DNA of 44,400 bases from a bacterium (GTDB lineage: Bacteria > Pseudomonadota > Gammaproteobacteria > Burkholderiales > Burkholderiaceae_C): positions 1 to 44,400 of the forward strand of contig JAVBXK010000045.1 of assembly GCA_030824555.1 (NCBI GenBank), given 5' to 3'. This document shows, piece after piece, positions 1 through 44,400 of this stretch (position 1 is the stretch's first letter; each line of letters opens with the position of its first letter). The translations under genes and the position numbers were made by a program. The notes under the pieces are model-generated. The model had not been told where the DNA came from, did not search any database, and saw only the letters and a program-made list of their open reading frames with translations.

Positions 1-99
1 TGTCATGGGGCGGGGTTCGGTTTGTGGTGGGCGGTGGGCGGCGCGGGTCGCCAGTCAACTTGTGTCGGTTGATGACGGCAAAGCTTACAGCTTGCTGTG

Positions 100-849
100 T
101 CACAACCCCAGTTGTGTGGGCTCGTCGTTCGGTGGCGTTGGGTGCCCCGCTGGGGTCGAACGGGCCAGCGCCATCCACATGGCAAATGGAAGTTGGGTGA
201 ATGCACGGGCAGGGGCCGGGCGCACTTGCAGCAGTTTGCCGCCATCGCATTCGGCTTGTTCGACGATGACGCCGCAACTGGCAGGCACCTCGTCGGGTTG
301 GGCAATGCCCGCAGCAAGCACGTAGTAGACCTGCTGGGCCAGGCCCAGGTAGGCCTCGCGTTTGGCGGGGTTGCGCAGGTCGCCCATCAGGTCGGCGCGG
401 CTGACCTTGATTTCATGCACCACCGGGGCCAGGTAGGCCTCAACGGTGGTGTGCCGCACGCTGAACACGTCGGGCCGGGCCATGGCCCATTTGCCCGCTG
501 CATCGGCTTCACCGATGCGAACGCGCAGGCTCAGGTCGGTCCAGGCAAAGCGACCTTCGCGGTGCAGCTGCCAGGCCACTTTTTGCACCAGCGCTTCGTG
601 CGCGTCGAGCGCGGCCTGGTTTTGCTGGCGGGCCTGGGCCAGGGCCTGCAGGCCTTCGGGCGTGGGGCGCAGGGTTTCGCGGCCCTGGTCGTCGCGCAGC
701 AGCATCAGGCAACCAGCGGCCAGCAGGTCGATTTCAATCGGGTCATGACAAGGCCACCCGGCCGAGCGGTAGATGTGCCGCAACCGGGTCAGGTGCACAC
801 GGCGCAGCTTGGGTGCGGCGGGCGAGGCGGGTTCAGGTGCCGGTGGCAT
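100..849 (-). CDS. PD-(D/E)XK nuclease-like protein (MmcB-like)
   Basis: A 249-residue protein. The N-terminal ~70 residues look like a small winged-helix-type domain, and the middle carries a restriction-endonuclease-like core: R-P-D at residues 125-127, then H-E-I-K at 145-148 about 20 residues later, the usual PD-(D/E)XK spacing. The stretch after it (VSRADLMGD) resembles the MmcB family of putative DNA-repair endonucleases, which is an inference from motif pattern only. No signal peptide or membrane segment is seen. It lies 53 bp behind the WYL regulator on the same strand, so the two are probably co-transcribed. The ATG at 849 has no clear Shine-Dalgarno. The nuclease fold is moderately likely; the role is unknown. 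Confidence 0.6.
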   Translation of the reverse strand: MPPAPEPASPAAPKLRRVHLTRLRHIYRSAGWPCHDPIEIDLLAAGCLMLLRDDQGRETLRPTPEGLQALAQARQQNQAALDAHEALVQKVAWQLHREGRFAWTDLSLRVRIGEADAAGKWAMARPDVFSVRHTTVEAYLAPVVHEIKVSRADLMGDLRNPAKREAYLGLAQQVYYVLAAGIAQPDEVPASCGVIVEQAECDGGKLLQVRPAPARAFTQLPFAMWMALARSTPAGHPTPPNDEPTQLGL

Positions 850-902
850 GGACGATGCGGGTGAAACAGGTATTCAAGGTGGGTTGCCCAGGCAGCAGCA
901 GC

Positions 903-1871
903 TCAGGCTGCATACGTCGCGCAGGCGGCTTGCAGCGCTGCCAGCGTTTTGCTGCGCAAGCCGGGTGGCGACTCGACCACGCAGTGCGCCCCGTGTCGAA
1001 GAATGTCGCCCAGCAGTTCACGGTCGTCGCTGTAGGGCAGGGTGAGCCGGTAGCTGCCGTCGGGCAGCCACTGGCTGACCTGTTCGGGGTGCCACAACTC
1101 ACCGCTGACCCAGCGCGCCCGTTCGGCGCTGAAGCGCAGCACCGCCAGCCCCACAGGTTCGCCGCTGAAGATGCCGTAGCTGGCTTGTGTGGCATGGCGC
1201 AGGGTGTCGGCGTCCATGTCCAGCGCGGGTTCGTCGGGCAGCACGTGGGCGTGGGTCATGGCATCGACCGCAAAGCTGCGAAACGCGTTGCGCAGGTGGC
1301 ACCAGGCGTCCAGGTACCAGTTGTCGCGGTAGTGCACCAGCTGTTGGGGCGACACGGTGCGTGCCACGGTTTGGTTGGTTTCGCGGTTGTGGTGCGTCAC
1401 GCTCAGGCGCAGGCGGCTCAGGGTGGCCGTGGCCACGGCTTCGAATGCGGCCGGGGGCAGGCGGCGCTGGCCCGCATGCACCAGCCGAATGCGCTCGGTC
1501 AAGCCCACGTTGTCCAGGTCCACGTCGTGCAGCAGGTGGGCCAGCCGTTCTTTCAGTGGCCCCAGCTTATTGGCCAGCACGCCGGGTGCAAAACCGCTCA
1601 GCAGGTGCTGCAGCGTGGCCAGCGCCACCAGTTCATCGGGCGTCAGCCACAGGCCGGGCAGCTCCTTGCGCCCGTGGCCGGGGATCAGCCGGTAGCCGCC
1701 CAACGCACGGTCGTATTGCACCGGGATGTTCAGGCGTTCACGCAGGTTGGCCATGTCGCGCTTCATGGTGGCAATGGAGATGCCCAACGTGGCCATCAGC
1801 TCTTCACTGCTGACGGCGTGGCGGCTGGTCAGCAGGCTTTTGTAGCGGTAAAGGCGGTCGATGTCTTTCAT
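903..1871 (-). CDS. WYL-domain transcriptional regulator (YafY/DeoR type)
   Basis: A 322-residue regulator. Residues 1-60 form an HTH of the HTH_11/DeoR kind (LYRYKSLLTS through LGGYRL). The middle holds a WYL domain with the diagnostic N-W-Y-L-D-A-W, and the C-terminus is WCX-like. The ATG at 1871 is chosen because the open frame further upstream encodes nothing family-like and would run through the palindrome at 1895-1917. That palindrome lies 24 bp upstream and may be its own operator. WYL proteins commonly sense nucleotides or other small ligands, but the ligand here cannot be told. The next gene downstream is the nuclease-like ORF. The family call is strong; the target is unknown. Confidence 0.85.
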   Translation of the reverse strand: MKDIDRLYRYKSLLTSRHAVSSEELMATLGISIATMKRDMANLRERLNIPVQYDRALGGYRLIPGHGRKELPGLWLTPDELVALATLQHLLSGFAPGVLANKLGPLKERLAHLLHDVDLDNVGLTERIRLVHAGQRRLPPAAFEAVATATLSRLRLSVTHHNRETNQTVARTVSPQQLVHYRDNWYLDAWCHLRNAFRSFAVDAMTHAHVLPDEPALDMDADTLRHATQASYGIFSGEPVGLAVLRFSAERARWVSGELWHPEQVSQWLPDGSYRLTLPYSDDRELLGDILRHGAHCVVESPPGLRSKTLAALQAACATYAA

Positions 1872-1894
1872 GGTGTGGCCCAGTGTGCGAGGTG

Positions 1895-1917
1895 TGCGCA
1901 TCAGATTTTGATACGCA
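1895..1917. promoter_or_regulatory. Interrupted palindrome, candidate operator
   Basis: TGCG-C-ATCA, a 5-base spacer, then TGAT-A-CGCA: 9-base arms with one mismatch. It sits between the divergently read WYL regulator and the small ORF at 1959, where an autoregulatory operator would be expected. Binding by the WYL protein is inference. Confidence 0.5.
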
Positions 1918-1958
1918 GGCTGCTTAGCCTTGATGTTCACACCACACAGGAGCACATC

Positions 1959-2129
1959 ATGTTCAAACAATGGATGCAGAAATGGCTGGACAAGGGCCTG
2001 GCCAGCGCGGGCATCGGCACACTGCCCCCCGCACCTTGCCGGGCCACCGGGTTTCACCGTGCGGTGCCCGACTGGCAGGTACCCGCCTACCTGCGCCGCC
2101 GGGTGTCGGGCGACAAGCTGCGGGTGTGA
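1959..2129 (+). CDS. Small hypothetical protein, 56 aa
   Basis: A 56-residue ORF starting MFKQWMQKWLDKGL, with a good Shine-Dalgarno (CAGGAG) about 8 bases before the ATG. The N-terminus could form an amphipathic helix and the C-terminus is basic (YLRRR, DKLRV). No family is recognised. It is divergent from the WYL regulator and shares the palindromic intergenic region with it. It ends 29 bp before the next plus-strand ORF. The evidence is the ribosome binding site and position only. Confidence 0.45.
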   Translation: MFKQWMQKWLDKGLASAGIGTLPPAPCRATGFHRAVPDWQVPAYLRRRVSGDKLRV

Positions 2130-2158
2130 AGGCCAGTCGCCGTGGCGGGCGGTGTGAC

Positions 2159-2473
2159 ATGATGGCCACCACCATGTCCCCAGACAACCAGATCGTCATC
2201 CCGCCGTCGTTCACCGCCGTGTACACCGACCCCGGCAAACACAAGCCCCGCGAGCCATGGGGCCACGTGGCACAGCGTTACGAGCTGTGCGAAGACATGG
2301 CCCAGATGCTGGTCAACCCGGCGGGTGAACAGATGCACAAGCTGGGCATCACCCCCGACGACGTGGCGCACACCTGCGTGCAAGGCCTGTTGAACCCTGA
2401 GAGTGGGGTGTTGCCTGACGAGGCGGTGTGGGTGGGCAAACGGCTGGCCGAGTTGCTGACGCTGGGCGGCTGA
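2159..2473 (+). CDS. Small conserved-looking hypothetical protein, ~104 aa
   Basis: A soluble ORF of 103-104 residues starting at adjacent ATGs (2159 or 2162). Sequence features include DPGKHKPREPWGH, then YELCEDMAQML and a helical C-terminus ending AELLTLGG. The composition is that of a real protein, acidic with regular helices, unlike the shadow frames around it. I recall short Comamonadaceae proteins of similar layout annotated only generically and cannot name a function. It is followed by two consecutive hairpins starting at its stop codon. Confidence 0.55.
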   Translation: MMATTMSPDNQIVIPPSFTAVYTDPGKHKPREPWGHVAQRYELCEDMAQMLVNPAGEQMHKLGITPDDVAHTCVQGLLNPESGVLPDEAVWVGKRLAELLTLGG

Positions 2474-2514
2474 TGCGCCTTTGAGCGCATACCGGCATGC
2501 GCCCCTGAATGCCG
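2473..2514. terminator. Two consecutive hairpins after the 2159 ORF
   Basis: ATGCGC-(6)-GCGCAT at 2473-2490 is immediately followed by CGGCAT-(10)-ATGCCG at 2493-2514. Both stems are perfect, but there is no T-run, so termination is possible rather than shown. The pair overlaps the TGA of the upstream ORF and precedes the FecR-like gene. Confidence 0.35.
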
Positions 2515-2594
2515 TCCACATTGCGCCAGATGGGCTGGAGGGTGGCCTTGCTTCAGATGCGCCGCCAGCGTGTTGTCTCGCATACCATCGCCAG

Positions 2595-3779
2595 ATGAAT
2601 TTTTTGCCTTGGACCTGCACACGGCCCCTCCTGCGCGACACGTGCTGGGGCTGGATGTTGGCCTTTTTGCTGATGCCAACTGTGGCAGGCGCCGCCAACG
2701 AGCGTGCCGGCACCGTGTGGATGGTGAAAGGTCAAATCAAGGCCCACAACCCAACGGGTGCTGACAGGGCGCTGCGGCTGGGCGACGATGTGTCAAATGG
2801 CGACGAACTGTCGTCGTCCGACGAGTCGGAAGCGGTCTTGAAAATGGCTGACGGTGCCATGCTCGCGCTCCGGTCCAATTCTTTGTTCAAAATTGACAAC
2901 GTGAAGCGGCCCGACGAAAGCGGTGCGGCATTTGCACTCTCTTTGTTGCGGGGAGGGCTTCGCATCGTCACCGGCCTGACCAGCAAACGTGCCCCCGATG
3001 CGTACCGTTTGCGCACACCCGTGGCCACCATCGGCATCAGGGGAACCGACCATGAGCCTTACGTGCTGCCCAGCGGCACCAAGGTGGGCAGCAACCCGGC
3101 AGGTACGTACGACAAGGTCAATGCAGGGGCCACCTTTCTGGCGAGCGAACAAGGCGCTACCGATCTTCAACCTGGGCAAGTGGGTTTCGCCCGGGACACC
3201 TCGGAGGGCAATGAAGCACTGCGCCCCCGCGCCATGGCAACCCTGTTGCGCCCATTGATCCTCCGGTACGTGCCTGAATTCTTCAGGCAGGGTGTGTTCG
3301 ATCACGAACTGGCGGCTGCAAACCAAGCCGAAAGCGACATCAGCCCGCAGCGCTGCGATGCCGAGGTGTTGGCCCGCAAATGGTTGGGGGCCTTGGATGG
3401 CGCCGTTGTGGACCGTGAAGCAAATGTGGTTGTGGGCCTGTTTGCCCCGGATGTACAGATCGTGATCAAGCCGCGAACCTCAAAGCAAGCTGAGTCGCCA
3501 AAGGCGTATGCGGTCAGTCGCGATGAGTTCGTGGCGTCGGTCATTCAGTCCGTCAAAGAGCTTGAAGAATTCGAGCAGATTCGCCGCTCGATCCGCGTCG
3601 AACAACCCGACGGCAAGCATGATTGTTCGATGTTGAATGTGTCGAGCGAGGTGCAGGAAACCGGGCGTGCAAGGGGGCAGTTCTACCAGTCCCATTCGTT
3701 GGAAACCTTTGTCTTGCGCAGGGCGGGTGCGGGTTACCAGGCCTCGCTAGCTGAAGTTTGGGCTCTGCCCCCGCGTTGA
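2595..3779 (+). CDS. FecR-domain exported protein with C-terminal NTF2-like region
   Basis: A 394-residue protein. The ATG at 2595 opens a Sec-type signal peptide (hydrophobic stretch WGWMLAFLLMP, likely cleavage after AGA). Residues ~40-160 match a FecR domain: LRLGDDVSNGDEL, LKMADGAMLALRSNS, LRTPVATIGIRGTDHE. The C-terminal ~130 residues (AEVLARKWLGALDG through ASLAEVWALPPR) resemble an NTF2/SnoaL-like fold, which is inference. No sigma factor of the FecI type is beside it, so a classical ferric-citrate signalling role is doubtful; the domain may bind cell-wall or adhesin partners instead. It is convergent with the TonB receptor gene, 36 bp away. Confidence 0.75.
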   Translation: MNFLPWTCTRPLLRDTCWGWMLAFLLMPTVAGAANERAGTVWMVKGQIKAHNPTGADRALRLGDDVSNGDELSSSDESEAVLKMADGAMLALRSNSLFKIDNVKRPDESGAAFALSLLRGGLRIVTGLTSKRAPDAYRLRTPVATIGIRGTDHEPYVLPSGTKVGSNPAGTYDKVNAGATFLASEQGATDLQPGQVGFARDTSEGNEALRPRAMATLLRPLILRYVPEFFRQGVFDHELAAANQAESDISPQRCDAEVLARKWLGALDGAVVDREANVVVGLFAPDVQIVIKPRTSKQAESPKAYAVSRDEFVASVIQSVKELEEFEQIRRSIRVEQPDGKHDCSMLNVSSEVQETGRARGQFYQSHSLETFVLRRAGAGYQASLAEVWALPPR

Positions 3780-3815
3780 CTGAAAAGCGGGCCATTCCTG
3801 CCGTTGCAGCCGCAT

Positions 3816-6167
3816 TCAGAAATCGAACACCAGCGACACGTGCAGGTGTCGGCCGGGCTGGGTGTAGGCATCGGCCACCGGGGTGGCTGCGTCCAGGCCG
3901 CGCACGTCCGACCACAGCCAGTACTTGCGGTTGGTGAGGTTGTACAGGCCCACGTTCAGCCGCATGGCGGGGGTGATGCGCCACTGGCCCAGCACGTCCA
4001 GCGTGGTGGCGGCGGGTGTGGTGATCTGGGTTTTGGGTGCTTTGATCAGGCCGGGGCTGTCGATGTCGTCGGCCGTTTTGGCCGCATGGTGGCGTGCCAC
4101 CGCCTGCACCGACCAGGTGGCCGTGTGCACGTCCAGCCCCACGGTCAATTTGGCGGGCTCGATGGAGTTGAGCGGTTTGCCCGTCAGGCTGTTGGTGCCC
4201 CGCGCCCAGCCGTAGCTCAGTGGCAGGCTCCATTGCCCCCCACCCCATTGGCCCAGCGCCTGGCGGGCCTTCAGCTCGAAACCGTGGATGCGCGCCTTTT
4301 CGGTGTTGACGGTCTGGAAGCGCTTGGGGTCGGCTGCGGTGCCGGTGCCCGACACGAAGCTGTTTTCGACGATGAGGTTGCTGAACTGGCTGGCAAACAC
4401 GGCGGCGTCCACGCTCAGGCTGCCCGTTCGCCCGCGCACGCCCACCTCTACGCTGCGGCTTTTTTCGGGCTTCAGGTCGGGGTTGGGGACGATGACGACC
4501 TGCTCGGCCGCGTTCTCGAAGTAGCCGTTCACCTGGGCTGCATTCGGTGCCCGAAACCCGCCCGCGTATTGGCCGAACACACGCCACCCCGGTGCCACCG
4601 TGTACAGCACACCCAGCTTGGGCGATAACGCCGATCCCGCCAGCGAGCGCGCGGGCAACTTGGCTGGCGGGTAAAAGCCGCCTTGCGACAACACATTGAC
4701 GTTAAAGTGGTCCCAGCGCAATCCGGGTGTGATGTGAATGCTATCGTTTTGCCATTCGCCCTGTGCGTACAGCGCGGTGCCCGACTCCCGCGTGTCGGGG
4801 AAGCGTTTGAGCGGGAACACCTCGGGCGCCAAGGGGTTGATGCCGGTGTACAGGTTGCGCACGTCCATGCGCTGGTGGTCCAGCCCATAGGTCACGGTGC
4901 GCAACCACCCTTGCCCCAGGTCTACCGCGCGCATGGCCTGCACGCTGGCTTGCCAGGTGCGTTCGCTGTACGTGGTGTCGCGTTCGCGGTCGGACAGGGT
5001 GTTGCGGTCTGACCAGCCGGTTTGCCGTGCGTGGGCACGCTGCACACCCAGCAAGGTGTGCACGGTGTCAGCCAGCGCGCTGTTGACGGGCACATTGGCC
5101 TCCCAGGTCAAGCGGTCACGCTCAGCCCTGTTGTGGGCGCGCTCATCCAGAATGGCGCCGGCCATGACCGCCGGGGTGCCGCTCAGCGGCAGGGTGCTGC
5201 GGCTGCTGAGCAGGTTGATGTCAGACCGCTTGCCCACGTGTTCGGCCGTCAGCACGTGCTTTTGTCCGCCGCCAGGCCGGTACACCAGCTTGGCCAGCAG
5301 GGCTTGGTCGGTGTCGTCCTGTGGGTTGGCCGTGGTGCGCCGTGTGTCGGGGGTGTCCACCGTGCCCAGGGTGCTGTGGCCGTGGCCTTGCCTGCCTGAC
5401 GCGGTCACCAGCCAGTCCAGGTCTTCACGCGCTTGGCCGGCCACGGTGCCAGCCAGGGCCAGGCCACGGTTGTCACCCGTCCATGTGGCTGACACCCTGC
5501 CACCCACGGCCTTGCGGCCATCTGCCTGGGTGCGCAAAAAGTCCGCCGGTTCGGGCGTGATGATGTTGACCAGCCCCGCCAGACCGTCGGAGCCATACAG
5601 CGCTGAGGACGGGCCGCGCAGCACCTCGATGCGCTTGACCAGGTCCATGGACACGTAGTCACGCCCAAAGGCGTTGCCACCGAAGATGTAGCTGTGCGGC
5701 ACGCGGATGCCGTCCACCATCATCAGCACCCGGTTGCCACCCAGGCCCCGGATGCTGAAGCCCGCGTTGCCGTCGCGCCCGGTGTTGTTGGCCACGCCCG
5801 TGATGGCAAAGCGCGAGGGGCCACGCGGCACCGACACGTTGGGCAGCGCATCGGCCGCAGCGCGGATGTCGGTCACCAGGCCACGTTCGATGTCGGCCTG
5901 GTTCAGCACGTCGAGCGACATGGGCTGGTCATCACTGAAGGCATCGGCGCGCGACGCGCTGATGACCACCTCGCGCAGGCTGGGTTCGGCGCGGGCCGGT
6001 GCGGTGTCTGCCGCGCTGGCGGGCAGGTGGCTCAGGCACATCAGGGCAATGGCCGTGCTGAGGACATTGCGGCTGGTTGCGATGGGTGTGGGGGTGATGC
6101 GGTGGGCAAGGGGGCATGAACGTGTGCGTTCAGGGGGGCGTGAAGGGGCATGTGAAAGGCGTGTCAT
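3816..6167 (-). CDS. TonB-dependent outer-membrane receptor, haem/haemoglobin type
   Basis: A 783-residue receptor. The ATG at 6167 is followed by a basic region and a signal peptide ending near ASA. A TonB-box-like segment (LREVVISASRAD) comes next, then a plug domain (FSIRGLGGNRVLMMVDG, VLRGPSSALYGSDGLAG), and a 22-strand-type barrel ending in phenylalanine (HVSLVFDF). NPDLKPEKSRSVEVGV and LYNLTNRKYWLWSDV fit the haemoglobin/transferrin/lactoferrin receptor family. The likely substrate is haem or a haem protein, which would suit a locus rich in haem enzymes, but the ligand is inferred. It is divergent from nirS; no TonB/ExbBD or haem ABC transporter is nearby. The exact start is uncertain because the Shine-Dalgarno is weak. 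Confidence 0.85.
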   Translation of the reverse strand: MTRLSHAPSRPPERTRSCPLAHRITPTPIATSRNVLSTAIALMCLSHLPASAADTAPARAEPSLREVVISASRADAFSDDQPMSLDVLNQADIERGLVTDIRAAADALPNVSVPRGPSRFAITGVANNTGRDGNAGFSIRGLGGNRVLMMVDGIRVPHSYIFGGNAFGRDYVSMDLVKRIEVLRGPSSALYGSDGLAGLVNIITPEPADFLRTQADGRKAVGGRVSATWTGDNRGLALAGTVAGQAREDLDWLVTASGRQGHGHSTLGTVDTPDTRRTTANPQDDTDQALLAKLVYRPGGGQKHVLTAEHVGKRSDINLLSSRSTLPLSGTPAVMAGAILDERAHNRAERDRLTWEANVPVNSALADTVHTLLGVQRAHARQTGWSDRNTLSDRERDTTYSERTWQASVQAMRAVDLGQGWLRTVTYGLDHQRMDVRNLYTGINPLAPEVFPLKRFPDTRESGTALYAQGEWQNDSIHITPGLRWDHFNVNVLSQGGFYPPAKLPARSLAGSALSPKLGVLYTVAPGWRVFGQYAGGFRAPNAAQVNGYFENAAEQVVIVPNPDLKPEKSRSVEVGVRGRTGSLSVDAAVFASQFSNLIVENSFVSGTGTAADPKRFQTVNTEKARIHGFELKARQALGQWGGGQWSLPLSYGWARGTNSLTGKPLNSIEPAKLTVGLDVHTATWSVQAVARHHAAKTADDIDSPGLIKAPKTQITTPAATTLDVLGQWRITPAMRLNVGLYNLTNRKYWLWSDVRGLDAATPVADAYTQPGRHLHVSLVFDF

Positions 6168-6427
6168 GGCGTTCCGATGGGGGCAGGTTCGCGCCATTAT
6201 TCGAGCTTGCTGCGGCCCTGGACACCGCATTTCACGCGCCAGTTGATCTGTCGCAGGCGGCGCACAAAAGTCGTGCTGACGCGCCGCTTTCTTATTCCAG
6301 ATTAATGAGGCACCCAGGCCAAAGACCGAGCATGCGATGCAACGCTGCGGCACAGGGCGGCGACGGTCGTCAGAGGCGACCAACCCCATACACCTTGCAT
6401 CGGGCAAGGCCTGAATGGGCTCAATGA

Positions 6428-8155
<1,728 letters not shown>

Positions 8156-8158
<3 letters not shown>

Positions 8159-8320
8159 GAGTCTGAGAGTCTTTTGCTCACGCCCGCTCATCACCCCAAA
8201 ATGCACCCACTCTACGTTGCAAATGCGCGCAATAGCCCGAGCTATGGCTGTGCTTCGCGCCTTGATCGGGCACATTTTGGTGCGTTGCTCGGGCGCACCC
8301 AAAAAACTCTCAGCCTCTGA
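8156..8320. repeat. 165-bp imperfect inverted repeat at the nirS stop codon
   Basis: Aligned without gaps, 8156-8210 and the reverse complement of 8266-8320 match at 39 of 55 positions. The outermost 21 bases match at 17 of 21 (TGAGAGTCTGAGAGTC against TCAGAGGCTGAGAGTT). The centre is another small palindrome, ATAGC-CCGA-GCTAT at 8232-8245. The left end contains the nirS TGA itself. It could be a MITE-like remnant or a long RNA hairpin that protects or ends the nirS transcript. No transposase is present. Confidence 0.65.
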
Positions 8321-8321
8321 C

Positions 8322-9122
8322 GTGTCACCCCTTGCCCGGCTTGGCGGCTTGCCGCCGCGCCTGGGTGCAGCCTGGGCCTGTGCCGCCTGGGTGTGTGCCC
8401 ACGCGGCCAGCGGGTGCGAATGGGCTGCGCAGGTGCCAGCCGAGCATGGGGCGGCGTGTCAGGCGGCTGCGCAGTCAGCCGACGGGCGTTGGCTGGCGGT
8501 AGCCGGTGGCACACCACCGGCGTTGCGCGTGTACGCCATGCAACCGAGTGCCCCTGTGCAGGGCGCGGTTGACCGCGGACCCCCGACACATGTGCTGGCC
8601 GCCACGCACCCCGTGGCCATGCTGACGGGGCAGGTGGCTGCGGGTGTGCATGCCGTGTTCGACTCACCGCGTCGGCGCAGTTTTGTGGTTGCGCTGGATG
8701 GCGTGCCCGAGCTGTGGGAGGTGAACCTGGACCTTGCAGCCGAGCCCATTCACGACGGCTATGTGCACGACTACCGCATGGGCGAGGCCATTGCCAAGCC
8801 TGGCTTTCTGGGTGTGCGCCGCACGCCGCTGCCCCAACCGGTGCGTGTGCTGGGCACCGATGCACCGGGCGCGCACATCTTCACGGTGCCGGTGGACGGG
8901 CCCATGCGCGTCGAGGTGGTCAACCTCGATGTGCGCCGCCCCATTGCCACCTTGGCCGTGCCCAATGGGGTGCAGGTGCAAACCGCGCAGCAGCGTGTGT
9001 GCCAGGGCACACCTGCGGTGGTACTGGGGCTGTTTGCGCAGGGCCAGCCATGGACCGTGACCGCCCGCCCGCCTTGGGTCGAGGTGCGGGGTTGTGGCGA
9101 ATGCGTGGTGTGCAAACAGTAG
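8322..9122 (+). CDS. Haem d1-propeller-like exported protein (short, NirF/NirN-related)
   Basis: The GTG at 8322 gives 266 residues. The open frame extends to 8217, but that part lies in the inverted repeat. The N-terminus looks like a signal peptide (hydrophobic AAWACAAWVCAHA). Propeller-type strands follow: QSADGRWLAVAGG, FVVALDGVPELWEVNLD, VHDYRMGEAIAKPGF, VVNLDVRRPIATLAV. These resemble d1-domain proteins related to NirF and NirN, but the protein is well short of a full ~400-residue propeller and has no CXXCH haem site. The C-terminus is cysteine-rich (CGECVVCKQ). Its position after nirS supports a link to d1 enzyme function or assembly. Function is inferred, and a decayed gene is possible. 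Confidence 0.6.
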   Translation: MSPLARLGGLPPRLGAAWACAAWVCAHAASGCEWAAQVPAEHGAACQAAAQSADGRWLAVAGGTPPALRVYAMQPSAPVQGAVDRGPPTHVLAATHPVAMLTGQVAAGVHAVFDSPRRRSFVVALDGVPELWEVNLDLAAEPIHDGYVHDYRMGEAIAKPGFLGVRRTPLPQPVRVLGTDAPGAHIFTVPVDGPMRVEVVNLDVRRPIATLAVPNGVQVQTAQQRVCQGTPAVVLGLFAQGQPWTVTARPPWVEVRGCGECVVCKQ

Positions 9123-9186
9123 CTTAAAACACAATATAGATAAGCGCTGGAGGCAAAAAAAGCTTGTAACAAAGTGGCGCTGAAAC

Positions 9187-9201
9187 TTGCCAATCTGGCA
9201 A
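9187..9201. promoter_or_regulatory. Perfect palindrome upstream of the ric gene
   Basis: TTGCCA-ATC-TGGCAA, 6-3-6, about 165 bp before the ric/ytfE-like start. It has the symmetry of a dimeric regulator site but does not match the FNR/Dnr consensus. The binding protein is unknown. Confidence 0.35.
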
Positions 9202-9263
9202 CGTCGCATTTTGTTGGCACAGATTAATTTCGCTTCAGCTCGGGGCGTCGCCGGGTGGTGGAT

Positions 9264-9277
9264 TGATTTCAAAATCA
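9264..9277. promoter_or_regulatory. Perfect AT-rich palindrome upstream of the ric gene
   Basis: TGATTT-CA-AAATCA, 14 bases, about 90 bp before the ric/ytfE-like ATG. An AT-rich dyad of this sort could serve a nitrosative-stress regulator such as NsrR or a Crp/Fnr protein, but it is not an exact consensus match. Confidence 0.4.
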
Positions 9278-9365
9278 GTTCACCCCCAACCCGTACCCAT
9301 ACCGAATCATTCCCGGCATGACGCCAGGATTGACGCACGGATTCACCTCTCGACTGGAGCCCCAC

Positions 9366-10097
9366 ATGAACATGGCCGCTGTGCAGACAGACCCCTCTCA
9401 ATCCATCGGGCAGATTGCCGTCAACCTGCCGGGCGCCACCGCCATCTTCCGGCGCCTGAAGCTGGACTTCTGCTGTGGGGGCCAGGTGCCGTTGGCCGAG
9501 GCCGTGGCGGCCAAAGGGCTGAACCTGGACGCGGTGGTCAAGGCGCTGTCAGCGCTGGCGCGCACCGATGAGCCCGCCACACCCACCGAGCCCGATGCGC
9601 TGATTGCGCACATCCTCACCCGCTACCACGCCGTTCACCGCGAGCAACTGCCCGAACTGATTGCCAAGGCGTACCGGGTGGAAGCCGTGCACAAAGGCCA
9701 CCCGGATGTGCCCGTGGGCTTGGGTTACCTGCTGGAAGACATGGCCCAGTACCTGGACAGCCACATGGCCAAGGAAGAAACGGTGCTGTTCCCCTTGCTC
9801 ACCACCGGTGGCCACGCACTGGCAGGCATGCCGATGAAGGTGATGCGGATGGAGCACACCGACCACGGCGAGTCGCTGGACAAACTGCTGGCCCTGACCA
9901 ACGACGCCACGCCCCCGCTGGGGGCTTGCAACACCTGGCGTGCGTTGTACGCAGGCATTGACCAGTTCCGCGACGACCTGATCAACCACATCCACCTTGA
10001 AAACAACGTGCTGTTTGCGCATTTCGAGCGCATACAAGCCGATGCCTCCAGCGGCAGTGGCTGCGGGGGTGGCGGTTGCCGTTGCAGCGGTGGCTGA
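9366..10097 (+). CDS. ytfE: Di-iron iron-centre repair protein (Ric/YtfE/ScdA family)
   Basis: A 243-residue cytoplasmic protein that restores iron-sulfur clusters damaged by NO. The N-terminal ScdA domain carries the double cysteine in DFCCGG (residues 36-37). The hemerythrin-like body supplies the di-iron ligands in YHAVHREQLPEL, HMAKEETVLFP, RMEHTDHGE and NHIHLENNVLF. The ATG at 9366 has GGAG 7 bases upstream. Unusual is the glycine/cysteine-rich tail (GSGCGGGGCRCSGG), not normally part of YtfE. It sits between nirS and the nor genes and ends tail-to-tail with norF. Confidence 0.92.
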   Translation: MNMAAVQTDPSQSIGQIAVNLPGATAIFRRLKLDFCCGGQVPLAEAVAAKGLNLDAVVKALSALARTDEPATPTEPDALIAHILTRYHAVHREQLPELIAKAYRVEAVHKGHPDVPVGLGYLLEDMAQYLDSHMAKEETVLFPLLTTGGHALAGMPMKVMRMEHTDHGESLDKLLALTNDATPPLGACNTWRALYAGIDQFRDDLINHIHLENNVLFAHFERIQADASSGSGCGGGGCRCSGG

Positions 10098-10185
10098 TCA
10101 CCTGCGGGGCTGACAAGGTGCCTGAAATGGGTGCGCCCTGATTGGCAAGGGACGCGTGCCAGCCCTGATCGGGTGTGAGGGCCTG

Positions 10186-10470
10186 TCACCCCAGCAAACT
10201 CAAGGCACCCAGCGCAAGGGCCAGCACCATCAGCCAGCCCATCAGCACGCGGCGCCACAGCACAGGCGCTGTGCGCAGGCCCATGAACACGTCGATCACC
10301 CACCTGCCTTTGGCCAGTGCCAGCGCAAACACCAGCGCCACGGCCCATGCGTGCCAGGGGCTGTCCACCATTTGCTCGCCCAAGGTGTAGCTGGCCAGCG
10401 TGGCCGCCACCAGTGCCAGCCAGACGCGGTTGACCGGGTTGCGCAGCCAGTTCACCGGGTTGCCGCTCAT
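10186..10470 (-). CDS. norF: NorF-like small membrane protein (COX4-like)
   Basis: A 94-residue protein with about three hydrophobic helices: VWLALVAATLASYTL, WAVALVFALALAKG and VLMGWLMVLALALGAL. It resembles the prokaryotic cytochrome oxidase subunit IV/NorF family. NorF helps full nitric oxide reductase activity in some denitrifiers, though it is not always essential. Its ATG overlaps the norE stop (ATGA), so translation is coupled. It is the last gene of dnr-norE-norF and converges on ric/ytfE. The call rests mainly on context plus topology. Confidence 0.75.
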   Translation of the reverse strand: MSGNPVNWLRNPVNRVWLALVAATLASYTLGEQMVDSPWHAWAVALVFALALAKGRWVIDVFMGLRTAPVLWRRVLMGWLMVLALALGALSLLG

Positions 10471-11081
10471 CGGACGATGTACACCAGCGGGAACAGCACG
10501 ATCCACAGCAAATCCACCATGTGCCAGAAGGCCGCACCCGTTTCCAGTGCGTGAACCTGTTGCGACACCTGCTGGCAGCGCCAAACCGACACCGACAGGA
10601 ACGCCAGAAACACCATGGCGGCCAGCACGTGCAGAAAGTGAAAGCCGGTCAGGAAAAAGTAGAACATGTAGAACACGTTGGTTTCCAGGTCGATCCCGGC
10701 GGCGGCTTTGTCTGCGTATTCCGACAGCTTCAGCACCACAAACGCCGCGCCGCAGCCTTGAGCGGCCAGCAGCCAGCGCGAGGTGGCGGGTCGCTGGCCG
10801 TGCTCGGCCGCCTGCACGGCATGCGCCACGCACCAGCTGCCTGTGACGAGCAGCAAGGTGTTGGCCAGCCCGGCAGAGGTGTCCAGCGTGGGTTGCGATG
10901 CCGCAAACACGTCGGGGTGGCGCAGCCGCGACACCGCAAACGCCAGAAACAAAATGCCAAATGCCAGCAGCTCGGCCAGGATGATGAGCCACACGGCCAG
11001 GTCGCCCGCCAGCCGGGGTGCCGATGGGGCGTCCGCCGTGTCGTCGTTGGCAGGCAGCGCCGACACTGACACGCCCGTCAT
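10467..11081 (-). CDS. norE: NorE, cytochrome c oxidase subunit III-like protein
   Basis: A 204-residue membrane protein of the haem-copper oxidase subunit III family, with about five transmembrane segments. Typical sequences are DLAVWLIILAELLAFGILF, ETNVFYMFYFFLTGFHFLHV and AFWHMVDLLWIVLFPLVY. NorE supports NO reductase assembly or activity. The ATG at 11081 overlaps the stop of the regulator gene by ATGA, so expression is coupled to dnr. Its acidic, proline-rich N-terminus (residues 1-24) is cytoplasmic. A divergent promoter region separates this operon from norCB. Confidence 0.9.
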   Translation of the reverse strand: MTGVSVSALPANDDTADAPSAPRLAGDLAVWLIILAELLAFGILFLAFAVSRLRHPDVFAASQPTLDTSAGLANTLLLVTGSWCVAHAVQAAEHGQRPATSRWLLAAQGCGAAFVVLKLSEYADKAAAGIDLETNVFYMFYFFLTGFHFLHVLAAMVFLAFLSVSVWRCQQVSQQVHALETGAAFWHMVDLLWIVLFPLVYIVR

Positions 11082-11776
11082 GGCAAACCGTAGCTGCCCA
11101 GCGCGGCGGGGTCGGTGATCAGGATGTCGCGCTTGTCGATGCGGATCAGCCCGGCGGCCTCCAGCTCGTGCAGCACTTTCGAGAAGTATTCGGGCGTCAG
11201 CGACAGGCGCGATGCAATGGTGGCCTTGCTCACGGGCAATGACACAGTATGGGGTTCGCTGCCCTGGGCATCGTCGGCAGGCACGTCGCGCAGCAGGTAG
11301 CCGATCACGCGTTGCATGCCGGTGTGAAGTGCCCCGGTTTCAATGTCGTGCACCAAGCCGTGCAGGCGGCGTGAAATGCCCGCCAGCATGCGCATGGAAA
11401 AGCGTGGGTCGAGCTGGATTTCGTTCAGGATGACCTGCTTGCCCACGCTCAGCAACAGCGTGTTGGTCAGCGCCTGCGCGTTCAGGATGTAGGGTTTGCC
11501 GGTGAACATCAAGGCCTCGGCAAAGCTGTGTCCGGGGCTGACCAGTTCAATGACCTTTTCCTGGCCCGCAGGCGACAGCGCAAACAGTTTTACCTGACCC
11601 AGCACCACCACGTGGAACTCGTTGCACGGCTCGCCGTAGCGGAACACCGTGTCCCCGCGCGACAGCCTGCGCACCACGCAGCCTGCGGCCACGCGCGTCA
11701 GCTCGTCGGGCGACAGGTGGCTGAACAGCGCCTGCGTGGCCAGGAAGCGGGGAATGTTGAATTCACTGATGTCCAT
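11078..11776 (-). CDS. dnr: Crp/Fnr-family regulator, Dnr/NnrR type
   Basis: A 232-residue regulator. Residues ~10-125 form a cyclic-nucleotide-like sensor domain (RLSRGDTVFRYGEP, VVVLGQVKLFALSPAGQEK). A long dimer helix follows, then a Crp-type HTH (VSKATIASRLSLTPEYFSKVL). The N-terminal cysteine cluster of FNR is absent, so it is not a [4Fe-4S] oxygen sensor; Dnr proteins sense NO through haem. It is divergent from norC across a perfect TTGAACAGGTTCAA site and heads the dnr-norE-norF operon. Its NO-responsive role is inferred from family and context. Confidence 0.85.
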   Translation of the reverse strand: MDISEFNIPRFLATQALFSHLSPDELTRVAAGCVVRRLSRGDTVFRYGEPCNEFHVVVLGQVKLFALSPAGQEKVIELVSPGHSFAEALMFTGKPYILNAQALTNTLLLSVGKQVILNEIQLDPRFSMRMLAGISRRLHGLVHDIETGALHTGMQRVIGYLLRDVPADDAQGSEPHTVSLPVSKATIASRLSLTPEYFSKVLHELEAAGLIRIDKRDILITDPAALGSYGLP

Positions 11777-11868
11777 GGCTGTGGGGTGAGGGGTGACCTG
11801 TCATCGGTTCATTGTAGGAACGGGGTGTGCCGCTGAGCCCTGCTCATTCGCGGCTTTCGTTCGCGTTC

Positions 11869-11882
11869 TTGAACAGGTTCAA
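11869..11882. promoter_or_regulatory. Crp/Fnr-type site (TTGAACAGGTTCAA) between dnr and norC
   Basis: A perfect 6-2-6 palindrome with the TTGA-N6-TCAA frame of the FNR/Dnr family. Its centre is at 11875.5. A class II promoter would then start near 11917, and TAACCT lies exactly at 11905-11910 as a possible -10, 35 bp before the norC ATG. The divergent Dnr is the likely binder, which is inference. Confidence 0.7.
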
Positions 11883-11944
11883 GGAATGATTTCGTCATCG
11901 CACCTAACCTGCAGCCTGCTTTTCATTCCATGGGCAGAGCTGAT

Positions 11945-12382
11945 ATGAATCAAGTCAAGTCGAGCGGGTTTACCAAACAGATGGCCCGCAACATGTTTTA
12001 CGGGGGGAGTGTGTTCTTCATCCTCGTGTTTGTGGCGCTTATTTTCGACAGCGAGCGGCGCATACCGCAGCGCTCGAACGCCGAGGCCATCACCCCGGCC
12101 GTCATCGCAGGCAAAAAACTGTGGGAAACGCGCAATTGCATCGGTTGCCACACGCTGCTGGGCGAGGGCGCTTACTTCGCCCCCGAACTGGGCAACGTGT
12201 ACCCCCGCCGTGGGCCTGAGTTCATCAAGGCCTGGATACAGGCGCAACCCACGCACGCGGAAGGGCGCCGTCAGATGCCGCAGTTCAATTTCACCGAGCA
12301 GCAGCTGGACGACCTGGTGGAGTTCTTGCGCTGGACCAGCAAGATCAACACCGAAAACTGGCCGCCCAACATCGAAGGCTGA
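11945..12382 (+). CDS. norC: Nitric oxide reductase subunit C (cytochrome c)
   Basis: A 145-residue membrane-anchored cytochrome c that feeds electrons to NorB. One N-terminal transmembrane helix (residues ~20-35, GSVFFILVFVALIF) precedes a periplasmic haem c domain with CIGCH at 65-69. The NorC-typical GEGAYFAPELGNVY and RQMPQFNFT follow, the latter giving the distal methionine. The ATG at 11945 matches the family start; a GTG/ATG reading from 11930 would add five residues. It is 33 bp upstream of norB and downstream of the Crp/Fnr-type site. Confidence 0.95.
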   Translation: MNQVKSSGFTKQMARNMFYGGSVFFILVFVALIFDSERRIPQRSNAEAITPAVIAGKKLWETRNCIGCHTLLGEGAYFAPELGNVYPRRGPEFIKAWIQAQPTHAEGRRQMPQFNFTEQQLDDLVEFLRWTSKINTENWPPNIEG

Positions 12383-14660
<2,278 letters not shown>

Positions 14661-14720
14661 CGGCTTGTCTGTTTCACCCGTGCCCCGTCACAACCCACCC
14701 AACACGCCTGCTGTGTGACC

Positions 14721-15701
14721 ATGGCTCTGCTGTCTGCGCTGACCATGCCCGCCATTCAACGCCTGCGCCGTGCCACGCAGGTGGGCTTTTTCATGCTGTT
14801 CCTGCTGGCCCCCGCACTCAATTTGCTGCGGTTTGACCTGAGCGAGACGCAGCTGTGGTTTCTGGGCATGCGATGGACGCTGGGCATCGACGCCCTGCGC
14901 GCCGGGCAGATCGACGCCACCCAGGCGGCGCTCAACCTCGTCTGGCGGGCGTTGCTGCCCCTGGCCGTGCTGGTGAGCGGCTTCCTGTGGGTGGCCTACC
15001 GCTACGGGCGGGTGTACTGCGGGTGGCTGTGCCCGCATTTCTCCATGGTCGAAAGCCTGAACAACCTGCTGCACCGCGCGTGCGGCAAGCTCAGCGTGTG
15101 GGACGCCGTGCCCGTGGCCCGCGCAGGGGTGCAGCCACACCGGGGCTGGTGGCCGCTGTTTGCCATCAGCTGCGCGGTGGCGGCCTTCACCTGGGCCATC
15201 ACGCTGCTGACCTATCTGTTGCCGCCTGCCACCATCTGGGGCGGGCTGTTGACCGGCACACTCACCCCCAACCAGACGCGCTTCCTGGTGGTCGGCACGG
15301 GGGTGTTTTTCATTGAGTTCACGCTGGCGCGCCACCTGTTCTGCCGGTTCGGTTGCGCGGTGGGCCTGTTCCAGAGCCTGGTGTGGATGGCCAACCCCCG
15401 CGCGCTGGTGGTGGCCTTCGACCGTGGCCAGGCGCGCGACTGCAAAAGCTGCCAGAGCGAGCTGCTCCCGCAGCCCGGCACCGGCAATGCCTGCGACAGC
15501 CAATGCCCCATGCGCCTGAAGCCGCGCAACATCAAGCGCCGCATGTTCTCGTGTGTGCAATGCGGCCAGTGCCTGCAAGCGTGTGACACCACCCAGCAGG
15601 CACAAGGTCGCCAGCCCAACCTGACGTGGAAAGTGGGCGTTGATGCCCTGCGCGAAACCCTGAAACAACGCAACGCCGAGCAGCAGAAAGACCCGTCCTG
15701 A
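14721..15701 (+). CDS. Membrane polyferredoxin of the NapH/CcoG/NosR-like type
   Basis: A 326-residue membrane protein with about four helices. Two CxxxC membrane motifs are present (CGWLCPH at 100-106, CRFGCAVG at 208-215). The cytoplasmic cluster region has Cys241/244/258/262 and Cys278/281/284/288 (CVQCGQCLQACD), enough for two [4Fe-4S] clusters. It belongs with the 4Fe-4S proteins found inside some betaproteobacterial nor operons, possibly for maturation of, or electron flow to, NorCB; the exact role is not established. It lies between norQ and norD; its TGA overlaps the norD ATG region (stop at 15701). ATG 14721 is chosen; GTG 14715 is an alternative. Confidence 0.8.
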   Translation: MALLSALTMPAIQRLRRATQVGFFMLFLLAPALNLLRFDLSETQLWFLGMRWTLGIDALRAGQIDATQAALNLVWRALLPLAVLVSGFLWVAYRYGRVYCGWLCPHFSMVESLNNLLHRACGKLSVWDAVPVARAGVQPHRGWWPLFAISCAVAAFTWAITLLTYLLPPATIWGGLLTGTLTPNQTRFLVVGTGVFFIEFTLARHLFCRFGCAVGLFQSLVWMANPRALVVAFDRGQARDCKSCQSELLPQPGTGNACDSQCPMRLKPRNIKRRMFSCVQCGQCLQACDTTQQAQGRQPNLTWKVGVDALRETLKQRNAEQQKDPS

Positions 15702-17554
15702 TGGAAGAGCTGGTAGGCCGCTGGTGGCACGAAGCGCTGGTGAAGTTGACCACCCCCGCCCCGACGGCGGCCACCGTGCACCTGGCCGACATGCGCACCA
15801 CCATCGGGCTGATGTTCCGCGCGGCTGGCGGCGCGGGCACGGCACGGCTGGCTCCCGCCAGCCTGCAACGCACGGCCGATGCACCGCACTGGCTGCACCG
15901 CTTGGCCGGTGCGGGTGGCCGCGCGCCCTTGCCCGCCTGCGATGCCGACGTGCTGGCCTTGCCCGACAGTCTGAGCGTCTTCGACGACCGTGCGCTCAAC
16001 CACGACCTGTACCTGTGGCTGGCGCTGCTGGGTGCGCACTGGTCGCCCCACCCTGACTGGGTGCTGGGCAATGTTTTGTCAACTAAAAGTGCCCTCACCG
16101 CTTTCCCAGGCTTTGTTGATCGCTATGAAAAATTGAAAACCGCACACGTGCTGCAGCGCGAAGCCGTTGCCTTGCCCGGCCGTGCCAGCGCGCAGGCCGA
16201 GCGCACCGTGCGGGCGGCATTGGCCGGCCAATGGCCCACCGACACGCCGGGCAGGTGCCTGCCTGCCGACGTGACCCCGGTCTGGCTGTGGGTGTGCGGC
16301 CCGTCGGGGGCGCCTGTGGGTGCGACGGCCCCAGCCGGGCAGGCCCGCCAGAGTGATGCCTCCCGCAAATTGGTGGCCACCGACGCCCAGCGCCGCCGCA
16401 CGCAGGCCACCACGCACGAGAAAGCCAGCAACCCGTTTGTGTTGCCGTTCCGTGCCGAGGCCCTGATGAGCTGGAGCGAGATGGTGCGCGTCAACCGCAG
16501 CACCGACGACGAGGACGATGGCAACGCGCAGGCAGCGGCCAACGACATGGACGCCCTGTCCATCGCGCCCGATGGGCAGACGCTGGCGTCACGGGTGAAG
16601 TTCGACCTCGATTTGCCCAGCAGCAGCATCGACGACGTGCCGTTGGGCGACGGGCAGCCGTTCCCCGAATGGGATTTCAAGCGCGGCTTGTTGCAGCCCG
16701 CGCACGTGCAGGTGCAGGCGTCGCAAGCCAGGGTGGGTGCAGCCTTCCAGCCTGCGCCCGCGTTGCGCACGATTGCCCGCCAGATGCGCCGCCGCATGGA
16801 GGTGATGCGCCATGCCCCGCGTTTGCAGCGCGGCCAGGAAAACGGCGAAGAAATCGACATCGACGCCTGGATACGGCTGCAGGCCGACAACCAAGGTGCC
16901 CACCAGCGCGGCAGCGACACGCCTGCCGTGTACGCGCGCCACGTGGCCGCGCACCGCAGCCTGGCCACGTGGTTGTTGGCCGATCTGTCGCAATCCACCG
17001 ATGCGTTTGCCAACGACCACATGCGGGTGATCGACGTCATCCGCGATGCCGTGTACGTGTTTGGCGAGGCCTTGCATGCCGTGGGCGACCCGTTTGCGGT
17101 GTGGGGCTTCAGCTCGGTGCGCCGCCACAACGTGCGGCTGCAAAAAATCAAGGGCATGGACGAGCGCTGGGACGCTGCTGCCCGCGACCGGGTAGGGGCC
17201 ATCAAACCCGGTTTTTACACCCGTATGGGCGCGGCCATCCGCCACGCCACACACCACCTGCAGCACAGCCCGCAACGCTGCCGCCTGTTGATGTTGCTGA
17301 CCGATGGCAAGCCCAATGACCTGGACGAATACGAAGGCCGTTACGGTCTGGAAGACACGCGGCACGCGATCCTGGAAGCCCGCGAGGCCGGTGTGACCCC
17401 GTTTTGCGTGACCATCGACCCCGATGGGCACGATTACCTGCCCATGCTGTTCGGTGCGCAAGGCTACGTGCTGGTGCACCGACCGCAAGACCTGGCAAGG
17501 CGGCTGACGCAGGCGTGGACGCAGCTGGCACGCCACGGGGGCCGGGGCCGGTAG
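15701..17554 (+). CDS. norD: NorD, VWA-domain activator of NO reductase
   Basis: A 617-residue protein. The C-terminal ~190 residues form a von Willebrand A domain with MIDAS motif DLSQSTD and the later LLTDGKPND. The N-terminal half is helical and variable, with an acidic linker (DDEDDGN). NorD partners NorQ in activating NO reductase. The ATG at 15701 overlaps the preceding stop. Bases 16070-16140 inside the gene are markedly AT-richer than their surroundings but stay in frame and encode a NorD-plausible segment (AFPGFVDRYEKLK). It is the last gene of the norCBQ-norD operon. Confidence 0.93.
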   Translation: MEELVGRWWHEALVKLTTPAPTAATVHLADMRTTIGLMFRAAGGAGTARLAPASLQRTADAPHWLHRLAGAGGRAPLPACDADVLALPDSLSVFDDRALNHDLYLWLALLGAHWSPHPDWVLGNVLSTKSALTAFPGFVDRYEKLKTAHVLQREAVALPGRASAQAERTVRAALAGQWPTDTPGRCLPADVTPVWLWVCGPSGAPVGATAPAGQARQSDASRKLVATDAQRRRTQATTHEKASNPFVLPFRAEALMSWSEMVRVNRSTDDEDDGNAQAAANDMDALSIAPDGQTLASRVKFDLDLPSSSIDDVPLGDGQPFPEWDFKRGLLQPAHVQVQASQARVGAAFQPAPALRTIARQMRRRMEVMRHAPRLQRGQENGEEIDIDAWIRLQADNQGAHQRGSDTPAVYARHVAAHRSLATWLLADLSQSTDAFANDHMRVIDVIRDAVYVFGEALHAVGDPFAVWGFSSVRRHNVRLQKIKGMDERWDAAARDRVGAIKPGFYTRMGAAIRHATHHLQHSPQRCRLLMLLTDGKPNDLDEYEGRYGLEDTRHAILEAREAGVTPFCVTIDPDGHDYLPMLFGAQGYVLVHRPQDLARRLTQAWTQLARHGGRGR

Positions 17555-17618
17555 CGTCGTCAGGGCCGAAGGAGAGCCAAGGGTCCGTCAAGCGGTGGCT
17601 GCAAGTGTCGGCGGCGGT

Positions 17619-17640
17619 TGGCTGCTGTGGGTAGCAGCCA
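17619..17640. terminator. Hairpin between convergent norD and hemerythrin genes
   Basis: A perfect 8-bp stem, TGGCTGCT-(6)-AGCAGCCA, in the 114-bp gap between two converging operons. There is no T-run on either strand, so it may be a weak bidirectional terminator or a transcript-end stabiliser. Confidence 0.4.
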
Positions 17641-17668
17641 CCAGCCGCTGCTGACCTGGGTGTTGTCC

Positions 17669-18223
17669 TCAGATGCCCCTGCGGGCCATCATGTCGGCAC
17701 TCATGGCCTGGATGTCGGTGGCTGACAGCGAACGCCGCGCGGCGGGATACACCAGCGTGTCTTCGTCGGCCACGTGCCGGTCGTACAACCCGGCAAAGTC
17801 GCTCAGCACCTGGTCGGCGGCGGCATCGAACGTGGCCGGTCCGTCTTGCAGGGCGGCCAGCACGGTGCGTGCTTGGGCCCAGCCCGCCGCCATGTCCTGG
17901 TGGTCTTGCTGCAGGCGGCGCACCACGCTGTGCAAGCCGGTGTCGGGCAAGGCCAGCAAGTGGGGGAACACGTGGCGCTCTTCGTCGTCGTGGTGTTTGG
18001 GGGCGGCCTGGTCGAAGTAGCGCATCACGTCCTGGGCGGCCTGCGCCACTGAGGGGTCCCACCCTTTTTCAGCCAGGTGCGCGCGCAGGCGTGCCAGCAG
18101 GGTCAGAATGCGCGTCACGCGCTCGTGGCAGGCGGCCAGCATCTCGAAGGGTTCTTCAAAACCCGCGCCAGGGGCATGGTGGCCGGGCAGGGAAATGGCG
18201 GTCAGTGGAATGCGGGTGGCCAT
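17669..18223 (-). CDS. Hemerythrin-domain protein
   Basis: A 184-residue four-helix hemerythrin-like protein. Iron ligands are visible in ACHERVTRIL, APKHHDDEERHVFP, QDHQDMAAG and YDRHVADEDTLVYP. Such proteins bind O2 or NO at a di-iron site. The ATG at 18223 is used; a GTG at 18250 would add nine residues rich in His and Thr. It is the last gene of the minus-strand nnrS-nitroreductase-hemerythrin group, so a role in NO handling or iron-centre protection is likely but inferred. Confidence 0.85.
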   Translation of the reverse strand: MATRIPLTAISLPGHHAPGAGFEEPFEMLAACHERVTRILTLLARLRAHLAEKGWDPSVAQAAQDVMRYFDQAAPKHHDDEERHVFPHLLALPDTGLHSVVRRLQQDHQDMAAGWAQARTVLAALQDGPATFDAAADQVLSDFAGLYDRHVADEDTLVYPAARRSLSATDIQAMSADMMARRGI

Positions 18224-18256
18224 GGTGTGCTGGGTGTGCGTTGCGTGCACGGCACG

Positions 18257-18859
18257 TCAGGCACCCCATGTGCTGACGAACGATGCCGGTTCGGGCCTGA
18301 GTTTGCCGGGTTTGGCGTGCAAAACGGTGCCGATGCTGATGAAGCAGGGTGCAAATTCGCCGTGCTTCAACTGGAAGGCCTGGCGGAACGAGGCCGCCTT
18401 GAGCGCCTTGCCGCTGGTCAGCGCCGAGCCGAAGCCCTGCGCCGTGGCCATCAGCAGCAGGTTTTGCACAGCGGCCCCGGCCGATACCATGCGCTCGCAC
18501 ACGTCAACGGCGGGGTCGCCTTTGTCGTCGTCCACCACCAGCAACAGGAGCAGCGGTGCGCGAAAGGCCTTTTCGCGGGCCTGTGCCACCTGGTCGTCGG
18601 TGGCCTGTGCATCGCGGTCACGCAGCGCTTGCCCGAACACGTCGGCCAGGCTGGCACGGGCGCAGTCGGGAATCACCACGAAACGCCAGGGCTGCACCTG
18701 GTCGTGATCGGGGGCAGTGGCGGCTGCGGTGAACAGCTGGTGCAGTTGCTCGGCATCGGGGCCGGGGGCCACCAGCCGCTTGGGCAGGATGGTGCGGCGC
18801 GCCGACATCAGTTGCAGCGCCGTGTCGGGCCATTCGGCGGTGGGGGTGGCAGGTGACAT
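18257..18859 (-). CDS. Nitroreductase-family flavoprotein
   Basis: A 200-residue FMN-dependent oxidoreductase of the nitroreductase superfamily. The N-terminal motif MSARRTILPKRL and PDHDQVQPWRFVVI supply the FMN-binding and dimer features, and QNLLLMATAQGFGSAL is the usual central helix. The substrate cannot be told. It is located between nnrS and hemerythrin, all on the minus strand with short gaps, which suggests a nitrosative-stress operon. The length is normal for the single-domain YdjA-like group. Confidence 0.85.
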   Translation of the reverse strand: MSPATPTAEWPDTALQLMSARRTILPKRLVAPGPDAEQLHQLFTAAATAPDHDQVQPWRFVVIPDCARASLADVFGQALRDRDAQATDDQVAQAREKAFRAPLLLLLVVDDDKGDPAVDVCERMVSAGAAVQNLLLMATAQGFGSALTSGKALKAASFRQAFQLKHGEFAPCFISIGTVLHAKPGKLRPEPASFVSTWGA

Positions 18860-18965
18860 GAAGAAACGAGTGGTCAGGAAAAGCGTGGGTCGAGTCTAGG
18901 GCGGTTGCGTGCATCGGGCCATCACCCGTTGGAACCAGTGGCGCAGGACATTCGACGCACGCCCG

Positions 18966-20291
18966 TCAGCCAGGTTGGCCGTCTGACCGGGGCTGTCCGT
19001 ACCACCTGGCCAGCCTGCTCCCCCATGCCAGCATGACCACCAGCCAGCACAGGGCCGCAGCCAGCGTCAACCAGCCCGTGGTGTGCTCCACCGCCGATGC
19101 GATGCGCAGCAGTGTGGCCACCTGCAGCAGGCCGAACAACGTCCACACCAGGTTGTCTGCCACCAGCGAGCGGCCACTGTGACCACACGACACCCGGGTG
19201 ACCATGGCCAGCAGCACCGAGCCTAAAAAGCCCATGGTGAGCGCGTGCAAGGCCCCCAACCCCAGCAGCGGCACGCCCTGGCGCAGCCCCAGCAATTGCG
19301 ACGCACCCGACAGCACCAGCGCCAGGCCAAACCAGGTGAAGCCCACGTGCAGCATGGCCAGCAGCCTGACCGTCAGGCTTTGCACCAAGCCCCACGTCAG
19401 GGCCAGCCACAGCACGACGCTGCCTGCGGCCAGTTCGAGCAGTCCCAACGCCAGCATCCCCGCGCGTGGGGTGCGTGCACCTTGCCAGCCTTCGGGTGCC
19501 AGCATCAAGGGGGCCCAGGTGGCCAGTGCCTCCATGGCCGCCAGTCCCACCAGAAACCACAACACCCATCGGGGGCGCCAGGGTGCAATCGTGGGCAATG
19601 CACTCGCCGTGAAAAACGGCAGCATGCGGTGTGCCACCACCAGGAACGTGACCACCACGCAACCCCACAGCCCACTGCGAATGGTCAGCAAGGCCAGATC
19701 GGTCTGGCCTTGCCACAGCGCGGCCTGCGTGCCCAGCAGCGCGCCCACGCCCACGCCACCGGCCACACCGGCCACCTGTGCGTGCAGCCGGTCGGCCACC
19801 GGGCTGCGGTGCACCAGTTGCCAGAACCGCACGTACATGGCCAGCAGGCCCAGGGTCGTCAGCACCATGCCCACCCATGCCAGCCACTCCAGACACGCTG
19901 CACCCGCCAGCCACAGCACCCAGCCGGTGCATTGCAACCCCAATGGCAGCACCAGCTGCCGGGCCTCGGGTGTCGCCACGCCCAGCCATTTGGGTGCGGC
20001 TGTGAACAAAAACCCCGCGAAGAACAGTGGGAAAAATCCCAGGCTCATCACGGCTGCGTGCGTGACCGTGGGTGACACCGCCAAGGGCATGGACAGCCCC
20101 CAAGGCTGCCTGCCCAACTGGACCAGCAACCACCAGGCGCTGCTGGCTGCCAGCAGCAGCACCGCCAGAAAGAATGCCAGGCGGTGCGGTGCCTGCATCA
20201 GCAGGCCCGGCGACCACCTTGCCGCTGCACGCAACCCACCGCGTGCAGCGATGGGCAGCACGTCGTGGCCGGGCAGGGGGGTGAGTGTCAC
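18966..20291 (-). CDS. nnrS: NnrS, multi-spanning haem/copper membrane protein
   Basis: A 441-residue protein with about twelve transmembrane helices. Family features include the N-terminal QAPHRLAFFLAVLLL, the HAAVMSLGFFPLFFAGFLFTAAPKWL region, HRMLPFFTASALP, and HALTMGFLGSVLLAMVTRVSCGHSGR. NnrS lowers nitrosative stress and is regulated with denitrification genes. The GTG at 20291 overlaps the stop of a 33-codon upstream ORF (GTGA). An extended frame to 20420 is judged untranslated. It is first large gene of the minus-strand group and divergent from ccmA. Confidence 0.9.
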   Translation of the reverse strand: MTLTPLPGHDVLPIAARGGLRAAARWSPGLLMQAPHRLAFFLAVLLLAASSAWWLLVQLGRQPWGLSMPLAVSPTVTHAAVMSLGFFPLFFAGFLFTAAPKWLGVATPEARQLVLPLGLQCTGWVLWLAGAACLEWLAWVGMVLTTLGLLAMYVRFWQLVHRSPVADRLHAQVAGVAGGVGVGALLGTQAALWQGQTDLALLTIRSGLWGCVVVTFLVVAHRMLPFFTASALPTIAPWRPRWVLWFLVGLAAMEALATWAPLMLAPEGWQGARTPRAGMLALGLLELAAGSVVLWLALTWGLVQSLTVRLLAMLHVGFTWFGLALVLSGASQLLGLRQGVPLLGLGALHALTMGFLGSVLLAMVTRVSCGHSGRSLVADNLVWTLFGLLQVATLLRIASAVEHTTGWLTLAAALCWLVVMLAWGSRLARWYGQPRSDGQPG

Positions 20292-20389
20292 GTGCCGCTC
20301 AGGCCGATGGGGCCAGCCACGGGCCGCCGCCACATGCCGAACGAGCCGATCAACCGGCTTCCGATGCGCGGGTTGTTCATCCAGTTCAT
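20288..20389 (-). CDS. 33-residue ORF coupled to nnrS
   Basis: The ORF MNWMNNPRIGSRLIGSFG... has a strong Shine-Dalgarno (AAGGAAA, 7 bases before the ATG), and its TGA overlaps the nnrS GTG start as GTGA. nnrS itself has no good ribosome binding site, so this ORF probably delivers ribosomes to it. It has no recognisable family and no obvious transmembrane helix. It could be a leader peptide or a real small protein. Confidence 0.55.
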   Translation of the reverse strand: MNWMNNPRIGSRLIGSFGMWRRPVAGPIGLSGT

Positions 20390-20480
20390 GTTGTTTCCTT
20401 GTGTCCGGGTGCCGCGCCAAGTGCCGTGGGCGGAGGCAGGAGGGGTATCAGGCCACTCAAGTCTAGGTGGCAGGGGGTGT

Positions 20481-20498
20481 TTCAGAGGGGGTTCTGAA
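20481..20498. promoter_or_regulatory. Palindrome in the nnrS/ccmA divergent region
   Basis: TTCAGA-(GGGGGT)-TCTGAA, perfect 6-base arms, about 90 bp upstream of the small ORF before nnrS and 150 bp before ccmA. The 20390-20648 gap holds no other convincing gene. The binder is unknown. Confidence 0.3.
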
Positions 20499-20648
20499 GA
20501 GCTACCGGCGGTATCCGATGGGAGGATGCCGGGGCGGCGCTTCACTCTGGAGCGCATGAATGACCCGGCCCGGCTGCTGCTGACGGGGCGTTTTCAGTGG
20601 GGTGCCCATGGGAGAATCCATTCCTTTTTTGGGTTGCCCGTGCCGAAT

Positions 20649-21275
20649 GTGTCGTCTGAACAGCCGAAACGCGTTGCCTGCCTGGCTTGGCGGCGCATCG
20701 TGGGTGCACGCAACCAGACCCGGCTGTGGGGGCCGCTGACGGGCGAGGCGGTGGCAGGCCAGGCTATCCACGTGGCCGGTGCCAACGGGTGTGGCAAATC
20801 GACCTTCCTGAAGGCCCTGGCGGGGCTGCACACGCCCGTGGCCGGCGCTGTGGAGCGCACACCCGCCGAAACGTTGCTGATTGGGCACGAATTGCCGTTG
20901 TCCCCCGACCTCGATGCCCTGGCCAACCTGAGCCTGTGGCTGGCGCTGGTGAGCCGTTCCCCCGTGCCGCGCGAACATTGTGTGGCCGCATTGAGCGCCG
21001 CAGCGGTGCCCATAGGGCGGGCGGTGCGCCTGCTGTCTGCTGGCCAAAGGCGCAAGGTGGCACTGTGTGTGTTGCCGCTGGCCGACCGCCTGGTGTGGCT
21101 GCTGGACGAGCCGCTGGACGCGCTGGACAGCCAGGCCGCGTTCTGGCTGGCCGACCTGTGTAACCGGCACCTGCAACGCGGTGGGAGCATCGTCTACACC
21201 TCGCACCAGCGTGGACCCGAGCAATTTCCCCGACATCAAGTGCTGGCGCTGTCGGGTGATGGGGTGCGTGCGTGA
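20649..21275 (+). CDS. ccmA: CcmA, ATP-binding subunit of haem exporter
   Basis: A 208-residue ABC ATPase. It has Walker A GANGCGKST, signature LLSAGQRRKVAL, and Walker B LVWLLDEPLDALD followed by the switch histidine in YTSHQ. CcmA powers the CcmABCD complex that releases holo-CcmE. The frame is open further upstream (ATG at 20556), but family length and alignment favour a start near GTG 20649, with no clear Shine-Dalgarno. Its TGA lies inside GTGAGC, where the first repeat unit begins, so ccmA and ccmB are now separated by 127 bp rather than overlapping. Confidence 0.88.
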   Translation: MSSEQPKRVACLAWRRIVGARNQTRLWGPLTGEAVAGQAIHVAGANGCGKSTFLKALAGLHTPVAGAVERTPAETLLIGHELPLSPDLDALANLSLWLALVSRSPVPREHCVAALSAAAVPIGRAVRLLSAGQRRKVALCVLPLADRLVWLLDEPLDALDSQAAFWLADLCNRHLQRGGSIVYTSHQRGPEQFPRHQVLALSGDGVRA

Positions 21276-21337
21276 GCGCCGCCCGGCCGTTCCGAAGGCG
21301 CTCAGCCCCGCAGTGCGCAGCACGGAGGGTAAGCCCA
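21272..21337 (+). repeat. Repeat A, copy 1 (ccmA/ccmB)
   Basis: A 66-bp unit starting at the GTGAGC that holds the ccmA stop. It folds as TGAGCGCC-(16)-GGCGCTCA, then GTGC-GCA-GCAC, followed by GGAGGG and, 8 bases on, an ATG (21338) that starts copy 2. It is nearly identical to copies 2 and 3. Confidence 0.85.
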
Positions 21338-21402
21338 ATGAGCGCCGCCCGGCCGTTCCGAAGGCGCTCAGCCCCGCAGTGCGCAGCACGGAGGGCAGCC
21401 CC
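21338..21402 (+). repeat. Repeat A, copy 2 (ccmA/ccmB)
   Basis: A 65-bp direct tandem copy, differing from copy 1 only at its ends. Its GGAGGG lies 8 bases before the GTG at 21403, so it supplies the ccmB ribosome binding site. Confidence 0.85.
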
Positions 21403-22107
21403 GTGAGCAACGTGGTCTCAGCAGCTGAACGCCCCTGGTGGCCCGCCGTGCGGGGCATGGCGGTGCGCGAGTGGCTGGCTGCCTGGCAGCGCCCGGGTGA
21501 CCTGGCGCTGTACGCCGTGTTTTTTTTGATCGTGAGCAGCCTGTTCCCGCTGTCGCTGGAGGCCAACCCGGCGCTGTTGCGGCAGATCGGCCCCGGCGTG
21601 CTGTGGGTCAGCGTGATCCTGTCGGTGCTGTTGGCCACGGCGCGGCTGTTTCAGGACGATTTGCACAGCGGCTGGCTGGACCAGTGGCTGCTCAGCGGCG
21701 TGCCGCTGGCGCTGCTGATGGCCACGCGCATGGCCGTGCAATGGGTGCTGGTGCTGTGCCCCGTGGCGTTGGTGGCACCGGTGGTGGCCGTGCAGTTCAA
21801 CCTGGGTGGCGCAGCCATCGTCATGCTGATCCAGACACTTGTGCTGGGCACGGCGGTGCTGGTGATGCTGTCGTGCGTGGCCGCCGCACTCAGTGCCGGT
21901 ACACGTGGCGGCACCATGCTGGCGGTGCTGTTGGTGCTGCCGCTGTCGGTGCCGACGCTGGTGTTCAGTTCACTGGCGGTGCAGGCCGTCGAGCGCGGTA
22001 CGCCAGCCGATGCCGAGCTGGCGTTGTTGGGGGCCATTTGTTTGTTTTCAGGCATCGTCTGCCCGTGGGTGGGTGGACTGGCCATTGGCGCTGCGGTGGA
22101 CGGTTGA
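21403..22107 (+). CDS. ccmB: CcmB, haem exporter membrane subunit
   Basis: A 234-residue integral membrane protein with six hydrophobic segments. Family sequences are PGDLALYAVFFLIVSSLFPL, LFQDDLHSGWLDQWLLS, and LPLSVPTLVFSSLAVQAV. It forms the exporter with CcmA and CcmC. The GTG at 21403 is served by GGAGGG of repeat A copy 2; the frame stays open back through both repeats, so an N-terminal extension cannot be excluded, and an ATG at 21457 is another alternative. After its TGA come two repeat B units. Confidence 0.9.
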   Translation: MSNVVSAAERPWWPAVRGMAVREWLAAWQRPGDLALYAVFFLIVSSLFPLSLEANPALLRQIGPGVLWVSVILSVLLATARLFQDDLHSGWLDQWLLSGVPLALLMATRMAVQWVLVLCPVALVAPVVAVQFNLGGAAIVMLIQTLVLGTAVLVMLSCVAAALSAGTRGGTMLAVLLVLPLSVPTLVFSSLAVQAVERGTPADAELALLGAICLFSGIVCPWVGGLAIGAAVDG

Positions 22108-22108
22108 C

Positions 22109-22186
22109 ATGAGCCCCCACGCTTACTTCGTTCGCTGCCCCCCGAGGGGGCTGCCAATACCTTCGGAGCGGCCGGGCGGTACTGGC
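22109..22186 (+). repeat. Repeat B, copy 1 (ccmB/ccmC)
   Basis: A 78-bp unit beginning with ATG right after the ccmB TGA. It contains GCCCCC-CGA-GGGGGC and the block CCTTCGGAGCGGCCGGGCGG, which is the reverse complement of the core of repeat A (one base differs). It ends at the ATG of copy 2. Confidence 0.85.
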
Positions 22187-22265
22187 ATGGCACCCCCACG
22201 CTCACTTCATTCGCTGCCCCCCAGGGGGGCGGTCAATCCCTTCGGAACGGCCGGGCGGTACTGAC
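22187..22265 (+). repeat. Repeat B, copy 2 (ccmB/ccmC)
   Basis: A 79-bp tandem copy of the preceding unit, with the same C-run/G-run hairpin and CCTTCGGAACGGCCGGGCGG. It ends TACTGAC exactly at the ccmC ATG (22266). Confidence 0.85.
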
Positions 22266-23021
22266 ATGTCACATTGGCAACGTTATGTGTTTTGGTTTGC
22301 CAGCCCGGCGCGTGCGCACGTGCTGGCGCAACGGCTGTCGGCGCCCTTGATGTGGTTGGCTGCTGCACTGTTGCTGCCGGGCCTGTGGCTGGGCTTTGTC
22401 AGCACGCCCGCCGACGCGGTGCAGGGCGAGGGCTACCGCATCATTTACCTGCACGTGCCCGCATCGTGGATGGCCATGTTCAGCTACGCGCTGATGGCGG
22501 TGTGGCATGCCACCGGGCTGATCTGGAACACGCGTGTCTCGCACCTCATGGCACACGCACTGGCCCCCACCGGCGCGGTCTTTGCGTTGCTGAGCCTGGT
22601 GACCGGTGCGCTGTGGGGCCAGCCCATGTGGGGCACCTGGTGGGTGTGGGATGCTCGGTTGACGTCGTCGCTGCTGTTGCTGTTTTTGTACATCGGCTAC
22701 CTGTTTTTGCTGCATGCCTACGACACGACAACCCGTGCCGACAAAGGTTGTGCGCTGCTGTGTCTGCTGAGCGTGGTGAACTTGCCCATCATCTATTTCT
22801 CGGTGCGGTGGTGGAACACGCTGCACCAGGGGGCCACCATCCGGGCAGAAGGTGCTTCGATGGCTGCGCCCATGCTGGCTGCGTTGCTGTTGATGACGCT
22901 GGCCGCCTGGGCCTACACCGCCAGCACGGCACTGCGCCGGTTCCGGCAGTTGCTGCAGGAGCGCGAGGCGCACACCCAATGGCTGGGCGATCTGACGAAC
23001 GGGGAGTCGCGTGTTGACTGA
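22266..23021 (+). CDS. ccmC: CcmC, haem-handling membrane protein
   Basis: A 251-residue protein with six membrane helices. It carries the tryptophan-rich haem-binding motif WGTWWVWDARLTSS (122-135) and the flanking periplasmic histidines in YLHVPASWM and WNTLHQG. CcmC loads haem onto CcmE. Its ATG directly follows repeat B and no clear Shine-Dalgarno is visible. ccmD starts 11 bases before its stop. Confidence 0.95.
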   Translation: MSHWQRYVFWFASPARAHVLAQRLSAPLMWLAAALLLPGLWLGFVSTPADAVQGEGYRIIYLHVPASWMAMFSYALMAVWHATGLIWNTRVSHLMAHALAPTGAVFALLSLVTGALWGQPMWGTWWVWDARLTSSLLLLFLYIGYLFLLHAYDTTTRADKGCALLCLLSVVNLPIIYFSVRWWNTLHQGATIRAEGASMAAPMLAALLLMTLAAWAYTASTALRRFRQLLQEREAHTQWLGDLTNGESRVD

Positions 23022-23271
23022 ATTGCTGAACGGGCTGCAGCCCTGGTGGCCGGATGTGGGTGCCTTCCTGGCCATGGGCAAGCACGGCTTTTACGTGTGG
23101 GGCTCGGTGGCCGCGTGCGTGCTGGCGCTGGGAGCCGAACAGGTGGTGCTGGCTGGCCGCATCCGGCGTTGGCAGCGTGACCAGGCACTGGTTGGTGCCT
23201 CAAATTGTGAAGAATATTCGGCTTCACCGCATGTGCTGAATGTGAAGAGTGCTACAAAGGTTGAATCATGA
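23011..23271 (+). CDS. ccmD: CcmD, small membrane protein
   Basis: An 86-residue protein starting at GTG 23011 with GGGGAG upstream. One transmembrane helix (FYVWGSVAACVLALGAE) follows the CcmD-typical FLAMGKHGFYVWGS, and a basic segment RIRRWQRD ends the conserved part. The last ~30 residues are longer than usual for CcmD and less conserved-looking. It stabilises the CcmABC-CcmE complex. It overlaps ccmC by 11 bases and ccmE by 4. Confidence 0.9.
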   Translation: MLTELLNGLQPWWPDVGAFLAMGKHGFYVWGSVAACVLALGAEQVVLAGRIRRWQRDQALVGASNCEEYSASPHVLNVKSATKVES

Positions 23272-23744
23272 AGCCCCGTCAGCGTCGGATGTGGATCGTG
23301 CTGGCCATCGTGCTGGCGGCGGCAGGTGGGGTGTACCTGGTGACGCAGGCCTTACGCAGCAACATGGTGTTTTTCCTCACGCCGGGTCAGGTGGCGGCGG
23401 GTGAGGCCCAGGGCAAAACCCTGTTGCGCATCGGCGGGCTGGTGCAGCCCGGTTCGTTCAAGCGTGATGGCTCGGCCGTGTCGTTTGTGCTGACCGACAA
23501 CAAACACACGGTGACGGTGGCGTACACCGGCGTGCTGCCCGACCTGTTTGCCGAGGGCAAAGGTGCCATCGCACAAGGCCAGTTGGGCAACAACGGCGTG
23601 CTGACCGCGACCGAGGTGCTGGCCAAACACGATGAGAACTACATGCCCCCTGAAGTGAAAAAAGCGCTGGACGACAACGCGGCCCACCCGTCGGCCCCCA
23701 ACCCCACCCACCCTGCCCAGCAGCCCGGCAAGGGGCAGCCATGA
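23268..23744 (+). CDS. ccmE: CcmE, periplasmic haem chaperone
   Basis: A 158-residue protein: N-terminal anchor (residues ~8-26), then an OB-fold. Haem is bound covalently by His121 in HDENYMPPEV. RIGGLVQPGSF is the usual early strand. The C-terminal tail is proline-rich (NPTHPAQQPG). The ATG overlaps the ccmD stop (ATGA), and the stop overlaps the ccmF ATG, which shows tight coupling. Confidence 0.96.
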   Translation: MKPRQRRMWIVLAIVLAAAGGVYLVTQALRSNMVFFLTPGQVAAGEAQGKTLLRIGGLVQPGSFKRDGSAVSFVLTDNKHTVTVAYTGVLPDLFAEGKGAIAQGQLGNNGVLTATEVLAKHDENYMPPEVKKALDDNAAHPSAPNPTHPAQQPGKGQP

Positions 23745-25672
23745 TCGGCGAGCTGGGGCATTTTTCGCTCATCCTGGCGCTGGTGGGCGCTGTGTACCAA
23801 GCGGTGGCGGGCCTGTTGCCGCAGGCGCCTGCGCGGTTGCACCGTGCTGCCATCGACCTGCACGCGCTTTGCCTGGTGGCCGCGTTCGTGGCGCTGACGG
23901 CCGCATTCGTGCAAAACGACTTTACGCTGGTGTACGTGGTGCAGCACAGCAACCGCGACCTGCCGCTGGCCTACCGCATGGCGGGCGTCTGGGGCGGCCA
24001 CGAGGGTTCCATGCTGCTGTGGACGCTGATCCTGGTGGGCTGGACGCTGGTGGCCGAGCGCAGCCTGGCACGCCGCGATGCCACCCACGCGCGCCACATG
24101 GCTGGCGTGCTGGGTGTGGTGTCGGTGGCCATGCTGATGTTCGTGCTGTTCACCAGCAACCCGTTCATCCGCCTGTTGCCCGCCGCGCAGGAAGGGCAGA
24201 GCCTGAATCCGCTGCTGCAAGACCCCGGACTGGTGTTTCACCCGCCGCTGCTGTACATGGGGTATGTGGGCACGGTGGTGCCCTTTGCTGCGGTGCTGGC
24301 GCGCATGCTGTCGCCCGCCGCACCAGGCGGCACGCCCGAACTGTGGGTGCGCTGGCTGCGGCCGTTCACGCTGTGGGCGTTCACGTTCCTGACGCTGGGC
24401 ATTGCGCTGGGGTCGTGGTGGGCCTACTACGAGCTGGGCTGGGGCGGCTGGTGGTTCTGGGACCCGGTTGAAAACGCATCGCTCATGCCCTGGCTGGCGC
24501 TGGCGGCCCTGGTGCACGTGCTGGCTGTGCGCGAACAGCGGGGCGTGATGGCGTTGTGGACCGGCGTGCTGTCGATCAGTGCGTTCACGCTGTCGTTGCT
24601 GGGCACGTTCCTGGTCCGCTCGGGCGTGCTGACGTCGGTGCACGCCTTCGCGTCCGACCCCAGGCGGGGCAGCGTCATGCTGGTGCTGGTGGCGTCGACG
24701 CTGGTGGTCAGCTTCCTGTTGCTGTCTGCCCGTGCGGCCCGGTTGATGCCGGTGCGGGCGGTGCCTGTCTACAACGTCTGGTCCCGCGAGGGGCTGGTGT
24801 CGGTCAACAACGTGCTGTTGCTGGCGTCGTGTGCCACGGTGCTGCTGGGCACGCTGTATCCGCTGGCCATGGATGCGCTGGCTTTGGGCAAAATTTCTGT
24901 CGGGCCCCCGTACTTCGACGCGGTGATGATGCCCCTGATGCTGCCGTTGCTGTTGCTGGCAGCGGTGGGCCCCTGGTTGACTTGGGCGGCGGTCGATGCC
25001 ACGCGGCTGTGGCTGCAGTTGCGGGCCACGCTGGCGCTCACGCTACTGGCGGCTGTGGTGTTGCCGGTGGGGTTGGGGGCTGTTTACGGGCGGGTCAGCC
25101 CGCTGGCCGTGGTGGGCCTGGTGCTGGCTGCCGGGTTGCTGGTCAGCACGGCTTTGCATGCCTGGCGGCACCGGCGCGGCGGGGCCATGGTGTGGGGCAT
25201 GTCATTGGCGCACGCCGGTGTCGCCGTGTTTGCAGTGGGCGTGAGCATGGTCAACACCTACGGGGTCGAGCGCGACGTGCAGCTGGCCCCTGGCGACACC
25301 ACCGCGTTGGCCGAGTGCAGCTTGCGGTTCGACGGGGTGACACCCGTCAAAGGCACCAACTACGACAGCCTGCAGGCCAGCTTTGACCTGTCGTGCCCTG
25401 GTGTTGCTCCCTTGAAGTTGATGCCCGAAAAGCGCAGCTACCCCGGTTCGGCCATGCCCATGACCGAATCGGCCATCGTGTGGGGCGTGACGCGCGACAT
25501 GTACGTGGCGATGGCCGACATGGTGGGCACCGGGCCCAGCGGCCCCTGGATGGTGCGCTTGCAAGTCAAACCCTTCATGCGCTGGGTGTGGGGCGGCGCG
25601 GTGCTGATGGCGCTGGGCGGCCTGGTGGCCAGCCTGGCGCGCCGTTACCGACTGAAGGTGCAGCATGGCTGA
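23741..25672 (+). CDS. ccmF: CcmF, haem lyase subunit
   Basis: A 643-residue membrane protein with about fifteen helices. It has the WWD domain GWGGWWFWDPVENAS (234-247), and conserved sequence HEGSMLLWTL and LVFHPPLLYMGYVG with its histidine. It ligates haem to apocytochrome CXXCH sites with CcmH. The length is normal for the family. ccmG starts 8 bases before its stop. Confidence 0.97.
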   Translation: MIGELGHFSLILALVGAVYQAVAGLLPQAPARLHRAAIDLHALCLVAAFVALTAAFVQNDFTLVYVVQHSNRDLPLAYRMAGVWGGHEGSMLLWTLILVGWTLVAERSLARRDATHARHMAGVLGVVSVAMLMFVLFTSNPFIRLLPAAQEGQSLNPLLQDPGLVFHPPLLYMGYVGTVVPFAAVLARMLSPAAPGGTPELWVRWLRPFTLWAFTFLTLGIALGSWWAYYELGWGGWWFWDPVENASLMPWLALAALVHVLAVREQRGVMALWTGVLSISAFTLSLLGTFLVRSGVLTSVHAFASDPRRGSVMLVLVASTLVVSFLLLSARAARLMPVRAVPVYNVWSREGLVSVNNVLLLASCATVLLGTLYPLAMDALALGKISVGPPYFDAVMMPLMLPLLLLAAVGPWLTWAAVDATRLWLQLRATLALTLLAAVVLPVGLGAVYGRVSPLAVVGLVLAAGLLVSTALHAWRHRRGGAMVWGMSLAHAGVAVFAVGVSMVNTYGVERDVQLAPGDTTALAECSLRFDGVTPVKGTNYDSLQASFDLSCPGVAPLKLMPEKRSYPGSAMPMTESAIVWGVTRDMYVAMADMVGTGPSGPWMVRLQVKPFMRWVWGGAVLMALGGLVASLARRYRLKVQHG

Positions 25673-26243
25673 GACGACATCGAGTTCCCCTGCCTCGTCA
25701 GGCAAACGCCTGGGGCTGATCGTGGCCGCCGTGGCAGTGGTGGCCTTGCTGGCGCTGCTGGCCATCGGCATGACGCGCGACCCGCGCGAGTTGCCGTCGG
25801 CCCTGATCGGCAAACCGGTGCCCGCCTTCAGCCTGCCCGGCATGAAGCGCGTCAACCCGCCGCTGACGCAGGTCGACTTGGCTGGCCAGCCACGCCTCAT
25901 CAACGTGTGGGCATCGTGGTGTGTGGCCTGCCAGTCCGAGCATCCGGTACTGATGGACCTGCACCGCGAGCTGGTGGCTCAGGGCCGTGGCCACACGCTG
26001 TATGGCGTGAACTACAAAGACACGCCCGACGCGGCCCGCACCTGGTTGCTGCGCGGTGGCGACCCCTATGCCGATTCGATCGTCGATGCCAAAGGGCGAC
26101 TGGGCATCGACCTGGGGGTGTACGGTGTGCCCGAGACGTTCGTGGTGAATGCCGAGGGCCGCATCGTGTTCCGCCATGCCGGGCCGTTGACGGCCGACAT
26201 CGTTCGCAAACAGATTCAACCCTTGTTGGAGTCCAAGTCGTGA
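25665..26243 (+). CDS. ccmG: CcmG/DsbE, thioredoxin-like protein
   Basis: A 192-residue protein: N-terminal anchor (15-36), then a thioredoxin fold with WCVAC (Cys86, Cys89). The family motif ENFVVNAEG-like sequence is present as ETFVVNAEGRIVFRHAGPL. It keeps apocytochrome cysteines reduced for haem attachment. It overlaps ccmF by 8 bases and ccmH by 4 (GTGA). Confidence 0.95.
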   Translation: MAETTSSSPASSGKRLGLIVAAVAVVALLALLAIGMTRDPRELPSALIGKPVPAFSLPGMKRVNPPLTQVDLAGQPRLINVWASWCVACQSEHPVLMDLHRELVAQGRGHTLYGVNYKDTPDAARTWLLRGGDPYADSIVDAKGRLGIDLGVYGVPETFVVNAEGRIVFRHAGPLTADIVRKQIQPLLESKS

Positions 26244-26758
26244 ACACTGTGCCTGTGTGTCCTTCTGTCCTGGCCTGTACCGTTCCGCGTTGCCAGCGTG
26301 TGTGGCTGAACCTGCTGCTGGCCACCGTTTGCGTGGGCCTGCCGGTGGGGGTGTGGGCGCAGACAGCGGAAAAAGCGGTGGCGCCCACTGAGCCCCCGGT
26401 GGCCCAGCTGTCAACCGCCGAAGCCGAACGTTTCCACCTGCTGACGCAAGAGCTGCGCTGCGTGGTGTGCCAGAACGAAAACCTGGCCGATTCCACCGCA
26501 CCGCTGGCGCAGGACCTGAAACGCGAGATCCGTGAGCAGATGGCCGCTGGACGTTCCGATGACGACATCAAGGCTTTCCTGGTGGCGCGCTACGGTGACT
26601 TCATCACCTACCGGCCACCCGTGCGCGCGGGTACCCTGCTGCTGTGGGGCGGACCGCTGCTGTTTGTGGGCGTGGCCGGGTGGTTGTGGTCGCGCAACCG
26701 GTCCGTTGTGCGCGGGCCTGTGGAACCGGTGGAAAAGTCGCTTGGAGAAAATGGATGA
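26240..26758 (+). CDS. ccmH: CcmH (CycL-type), thiol-disulfide component
   Basis: A 172-residue protein starting at GTG 26240. The signal peptide ends at VWA (~40), the redox motif LRCVVCQNE contains Cys74/Cys77, and one C-terminal membrane helix is present (TLLLWGGPLLFVGVAGWLW). It corresponds to the N-terminal half of the fused E. coli CcmH; the TPR half is the separate ccmI next to it. Its stop overlaps the ccmI ATG (ATGA). Confidence 0.95.
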   Translation: MNTVPVCPSVLACTVPRCQRVWLNLLLATVCVGLPVGVWAQTAEKAVAPTEPPVAQLSTAEAERFHLLTQELRCVVCQNENLADSTAPLAQDLKREIREQMAAGRSDDDIKAFLVARYGDFITYRPPVRAGTLLLWGGPLLFVGVAGWLWSRNRSVVRGPVEPVEKSLGENG

Positions 26759-27465
26759 GCATCTGGCAACTTCCCGGGTGGTTCGCGTGGCTGCTGGCGG
26801 GCATGGTCGGCATGGTGGTGCTGGCCGCTGGCTGGCTGGCCACGGCATCGCAAGCGTCAGCGGCCTTGCCGGGTGAGCGCAGGTGGTGGTGGGGCTCAGT
26901 GGTCGGCGTGCCGCTGCTGGCCGTGGTGCTGTATGCCAAGCTGGGCCATCCCGTTGCGGCCAACCCCGCATTGCGCCTGCACGACAACGCCGCGCAGACC
27001 ATGGTGGACAGGCTGGCTGCCAAGCTGCGGGCCAGCCCCGACGACTTGCCTGCCTGGCTCATGCTGGCAAGGTCTTACAAAGTGTTGGACAAACTGCCCG
27101 ATGCCGACCAGGCCTACCGGCACGCCGAAGCACTTGCCGTGACACAGATTGACGACCTGACCGACTGGATACAGGTGCGTGTCGATCTGGCGCAAGGCCA
27201 GTTCGACGCGGACACCCAGCGCTTGCTGGCGCAAGCCGTGAAGCTGGTGCCCGACCACGACAGCGTGCTGCTGTTCCAGGGGCTGCAGGCCATTGACCAG
27301 GGCAATTACCCGCAGGCCATTCAACACTTGCAGGCCCTGTTGGCCCGCTACGAAGCAGGCAGCGCCGACCACGACGCCCTGACCCAGGTGCTGGCGCAAC
27401 TCAAGGCAGGGCAGGACCCTCGGCGCAAACAACGGGTGGGTGAACCCGATGAGCCGACCCGGTGA
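26755..27465 (+). CDS. ccmI: CcmI, TPR apocytochrome chaperone
   Basis: A 236-residue protein: two N-terminal membrane helices (LLAGMVGMVVLAAGWLA; WGSVVGVPLLAVVLY), then TPR-type helices (LPAWLMLARSYKVLDKLPDADQAY). It is short compared with large CcmI proteins, lacking the extended C-terminal domain. It presents apocytochrome to CcmFH. The stop overlaps the napF GTG start (GTGA), so napF is translated as part of the ccm operon. Confidence 0.85.
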   Translation: MSIWQLPGWFAWLLAGMVGMVVLAAGWLATASQASAALPGERRWWWGSVVGVPLLAVVLYAKLGHPVAANPALRLHDNAAQTMVDRLAAKLRASPDDLPAWLMLARSYKVLDKLPDADQAYRHAEALAVTQIDDLTDWIQVRVDLAQGQFDADTQRLLAQAVKLVPDHDSVLLFQGLQAIDQGNYPQAIQHLQALLARYEAGSADHDALTQVLAQLKAGQDPRRKQRVGEPDEPTR

Positions 27466-27986
27466 CCCCCATGGACCCAACTCGCCGATTTTTTTTGCGT
27501 GGCGGTGTCAAACCGCGACCCGCCGCAGCAGGCCGTGCGGCAAGTGAGCCCCGCCCACCCTGGGCGCTCGGCGAGGCCGCGTTTGTGCAAACCTGCACCC
27601 GGTGCGATGCCTGCATACAGGCGTGCCCGCAGCACATCCTGAGCCGTGGGGATGGTGGGTTTCCGGCCGTCAAATTCGAGAGCAATGGGTGCACTGAGTG
27701 CGAGCGGTGCGTGGCAGCTTGTGTGCCCAAAGCGCTGGTGCGGGTGCCTGGTCAGTCACCCTGGCCGTGGCGAGCCGACATCGGCGATCAGTGTCTGGCC
27801 GCGCGCCGCATCGAATGTCGCGTGTGCGGCGAGGTGTGTGACGCTGGGGCCATCCGCTTTCGTCCGACGCTGGGTGGCGTGTCTCAGCCCGTGCTGTCGC
27901 TGCAGGCGTGCACCGGGTGCGGCCAGTGTGTGCCGACGTGTCCCACCCAAGCCATACACATGAAAACCCCGGCCAGCAGCAGTTGA
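27462..27986 (+). CDS. napF: NapF, four-cluster cytoplasmic ferredoxin
   Basis: A 174-residue protein (171 from ATG 27471) with four cysteine groups: CTRCDACIQACP, CTECERCVAACVP, CRVCGEVC and CTGCGQCVPTCP. The N-terminus DPTRRFFLRGG is twin-arginine-like, as is usual for NapF. NapF is thought to act on NapA before export. It is separated from the rest of nap: it is the last gene of the ccm operon on the opposite strand, ending tail-to-tail with napC. That split is unusual. Confidence 0.92.
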   Translation: MTPMDPTRRFFLRGGVKPRPAAAGRAASEPRPPWALGEAAFVQTCTRCDACIQACPQHILSRGDGGFPAVKFESNGCTECERCVAACVPKALVRVPGQSPWPWRADIGDQCLAARRIECRVCGEVCDAGAIRFRPTLGGVSQPVLSLQACTGCGQCVPTCPTQAIHMKTPASSS

Positions 27987-27995
27987 CCGGGGTTT
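27964..27995. terminator. Bidirectional terminator between napF and napC
   Basis: AAACCCCGG-(14)-CCGGGGTTT, a perfect 9-bp stem. It ends in TTT on the plus strand and TTTT on the minus strand, and overlaps the napF stop. It can serve both the ccm-napF and nap operons. Confidence 0.75.
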
Positions 27996-28012
27996 GTCGG
28001 AGGGGTGGCGCG

Positions 28013-28612
28013 TCAGGGGTGCTGCTTGGGTGCGCCGATGTTCTGTTCGATATCGGGCAGGCGGTGTGCAATGCCCTTGTGGCAATCGATGCAGGTTTTG
28101 CCTGCCGTGAATGCAGCCTGGTGTGTGGCTGACGAGCGTTTGTTCTGCTCGGCGTAGTCCATGTATTCGAAGTTGTGGCAGTTGCGGCACTCGCGGCTGT
28201 CTGTTTTTTTCATTCGGTTCCATTCGTTCTGAGCCAGTTCGGCGCGCTTGGCGTTGAACTTCTCAGGCGTGTCGATGGTGCCCAGCACTTTGTGCAGCAC
28301 TTCGTTCGATGCCTGGATCTTGCGGATCATCTTGTGCGTCCACTCCTTGGGCACGTGGCAGTCAGGGCAGGTGGCCCGCACGCCGGTGCGGTTCTGGTAG
28401 TGGATGGTGTTGCGGTATTCCACGTAGACGTTGTCGTACATCTCGTGGCAGGACACGCAGAACTCTTCACGGTTCGTGTATTCCATCGCCGTGTTGAAGC
28501 CGCCCCAGAACAGGATGCCGGTCACGAAGGCCGCTGCCAGCACCTTGAATTGCCGTGTCTTGATGAGCGCCCACGTGCGGGCGATCAGACCAGTGTTGTG
28601 TTGTTCGGTCAT
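28013..28612 (-). CDS. napC: NapC, tetrahaem quinol dehydrogenase
   Basis: A 199-residue protein: one N-terminal membrane anchor (residues ~22-42) and four c-haem sites: CVSCH, CPDCH, CRNCH and CIDCH. It passes electrons from membrane quinol to NapB. It is a NapC/NirT-family member of standard length. Last gene of napDAGHBC, with a terminator 18 bp after its stop. Confidence 0.96.
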   Translation of the reverse strand: MTEQHNTGLIARTWALIKTRQFKVLAAAFVTGILFWGGFNTAMEYTNREEFCVSCHEMYDNVYVEYRNTIHYQNRTGVRATCPDCHVPKEWTHKMIRKIQASNEVLHKVLGTIDTPEKFNAKRAELAQNEWNRMKKTDSRECRNCHNFEYMDYAEQNKRSSATHQAAFTAGKTCIDCHKGIAHRLPDIEQNIGAPKQHP

Positions 28613-28627
28613 GAAAAGTGCCCTCGG

Positions 28628-29101
28628 TTATTGCAGGCCGCGCGCACGCTGGAACGTGTTTTCAACCAGCGGTTTGGCATCGGTTTGGGGGACATGGCAC
28701 TGGGTGCAGAAGTACCGGCGCGGGGAAATGTTGTCCAGCTCCATGCCGTCGCGCGTTTTGAAGTGGGTCACGCTGACTTTGGTTGCACCCGATTCCTTGG
28801 TTTTCTGGAAGGCATGGCAGTCCATGCACTTGTTGAAGTTCTTGGTGATCTGATAGCCCTGGATGGTGTGTGGGACCAAAGGCGGTTGCTGCACGAAGTC
28901 GCGGTCGCTCACCGCATGGTCACGCTCTTGCTTGAAGCCCGCAGGAGCCAAGTCTTGTGCGACCGGGGCACCGCCGCGCAGGCCTTGCAGTTTCACGCTG
29001 TCAGCCTTGTCGGCGGCGTGCACGCTGGTCAGACCGCTCAACACGATCAGCCCTGCACCGAGAGCCGTGGAAATGAAGGTGCGTACAGAGGTGATGTTCA
29101 T
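28628..29101 (-). CDS. napB: NapB, dihaem electron-transfer subunit
   Basis: A 157-residue periplasmic cytochrome with a signal peptide ending VHA (~30), haem sites CMDCH and CTQCH, and the NapB sequence PPLVPHTIQGYQIT. It receives electrons from NapC and passes them to NapA. The ATG at 29101 lies 2 bases after the napH stop; an extended open frame upstream overlaps napH and is rejected. Confidence 0.95.
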   Translation of the reverse strand: MNITSVRTFISTALGAGLIVLSGLTSVHAADKADSVKLQGLRGGAPVAQDLAPAGFKQERDHAVSDRDFVQQPPLVPHTIQGYQITKNFNKCMDCHAFQKTKESGATKVSVTHFKTRDGMELDNISPRRYFCTQCHVPQTDAKPLVENTFQRARGLQ

Positions 29102-29103
29102 GG

Positions 29104-29991
29104 TCAGACTCTCTTGTGATTGAAGCGGGAGGTATAGGAAAAAACATCGGGGCCACACACGTCGATGCAGCGCCCACAGTTGGTACAAACGGAGTCGAGG
29201 ATGACGGGTGACACGCCACCCTTGCCCTTCAGGGCTTTGGGAATGATCTGGGGCTCGGGGCACACGGCGTAGCAGTCGGCGCAGTCGTTGCAAGCGCTGC
29301 TGCGCTGTGCGCTGACCTTCAGCAGGCTCTTGTGGCCGATCAGTGCATACGTGGCCCCCACCGGGCACAGGTGCCCGCACCAGCCGCGCGGGGCTACCAG
29401 CAGGTCGAACAGGAACACCGCGCCCACAGCCCCCAAGGCGGACGAGCCACCGAATATCAGCGCACGCTGGGTCAGGGACACGGGGTTGACCCATTCCCAC
29501 ACGGCCACGCCAGAGATGGCCGATGCACCCAGCACGGCAGGAATCAACCAGAACCGCATGTCCCGTGGGGCACGCCCGCTGGTGATGTTGAACCGCCTGC
29601 GCAGCCAGCTGGCACTGTCGGTGGCCACGTTCACGGGGCACACCCAGCTGCAGAACACACGGCCACCCACCAGCGCATAAAAAACAACCACGATGAGTGC
29701 GCCCAGCAGCCCGGTCAGCTCAGGCCAGTGGCGTGTGACCAGCACTTGCGCCAGCGCGAACGGGTCGGTTAACGGCAGCACGCCCAGCGTCATGCTGGAC
29801 GACAGGTTGCCCTTGACGATCCACACGCCCGCCATCGGCCCCAGCAGGAACAGCGTGAAGATGCCCAGCTGCACCAGGCGGCGCAGCAACAGGAAGCGGT
29901 GGGCCGTCCACCAACCCTTGTCGCGCACGGCGTCGTCGCCCACGCGTTTGATGGGGATGACTTTGCCGAATGAGTGTGCCGGCGTGCTCAC
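29104..29991 (-). CDS. napH: NapH, membrane quinol-oxidising ferredoxin
   Basis: A 295-residue protein with four membrane helices. The CxxxCP motifs are CSWVCPVN and CGHLCPVG, and the cytoplasmic end has two [4Fe-4S] motifs ([24 protein letters not shown]). With NapG it forms a second electron route from quinol to nitrate reductase. The GTG at 29991 overlaps the napG stop (GTGA). Confidence 0.95.
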
Positions 29992-30803
29992 GGTGTGGCC
30001 TTTGGCAGTGCGGCTGCATAGGGGTCTTTGCCCGAGCGCAGCGGCACCAGGTCGCCGGGTATGGGTTGTGCTGGCAGGTTTTGCATGGGCTGGTCAAACC
30101 GGGGGCGGTTGACCTGGTTCTCCTGGGCCCAGCCTTTGCGGTAATGGTGACCCAGCTCGCCCCGTGCCAGGGTCAGGGGCAGCACCTTGATGGCCGCCTC
30201 TTCCAGCACGCAGCTGCGCTCGCATTTGCCGCAGCCGGTGCAGGCATCGGCATGCACGGTGGGCAGCAGCATGGCGTGGCGGTCGCTGCGGGGGTTGTTG
30301 ACCTTTTCCAGCGTGATGGCCTTGTCGATGACGGGGCACACGCGGTAGCACACGTCGCAGCGCAGCCCCAGGAAGTTGAGGCAGTTCTCTTCGTCAATGA
30401 GGACGGCCACGCCCATCTTGGCCTGGGTGATGTCGGTCAGCTTGGGGTCGAGCGCACCGGTCGGGCAGGCTTTGACGCAAGGCACGTCTTCGCACATTTC
30501 GCACGGGATTTTTCGGGCTTCGAAATATGGGGTGCCCACGGCCACGCTGGTCGCCCAGTCTTTGGTCAGGGCATCGCCCCAGCTGCTGAGTTTCAGGTTC
30601 TGTGGCGGGCAGTCACGCACGCACAGCCCACAGCGGATGCAGGCACCCAGGAACTGCGCCTCCGCCAGCGCGCCGGGCGGGCGCAGGGCCTGCGCTGGCC
30701 TGGCCACGCTGGGCAGCGCGATCAGCGCCGCACCACCGGCTACCAGCGAGGCGCTGGTAGCCGACGCAGCGGCTTGCAACAACTGACGACGGTTCAGTTC
30801 CAT
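29988..30803 (-). CDS. napG: NapG, periplasmic ferredoxin
   Basis: A 271-residue protein with a Tat signal ([13 protein letters not shown]) and four cluster motifs: [35 protein letters not shown] and [11 protein letters not shown]. It works with NapH. It lies 15 bp behind napA. The C-terminal ~40 residues are proline-rich with no recognised domain. Confidence 0.95.
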
Positions 30804-30818
30804 GGTGCAGAGACCCGA

Positions 30819-33368
30819 TCAGGCCTTCATGACCTTGACCGCGCACTTTTTGTAGTCGGTCTCTTTGGAAATCGGGCAGGTGGCGTCCAGCGTCAGCTTG
30901 TTGATCAGACGGCCTTCGTCGAAGAACGGCACGAATACCAGGCCACGTGGCACCTTGTTGCGGCCTTTGGTTTCGACGCTCAGTGCAATTTCGCCCCGGC
31001 GCGAGGCAATCTTGACCTGCATGCCGCGTTGCAGCCCGCGTGCCTTCGCATCGTCAGGGTGCATGAACAGCACGGCCTCGGGCACGGCGCGGTGCAGCTC
31101 GGCCACACGGCGTGTCATGGAGCCGGTGTGCCAATGTTCCAGCACGCGGCCGGTGCACAGCCACAGGTCGAATTCCTTGTCAGGTGCTTCGGCAGCGGCC
31201 TGGTAAGGCAGCGCAAAGATGTTGGCTTTGCCGTCTTTGTTGCCATAGAACCTGACGCCTTCGCCCTTTTTCACATAGGGGTCGTAGTCTTCGCGGAAAC
31301 GCCACAGGGTTTCCTTGCCATTGACGACGGGCCAGCGCAGGCCGCGAACCTCGTGGTACACGTCAAAGTCAGCCAGATCGTGGCCGTGGCCGCGACCGAA
31401 CTCGGCATACTCCTCGAACAGGCCCTTCTGGACGTAGAAGCCAAAAGCCTTCGATTCGTCGTTGGTGTAGTCCTTGATGTACTTGGCATTCACCTTGGTC
31501 AGGTCTGCCGCAGGGTACTTGTTGACCTTGCCGTTTTTGTACAGCACGTCGAACATCGTTTTGCCCTTGTACTCAGGCTTCTTGGCCAGCAGCTCGGCAG
31601 GCCACACCTCTTCCATCTTGAAGCGTTTGGCAAATTCCATCATTTGCCACAGGTCGGAGCGCGACTGGCCGGGTGCGCTCACCTGCTGACGCCAGAACTG
31701 GGTGCGGCGCTCGGCGTTGCCGAAGGCGCCTTCCTTTTCAACCCACATGGCGGCGGGCAGGATCAGGTCGGCAGCCATGGCGCTGACGGTGGGGTAGGGG
31801 TCACTCACCACGATGAACGTGGCGGGGTTGCGCCAACCCGGCAGGATTTCGCCGTTGATGTTCGGGCCTGCCTGCATGTTGTTGTTGGTGGTCACCCAAT
31901 AGCACTTGAGCTTGCCGTCTTTCAGTGCGCGGCTCTGGGCCACGGCGTGCAGGCCGATCTTGTCTGGAATGGTGCCTTCGGGCAGCTGCCAGATGCCTTC
32001 GGTGATCTTGCGGTGCTCGGGGTTGGTCACCACCATGTCTGCGGGCAACCGGTGGGCAAACGTGCCCACTTCGCGAGCGGTGCCACAGGCACTGGGCTGG
32101 CCGGTCAGGCTGAACGGCCCATTGCCTGGCTGGCTGATCTTGCCCAGCAGCAGGTGGACGTTGTAGATCATGTTGTTGGCCCAGGTGCCACGGGTGTGCT
32201 GGTTGAAACCCATGGTCCAGAACGACACGATCTTCACCTTCGGGTCGGCGTACAGCTTGGCCAGCTCTTCCAGCTGCTTCACGGGCACGCCCGAGATCTG
32301 GCTGGCTTTTTCGGCGGTGTACTCGGACACGAACTTGGCGTATTCCTCGAACGTGATGGGGGTGGAGTCGTTCGGGTTGCCCTTTGGCTTGCCTTCTGCA
32401 CCGGGGTAGCCGTTGGATGTGGCGTCTTTTTCGAGTGCGTGAACCGGCCGCAGGCCGTAGCCGATGTCGGTGGCACCCTTCTTGAAGTTGACGTTTTTCT
32501 TCACGAACTCGGTGTTCACCTTCTTGTTGGTGATCACGTAGTTGGCGATGTAGTTCAGGATGGCCAAGTCTGACTGCGGCGTGAAGATGATGCTCTGGTC
32601 GGCCAGGTCGAAGCTGCGATGTTCGTAGGTGGACAGTACCGCCACCTTGACGTGCGGGTTGGACAGGCGGCGGTCGGTGATGCGGCTCCACAGCACAGGG
32701 TGCATCTCGGCCATGTTGCTGCCCCACAGCACGAAGGCGTCGGCCTGCTCGATGTCGTCGTAGCAGCCCATGGGTTCGTCAATGCCGAATGTGCGCATGA
32801 AACCTGCCACCGCGCTGGCCATGCAATGGCGTGCGTTGGGGTCCAGGTTGTTCGAGCGGAAACCCGCCTTCCACAGTTTGGCGGCTGCATAGCCTTCCCA
32901 GATCGTCCATTGGCCGGAGCCGAACATGCCGATGCCGGCAGGCCCGTCTGTTTTCAGGGTCTCTTTCCACTTGGTCGCCATGATGTCGAAGGCCTCGTCC
33001 CAGCTGACCGGGGTGAACTCGCCTTCCTTGTCGTACTTGCCGTCTTTCTTGCGAAGCAACGGGGTTTGCAGGCGGTCTTTGCCGTACATGATCTTGGACA
33101 GGAAGTAGCCTTTGATGCAGTTCAGGCCACGGTTGACCGGTGCTTCCGGGTCACCCTGGGTGGCCACCACCTTGCCGCCCTGCACGCCCACCATCACCGC
33201 ACAACCGGTGCCGCAGAAACGGCAGGGTGCTTTGTCCCAGCGCACGGCCACATCGTTGGCAGTCGTCGGCGCCTTGTCCGCAGCATGCACCACGATGGGA
33301 ATGCCCGCTGCCGCTGCCGATGCGGTCAGTGCCTGGGACTTGAGGAAATCGCGACGATTGGAATCCAT
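30819..33368 (-). CDS. napA: NapA, periplasmic nitrate reductase catalytic subunit
   Basis: An 849-residue molybdoenzyme reducing nitrate to nitrite. The Tat signal is SNRRDFLK. The [4Fe-4S] ligands are Cys49, Cys52, Cys56 and Cys84, and the molybdenum-ligating cysteine is Cys182 in ARHCMAS. The bis-MGD-binding C-terminal domain is complete, ending [10 protein letters not shown]. The ATG at 33368 has GGAG 7 bases upstream. Electrons come from NapB; NapD chaperones its export. Confidence 0.98.
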
Positions 33369-33461
33369 GGTTTTCTCCGTGGTGAGGGCACCCGATGACA
33401 ACGGGTGCCTGAAAGATTCAGTGTGTGAAAGGGCAGCGGCGTGCTGACGTGAAAAGATCCA

Positions 33462-33800
33462 TTACCGAAGCAAGGTAGGCTTCGTTGAGGAGTTCGGGTT
33501 CTGGCCGAGCGAACCCCGCCATGCCTGGTAATGGAAATCGTTGTCGGGTGTCGCGTTGGCCTGCCCCACGTCGGGGCCGGAATATTCGTACACCAGAGAT
33601 GTGTTGAGGACGTCTGGCAGCAGCGCAATGGCGGCCATCGTCTGTGCGGCAGGTACCGTGTCGGTGTCTTCGATGACGATGACAAAACGGCCATCCTGCG
33701 CATCCACGGCCAAGTCGAGTCCGGGGAAGCTGCTCAGCTGGGCCGATACGGCTTCACGGTGTTCGGGTCGGGTTCTGACCACAACGCCCAAAATACTCAC
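33462..33800 (-). CDS. napD: NapD, NapA-specific Tat chaperone
   Basis: A 112-residue cytoplasmic protein: SILGVVVRTRPEHREAV and LVYEYSG match the ferredoxin-like NapD fold that binds the NapA Tat signal. The C-terminus (SLGQNPNSSTKPTLLR) is longer than in E. coli NapD. The GTG at 33800 has GAGGAG 6 bases upstream. First gene of the nap operon; an intrinsic terminator lies immediately before its Shine-Dalgarno. No napE is present. Confidence 0.92.
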   Translation of the reverse strand: MSILGVVVRTRPEHREAVSAQLSSFPGLDLAVDAQDGRFVIVIEDTDTVPAAQTMAAIALLPDVLNTSLVYEYSGPDVGQANATPDNDFHYQAWRGSLGQNPNSSTKPTLLR

Positions 33801-33819
33801 AGGACACTCCTCGGACTGC

Positions 33820-33850
33820 AAAAAAACCCGGCAACGCAATGGCCACCGGG
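33820..33850 (-). terminator. Intrinsic terminator in the nap leader (attenuator candidate)
   Basis: Read on the minus strand: CCCGGTGGC-(6)-GTTGCCGGG, a 9-bp stem with three G-U pairs, then seven T residues. It lies 20 bases before the napD start and its Shine-Dalgarno. Upstream, ACCGGG at 33929-33924 can pair with the first six bases of the stem, giving a possible antiterminator. It could also be the end of the narXL transcript. Confidence 0.65.
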
Positions 33851-33984
33851 CACAGCCGCTACTGTCCGTTGTACGGGGCGAAATGGGTATCCACCGATGG
33901 GACGCAGGGGCTTGTCCGAAAGACCCGGTCCTGACCCCGTGTCATCCCTCCAAAGAACTACGGGCGCGCCGCAGTGCAGGGCGT

Positions 33985-33998
33985 TTGACCTGTGTCAA
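33985..33998. promoter_or_regulatory. FNR/Anr-type box (TTGACCTGTGTCAA) upstream of nap
   Basis: A perfect TTGAC-N4-GTCAA palindrome in the narL-napD gap. A class II start would fall near 33950 on the minus strand; the -10 candidate TAGTTC (33960-33955) is weak. The leader would be about 150 bases and include the terminator at 33820-33850. Confidence 0.7.
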
Positions 33999-34032
33999 TG
34001 TGGCGGTTGATCGCCTGTGGTGGGTGCAGGGG

Positions 34033-34722
34033 TCAGTCCAGTCCGTGTTGCACCGCATACACGGCTGCCTGCACACGCGACGTCAAGGCCAGCTTGCGCA
34101 GGATGTGCTGCACATGGTTTTTGACGGTGGTTTCGGCGATGTCCAAGTTGCGCCCGATCACCTTGTTGCTGACGCCCTGGGCAATCTGCCGCAGGATTTC
34201 CCGTTCGCGCGCGGACAGGTCGTCAAACATGTGCGACGCATCGGTACCGTCGTTTGAGGCGGGCGGCGGCGGCATGCCCTGGGGCAGGTTGCGCAACGCG
34301 GCCACCAGTTTGGAGGTCATTTCCGGGCTCACCACCGACTCGCCTGTCAACACCTTGATGATCGAATCGGTCAATTGGCCCGACTCGGTCGTTTTCAGCA
34401 GGTAGCCGTCAGCGCCCGCACGCAGGGCGTTGACAAGGTCTTCCTCGTTCTCGCTGACGGTCAGCATCATGATGCGGGCGCCTGGTGCGGCCTCTTTCAG
34501 CGAGGGGATGCCATCAATGCCCCGCACCCCTGGCATGTGGTTGTCCAGCAGGACGATGTCGGGCACCTGCTTGCTGACACAGCGCAGCGCTTCGCCCATG
34601 TCGGCCGCTTCACAGCTCACCAGAAAGCGCGGGTCTTGCGCCAGCAGGGCAATCAGGCCGCGACGAAACAGCGTGTGGTCGTCCACCACCAGTACGCGGA
34701 TGGGCAGTTGGGCGTCGATCAT
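34033..34722 (-). CDS. narL: NarL-type response regulator
   Basis: A 229-residue two-component regulator. The receiver domain has Asp14/Asp15, phospho-acceptor Asp60 (IVLLDNHMPG) and the lysine in YLLKTTESG. A linker (MPPPPASNDG) joins a LuxR/NarL HTH (LSAREREILRQIAQG through VKNHVQHILRKL). It is activated by NarX, 27 bp upstream on the same strand, and is the expected nitrate-dependent regulator of nap and other respiratory genes. NarL is preferred over NarP because of the NarX neighbour; the distinction is not firm. Confidence 0.9.
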   Translation of the reverse strand: MIDAQLPIRVLVVDDHTLFRRGLIALLAQDPRFLVSCEAADMGEALRCVSKQVPDIVLLDNHMPGVRGIDGIPSLKEAAPGARIMMLTVSENEEDLVNALRAGADGYLLKTTESGQLTDSIIKVLTGESVVSPEMTSKLVAALRNLPQGMPPPPASNDGTDASHMFDDLSAREREILRQIAQGVSNKVIGRNLDIAETTVKNHVQHILRKLALTSRVQAAVYAVQHGLD

Positions 34723-34749
34723 GGTGTGTGTCCGTGCGTTGTGTGCGTG

Positions 34750-36651
34750 TCAAGTTTGAATGCCTGCCAGCGCGACTGGGGGGCTGGCATGCGAGGCATC
34801 GGGCAGGATCAGCGTTACCTGCGTACCGCCGCCGGGTGTCGCTTCGATGTGCACCTCGGCCCCGATGCGGTGGGCGCGTTCACGCATGATTTTCAGTCCC
34901 ACGTGCGACTGGCTGTGATGGCGGGTGGTGTCAAAACCGTCGCCATTGTCTGTGACCACGAACGTCCAGCGGGCACCTTTGGTCACGCGCAGCGCCACGT
35001 GGCTGGCATGGGCGTGCTTGCGCACATTGGACAGCGCCTCCTGAATGATGTGCAGCACATGCACCTGCATGTCGGGCGGCAGCGGCAGGCCGTCGCCCGA
35101 CACGTCCAGGTGCGTGGGCAGTGTGGTCTGGTGCTGGAATTTCTGCAACGTTTCTTGCAAGGCAGCCTCGATGTCGTCCGCGCTGGTCCGCGTGCGAAAG
35201 TGCACCAGCAGTTCGCGCACGTCGGCAATGCTTTCCTTCAGGCCTTCATCCAGTTCGTTCAGCGTGCGCGCCACGTTGTCGGGCTGGTTTTTCTGTATGG
35301 CGGTTCGCAGCAGCTGTGACTGGATTTTCAGGAACGCCAGCGACTGTGCGATGGAGTCGTGCAGTTCACGCGCCAGCAGTGAACGCTCCTCGCCCACAGC
35401 CGCTTCGCGCTCCAGCGCGGCGGCGCGCAAACTCTCCAGCGAGCTGGCCAGGTGGCTGCCCAGGGTGTCGAGCAGTTCGGTTTCGTCTGCCGACAGCTCG
35501 ATGGCATTGCTGTAGAACAGGTCCAGTTCACCCAGCAGGCGCTGCTGCAGCTTGATGGGCACACTGACCACCGTGCTGTAGCCCAAGCGGGCACACGGGC
35601 TGCGGGCGGCCTCGGCCAGGCTTTGAATGGGGATGACGCGGATGCCAGCCTGGTCGCGAGTCTGCGTGATGCCGCAGGCGCAGGCTCCGACCACCAGACT
35701 GCGCTCGGCCTCAGCCAGCTCCTCGGGGAAACAGTCCGATGCCAGCATCAGGAAGCGCTGGTTGGCTTCATCAGACCAGCGCACGGCGGCTGCGTCTGCC
35801 TTCATGTGGGTGCGGACCATCCGGGCAAAGCCTTTGGACAGCTCGTCGATGCTGGTGGCTTTGGACAGGAAGGCGCTGACGCTGTAGAGCGCCTCCAGCC
35901 GCTTGCGCTGTGCCTCGATGTCGCGCGTCTTGGCCTGCACCTGCGCCTCCAGGCCGGCGTACAGCGAACGCAATGTTTCGGTCATGCGGTTGAACCCGGC
36001 GGCCACCTGACCGAATTCGTCCTGTGTGTCGACATCGATGCGGACAGCAAAGTCCCCAGTCTCCACCCTTTGCAGCCCGTCGCGCACCAACCCCAGCGGG
36101 TTGATGACATACCGGTAGCCCGTGTACAGCATGATGACCGCGCCACCGATGGCCAGTAACATCATCACGAACTGGAACAGGTTGAGGATGGCTGTCAGGC
36201 CCGACAACTGGGCCTCGATGGCCGATGTGAGCTGGTCCACTGCATGCACAAACTCGACAGCATCGGCCTGGATGGTGCGCTCCGGTGCCGCAGAACCCGT
36301 GCGCCAGCCACTGCGTTGCGTGGCCCAGACGGCTTCCACCTCGGTGAACCGCTTGCTGACATCCGGTGCCCAGGGCACAAACAGGGGCCGGGCCGGGTCG
36401 CCCTCCTTCAGCAGCTTCAGGCTGGCATCCAGCCTGTTGACCAGGGCTTGCAGTTCATCGCCCGGCAGTTGAGCCTGCACGGCGCTGGCCAGCCGCCAGG
36501 TTTGCATGCGCAACCGACCGGCCTCGTTGACCGCCGCCGCGCCGCCTTCCAGCTGCCAGGTCACCCACAGGGTCAGCCCGATCGAGGCCAACGCCACCAG
36601 CAACAGGCCGGTGCCGATGCGGATGAGTTTGGTGGACAGGGAAGATGCCAT
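34750..36651 (-). CDS. narX: NarX-type nitrate/nitrite sensor kinase
   Basis: A 633-residue kinase. TM1 is at ~10-33, followed by the P-box that binds nitrate (NEAGRLRMQTWRLA, 42-55), TM2 at ~157-178, HAMP to ~240, and a GAF-like module with Cys324, Cys326 and Cys353. The HisKA_3 domain has phospho-acceptor His431 (LARELHDSIAQSLAF), and an HATPase follows (VTDNGDGFDTT). The ATG at 36651 is used; the frame is open to 36693 without a better start. It pairs with NarL just downstream. Confidence 0.93.
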   Translation of the reverse strand: MASSLSTKLIRIGTGLLLVALASIGLTLWVTWQLEGGAAAVNEAGRLRMQTWRLASAVQAQLPGDELQALVNRLDASLKLLKEGDPARPLFVPWAPDVSKRFTEVEAVWATQRSGWRTGSAAPERTIQADAVEFVHAVDQLTSAIEAQLSGLTAILNLFQFVMMLLAIGGAVIMLYTGYRYVINPLGLVRDGLQRVETGDFAVRIDVDTQDEFGQVAAGFNRMTETLRSLYAGLEAQVQAKTRDIEAQRKRLEALYSVSAFLSKATSIDELSKGFARMVRTHMKADAAAVRWSDEANQRFLMLASDCFPEELAEAERSLVVGACACGITQTRDQAGIRVIPIQSLAEAARSPCARLGYSTVVSVPIKLQQRLLGELDLFYSNAIELSADETELLDTLGSHLASSLESLRAAALEREAAVGEERSLLARELHDSIAQSLAFLKIQSQLLRTAIQKNQPDNVARTLNELDEGLKESIADVRELLVHFRTRTSADDIEAALQETLQKFQHQTTLPTHLDVSGDGLPLPPDMQVHVLHIIQEALSNVRKHAHASHVALRVTKGARWTFVVTDNGDGFDTTRHHSQSHVGLKIMRERAHRIGAEVHIEATPGGGTQVTLILPDASHASPPVALAGIQT

Positions 36652-36736
36652 GTGAGGTGCTGTCAAAAGGGAGGCAGACTTTACAGCCAACACGCTGCTT
36701 GTGTACGTGAAAATGCGACTGACGAAGGGGCATCAA

Positions 36737-36764
36737 GGCAGGCATACTGCCCGAACTGCCTGCC
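36737..36764. repeat. Inverted repeat before the acylase gene
   Basis: GGCAGGC-(14)-GCCTGCC, perfect 7-base arms, ending 6 bases before the Shine-Dalgarno AAGGA of the acylase gene. It lies in the divergent narX/acylase gap and may be an operator or a leader hairpin. Confidence 0.4.
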
Positions 36765-36782
36765 CAAACAAGGATGTTCACC

Positions 36783-39266
36783 ATGATGACTGTGCTGCGA
36801 CGACTGGCCTGGGGCCTGCTGGGGGCGGTGCTGTCGCTGGGTGCGCTGGCCTCCTGGCGCGTGCTGGACGCCGCCGGGCACCTGCAGGTCAACGGTCGCA
36901 TGAAGCTGGCGGGACTGACCGCACCGGTCAAGGTGCTGCGCGACGAGTTGGGCGTGCCCTACATCTTTGCGCAAAACACGCCCGACCTCATCCGCGCGCA
37001 AGGTTTCGTGACCGCGCAGCACCGGCTGCTGCAAATGGAGCTGTTCCGCGCGACATGGCGTGGCGAGTTGGCCGCCACCTTCGGCCCCGACGCCTTGCCC
37101 AGCGACGTTCGCATGCGCGTGCTGGGCCTGCAGCGCAACGGCCAGGCCCACGCCGCCAAGTTGTCCGACGCTTCGCGGGCGTGGCTGCAGGCCTATGTGG
37201 ATGGTGTCAATGCCTACATTGCAGACCACACTGCCGACCACCCGTTCGAGCTGAAGCTGGCCGGCCTGGTGCCCACACCCTGGCAAGTGTCCGATCTGGT
37301 GGCGCTGGTGCACTACGTGAATTACACCCACGCCACCAACTTCAAGTCCGAGGTGATCGGTCAGATGCTGATCGACAAACTGGGTGCCGAGCGGGCGCTC
37401 ACCATCGCGCCGCTGTCCACATCGCCCGATCGCACACCACCCGGCCGTGCCGCCAGCAGCGGCCAGGGTGTGGTGAAAAGCGTGACACCAGGCATCGCCG
37501 TTGAATCGCTGGCCAACGCGCCGGCCGCTTACGCCGCCAACTTGGGGCTGCAGTGGTCACAGCTGACGGTGGCCCCCGAAACCTTGAACCACCAGGGGCT
37601 GGGCTCCAATAACTGGGCGGTGGGCCCCGGCCGCAGCCAGTCGGGCAAGGCCATGGTGGTGAACGACCCGCACCTGGACAACCGCATCCTGCCCGGCACC
37701 TGGCACCCGGTGGGGTTGTTTGCGCCGGGCATACAGGCTGTGGGGGCCGCGTTGCCTGGGGTGCCCGGCATCCTGGTGGGGCGCACCGCGCACGTGGCCT
37801 TCGGCGTGACCAACGCCTACGGCGACGTGCAGGACCTGTATGTGGAAACCCTCGACCCGGCCAACCCCACCCACTACCTGGACGGTGGCAAGAGCGTGCC
37901 CTTTACCGTGGTGACCGAAACCATCCGCATCAAAGACAAGGCTGCCCCCGGTGGCGTGCGCGAACACGCGTTGACCGTGCGCTTCACCCGCCGCGGCCCG
38001 GTGGTCACCGATCATGAGGGCCTGGGGCCCAAGGGCCAGCAGGTGCTGAGCCTGCGCACCACGGCCCATGAATTGCATCCGCCGGTGCTGGGCGTGGAAG
38101 GCCTGCTGACCGCGCCCGATGCGCAGGCGTTCGACCGCGAGGTGCAGAAGATGGACCTCATGCTGTTCAACTTCGTGTTCGGTGACGACCAGGGCAACAT
38201 CGGCCACCGGGCATCGGGTGCCGTGCCCATCCGCAACGGTGCAGACGGTGGCTTCCCGCGCAAGCCCCGCGCAGACGGTACCGACGACTGGACGGGCTAC
38301 ATCCCCAAAGACCGCATGCCCGGCATGTTCAACCCGCAGCGTGCCTGGGTGGGTACGGCCAACCACGACACCCGGCCCGACAACTTTCCCTGGTACTACA
38401 CCACCTATGTGGCCCCCGACTACCGCTACCGACGCATGGCCGAGGTGCTGAACCAGGGCAAGCACATGACCGTTGCCGACCACTGGGCCCTGATGGCGGA
38501 CGACCGCAACCTGCAAAGCGACGTGCTGCGCACCACCCTGGTCGCCGCCCTCAAGGGCGACCCGCAGCACGATGACCTGGCCCGCCTGCTGGAAAAGTGG
38601 GATGGTATCGACCGCGCAGAGCAGGCCGCACCGCTCATTTACCAGGCGCTGTACCGCGAAGTGGCGCTGGCCACCTTCCGCGACGAACTGGGCGACGACC
38701 TGACGCACAGCATGCTGTCCACCTGGTACTACTGGCAGCAGCGTTTCGACGCGCTGGTGGCCCAGCCCGACGACCCGTGGTTTGACGACGTGACCACCAC
38801 AGCCCGCACCGAGAACCTGCGCGACCTGATCCGCCTGGCCGCCTACCGCGTGCAGACCGAGTTGGTGGCCGCCCAGGGGCCCGATGCCAGCCAGTGGCGC
38901 TGGGGCAAGGCGCACACGCTTAACTTCGTGAGCCCGCTGCGCCGCAAAGGTGCGGGGCAGTCGCTGGTGGGGGGCTTCGGGGTGGAGCGCCCTGGCAGCG
39001 GCGACACGCTGAACCGTGGTGTGTACGACTTCATGCAACCCTATGCCGCCAAGTTTTTTGCCTCCATGCGGGTGGTGGTCGATTTCGGGGTGCCAGACCG
39101 CATCGATGCCGTGCTGGCCGGTGGTGTCAGCGAGCGGCATTTCCAACGCAACCAGGCCGACCAGGCCCATGCCTGGGCGAAAGGCGAGCGGCGCAGCTGG
39201 TGGTTCACGCCCGAACAGGCCGAGGCCCACGCGCGCAGCCGGGTTGAATTATTTTTTGATAAATAA
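36783..39266 (+). CDS. Penicillin acylase-family Ntn hydrolase (possible AHL acylase)
   Basis: An 827-residue exported pro-enzyme: N-terminal hydrophobic signal/anchor (8-25), alpha-subunit region to ~274, then the autocatalytic cut before Ser275 in GSNNWAVG, and a beta subunit to the end. VNDPHLDNRILPGTWHPVGL and GVPGILVGRTAHVAFGVTNAYGD are family motifs. Members cleave amide bonds of beta-lactams, acyl-homoserine lactones or other acyl amides; the substrate cannot be assigned. ATG 36783 is chosen (AAGGA 8 bases upstream) over 36774. The C-terminus ELFFDK is read from an abrupt AT-rich stretch. Confidence 0.9.
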   Translation: MMTVLRRLAWGLLGAVLSLGALASWRVLDAAGHLQVNGRMKLAGLTAPVKVLRDELGVPYIFAQNTPDLIRAQGFVTAQHRLLQMELFRATWRGELAATFGPDALPSDVRMRVLGLQRNGQAHAAKLSDASRAWLQAYVDGVNAYIADHTADHPFELKLAGLVPTPWQVSDLVALVHYVNYTHATNFKSEVIGQMLIDKLGAERALTIAPLSTSPDRTPPGRAASSGQGVVKSVTPGIAVESLANAPAAYAANLGLQWSQLTVAPETLNHQGLGSNNWAVGPGRSQSGKAMVVNDPHLDNRILPGTWHPVGLFAPGIQAVGAALPGVPGILVGRTAHVAFGVTNAYGDVQDLYVETLDPANPTHYLDGGKSVPFTVVTETIRIKDKAAPGGVREHALTVRFTRRGPVVTDHEGLGPKGQQVLSLRTTAHELHPPVLGVEGLLTAPDAQAFDREVQKMDLMLFNFVFGDDQGNIGHRASGAVPIRNGADGGFPRKPRADGTDDWTGYIPKDRMPGMFNPQRAWVGTANHDTRPDNFPWYYTTYVAPDYRYRRMAEVLNQGKHMTVADHWALMADDRNLQSDVLRTTLVAALKGDPQHDDLARLLEKWDGIDRAEQAAPLIYQALYREVALATFRDELGDDLTHSMLSTWYYWQQRFDALVAQPDDPWFDDVTTTARTENLRDLIRLAAYRVQTELVAAQGPDASQWRWGKAHTLNFVSPLRRKGAGQSLVGGFGVERPGSGDTLNRGVYDFMQPYAAKFFASMRVVVDFGVPDRIDAVLAGGVSERHFQRNQADQAHAWAKGERRSWWFTPEQAEAHARSRVELFFDK

Positions 39267-39268
39267 TT
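39247..39268. repeat. AT-rich hairpin across the acylase stop codon
   Basis: AATTATTT-(TTTGAT)-AAATAATT, a perfect 8-bp stem containing the TAA stop. The whole 39246-39316 stretch is strongly AT-rich in a GC-rich region. It may help end the transcript or mark a recombination junction. Confidence 0.5.
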
Positions 39269-39314
39269 TGGCTCTACCGCTTTGTCCATATGAATAGTTT
39301 GCTATTGAGTTAAA

Positions 39315-40805
39315 TTGAACCCGCCTGACCACACGTTGCAAGCTTTGAAAGCCCGTTACGGCGAGTCGTACCGATGGCTGCTGTTGCTCTCTGTCATGGT
39401 GGGCACCATGGCATCGATCATGTCGTCCACCATCATCAACGTGGCCATTCCCGACCTGAGCCAGCACTTCGGTCTGGGGCAAGAGCGCGCACAGTGGGCC
39501 ACGTCGAGCTTCATGGCCGCCATGACGGTCTCCATGCTGACCACGCCCTGGCTGCTGGCGCGCTACGGCTACCGGCGCACCTATTCGGGCTGCATGTGGC
39601 TGTTGCTGGTGGGGGGTGTCGGGGGCGGCTTCTCGGGCGACTACGGGCTGGTGCTGCTGGCCCGTGTGCTGGAAGGGCTGGCTGCGGGCGTGACGCAGCC
39701 TATCCCGGCCATCATCATCCTGCGTGCGTTCGAACCGCACGAACAGGGCCGCGCCAGTGGGTTCTTCGGCATGGGCGTGGTGCTGGCCCCGGCCATTGGC
39801 CCCAGCATCGGCGGGTTGCTGGTGGACGCGTTCGGCTGGCGCTCCATCTTCTTCATGGTGGTGCCGTTTTGTCTCGTGTCGCTGTGGCTGGCGCGGCGTT
39901 ATGTGCCGGTCACCGCGCCCGGCGGTGCGGCCGCCAGCGCCGAGGGCGGCGGGCTCGACTGGCGTGGCCTGCTGCTGGCCACGGCGGGTACCTTGTGCCT
40001 GCTCAATGGTCTGGTGCAGTCTCAAACCGGTTCGACGCTGTGGGCCACATTGCTGCTGGGGGCTGCCGGATTGTCAGCTGCCGGTTTCGTGTGGTTGCAG
40101 CGCCACATGCTGACGCGTGCGCACAGCCGCCCGCAGGCGGGGGCGCAGCCGCTCATGAACCTGTCGCTGTTTGCCGACCGGCGGTTTGCCATGGGCAGCC
40201 TGGTGGCCATCATTTACGGCACGGCGCTGTTCGGTTCCACCTATTTGTTGCCGGTGTACTTGCAAATGGGGTTGGGGCTCTCCCCCTCGTTTGTGGGGGC
40301 CATTTTGTTGCCTGCTGGTTTGCTGCTGGCTGTCACCATTGCTGTGGTCGGCCGCCTGGCTGACCGGCAACCGGCCTACCGGCTGGTGTCGGTGGGGCTG
40401 GTGCTGCTGGCCGCGTCGTTTGCGTTGATGCTCACGCTGCGCGGGCCGGGTGCGCCGTGGGCGGTGCCCATGCTGATTGCCTGGACGGTGCTGGGGCGCA
40501 TTGGCCTGGGTTTCATCTTGCCGTCGCTGAACCTTGGGGCCATGCGCAGCCTGCCGCGACACCACATTCCCCAGGGGGCCAGCGTCATCAATTTTTTACG
40601 CATGCTGGGCGGCGCTGCAGGTGTCAGCGTGTGTGGCATCGTGCTGGAGTGGCGGCTGCTCGCACACGGCGCAAACCTGCTGCCGGGCGGCGATGCATCG
40701 GCCAAACTGGCGGCGTTTGACGACACCTTCCTCATGCTGGCCGTGCTGTGTGCCTTGGCGCTGGTGGCGGCCTGGCGCATGCGCGACGCGGATGAGGGGA
40801 GCTGA
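39315..40805 (+). CDS. MFS drug:H+ antiporter, DHA2 (EmrB/QacA) type
   Basis: A 496-residue membrane protein with about 14 helices. Motif A-like LLARYGYRRTYSG and the DHA2 motif GRASGFFGMGVVLAPAIGPSIGG are present, followed by WRSIFFMVVPF. It probably exports hydrophobic compounds by proton antiport, but no EmrA partner is beside it. The start is uncertain: TTG 39315 is used because no ATG precedes the first helix; TTG 39336 is an alternative. It is followed by 3 bp and then repeat A copy 3. Confidence 0.88.
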   Translation: MNPPDHTLQALKARYGESYRWLLLLSVMVGTMASIMSSTIINVAIPDLSQHFGLGQERAQWATSSFMAAMTVSMLTTPWLLARYGYRRTYSGCMWLLLVGGVGGGFSGDYGLVLLARVLEGLAAGVTQPIPAIIILRAFEPHEQGRASGFFGMGVVLAPAIGPSIGGLLVDAFGWRSIFFMVVPFCLVSLWLARRYVPVTAPGGAAASAEGGGLDWRGLLLATAGTLCLLNGLVQSQTGSTLWATLLLGAAGLSAAGFVWLQRHMLTRAHSRPQAGAQPLMNLSLFADRRFAMGSLVAIIYGTALFGSTYLLPVYLQMGLGLSPSFVGAILLPAGLLLAVTIAVVGRLADRQPAYRLVSVGLVLLAASFALMLTLRGPGAPWAVPMLIAWTVLGRIGLGFILPSLNLGAMRSLPRHHIPQGASVINFLRMLGGAAGVSVCGIVLEWRLLAHGANLLPGGDASAKLAAFDDTFLMLAVLCALALVAAWRMRDADEGS

Positions 40806-40808
40806 CGC

Positions 40809-40873
40809 ATGAGCGCCGCCCGGCCGCTCCGAAGGCGCTCAGCCTCGCAGTGCACATCACGGAGGGCAGCCCA
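40809..40873 (+). repeat. Repeat A, copy 3
   Basis: A 65-bp copy differing from copy 2 at five positions. It begins with ATGAGC 4 bases after the MFS stop. The TGAGCGCC/GGCGCTCA stem is intact, and GGAGGG lies 8 bases before the GTG (40874) of the next gene. Confidence 0.88.
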
Positions 40874-43324
40874 GTGAGTGCCAAACACCTCTACGCGTTC
40901 CTGCAGCCTGCATCGGTAGCGGTCATCGGTGCCAGCTCCCGGGCCGACTCCCTGGGCAGCTGGGCGTGGCGCAACCTGGTGTCTGCCGGGTTCGAGGGGC
41001 AACTGCTGCCCGTTAACCTGAAGCACCACACCACGCTGGATGGCCACCGTGTGTACAAACGCGTGGCCGACCTGCCGGTGGTGCCCGACCTGGCACTGGT
41101 GTGCACCCCCGCAGCCACGGTCAGCCGGGTGATCGGTGAGCTGGGTGACCGGGGCACACGCGCGGCCGTGGTGCTGACCGACGGCCTGTCGCCCGCCCAG
41201 ACGGTCGCCATGTTGAAAGCGGCACGCCGCCACACGTTGCGCATCGTGGGCGACCACGCGCTGGGCGTGCAGGTGCCAGGCCTGCGCCTGAATGCGGGTG
41301 TGGCCCCCACGATGCCAGCCGAAGGACAGCTGGCGCTGGTATCGCAATGCGGCGGGGTGACGGCCTCCATGCTCGACTGGGCGCAGGCGCACGGCATCGG
41401 GTTTTCAGCTGTGGTGTCACTGGGCCGCAGCGCCGATGCCGACGCGGCTGACTGGCTCGACCACCTGGGCGGTGACCACCGCACCCGCGCCATCCTGCTG
41501 TACCTGGATGCCGTGCACAGCCCGGCCAAATTCATGTCCGCTGCCAGGGCGGCGGCGCGCAACAAGCCGGTGATCGTGGTCAAAGCCGGTGCCAGGGCAT
41601 GGGCGCACAACAGTGACGCGCCAGATACCGAGCTGCCCCCGTTTGCCGTGGCACCCGATGCGGTGTTCGATGCCGCAGTGGCCCGTGCCGGGTTGCTGCG
41701 CGTGGGCAGCCTGCAAGACCTGTTTCTGGCGGCCCAGGTGCTGGCGCGCTTCCGCGATGGGGGTTCCGGCCCATTGGTGATCCTGGCCAATGGCGGCACC
41801 GGCGCGCTGGCAGCTGACGCTGCCCTGGCCCTGGGCGTGCCCATGGCCACCCTGCTGCCCGACACCTGTGCAGCGCTGGGCCGGTTGCTGGTCGTGCCTG
41901 CTTCCAGCGTGGCCAATCCCGTGCGCGTGCCCCGTGAAGCCCCTGCCCAGGTGTATGCCGAGGCGGCGCAGCTGCTGTGCCAGGACCCGGCGCACGTGCT
42001 GCTGGTGGCCCACGCGCCCACCGTGGCCGTGCAGGCCGAGCAGGTGGCGCAGGCTTTGCTGCCGGTGGCCACGCGGCTGCCCCACCGTGTCATGGCCGCC
42101 TGGTTGGGCGGTGGCAGCCACCGGGCTGCGGCACGCGTGTTCGACGAGGCCGGTTTGCCCACGTACGACACACCCGAACAGGCCGTGCAGGCGCTGGCGC
42201 TGCTGCGCACCCACGCGCAACACCAGCTTGAACTGATGCAGACACCGCCCGCGAGGCTGGCCAGCGTGCCGTCCGATGTGGATGGCCTCCACACCCTGGC
42301 CCACGCCGCCATGGCCGGGCGGCCCGCGAACCTGACAGGCGACGCCGCGCTGCAGCTGCTGGCGCGTGCAGGTGTGCCGGTGCGCGGTGCGCAGACGGGT
42401 GAGGCCGCTCACGTGCCGGGCACCCGCTGGCGCATCACCTTCGGGGTCGACCTGACGTTCGGGCCGGTCATCGGACTGGGCACGTCGGGTTTGCCTGCCA
42501 CCCTGTCGCGCCATGCGGTGGCGTTGCCGCCCTTGAACGTGCCGCTGGCGCACGCCCTGATGACCCGCGCGGGCGTGAGCCTGGGGCCCGACGCTTCGGC
42601 AACGCCAGGTGCAGACGCACCTGCGCACGGCCTGGCCGACCTGCTGCTCAGCTGCTCGCAGCTGATGGTCGACCTGCCTATGCTGGCCGCAGGCCAGATC
42701 ACTTGCGTGCAAGACCACTGGACGGTGGTCGATGCCTCGTTGCAACTGCACCCCGCATGCCCGATGGGGGCTGACCGGTTCGTGATCCAACCCTACCCGC
42801 AGCACCTGGTCGAAACGCTGCTCTGGCAGGGGCAGCTCCTCACGGTGCGTCCCATCCGGCCGGAGGACGAGGCGCAGCACCTGGCATTCCTGGGCAAGCT
42901 GACGCCAGAGGACATCCGCATGCGGATATTCCATGTGCGGCGCAGCATCGAGCACAGCGAGATGGCACGGCTGACGCAGATCGACTACGCCCGCGAAATG
43001 GCCTTCATCGCCACGCGCGTCAACGCCGAAACCGGGCGCGAAGAAACACTGGCAACGGTGCGCGCCACCATCGACGCTGACAACGACGTGGCCGAGTTCG
43101 GGGTCATCGTCCGCTCCGACATCAAAGCCGGGCGGCTGGGGCGTTTGCTGATGACCCGGCTCATTGCCTACCTGGCTGCACGCGGCACACGCCAGCTCAC
43201 GGGCACGGTCCTGACCGCCAACACACGCATGCTGGCGCTGGCGCGCTCGCTGGGTTTTGTCGAGTCCGACAACCCCGACGACCCCACCGACCGCGCCGTG
43301 CGGTTCGTGTCGCTGGACCTCTGA
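40874..43324 (+). CDS. Acyl-CoA synthetase (NDP-forming)-like/GNAT fusion, Pat/YfiQ type
   Basis: An 816-residue protein. The CoA-binding Rossmann domain (~5-125: PASVAVIGASSRADSLGSW) is followed by succinyl-CoA-ligase-like domains (~145-450) and a degenerate ATP-grasp-like part. A C-terminal GNAT acetyltransferase domain (~650-810) includes VIVRSDIKAGRLGRLLM, the acetyl-CoA loop. It resembles the Pat/YfiQ lysine acetyltransferases that inactivate acetyl-CoA synthetase. The ligase part is probably regulatory. The GTG start at 40874 is set by repeat A's Shine-Dalgarno. Confidence 0.85.
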   Translation: MSAKHLYAFLQPASVAVIGASSRADSLGSWAWRNLVSAGFEGQLLPVNLKHHTTLDGHRVYKRVADLPVVPDLALVCTPAATVSRVIGELGDRGTRAAVVLTDGLSPAQTVAMLKAARRHTLRIVGDHALGVQVPGLRLNAGVAPTMPAEGQLALVSQCGGVTASMLDWAQAHGIGFSAVVSLGRSADADAADWLDHLGGDHRTRAILLYLDAVHSPAKFMSAARAAARNKPVIVVKAGARAWAHNSDAPDTELPPFAVAPDAVFDAAVARAGLLRVGSLQDLFLAAQVLARFRDGGSGPLVILANGGTGALAADAALALGVPMATLLPDTCAALGRLLVVPASSVANPVRVPREAPAQVYAEAAQLLCQDPAHVLLVAHAPTVAVQAEQVAQALLPVATRLPHRVMAAWLGGGSHRAAARVFDEAGLPTYDTPEQAVQALALLRTHAQHQLELMQTPPARLASVPSDVDGLHTLAHAAMAGRPANLTGDAALQLLARAGVPVRGAQTGEAAHVPGTRWRITFGVDLTFGPVIGLGTSGLPATLSRHAVALPPLNVPLAHALMTRAGVSLGPDASATPGADAPAHGLADLLLSCSQLMVDLPMLAAGQITCVQDHWTVVDASLQLHPACPMGADRFVIQPYPQHLVETLLWQGQLLTVRPIRPEDEAQHLAFLGKLTPEDIRMRIFHVRRSIEHSEMARLTQIDYAREMAFIATRVNAETGREETLATVRATIDADNDVAEFGVIVRSDIKAGRLGRLLMTRLIAYLAARGTRQLTGTVLTANTRMLALARSLGFVESDNPDDPTDRAVRFVSLDL

Positions 43325-43490
43325 CATACGAGCCCTTTCTCCGGACAGATCCCAGGCTGATGTCGAGGGGTGCTTGCTGGCCACAGGGCTTGACCCGCCG
43401 CCGGGCGGTGCCGCTGCATGCACCCTTGCACGGCAGATACAGGCTGCCGAGGGGGAGGGTAAACACCAATCAAAAACCCGTTTCATGTTC

Positions 43491-43519
43491 TTGATTTAGT
43501 TATTTGTAATAACCATAAT
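43491..43519 (+). promoter_or_regulatory. Sigma-70 promoter with palindrome in the spacer
   Basis: TTGATT (43491-43496), 17 bases, CATAAT (43514-43519). The spacer holds a perfect GTTATT-TGT-AATAAC dyad at 43499-43513, an expected position for a repressor operator. The start point would be near 43526, giving a very short leader before GAGGTG and the ATG at 43543. Confidence 0.7.
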
Positions 43520-43542
43520 TCGCCACCAACGAGGTGAAAACG

Positions 43543-44319
43543 ATGAAGACATACGACGATATCCAGTTCGAAATGCAAGGTCCCGTTGCCGTGGTGCGAC
43601 TCAACCGAGGTGCCAAGCGCAACGCGTTGAGCGACGGTCTGGTGCTGGGCCTGCAGGAAATTTTTTCCAACCTGCCCGACGAAGCGCGCGCCGCAGTCAT
43701 CGATGGCAATGGCGAGCACTTCTGTGCCGGCCTGGACCTGTCCGAGCTGAAAGAGCGTGACGCGGCGCAGGGCCTGCACCACTCGCGCCGCTGGCACGCC
43801 GCGCTGGCGGCCATCGAGCAAGGGCCCGTGCCCGTCATCGCCGCGCTGCACGGTGCGGTGGTGGGTGGCGGGTTGGAGCTGGCCAGTGCCTGCCACATCC
43901 GCGTGGCCGATGCGTCTACCTTCTACGCGCTGCCCGAAGGCAGCCGGGGCATTTTTGTGGGCGGTGGCGGCTCGGTTCGCATCCCCAAGCTGGTGGGTGC
44001 GGCACGCATGACCGACATGATGCTGACCGGCCGCGTGTACAACGCCGAAGACGGCGAACGTGCCGGTTTCGCGCAGTACCTGGTGCCGCAGGGCGAATCG
44101 TTCGACAAGGCGCTGGCACTGGCCCAGCGCGTGGCCACGAACGCACCGCTGACCAATTACGCGCTGATGCACGCACTGCCCCGCATTGCTGAGCAGCCGT
44201 CCGACCACGGTTTCTTCACCGAGGCGCTGATGTCCGCCATCGCGCAGGCAGCGCCCGAAGCCAAAGAGCGCGTGCGTGCCTTCCTGGAAGGCCGCGCAGG
44301 CAAGGTGCAAAAAGGCTGA
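43543..44319 (+). CDS. Enoyl-CoA hydratase/isomerase (crotonase family)
   Basis: A 258-residue crotonase. Oxyanion-hole segments are HFCAGLDLSEL and LHGAVVGGGLELASAC; the downstream LPEGSRGIFVGGGGSVR is the second active-site region, with a glutamate in ALPEGS. It acts on an acyl-CoA, but hydratase, isomerase or hydrolase activity cannot be separated by eye. The ATG at 43543 lies 6 bases after GAGGTG; the in-frame GTG at 43534 is inside that Shine-Dalgarno. It is first in a unit with the gene starting at 44368, which may be a catabolic operon. Confidence 0.9.
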   Translation: MKTYDDIQFEMQGPVAVVRLNRGAKRNALSDGLVLGLQEIFSNLPDEARAAVIDGNGEHFCAGLDLSELKERDAAQGLHHSRRWHAALAAIEQGPVPVIAALHGAVVGGGLELASACHIRVADASTFYALPEGSRGIFVGGGGSVRIPKLVGAARMTDMMLTGRVYNAEDGERAGFAQYLVPQGESFDKALALAQRVATNAPLTNYALMHALPRIAEQPSDHGFFTEALMSAIAQAAPEAKERVRAFLEGRAGKVQKG

Positions 44320-44367
44320 GGCCCACGTTCCAACAAGAGAACTGCCCCCAAATAAATGGAGACAACC

Positions 44368-44400
44368 ATGAGCCAGACCCAGCACACCCCCCCCGTCCAC
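44368..44400 (+). CDS. Start of a further gene, cut by the window end
   Basis: ATG at 44368 with GGAGAC 5 bases upstream; only MSQTQHTPPVH is visible. It is 48 bp after the crotonase stop on the same strand and likely co-transcribed. The product cannot be told. Confidence 0.6.
   Translation, partial: MSQTQHTPPVH

What the first reader, a model, noticed from the sequence alone, without database searches (positions are those of the whole stretch)
21272..21402. Repeat that carries its own ribosome binding site and start codon (ccmA/ccmB)
Two tandem 65-66 bp units sit between ccmA and ccmB. Each unit starts at (A/G)TGAGC, folds into an 8-bp stem then a 4-bp stem, and ends in GGAGGG 8 bases before the next (A/G)TGAGC. 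The last unit therefore provides the Shine-Dalgarno and spacing for the ccmB GTG. GTGAGC flanks the array on both sides, as if the repeats had entered an ancestral GTGA stop/start overlap of ccmA and ccmB and restored translation of the downstream gene. A repeat that targets start-stop junctions and rebuilds initiation would be an unusual gene-spacing element.
Basis: partly seen in the sequence, partly recalled or inferred. Interest (0 to 1): 0.72.

Follow-up and report, generated by a model that had tools for sequence, protein, structure and literature searches.

The report
Mobile repeat replaces gene start codons
A roughly 65-letter DNA repeat in Hydrogenophaga-type bacteria inserts itself at the start codons of genes, usually where one gene's stop overlaps the next gene's start, and brings what looks like a new ribosome-binding site and start codon, so that neither neighbouring protein need be broken.

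Summary
In detail: window 21272-21402 holds two head-to-tail units (66 and 65 bp) between ccmA and ccmB; the second ends at ccmB's GTG. The unit is dispersed: 11 full copies at 9 places here, and at least 103 of 399 genomes sampled from the family. In a scan fixed only on the unit's core, 57 of 80 readable 3' ends open an ORF of 60 codons or more, 17 run into another unit, 6 do neither; 27 of 49 solo units meet a strict two-gene overlap test that 1% of (A/G)TGA sites meet. Orthologous junctions show precise insertion: at mutY in Hydrogenophaga 7 of 64 loci carry units, each directly after the ATGA overlap, 55 lack them, and a tree needs 6 changes. ccmA/ccmB has no unit in 29 relatives, and 20 overlap by (A/G/T)TGA. 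Both hairpins covary. Best reading: a non-autonomous mobile element that inserts just 3' of a start codon's (A/G)TGA and supplies a new Shine-Dalgarno and start codon. Shown: dispersal, precise insertion, recurrence, placement. Inferred: translation from the new start, DNA-level targeting, a Y1-type enzyme (no partner found). Closest: BRE and REP/RAYT repeats.

The parts
21272..21337 (+). Repeat unit 1 (family A, 66 bp), GTGAGC...AAGCCCA; starts in the GTGA that holds the ccmA stop
21338..21402 (+). Repeat unit 2 (family A, 65 bp), ATGAGC...CAGCCCC; ends at the ccmB GTG
21324..21329 (+). Shine-Dalgarno-like GGAGGG of unit 1, 8 nt before ATG21338
21390..21395 (+). Shine-Dalgarno-like GGAGGG of unit 2, 7 nt before ccmB GTG21403
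20184..21275 (+). ORF holding ccmA (ABC ATPase; the true start lies inside this ORF), stop TGA at 21273-21275
21403..22107 (+). ccmB, with the GTG at the end of unit 2 as its likely start
   Evidence: Pfam CcmB 1.8e-41
22109..22186 (+). Family B unit 1 (78 bp) after the ccmB stop; starts ATGAGCCCCCACG
22187..22265 (+). Family B unit 2 (79 bp), ends ...GGTACTGAC directly before the ccmC ATG at 22266
40809..40873 (+). Third family A unit in the window (65 bp), between an MFS-like gene (stop 40803-40805) and a CoA-binding/ligase gene whose GTG is 40874
   Evidence: MFS by recalled likeness

Best explanation
The unit is a small non-autonomous mobile element. It inserts in one orientation directly after the (A/G)TGA of a gene's start codon, most often where that tetranucleotide is also the stop of the gene before. 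The inserted piece begins GC... (hairpin 1, whose stem takes in the TGAGC at the junction, then hairpin 2) and ends GGAGGG-N7-(A/G/T)TGA. The upstream protein keeps its stop, the downstream gene gets a new ribosome-binding site and start codon from the element, and the new 3' end is again a target, so head-to-tail arrays build up. Shown: dispersal, exact insertion point, repeated independent insertion, conserved hairpins, placement at ORF starts. Inferred: that ribosomes start at the new codon; that targeting is by a DNA motif SD-N7-(A/G)TGA|GC, perhaps through pairing of TGAGC with the element's GCTCA; and that the enzyme is a single-strand (HUH/Y1, IS200/IS605- or RAYT-like) transposase acting in trans.
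For: Own genome: 11 full copies at 9 places, each running to an ORF start or a second unit (partial copies not counted). Core-only scan of the 84,980-species collection: 77 loci, 83 units; of 80 with a readable 3' end, 57 open an ORF of at least 60 codons with no unit following, 17 are followed by a unit, 6 neither. That ORF test is weak alone (51% of all (A/G)TGA in these loci pass it), so: 27 of 49 solo units pass a strict test (coding ORFs of 100 codons ending and starting there) against 68 of 6,621 (A/G)TGA sites. Non-coding (A/G)TGA in the loci: 493 intergenic, 176 starts; RTGAGC 51 and 32. Second sample of 29 loci: 22 parsed, 16 at ORF starts, 6 tandem. mutY in Hydrogenophaga: 64 loci, 7 filled, all right after ATGA; 55 empty, 53 with ATGA; 2 unresolved. 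L331 is exactly 65 nt longer than empty L330 and the host bases CGG follow its TTGA. Tree: 6 changes for 7 filled rows, at least 4 forced by well-supported branches. ccmA/ccmB: no unit at that junction in 29 relatives; overlap in 20. Copy number differs at one junction, L100 one unit, L163 two. Hairpins covary. Filled junctions have a stronger upstream SD than other overlaps (17 of 31 against 17 of 67 below -7 kcal/mol, p 0.003) and AGC after the new start more often (18 of 31 against 16 of 67, p 0.0014). Annotated starts coincide with unit ends in 2 plasmid records.
Against: No transposase carries the unit's ends: the one Y1 transposase gene of this genome has no unit beside it, none of 17 Y1 loci from 15 genomes does within the held flanks, and three same-genus genomes without the unit have such a gene too. 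The repeated (A/G)TGA could be a 3-bp TGA target duplication by another enzyme. At mutY, one filled locus (L289) ends ATAG and two (L275, L328) end RTGC, so the terminal tetranucleotide is not absolute; a unit behind ccmB in L264 ends ATACGAGC. Six of 80 ends lead to neither a unit nor an ORF of 60 codons. Selection could explain part of the start-codon bias. Gene calls in the null are my own rough ones. No translation data.
Confidence: 0.8

Rival explanations
1. Ordinary mobile repeat (REP/BRE-like) that inserts at any (A/G)TGA; only insertions at start codons survive because the unit happens to restore initiation there.
For: Insertions inside genes would usually shift the frame and be purged. 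Stronger SDs at filled sites could mean that only well translated genes tolerate the unit's strong SD. BRE repeats are reported mostly in intergenic regions (PMC3110155, section 14 read).
Against: Intergenic (A/G)TGA outnumber start (A/G)TGA 493 to 176 in the same loci, and RTGAGC 51 to 32 (46 if stop-only sites are missed starts), yet no copy among 80 was shown to be intergenic (6 unresolved). The AGC preference after the start (p 0.0014) looks like a DNA feature.
Confidence: 0.32
2. A functional RNA regulator (hairpin plus ribosome-binding site) kept by selection at the operon junctions where it sits.
For: Two covarying hairpins and a strong SD.
Against: Presence is sporadic between relatives (mutY 7 of 64), copy number varies, and the genes behind it are unrelated (rsgA, response regulator, SDR, ccmB by Pfam; others by likeness). 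No Rfam family reaches its gathering score in the window.
Confidence: 0.12
3. A translated mini-cistron: the 65-bp unit is a 22-codon ORF that starts in the upstream ATGA and stops in the downstream (A/G)TGA, keeping translational coupling.
For: All 71 of 71 units of 65 bp in the core-scan set are open from the 5' start to the 3' TGA.
Against: Variability is about equal at the three codon positions (0.041, 0.038, 0.048), and lengths of 60, 62, 63 and 66 in other copies break the relay.
Confidence: 0.1
4. Local duplication of a ribosome-binding region, no mobility.
For: Tandem arrangement.
Against: The same sequence is at 9 places here and in at least 55 of 141 genera sampled, this one included, with empty orthologous sites.
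Confidence: 0.01

Closest known systems
BRE, beta-proteobacterial repeat element (Hot et al. 2011, PMC3110155; outline, passages and section 14 read)
   Same: Short GC-rich dispersed repeat in Betaproteobacteria including Comamonadaceae, head-to-tail arrays of varying copy number, some copies overlapping ORF ends by a few bases. Family B here (78-79 bp) falls in its size range (75-91 bp) and taxa; that B is BRE is a likeness, not tested.
   Different: Unit A is 60-66 bp. The parts read report no start-codon rule, and their table has copies between convergent genes. A shares a 20-nt hairpin segment with B only in reverse orientation.
REP elements with RAYT transposases (PMC2817692, PMC3733652; only passages read)
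   Same: Short hairpin repeats near gene ends, a Y1 transposase gene in the genome.
   Different: No unit flanks the Y1 gene. Termini of GTAG REPs often supply a stop codon to neighbours (PMC3733652), whereas this unit supplies a start.
IS200/IS605 insertion sequences and their non-autonomous palindromic derivatives (mostly recalled)
   Same: Insertion 3' of a fixed tetranucleotide, no long target duplication, hairpins towards both ends, internal sequence complementary to the target.
   Different: No autonomous parent with these ends found; restriction to start codons is not a feature I recall for them.
Correia/NEMIS, RUP, BOX, ERIC, bcr1 repeats (named in PMC3110155)
   Same: Small repeats with mobile-element traits and effects on neighbouring genes.
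   Different: None is recalled as inserting at start codons with its own SD; not searched here.

Membership tests
BRE (beta-proteobacterial repeat element) | Sequence match to the published BRE | not testable with these tools
BRE (beta-proteobacterial repeat element) | Length 75-91 bp | tested here: not met
   Family A is 65 bp in 71 of 76 units and 60-66 bp in 22 others; family B (78-79 bp) fits
REP/RAYT system | Repeats flank the rayt gene | tested here: not met
   No A, A2 or B match at E 0.01 in 17 Y1 loci from 15 genomes, held flanks up to 1.5 kb
REP/RAYT system | Conserved tetranucleotide head (GTAG/CGTC type) next to the hairpin | tested here: inconclusive
   GTAG is in some units (GGGTAGTCC) but not in others (GGGTCGTCC, GGGCAGCCC); the conserved tetranucleotide is (A/G)TGA
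IS200/IS605-derived non-autonomous element | Insertion directly 3' of a fixed target tetranucleotide without longer target duplication | tested here: met
   7 of 7 filled mutY loci start right after ATGA; L331 against L330 fixes both ends; a 3-bp TGA duplication remains possible
IS200/IS605-derived non-autonomous element | Subterminal hairpins | tested here: met
   Two covarying helices
IS200/IS605-derived non-autonomous element | Autonomous parent with the same ends and a tnpA gene | tested here: not met
   None seen among unit hits in the own genome or the 5'-half hits in G213; no unit beside 17 Y1 loci
DDE-type MITE | Terminal inverted repeats | tested here: not met
   Unit ends GCGCC... 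and ...TCCAG are not complementary (read directly)

The most novel reading that the evidence does not exclude
A class of start-codon-homing elements: the transposition machinery reads the ribosome-binding site plus start codon as its DNA target (GGRGG-N7-(A/G)TGA|GC), and the element's own 3' end is a copy of that motif. Insertion into translated operons is therefore precise, self-repairing and repeatable, and genes gain interchangeable initiation regions. Family B in the same window would be a second lineage with the same habit.
Probability: 0.4. Interest if true: 0.87.

Novelty: new variant of a known kind. Interest (0 to 1): 0.76.

Why it matters
Mobile repeats are known to add promoters, terminators or stop codons, but one that replaces the start codon and ribosome-binding site of the gene it hits, and thereby may uncouple overlapping genes without damaging either protein, would be a distinct route by which operons change translation. 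It also affects gene-start annotation and gives natural before/after pairs (such as mutY) to measure what overlap and coupling are worth. Nine full-text searches listed no paper whose title or abstract start describes such an element; the library lacks most subscription papers, and most listed papers were not opened.

Tried and rejected
Mobiliser: one Y1 transposase gene in this genome; unit not beside it nor beside any of 17 Y1 loci, so RAYT mobilisation stays a lead. Mini-ORF under coding selection: no codon-position bias. Fold stability of one unit: not unusual. Rfam at gathering scores: nothing. Phages: no match; plasmids: 1 record for unit A. ccmB is absent from the 6 other genomes of the genus, so no empty site there. 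rsgA: bare ATGA overlaps read by eye in two relatives, L190 and L201, and a diverged unit in L202; divergence is high, so mutY carries the argument. The G213 query was mis-placed (about 30 bases of unit plus flank); it served as a 5'-half search: 18 hits, 15 complete by eye with (A/G)TGA at both ends, L237 truncated and running into a coding-looking sequence, L238 and L239 not parsed; 7 of 29 loci did not fit the parsing pattern; by eye L087, L088, L093, L094 and L098 follow the rule, L075 partly, L092 lies near a contig end. Family B: 17 loci were scanned with a pattern that itself requires NTG at the unit end; 10 rows (8 distinct loci) matched, and in 7 of the 8 that NTG is an ATG opening an ORF of 194 codons or more.

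Corrected on checking: the target comparison counted filled sites followed by another unit, whose AGC belongs to that unit; without them the AGC figure falls from 31 of 47 to 18 of 31 (p from 8e-6 to 0.0014) and the SD p rises from 0.0017 to 0.003. For that reason I lowered the novel case from 0.45 to 0.40 and raised the selection rival from 0.30 to 0.32. An earlier background held many mutY orthologues. The ORF classes (58, 11 tandem, 11 other) were redone with BLAST for following units (57, 17, 6). ORFs of 60 codons are common in this GC-rich DNA: from the unit's start frame 52 of 58, from the frame two bases on 43 of 58, hence the strict two-sided test. One search used one row (A2) that matches no copy exactly at its 3' end; repeated with the true L161 unit, same counts.

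Full report
What is there. Between ccmA and ccmB the window holds two head-to-tail units, 21272-21337 (66 bp) and 21338-21402 (65 bp), followed at once by the ccmB GTG at 21403. The ccmA ORF ends at the TGA inside the first GTGA. Each unit has an 8-bp stem TGAGCGCC/GGCGCTCA, a 4-bp stem GTGC/GCAC and GGAGGG 7-8 nt before the next start. CcmB is confirmed by Pfam. A third copy lies in the window at 40809-40873, directly before the GTG of a CoA-binding/ligase gene.

It is a dispersed element. The own genome has 11 full copies at 9 places, and 13 weaker or partial hits that I did not count. At all nine places the unit runs from a (A/G)TGA to a (A/G)TGA that opens an ORF or a second unit. Junctions include M48 peptidase/rsgA, sensor kinase/response regulator and an SDR gene (Pfam), and livG-like/livF-like (recalled likeness). 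None of the 6 other genomes of the genus has it at E 0.001, some of them incomplete. In the family 103 of 399 sampled genomes and 55 of 141 genera do, this one included; only two candidates per genome were scored, so these are lower bounds.

Test of the ends. A pattern fixed only on a 29-nt core found 77 loci in the species collection, 51 of them titled Hydrogenophaga, with 83 units. Of 80 with a readable 3' end, 57 open an ORF of at least 60 codons with no unit following, 17 are followed by a unit (BLAST), and 6 do neither: L099, L112, L119, L140, L155, L170. The 3 without a readable 3' end are L118 and L146 (contig ends) and L134 (mutated). Since 51% of all (A/G)TGA sites in these loci have 60 open codons behind them, I added a strict test: an ORF of 100 codons with coding score ending in the TGA and one starting at the (A/G)TG. 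27 of 49 solo units pass, against 68 of 6,621 (A/G)TGA sites; at 60 codons on both sides 35 of 49 against 836 of 6,621. Of 76 units with both ends, 55 have an upstream ORF of at least 60 codons ending in the 5' TGA (27% of all (A/G)TGA sites do), 11 have a unit upstream, 10 neither; 4 of those 10 (L113, L122, L139, L167) read TGATGA, so an upstream stop may still overlap the ATG, and L131 has B-like sequence upstream. Length is 65 in 71 of 76. Non-coding (A/G)TGA in the loci divide into 493 intergenic and 176 at starts, 112 more at stops only; RTGAGC 51, 32 and 14. Chance among non-coding sites would thus give 26-47% at starts, depending on target and counting. These gene calls are my own codon-usage calls. 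A second sample, 29 loci of the family-wide search, gave 22 parsed copies: 16 at ORF starts, 6 tandem. In G213, whose L070 locus matches the H. taeniospiralis record L127 at 100% in both flanks, a 5'-half search gave 18 hits, 15 complete by eye with (A/G)TGA at both ends. I opened six plasmid records; two carry annotation at the repeat, and in both the CDS starts exactly at the unit end: Variovorax SRS16 for an A-like unit, Variovorax PBL-E5 for a B unit.

Filled and empty sites. mutY was sought in 67 genomes of G213's genus and found in 66. G472 had only a partial hit and G483 only a weak one; I left both out, so 64 junction loci were read. Seven are filled (L271, L275, L285, L288, L289, L328, L331). 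In all seven the unit starts directly after the ATGA that ends the upstream gene. Fifty-five are empty, 53 of them with that ATGA (the others TTGA and CTGA); L323 and L333 lack a usable upstream match. L272 is an empty close relative of L271 (96.5% in MutY); they differ by one 65-nt insertion after ATGA and by 3 nt a few codons into mutY. L331 is exactly 65 nt longer than empty L330, and the host bases CGG that follow ATGA in L330 follow the element's TTGA in L331. So the element contributes its first GC and its last (N)TGA, or (N) plus a copied TGA, and the new start codon comes with it. Against a strict rule: L289's last unit ends ATAG, and L275 and L328 end RTGC. A MutY tree needs 6 changes for the 7 filled rows, at least 4 by well-supported branches; its bootstrap had not fully settled. 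Different subfamilies (A, A2, tandem A) occupy the same site. Copy number also differs at another junction: L100 has one unit, L163 two.

ccmA/ccmB. Of 29 relatives examined (the best besides this genome; 98 of 249 genomes searched had a hit), none has the unit at the ccmA/ccmB junction, and in 20 the ccmA stop and ccmB start overlap as (A/G/T)TGA in frame. One of them, L264, has a diverged unit just behind ccmB instead, beginning ATGAGC at the end of the ccmB region and ending ATACGAGC before a further unit-like stretch.

Structure and target. On 20 hand-picked diverse units, 6 of 12 pairs of the two helices change on both sides, 14 cells in all, 0 of 500 shuffles as high and slid structures far lower; hairpin 1 takes in the TGA of the junction. 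Against 67 other overlapping (A/G)TGA junctions in the same loci, the 31 filled junctions with long ORFs on both sides and no unit following have a stronger Shine-Dalgarno before the original start (17 of 31 against 17 of 67 below -7 kcal/mol, p 0.003) and AGC after the new start more often (18 of 31 against 16 of 67, p 0.0014). The element's own 3' end, GGAGGG-N7-(A/G)TGA, is the same motif. My inference is that the DNA target is the ribosome-binding site plus start codon, with TGAGC perhaps read by the GCTCA of the hairpin. The SD difference could also come from selection; the AGC difference less easily.

Mechanism and limits. The absence of a long duplication, insertion 3' of a tetranucleotide and the two hairpins point to a Y1/HUH enzyme acting in trans, but the single Y1 gene here and 17 Y1 loci from 15 genomes (this gene included) have no unit beside them, and three same-genus genomes without the unit carry such a gene. 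A 3-bp TGA duplication by another enzyme is not excluded. Translation from the new start is not shown. The 22-codon ORF inside 65-bp units is always open (71 of 71) but shows no coding signature.

Second family. Between ccmB and ccmC lie two 78-79-bp units of another family (B), the last ending directly before the ccmC ATG. In this genome 17 B loci were scanned with a pattern that requires NTG at the unit end; 8 distinct loci matched, and in 7 that codon is an ATG opening an ORF of 194 codons or more. B shares 20 nt with A in reverse orientation (alignment score 43, maximum of 500 shuffles 36). B resembles in size, taxa and tandem habit the BRE of Hot et al. (PMC3110155; outline, passages and section 14 read); identity was not tested.

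Verdict. This is a new variant of small mobile repeat, remarkable for where it lands and what it appears to rebuild.

Noticed in passing
window 22109-22265: Family B tandem units between ccmB and ccmC, ending directly before the ccmC ATG; 7 of 8 distinct B loci that matched an NTG-requiring pattern open an ORF at an ATG there.
   Followed up: partly
L237 (G213:C3:33662-33696): The 5' half of a unit runs straight into a coding-looking sequence and may have become the N-terminus of the downstream protein.
   Followed up: no
L019/L020 (G000:C119:11732-11964): A unit split into halves about 157 bp apart by a segment with inverted ends AGGCTGAGAGTTTTT, apparently a nested small mobile element.
   Followed up: no
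L028 (G000:C44:7241): A shortened unit (ATGAGCGCAGCACGGAGGGTCGTCCGGTGAGC) that kept the SD part and an RTGAGC at each end.
   Followed up: no
L264, 2173-2240: A diverged unit directly behind ccmB in a relative that has a bare ccmA/ccmB overlap; its 3' end lacks a start codon.
   Followed up: partly
L208, L222 (G004): One same-genus genome without unit A carries two strong IS200-type transposase matches besides the weaker RAYT-like one.
   Followed up: no
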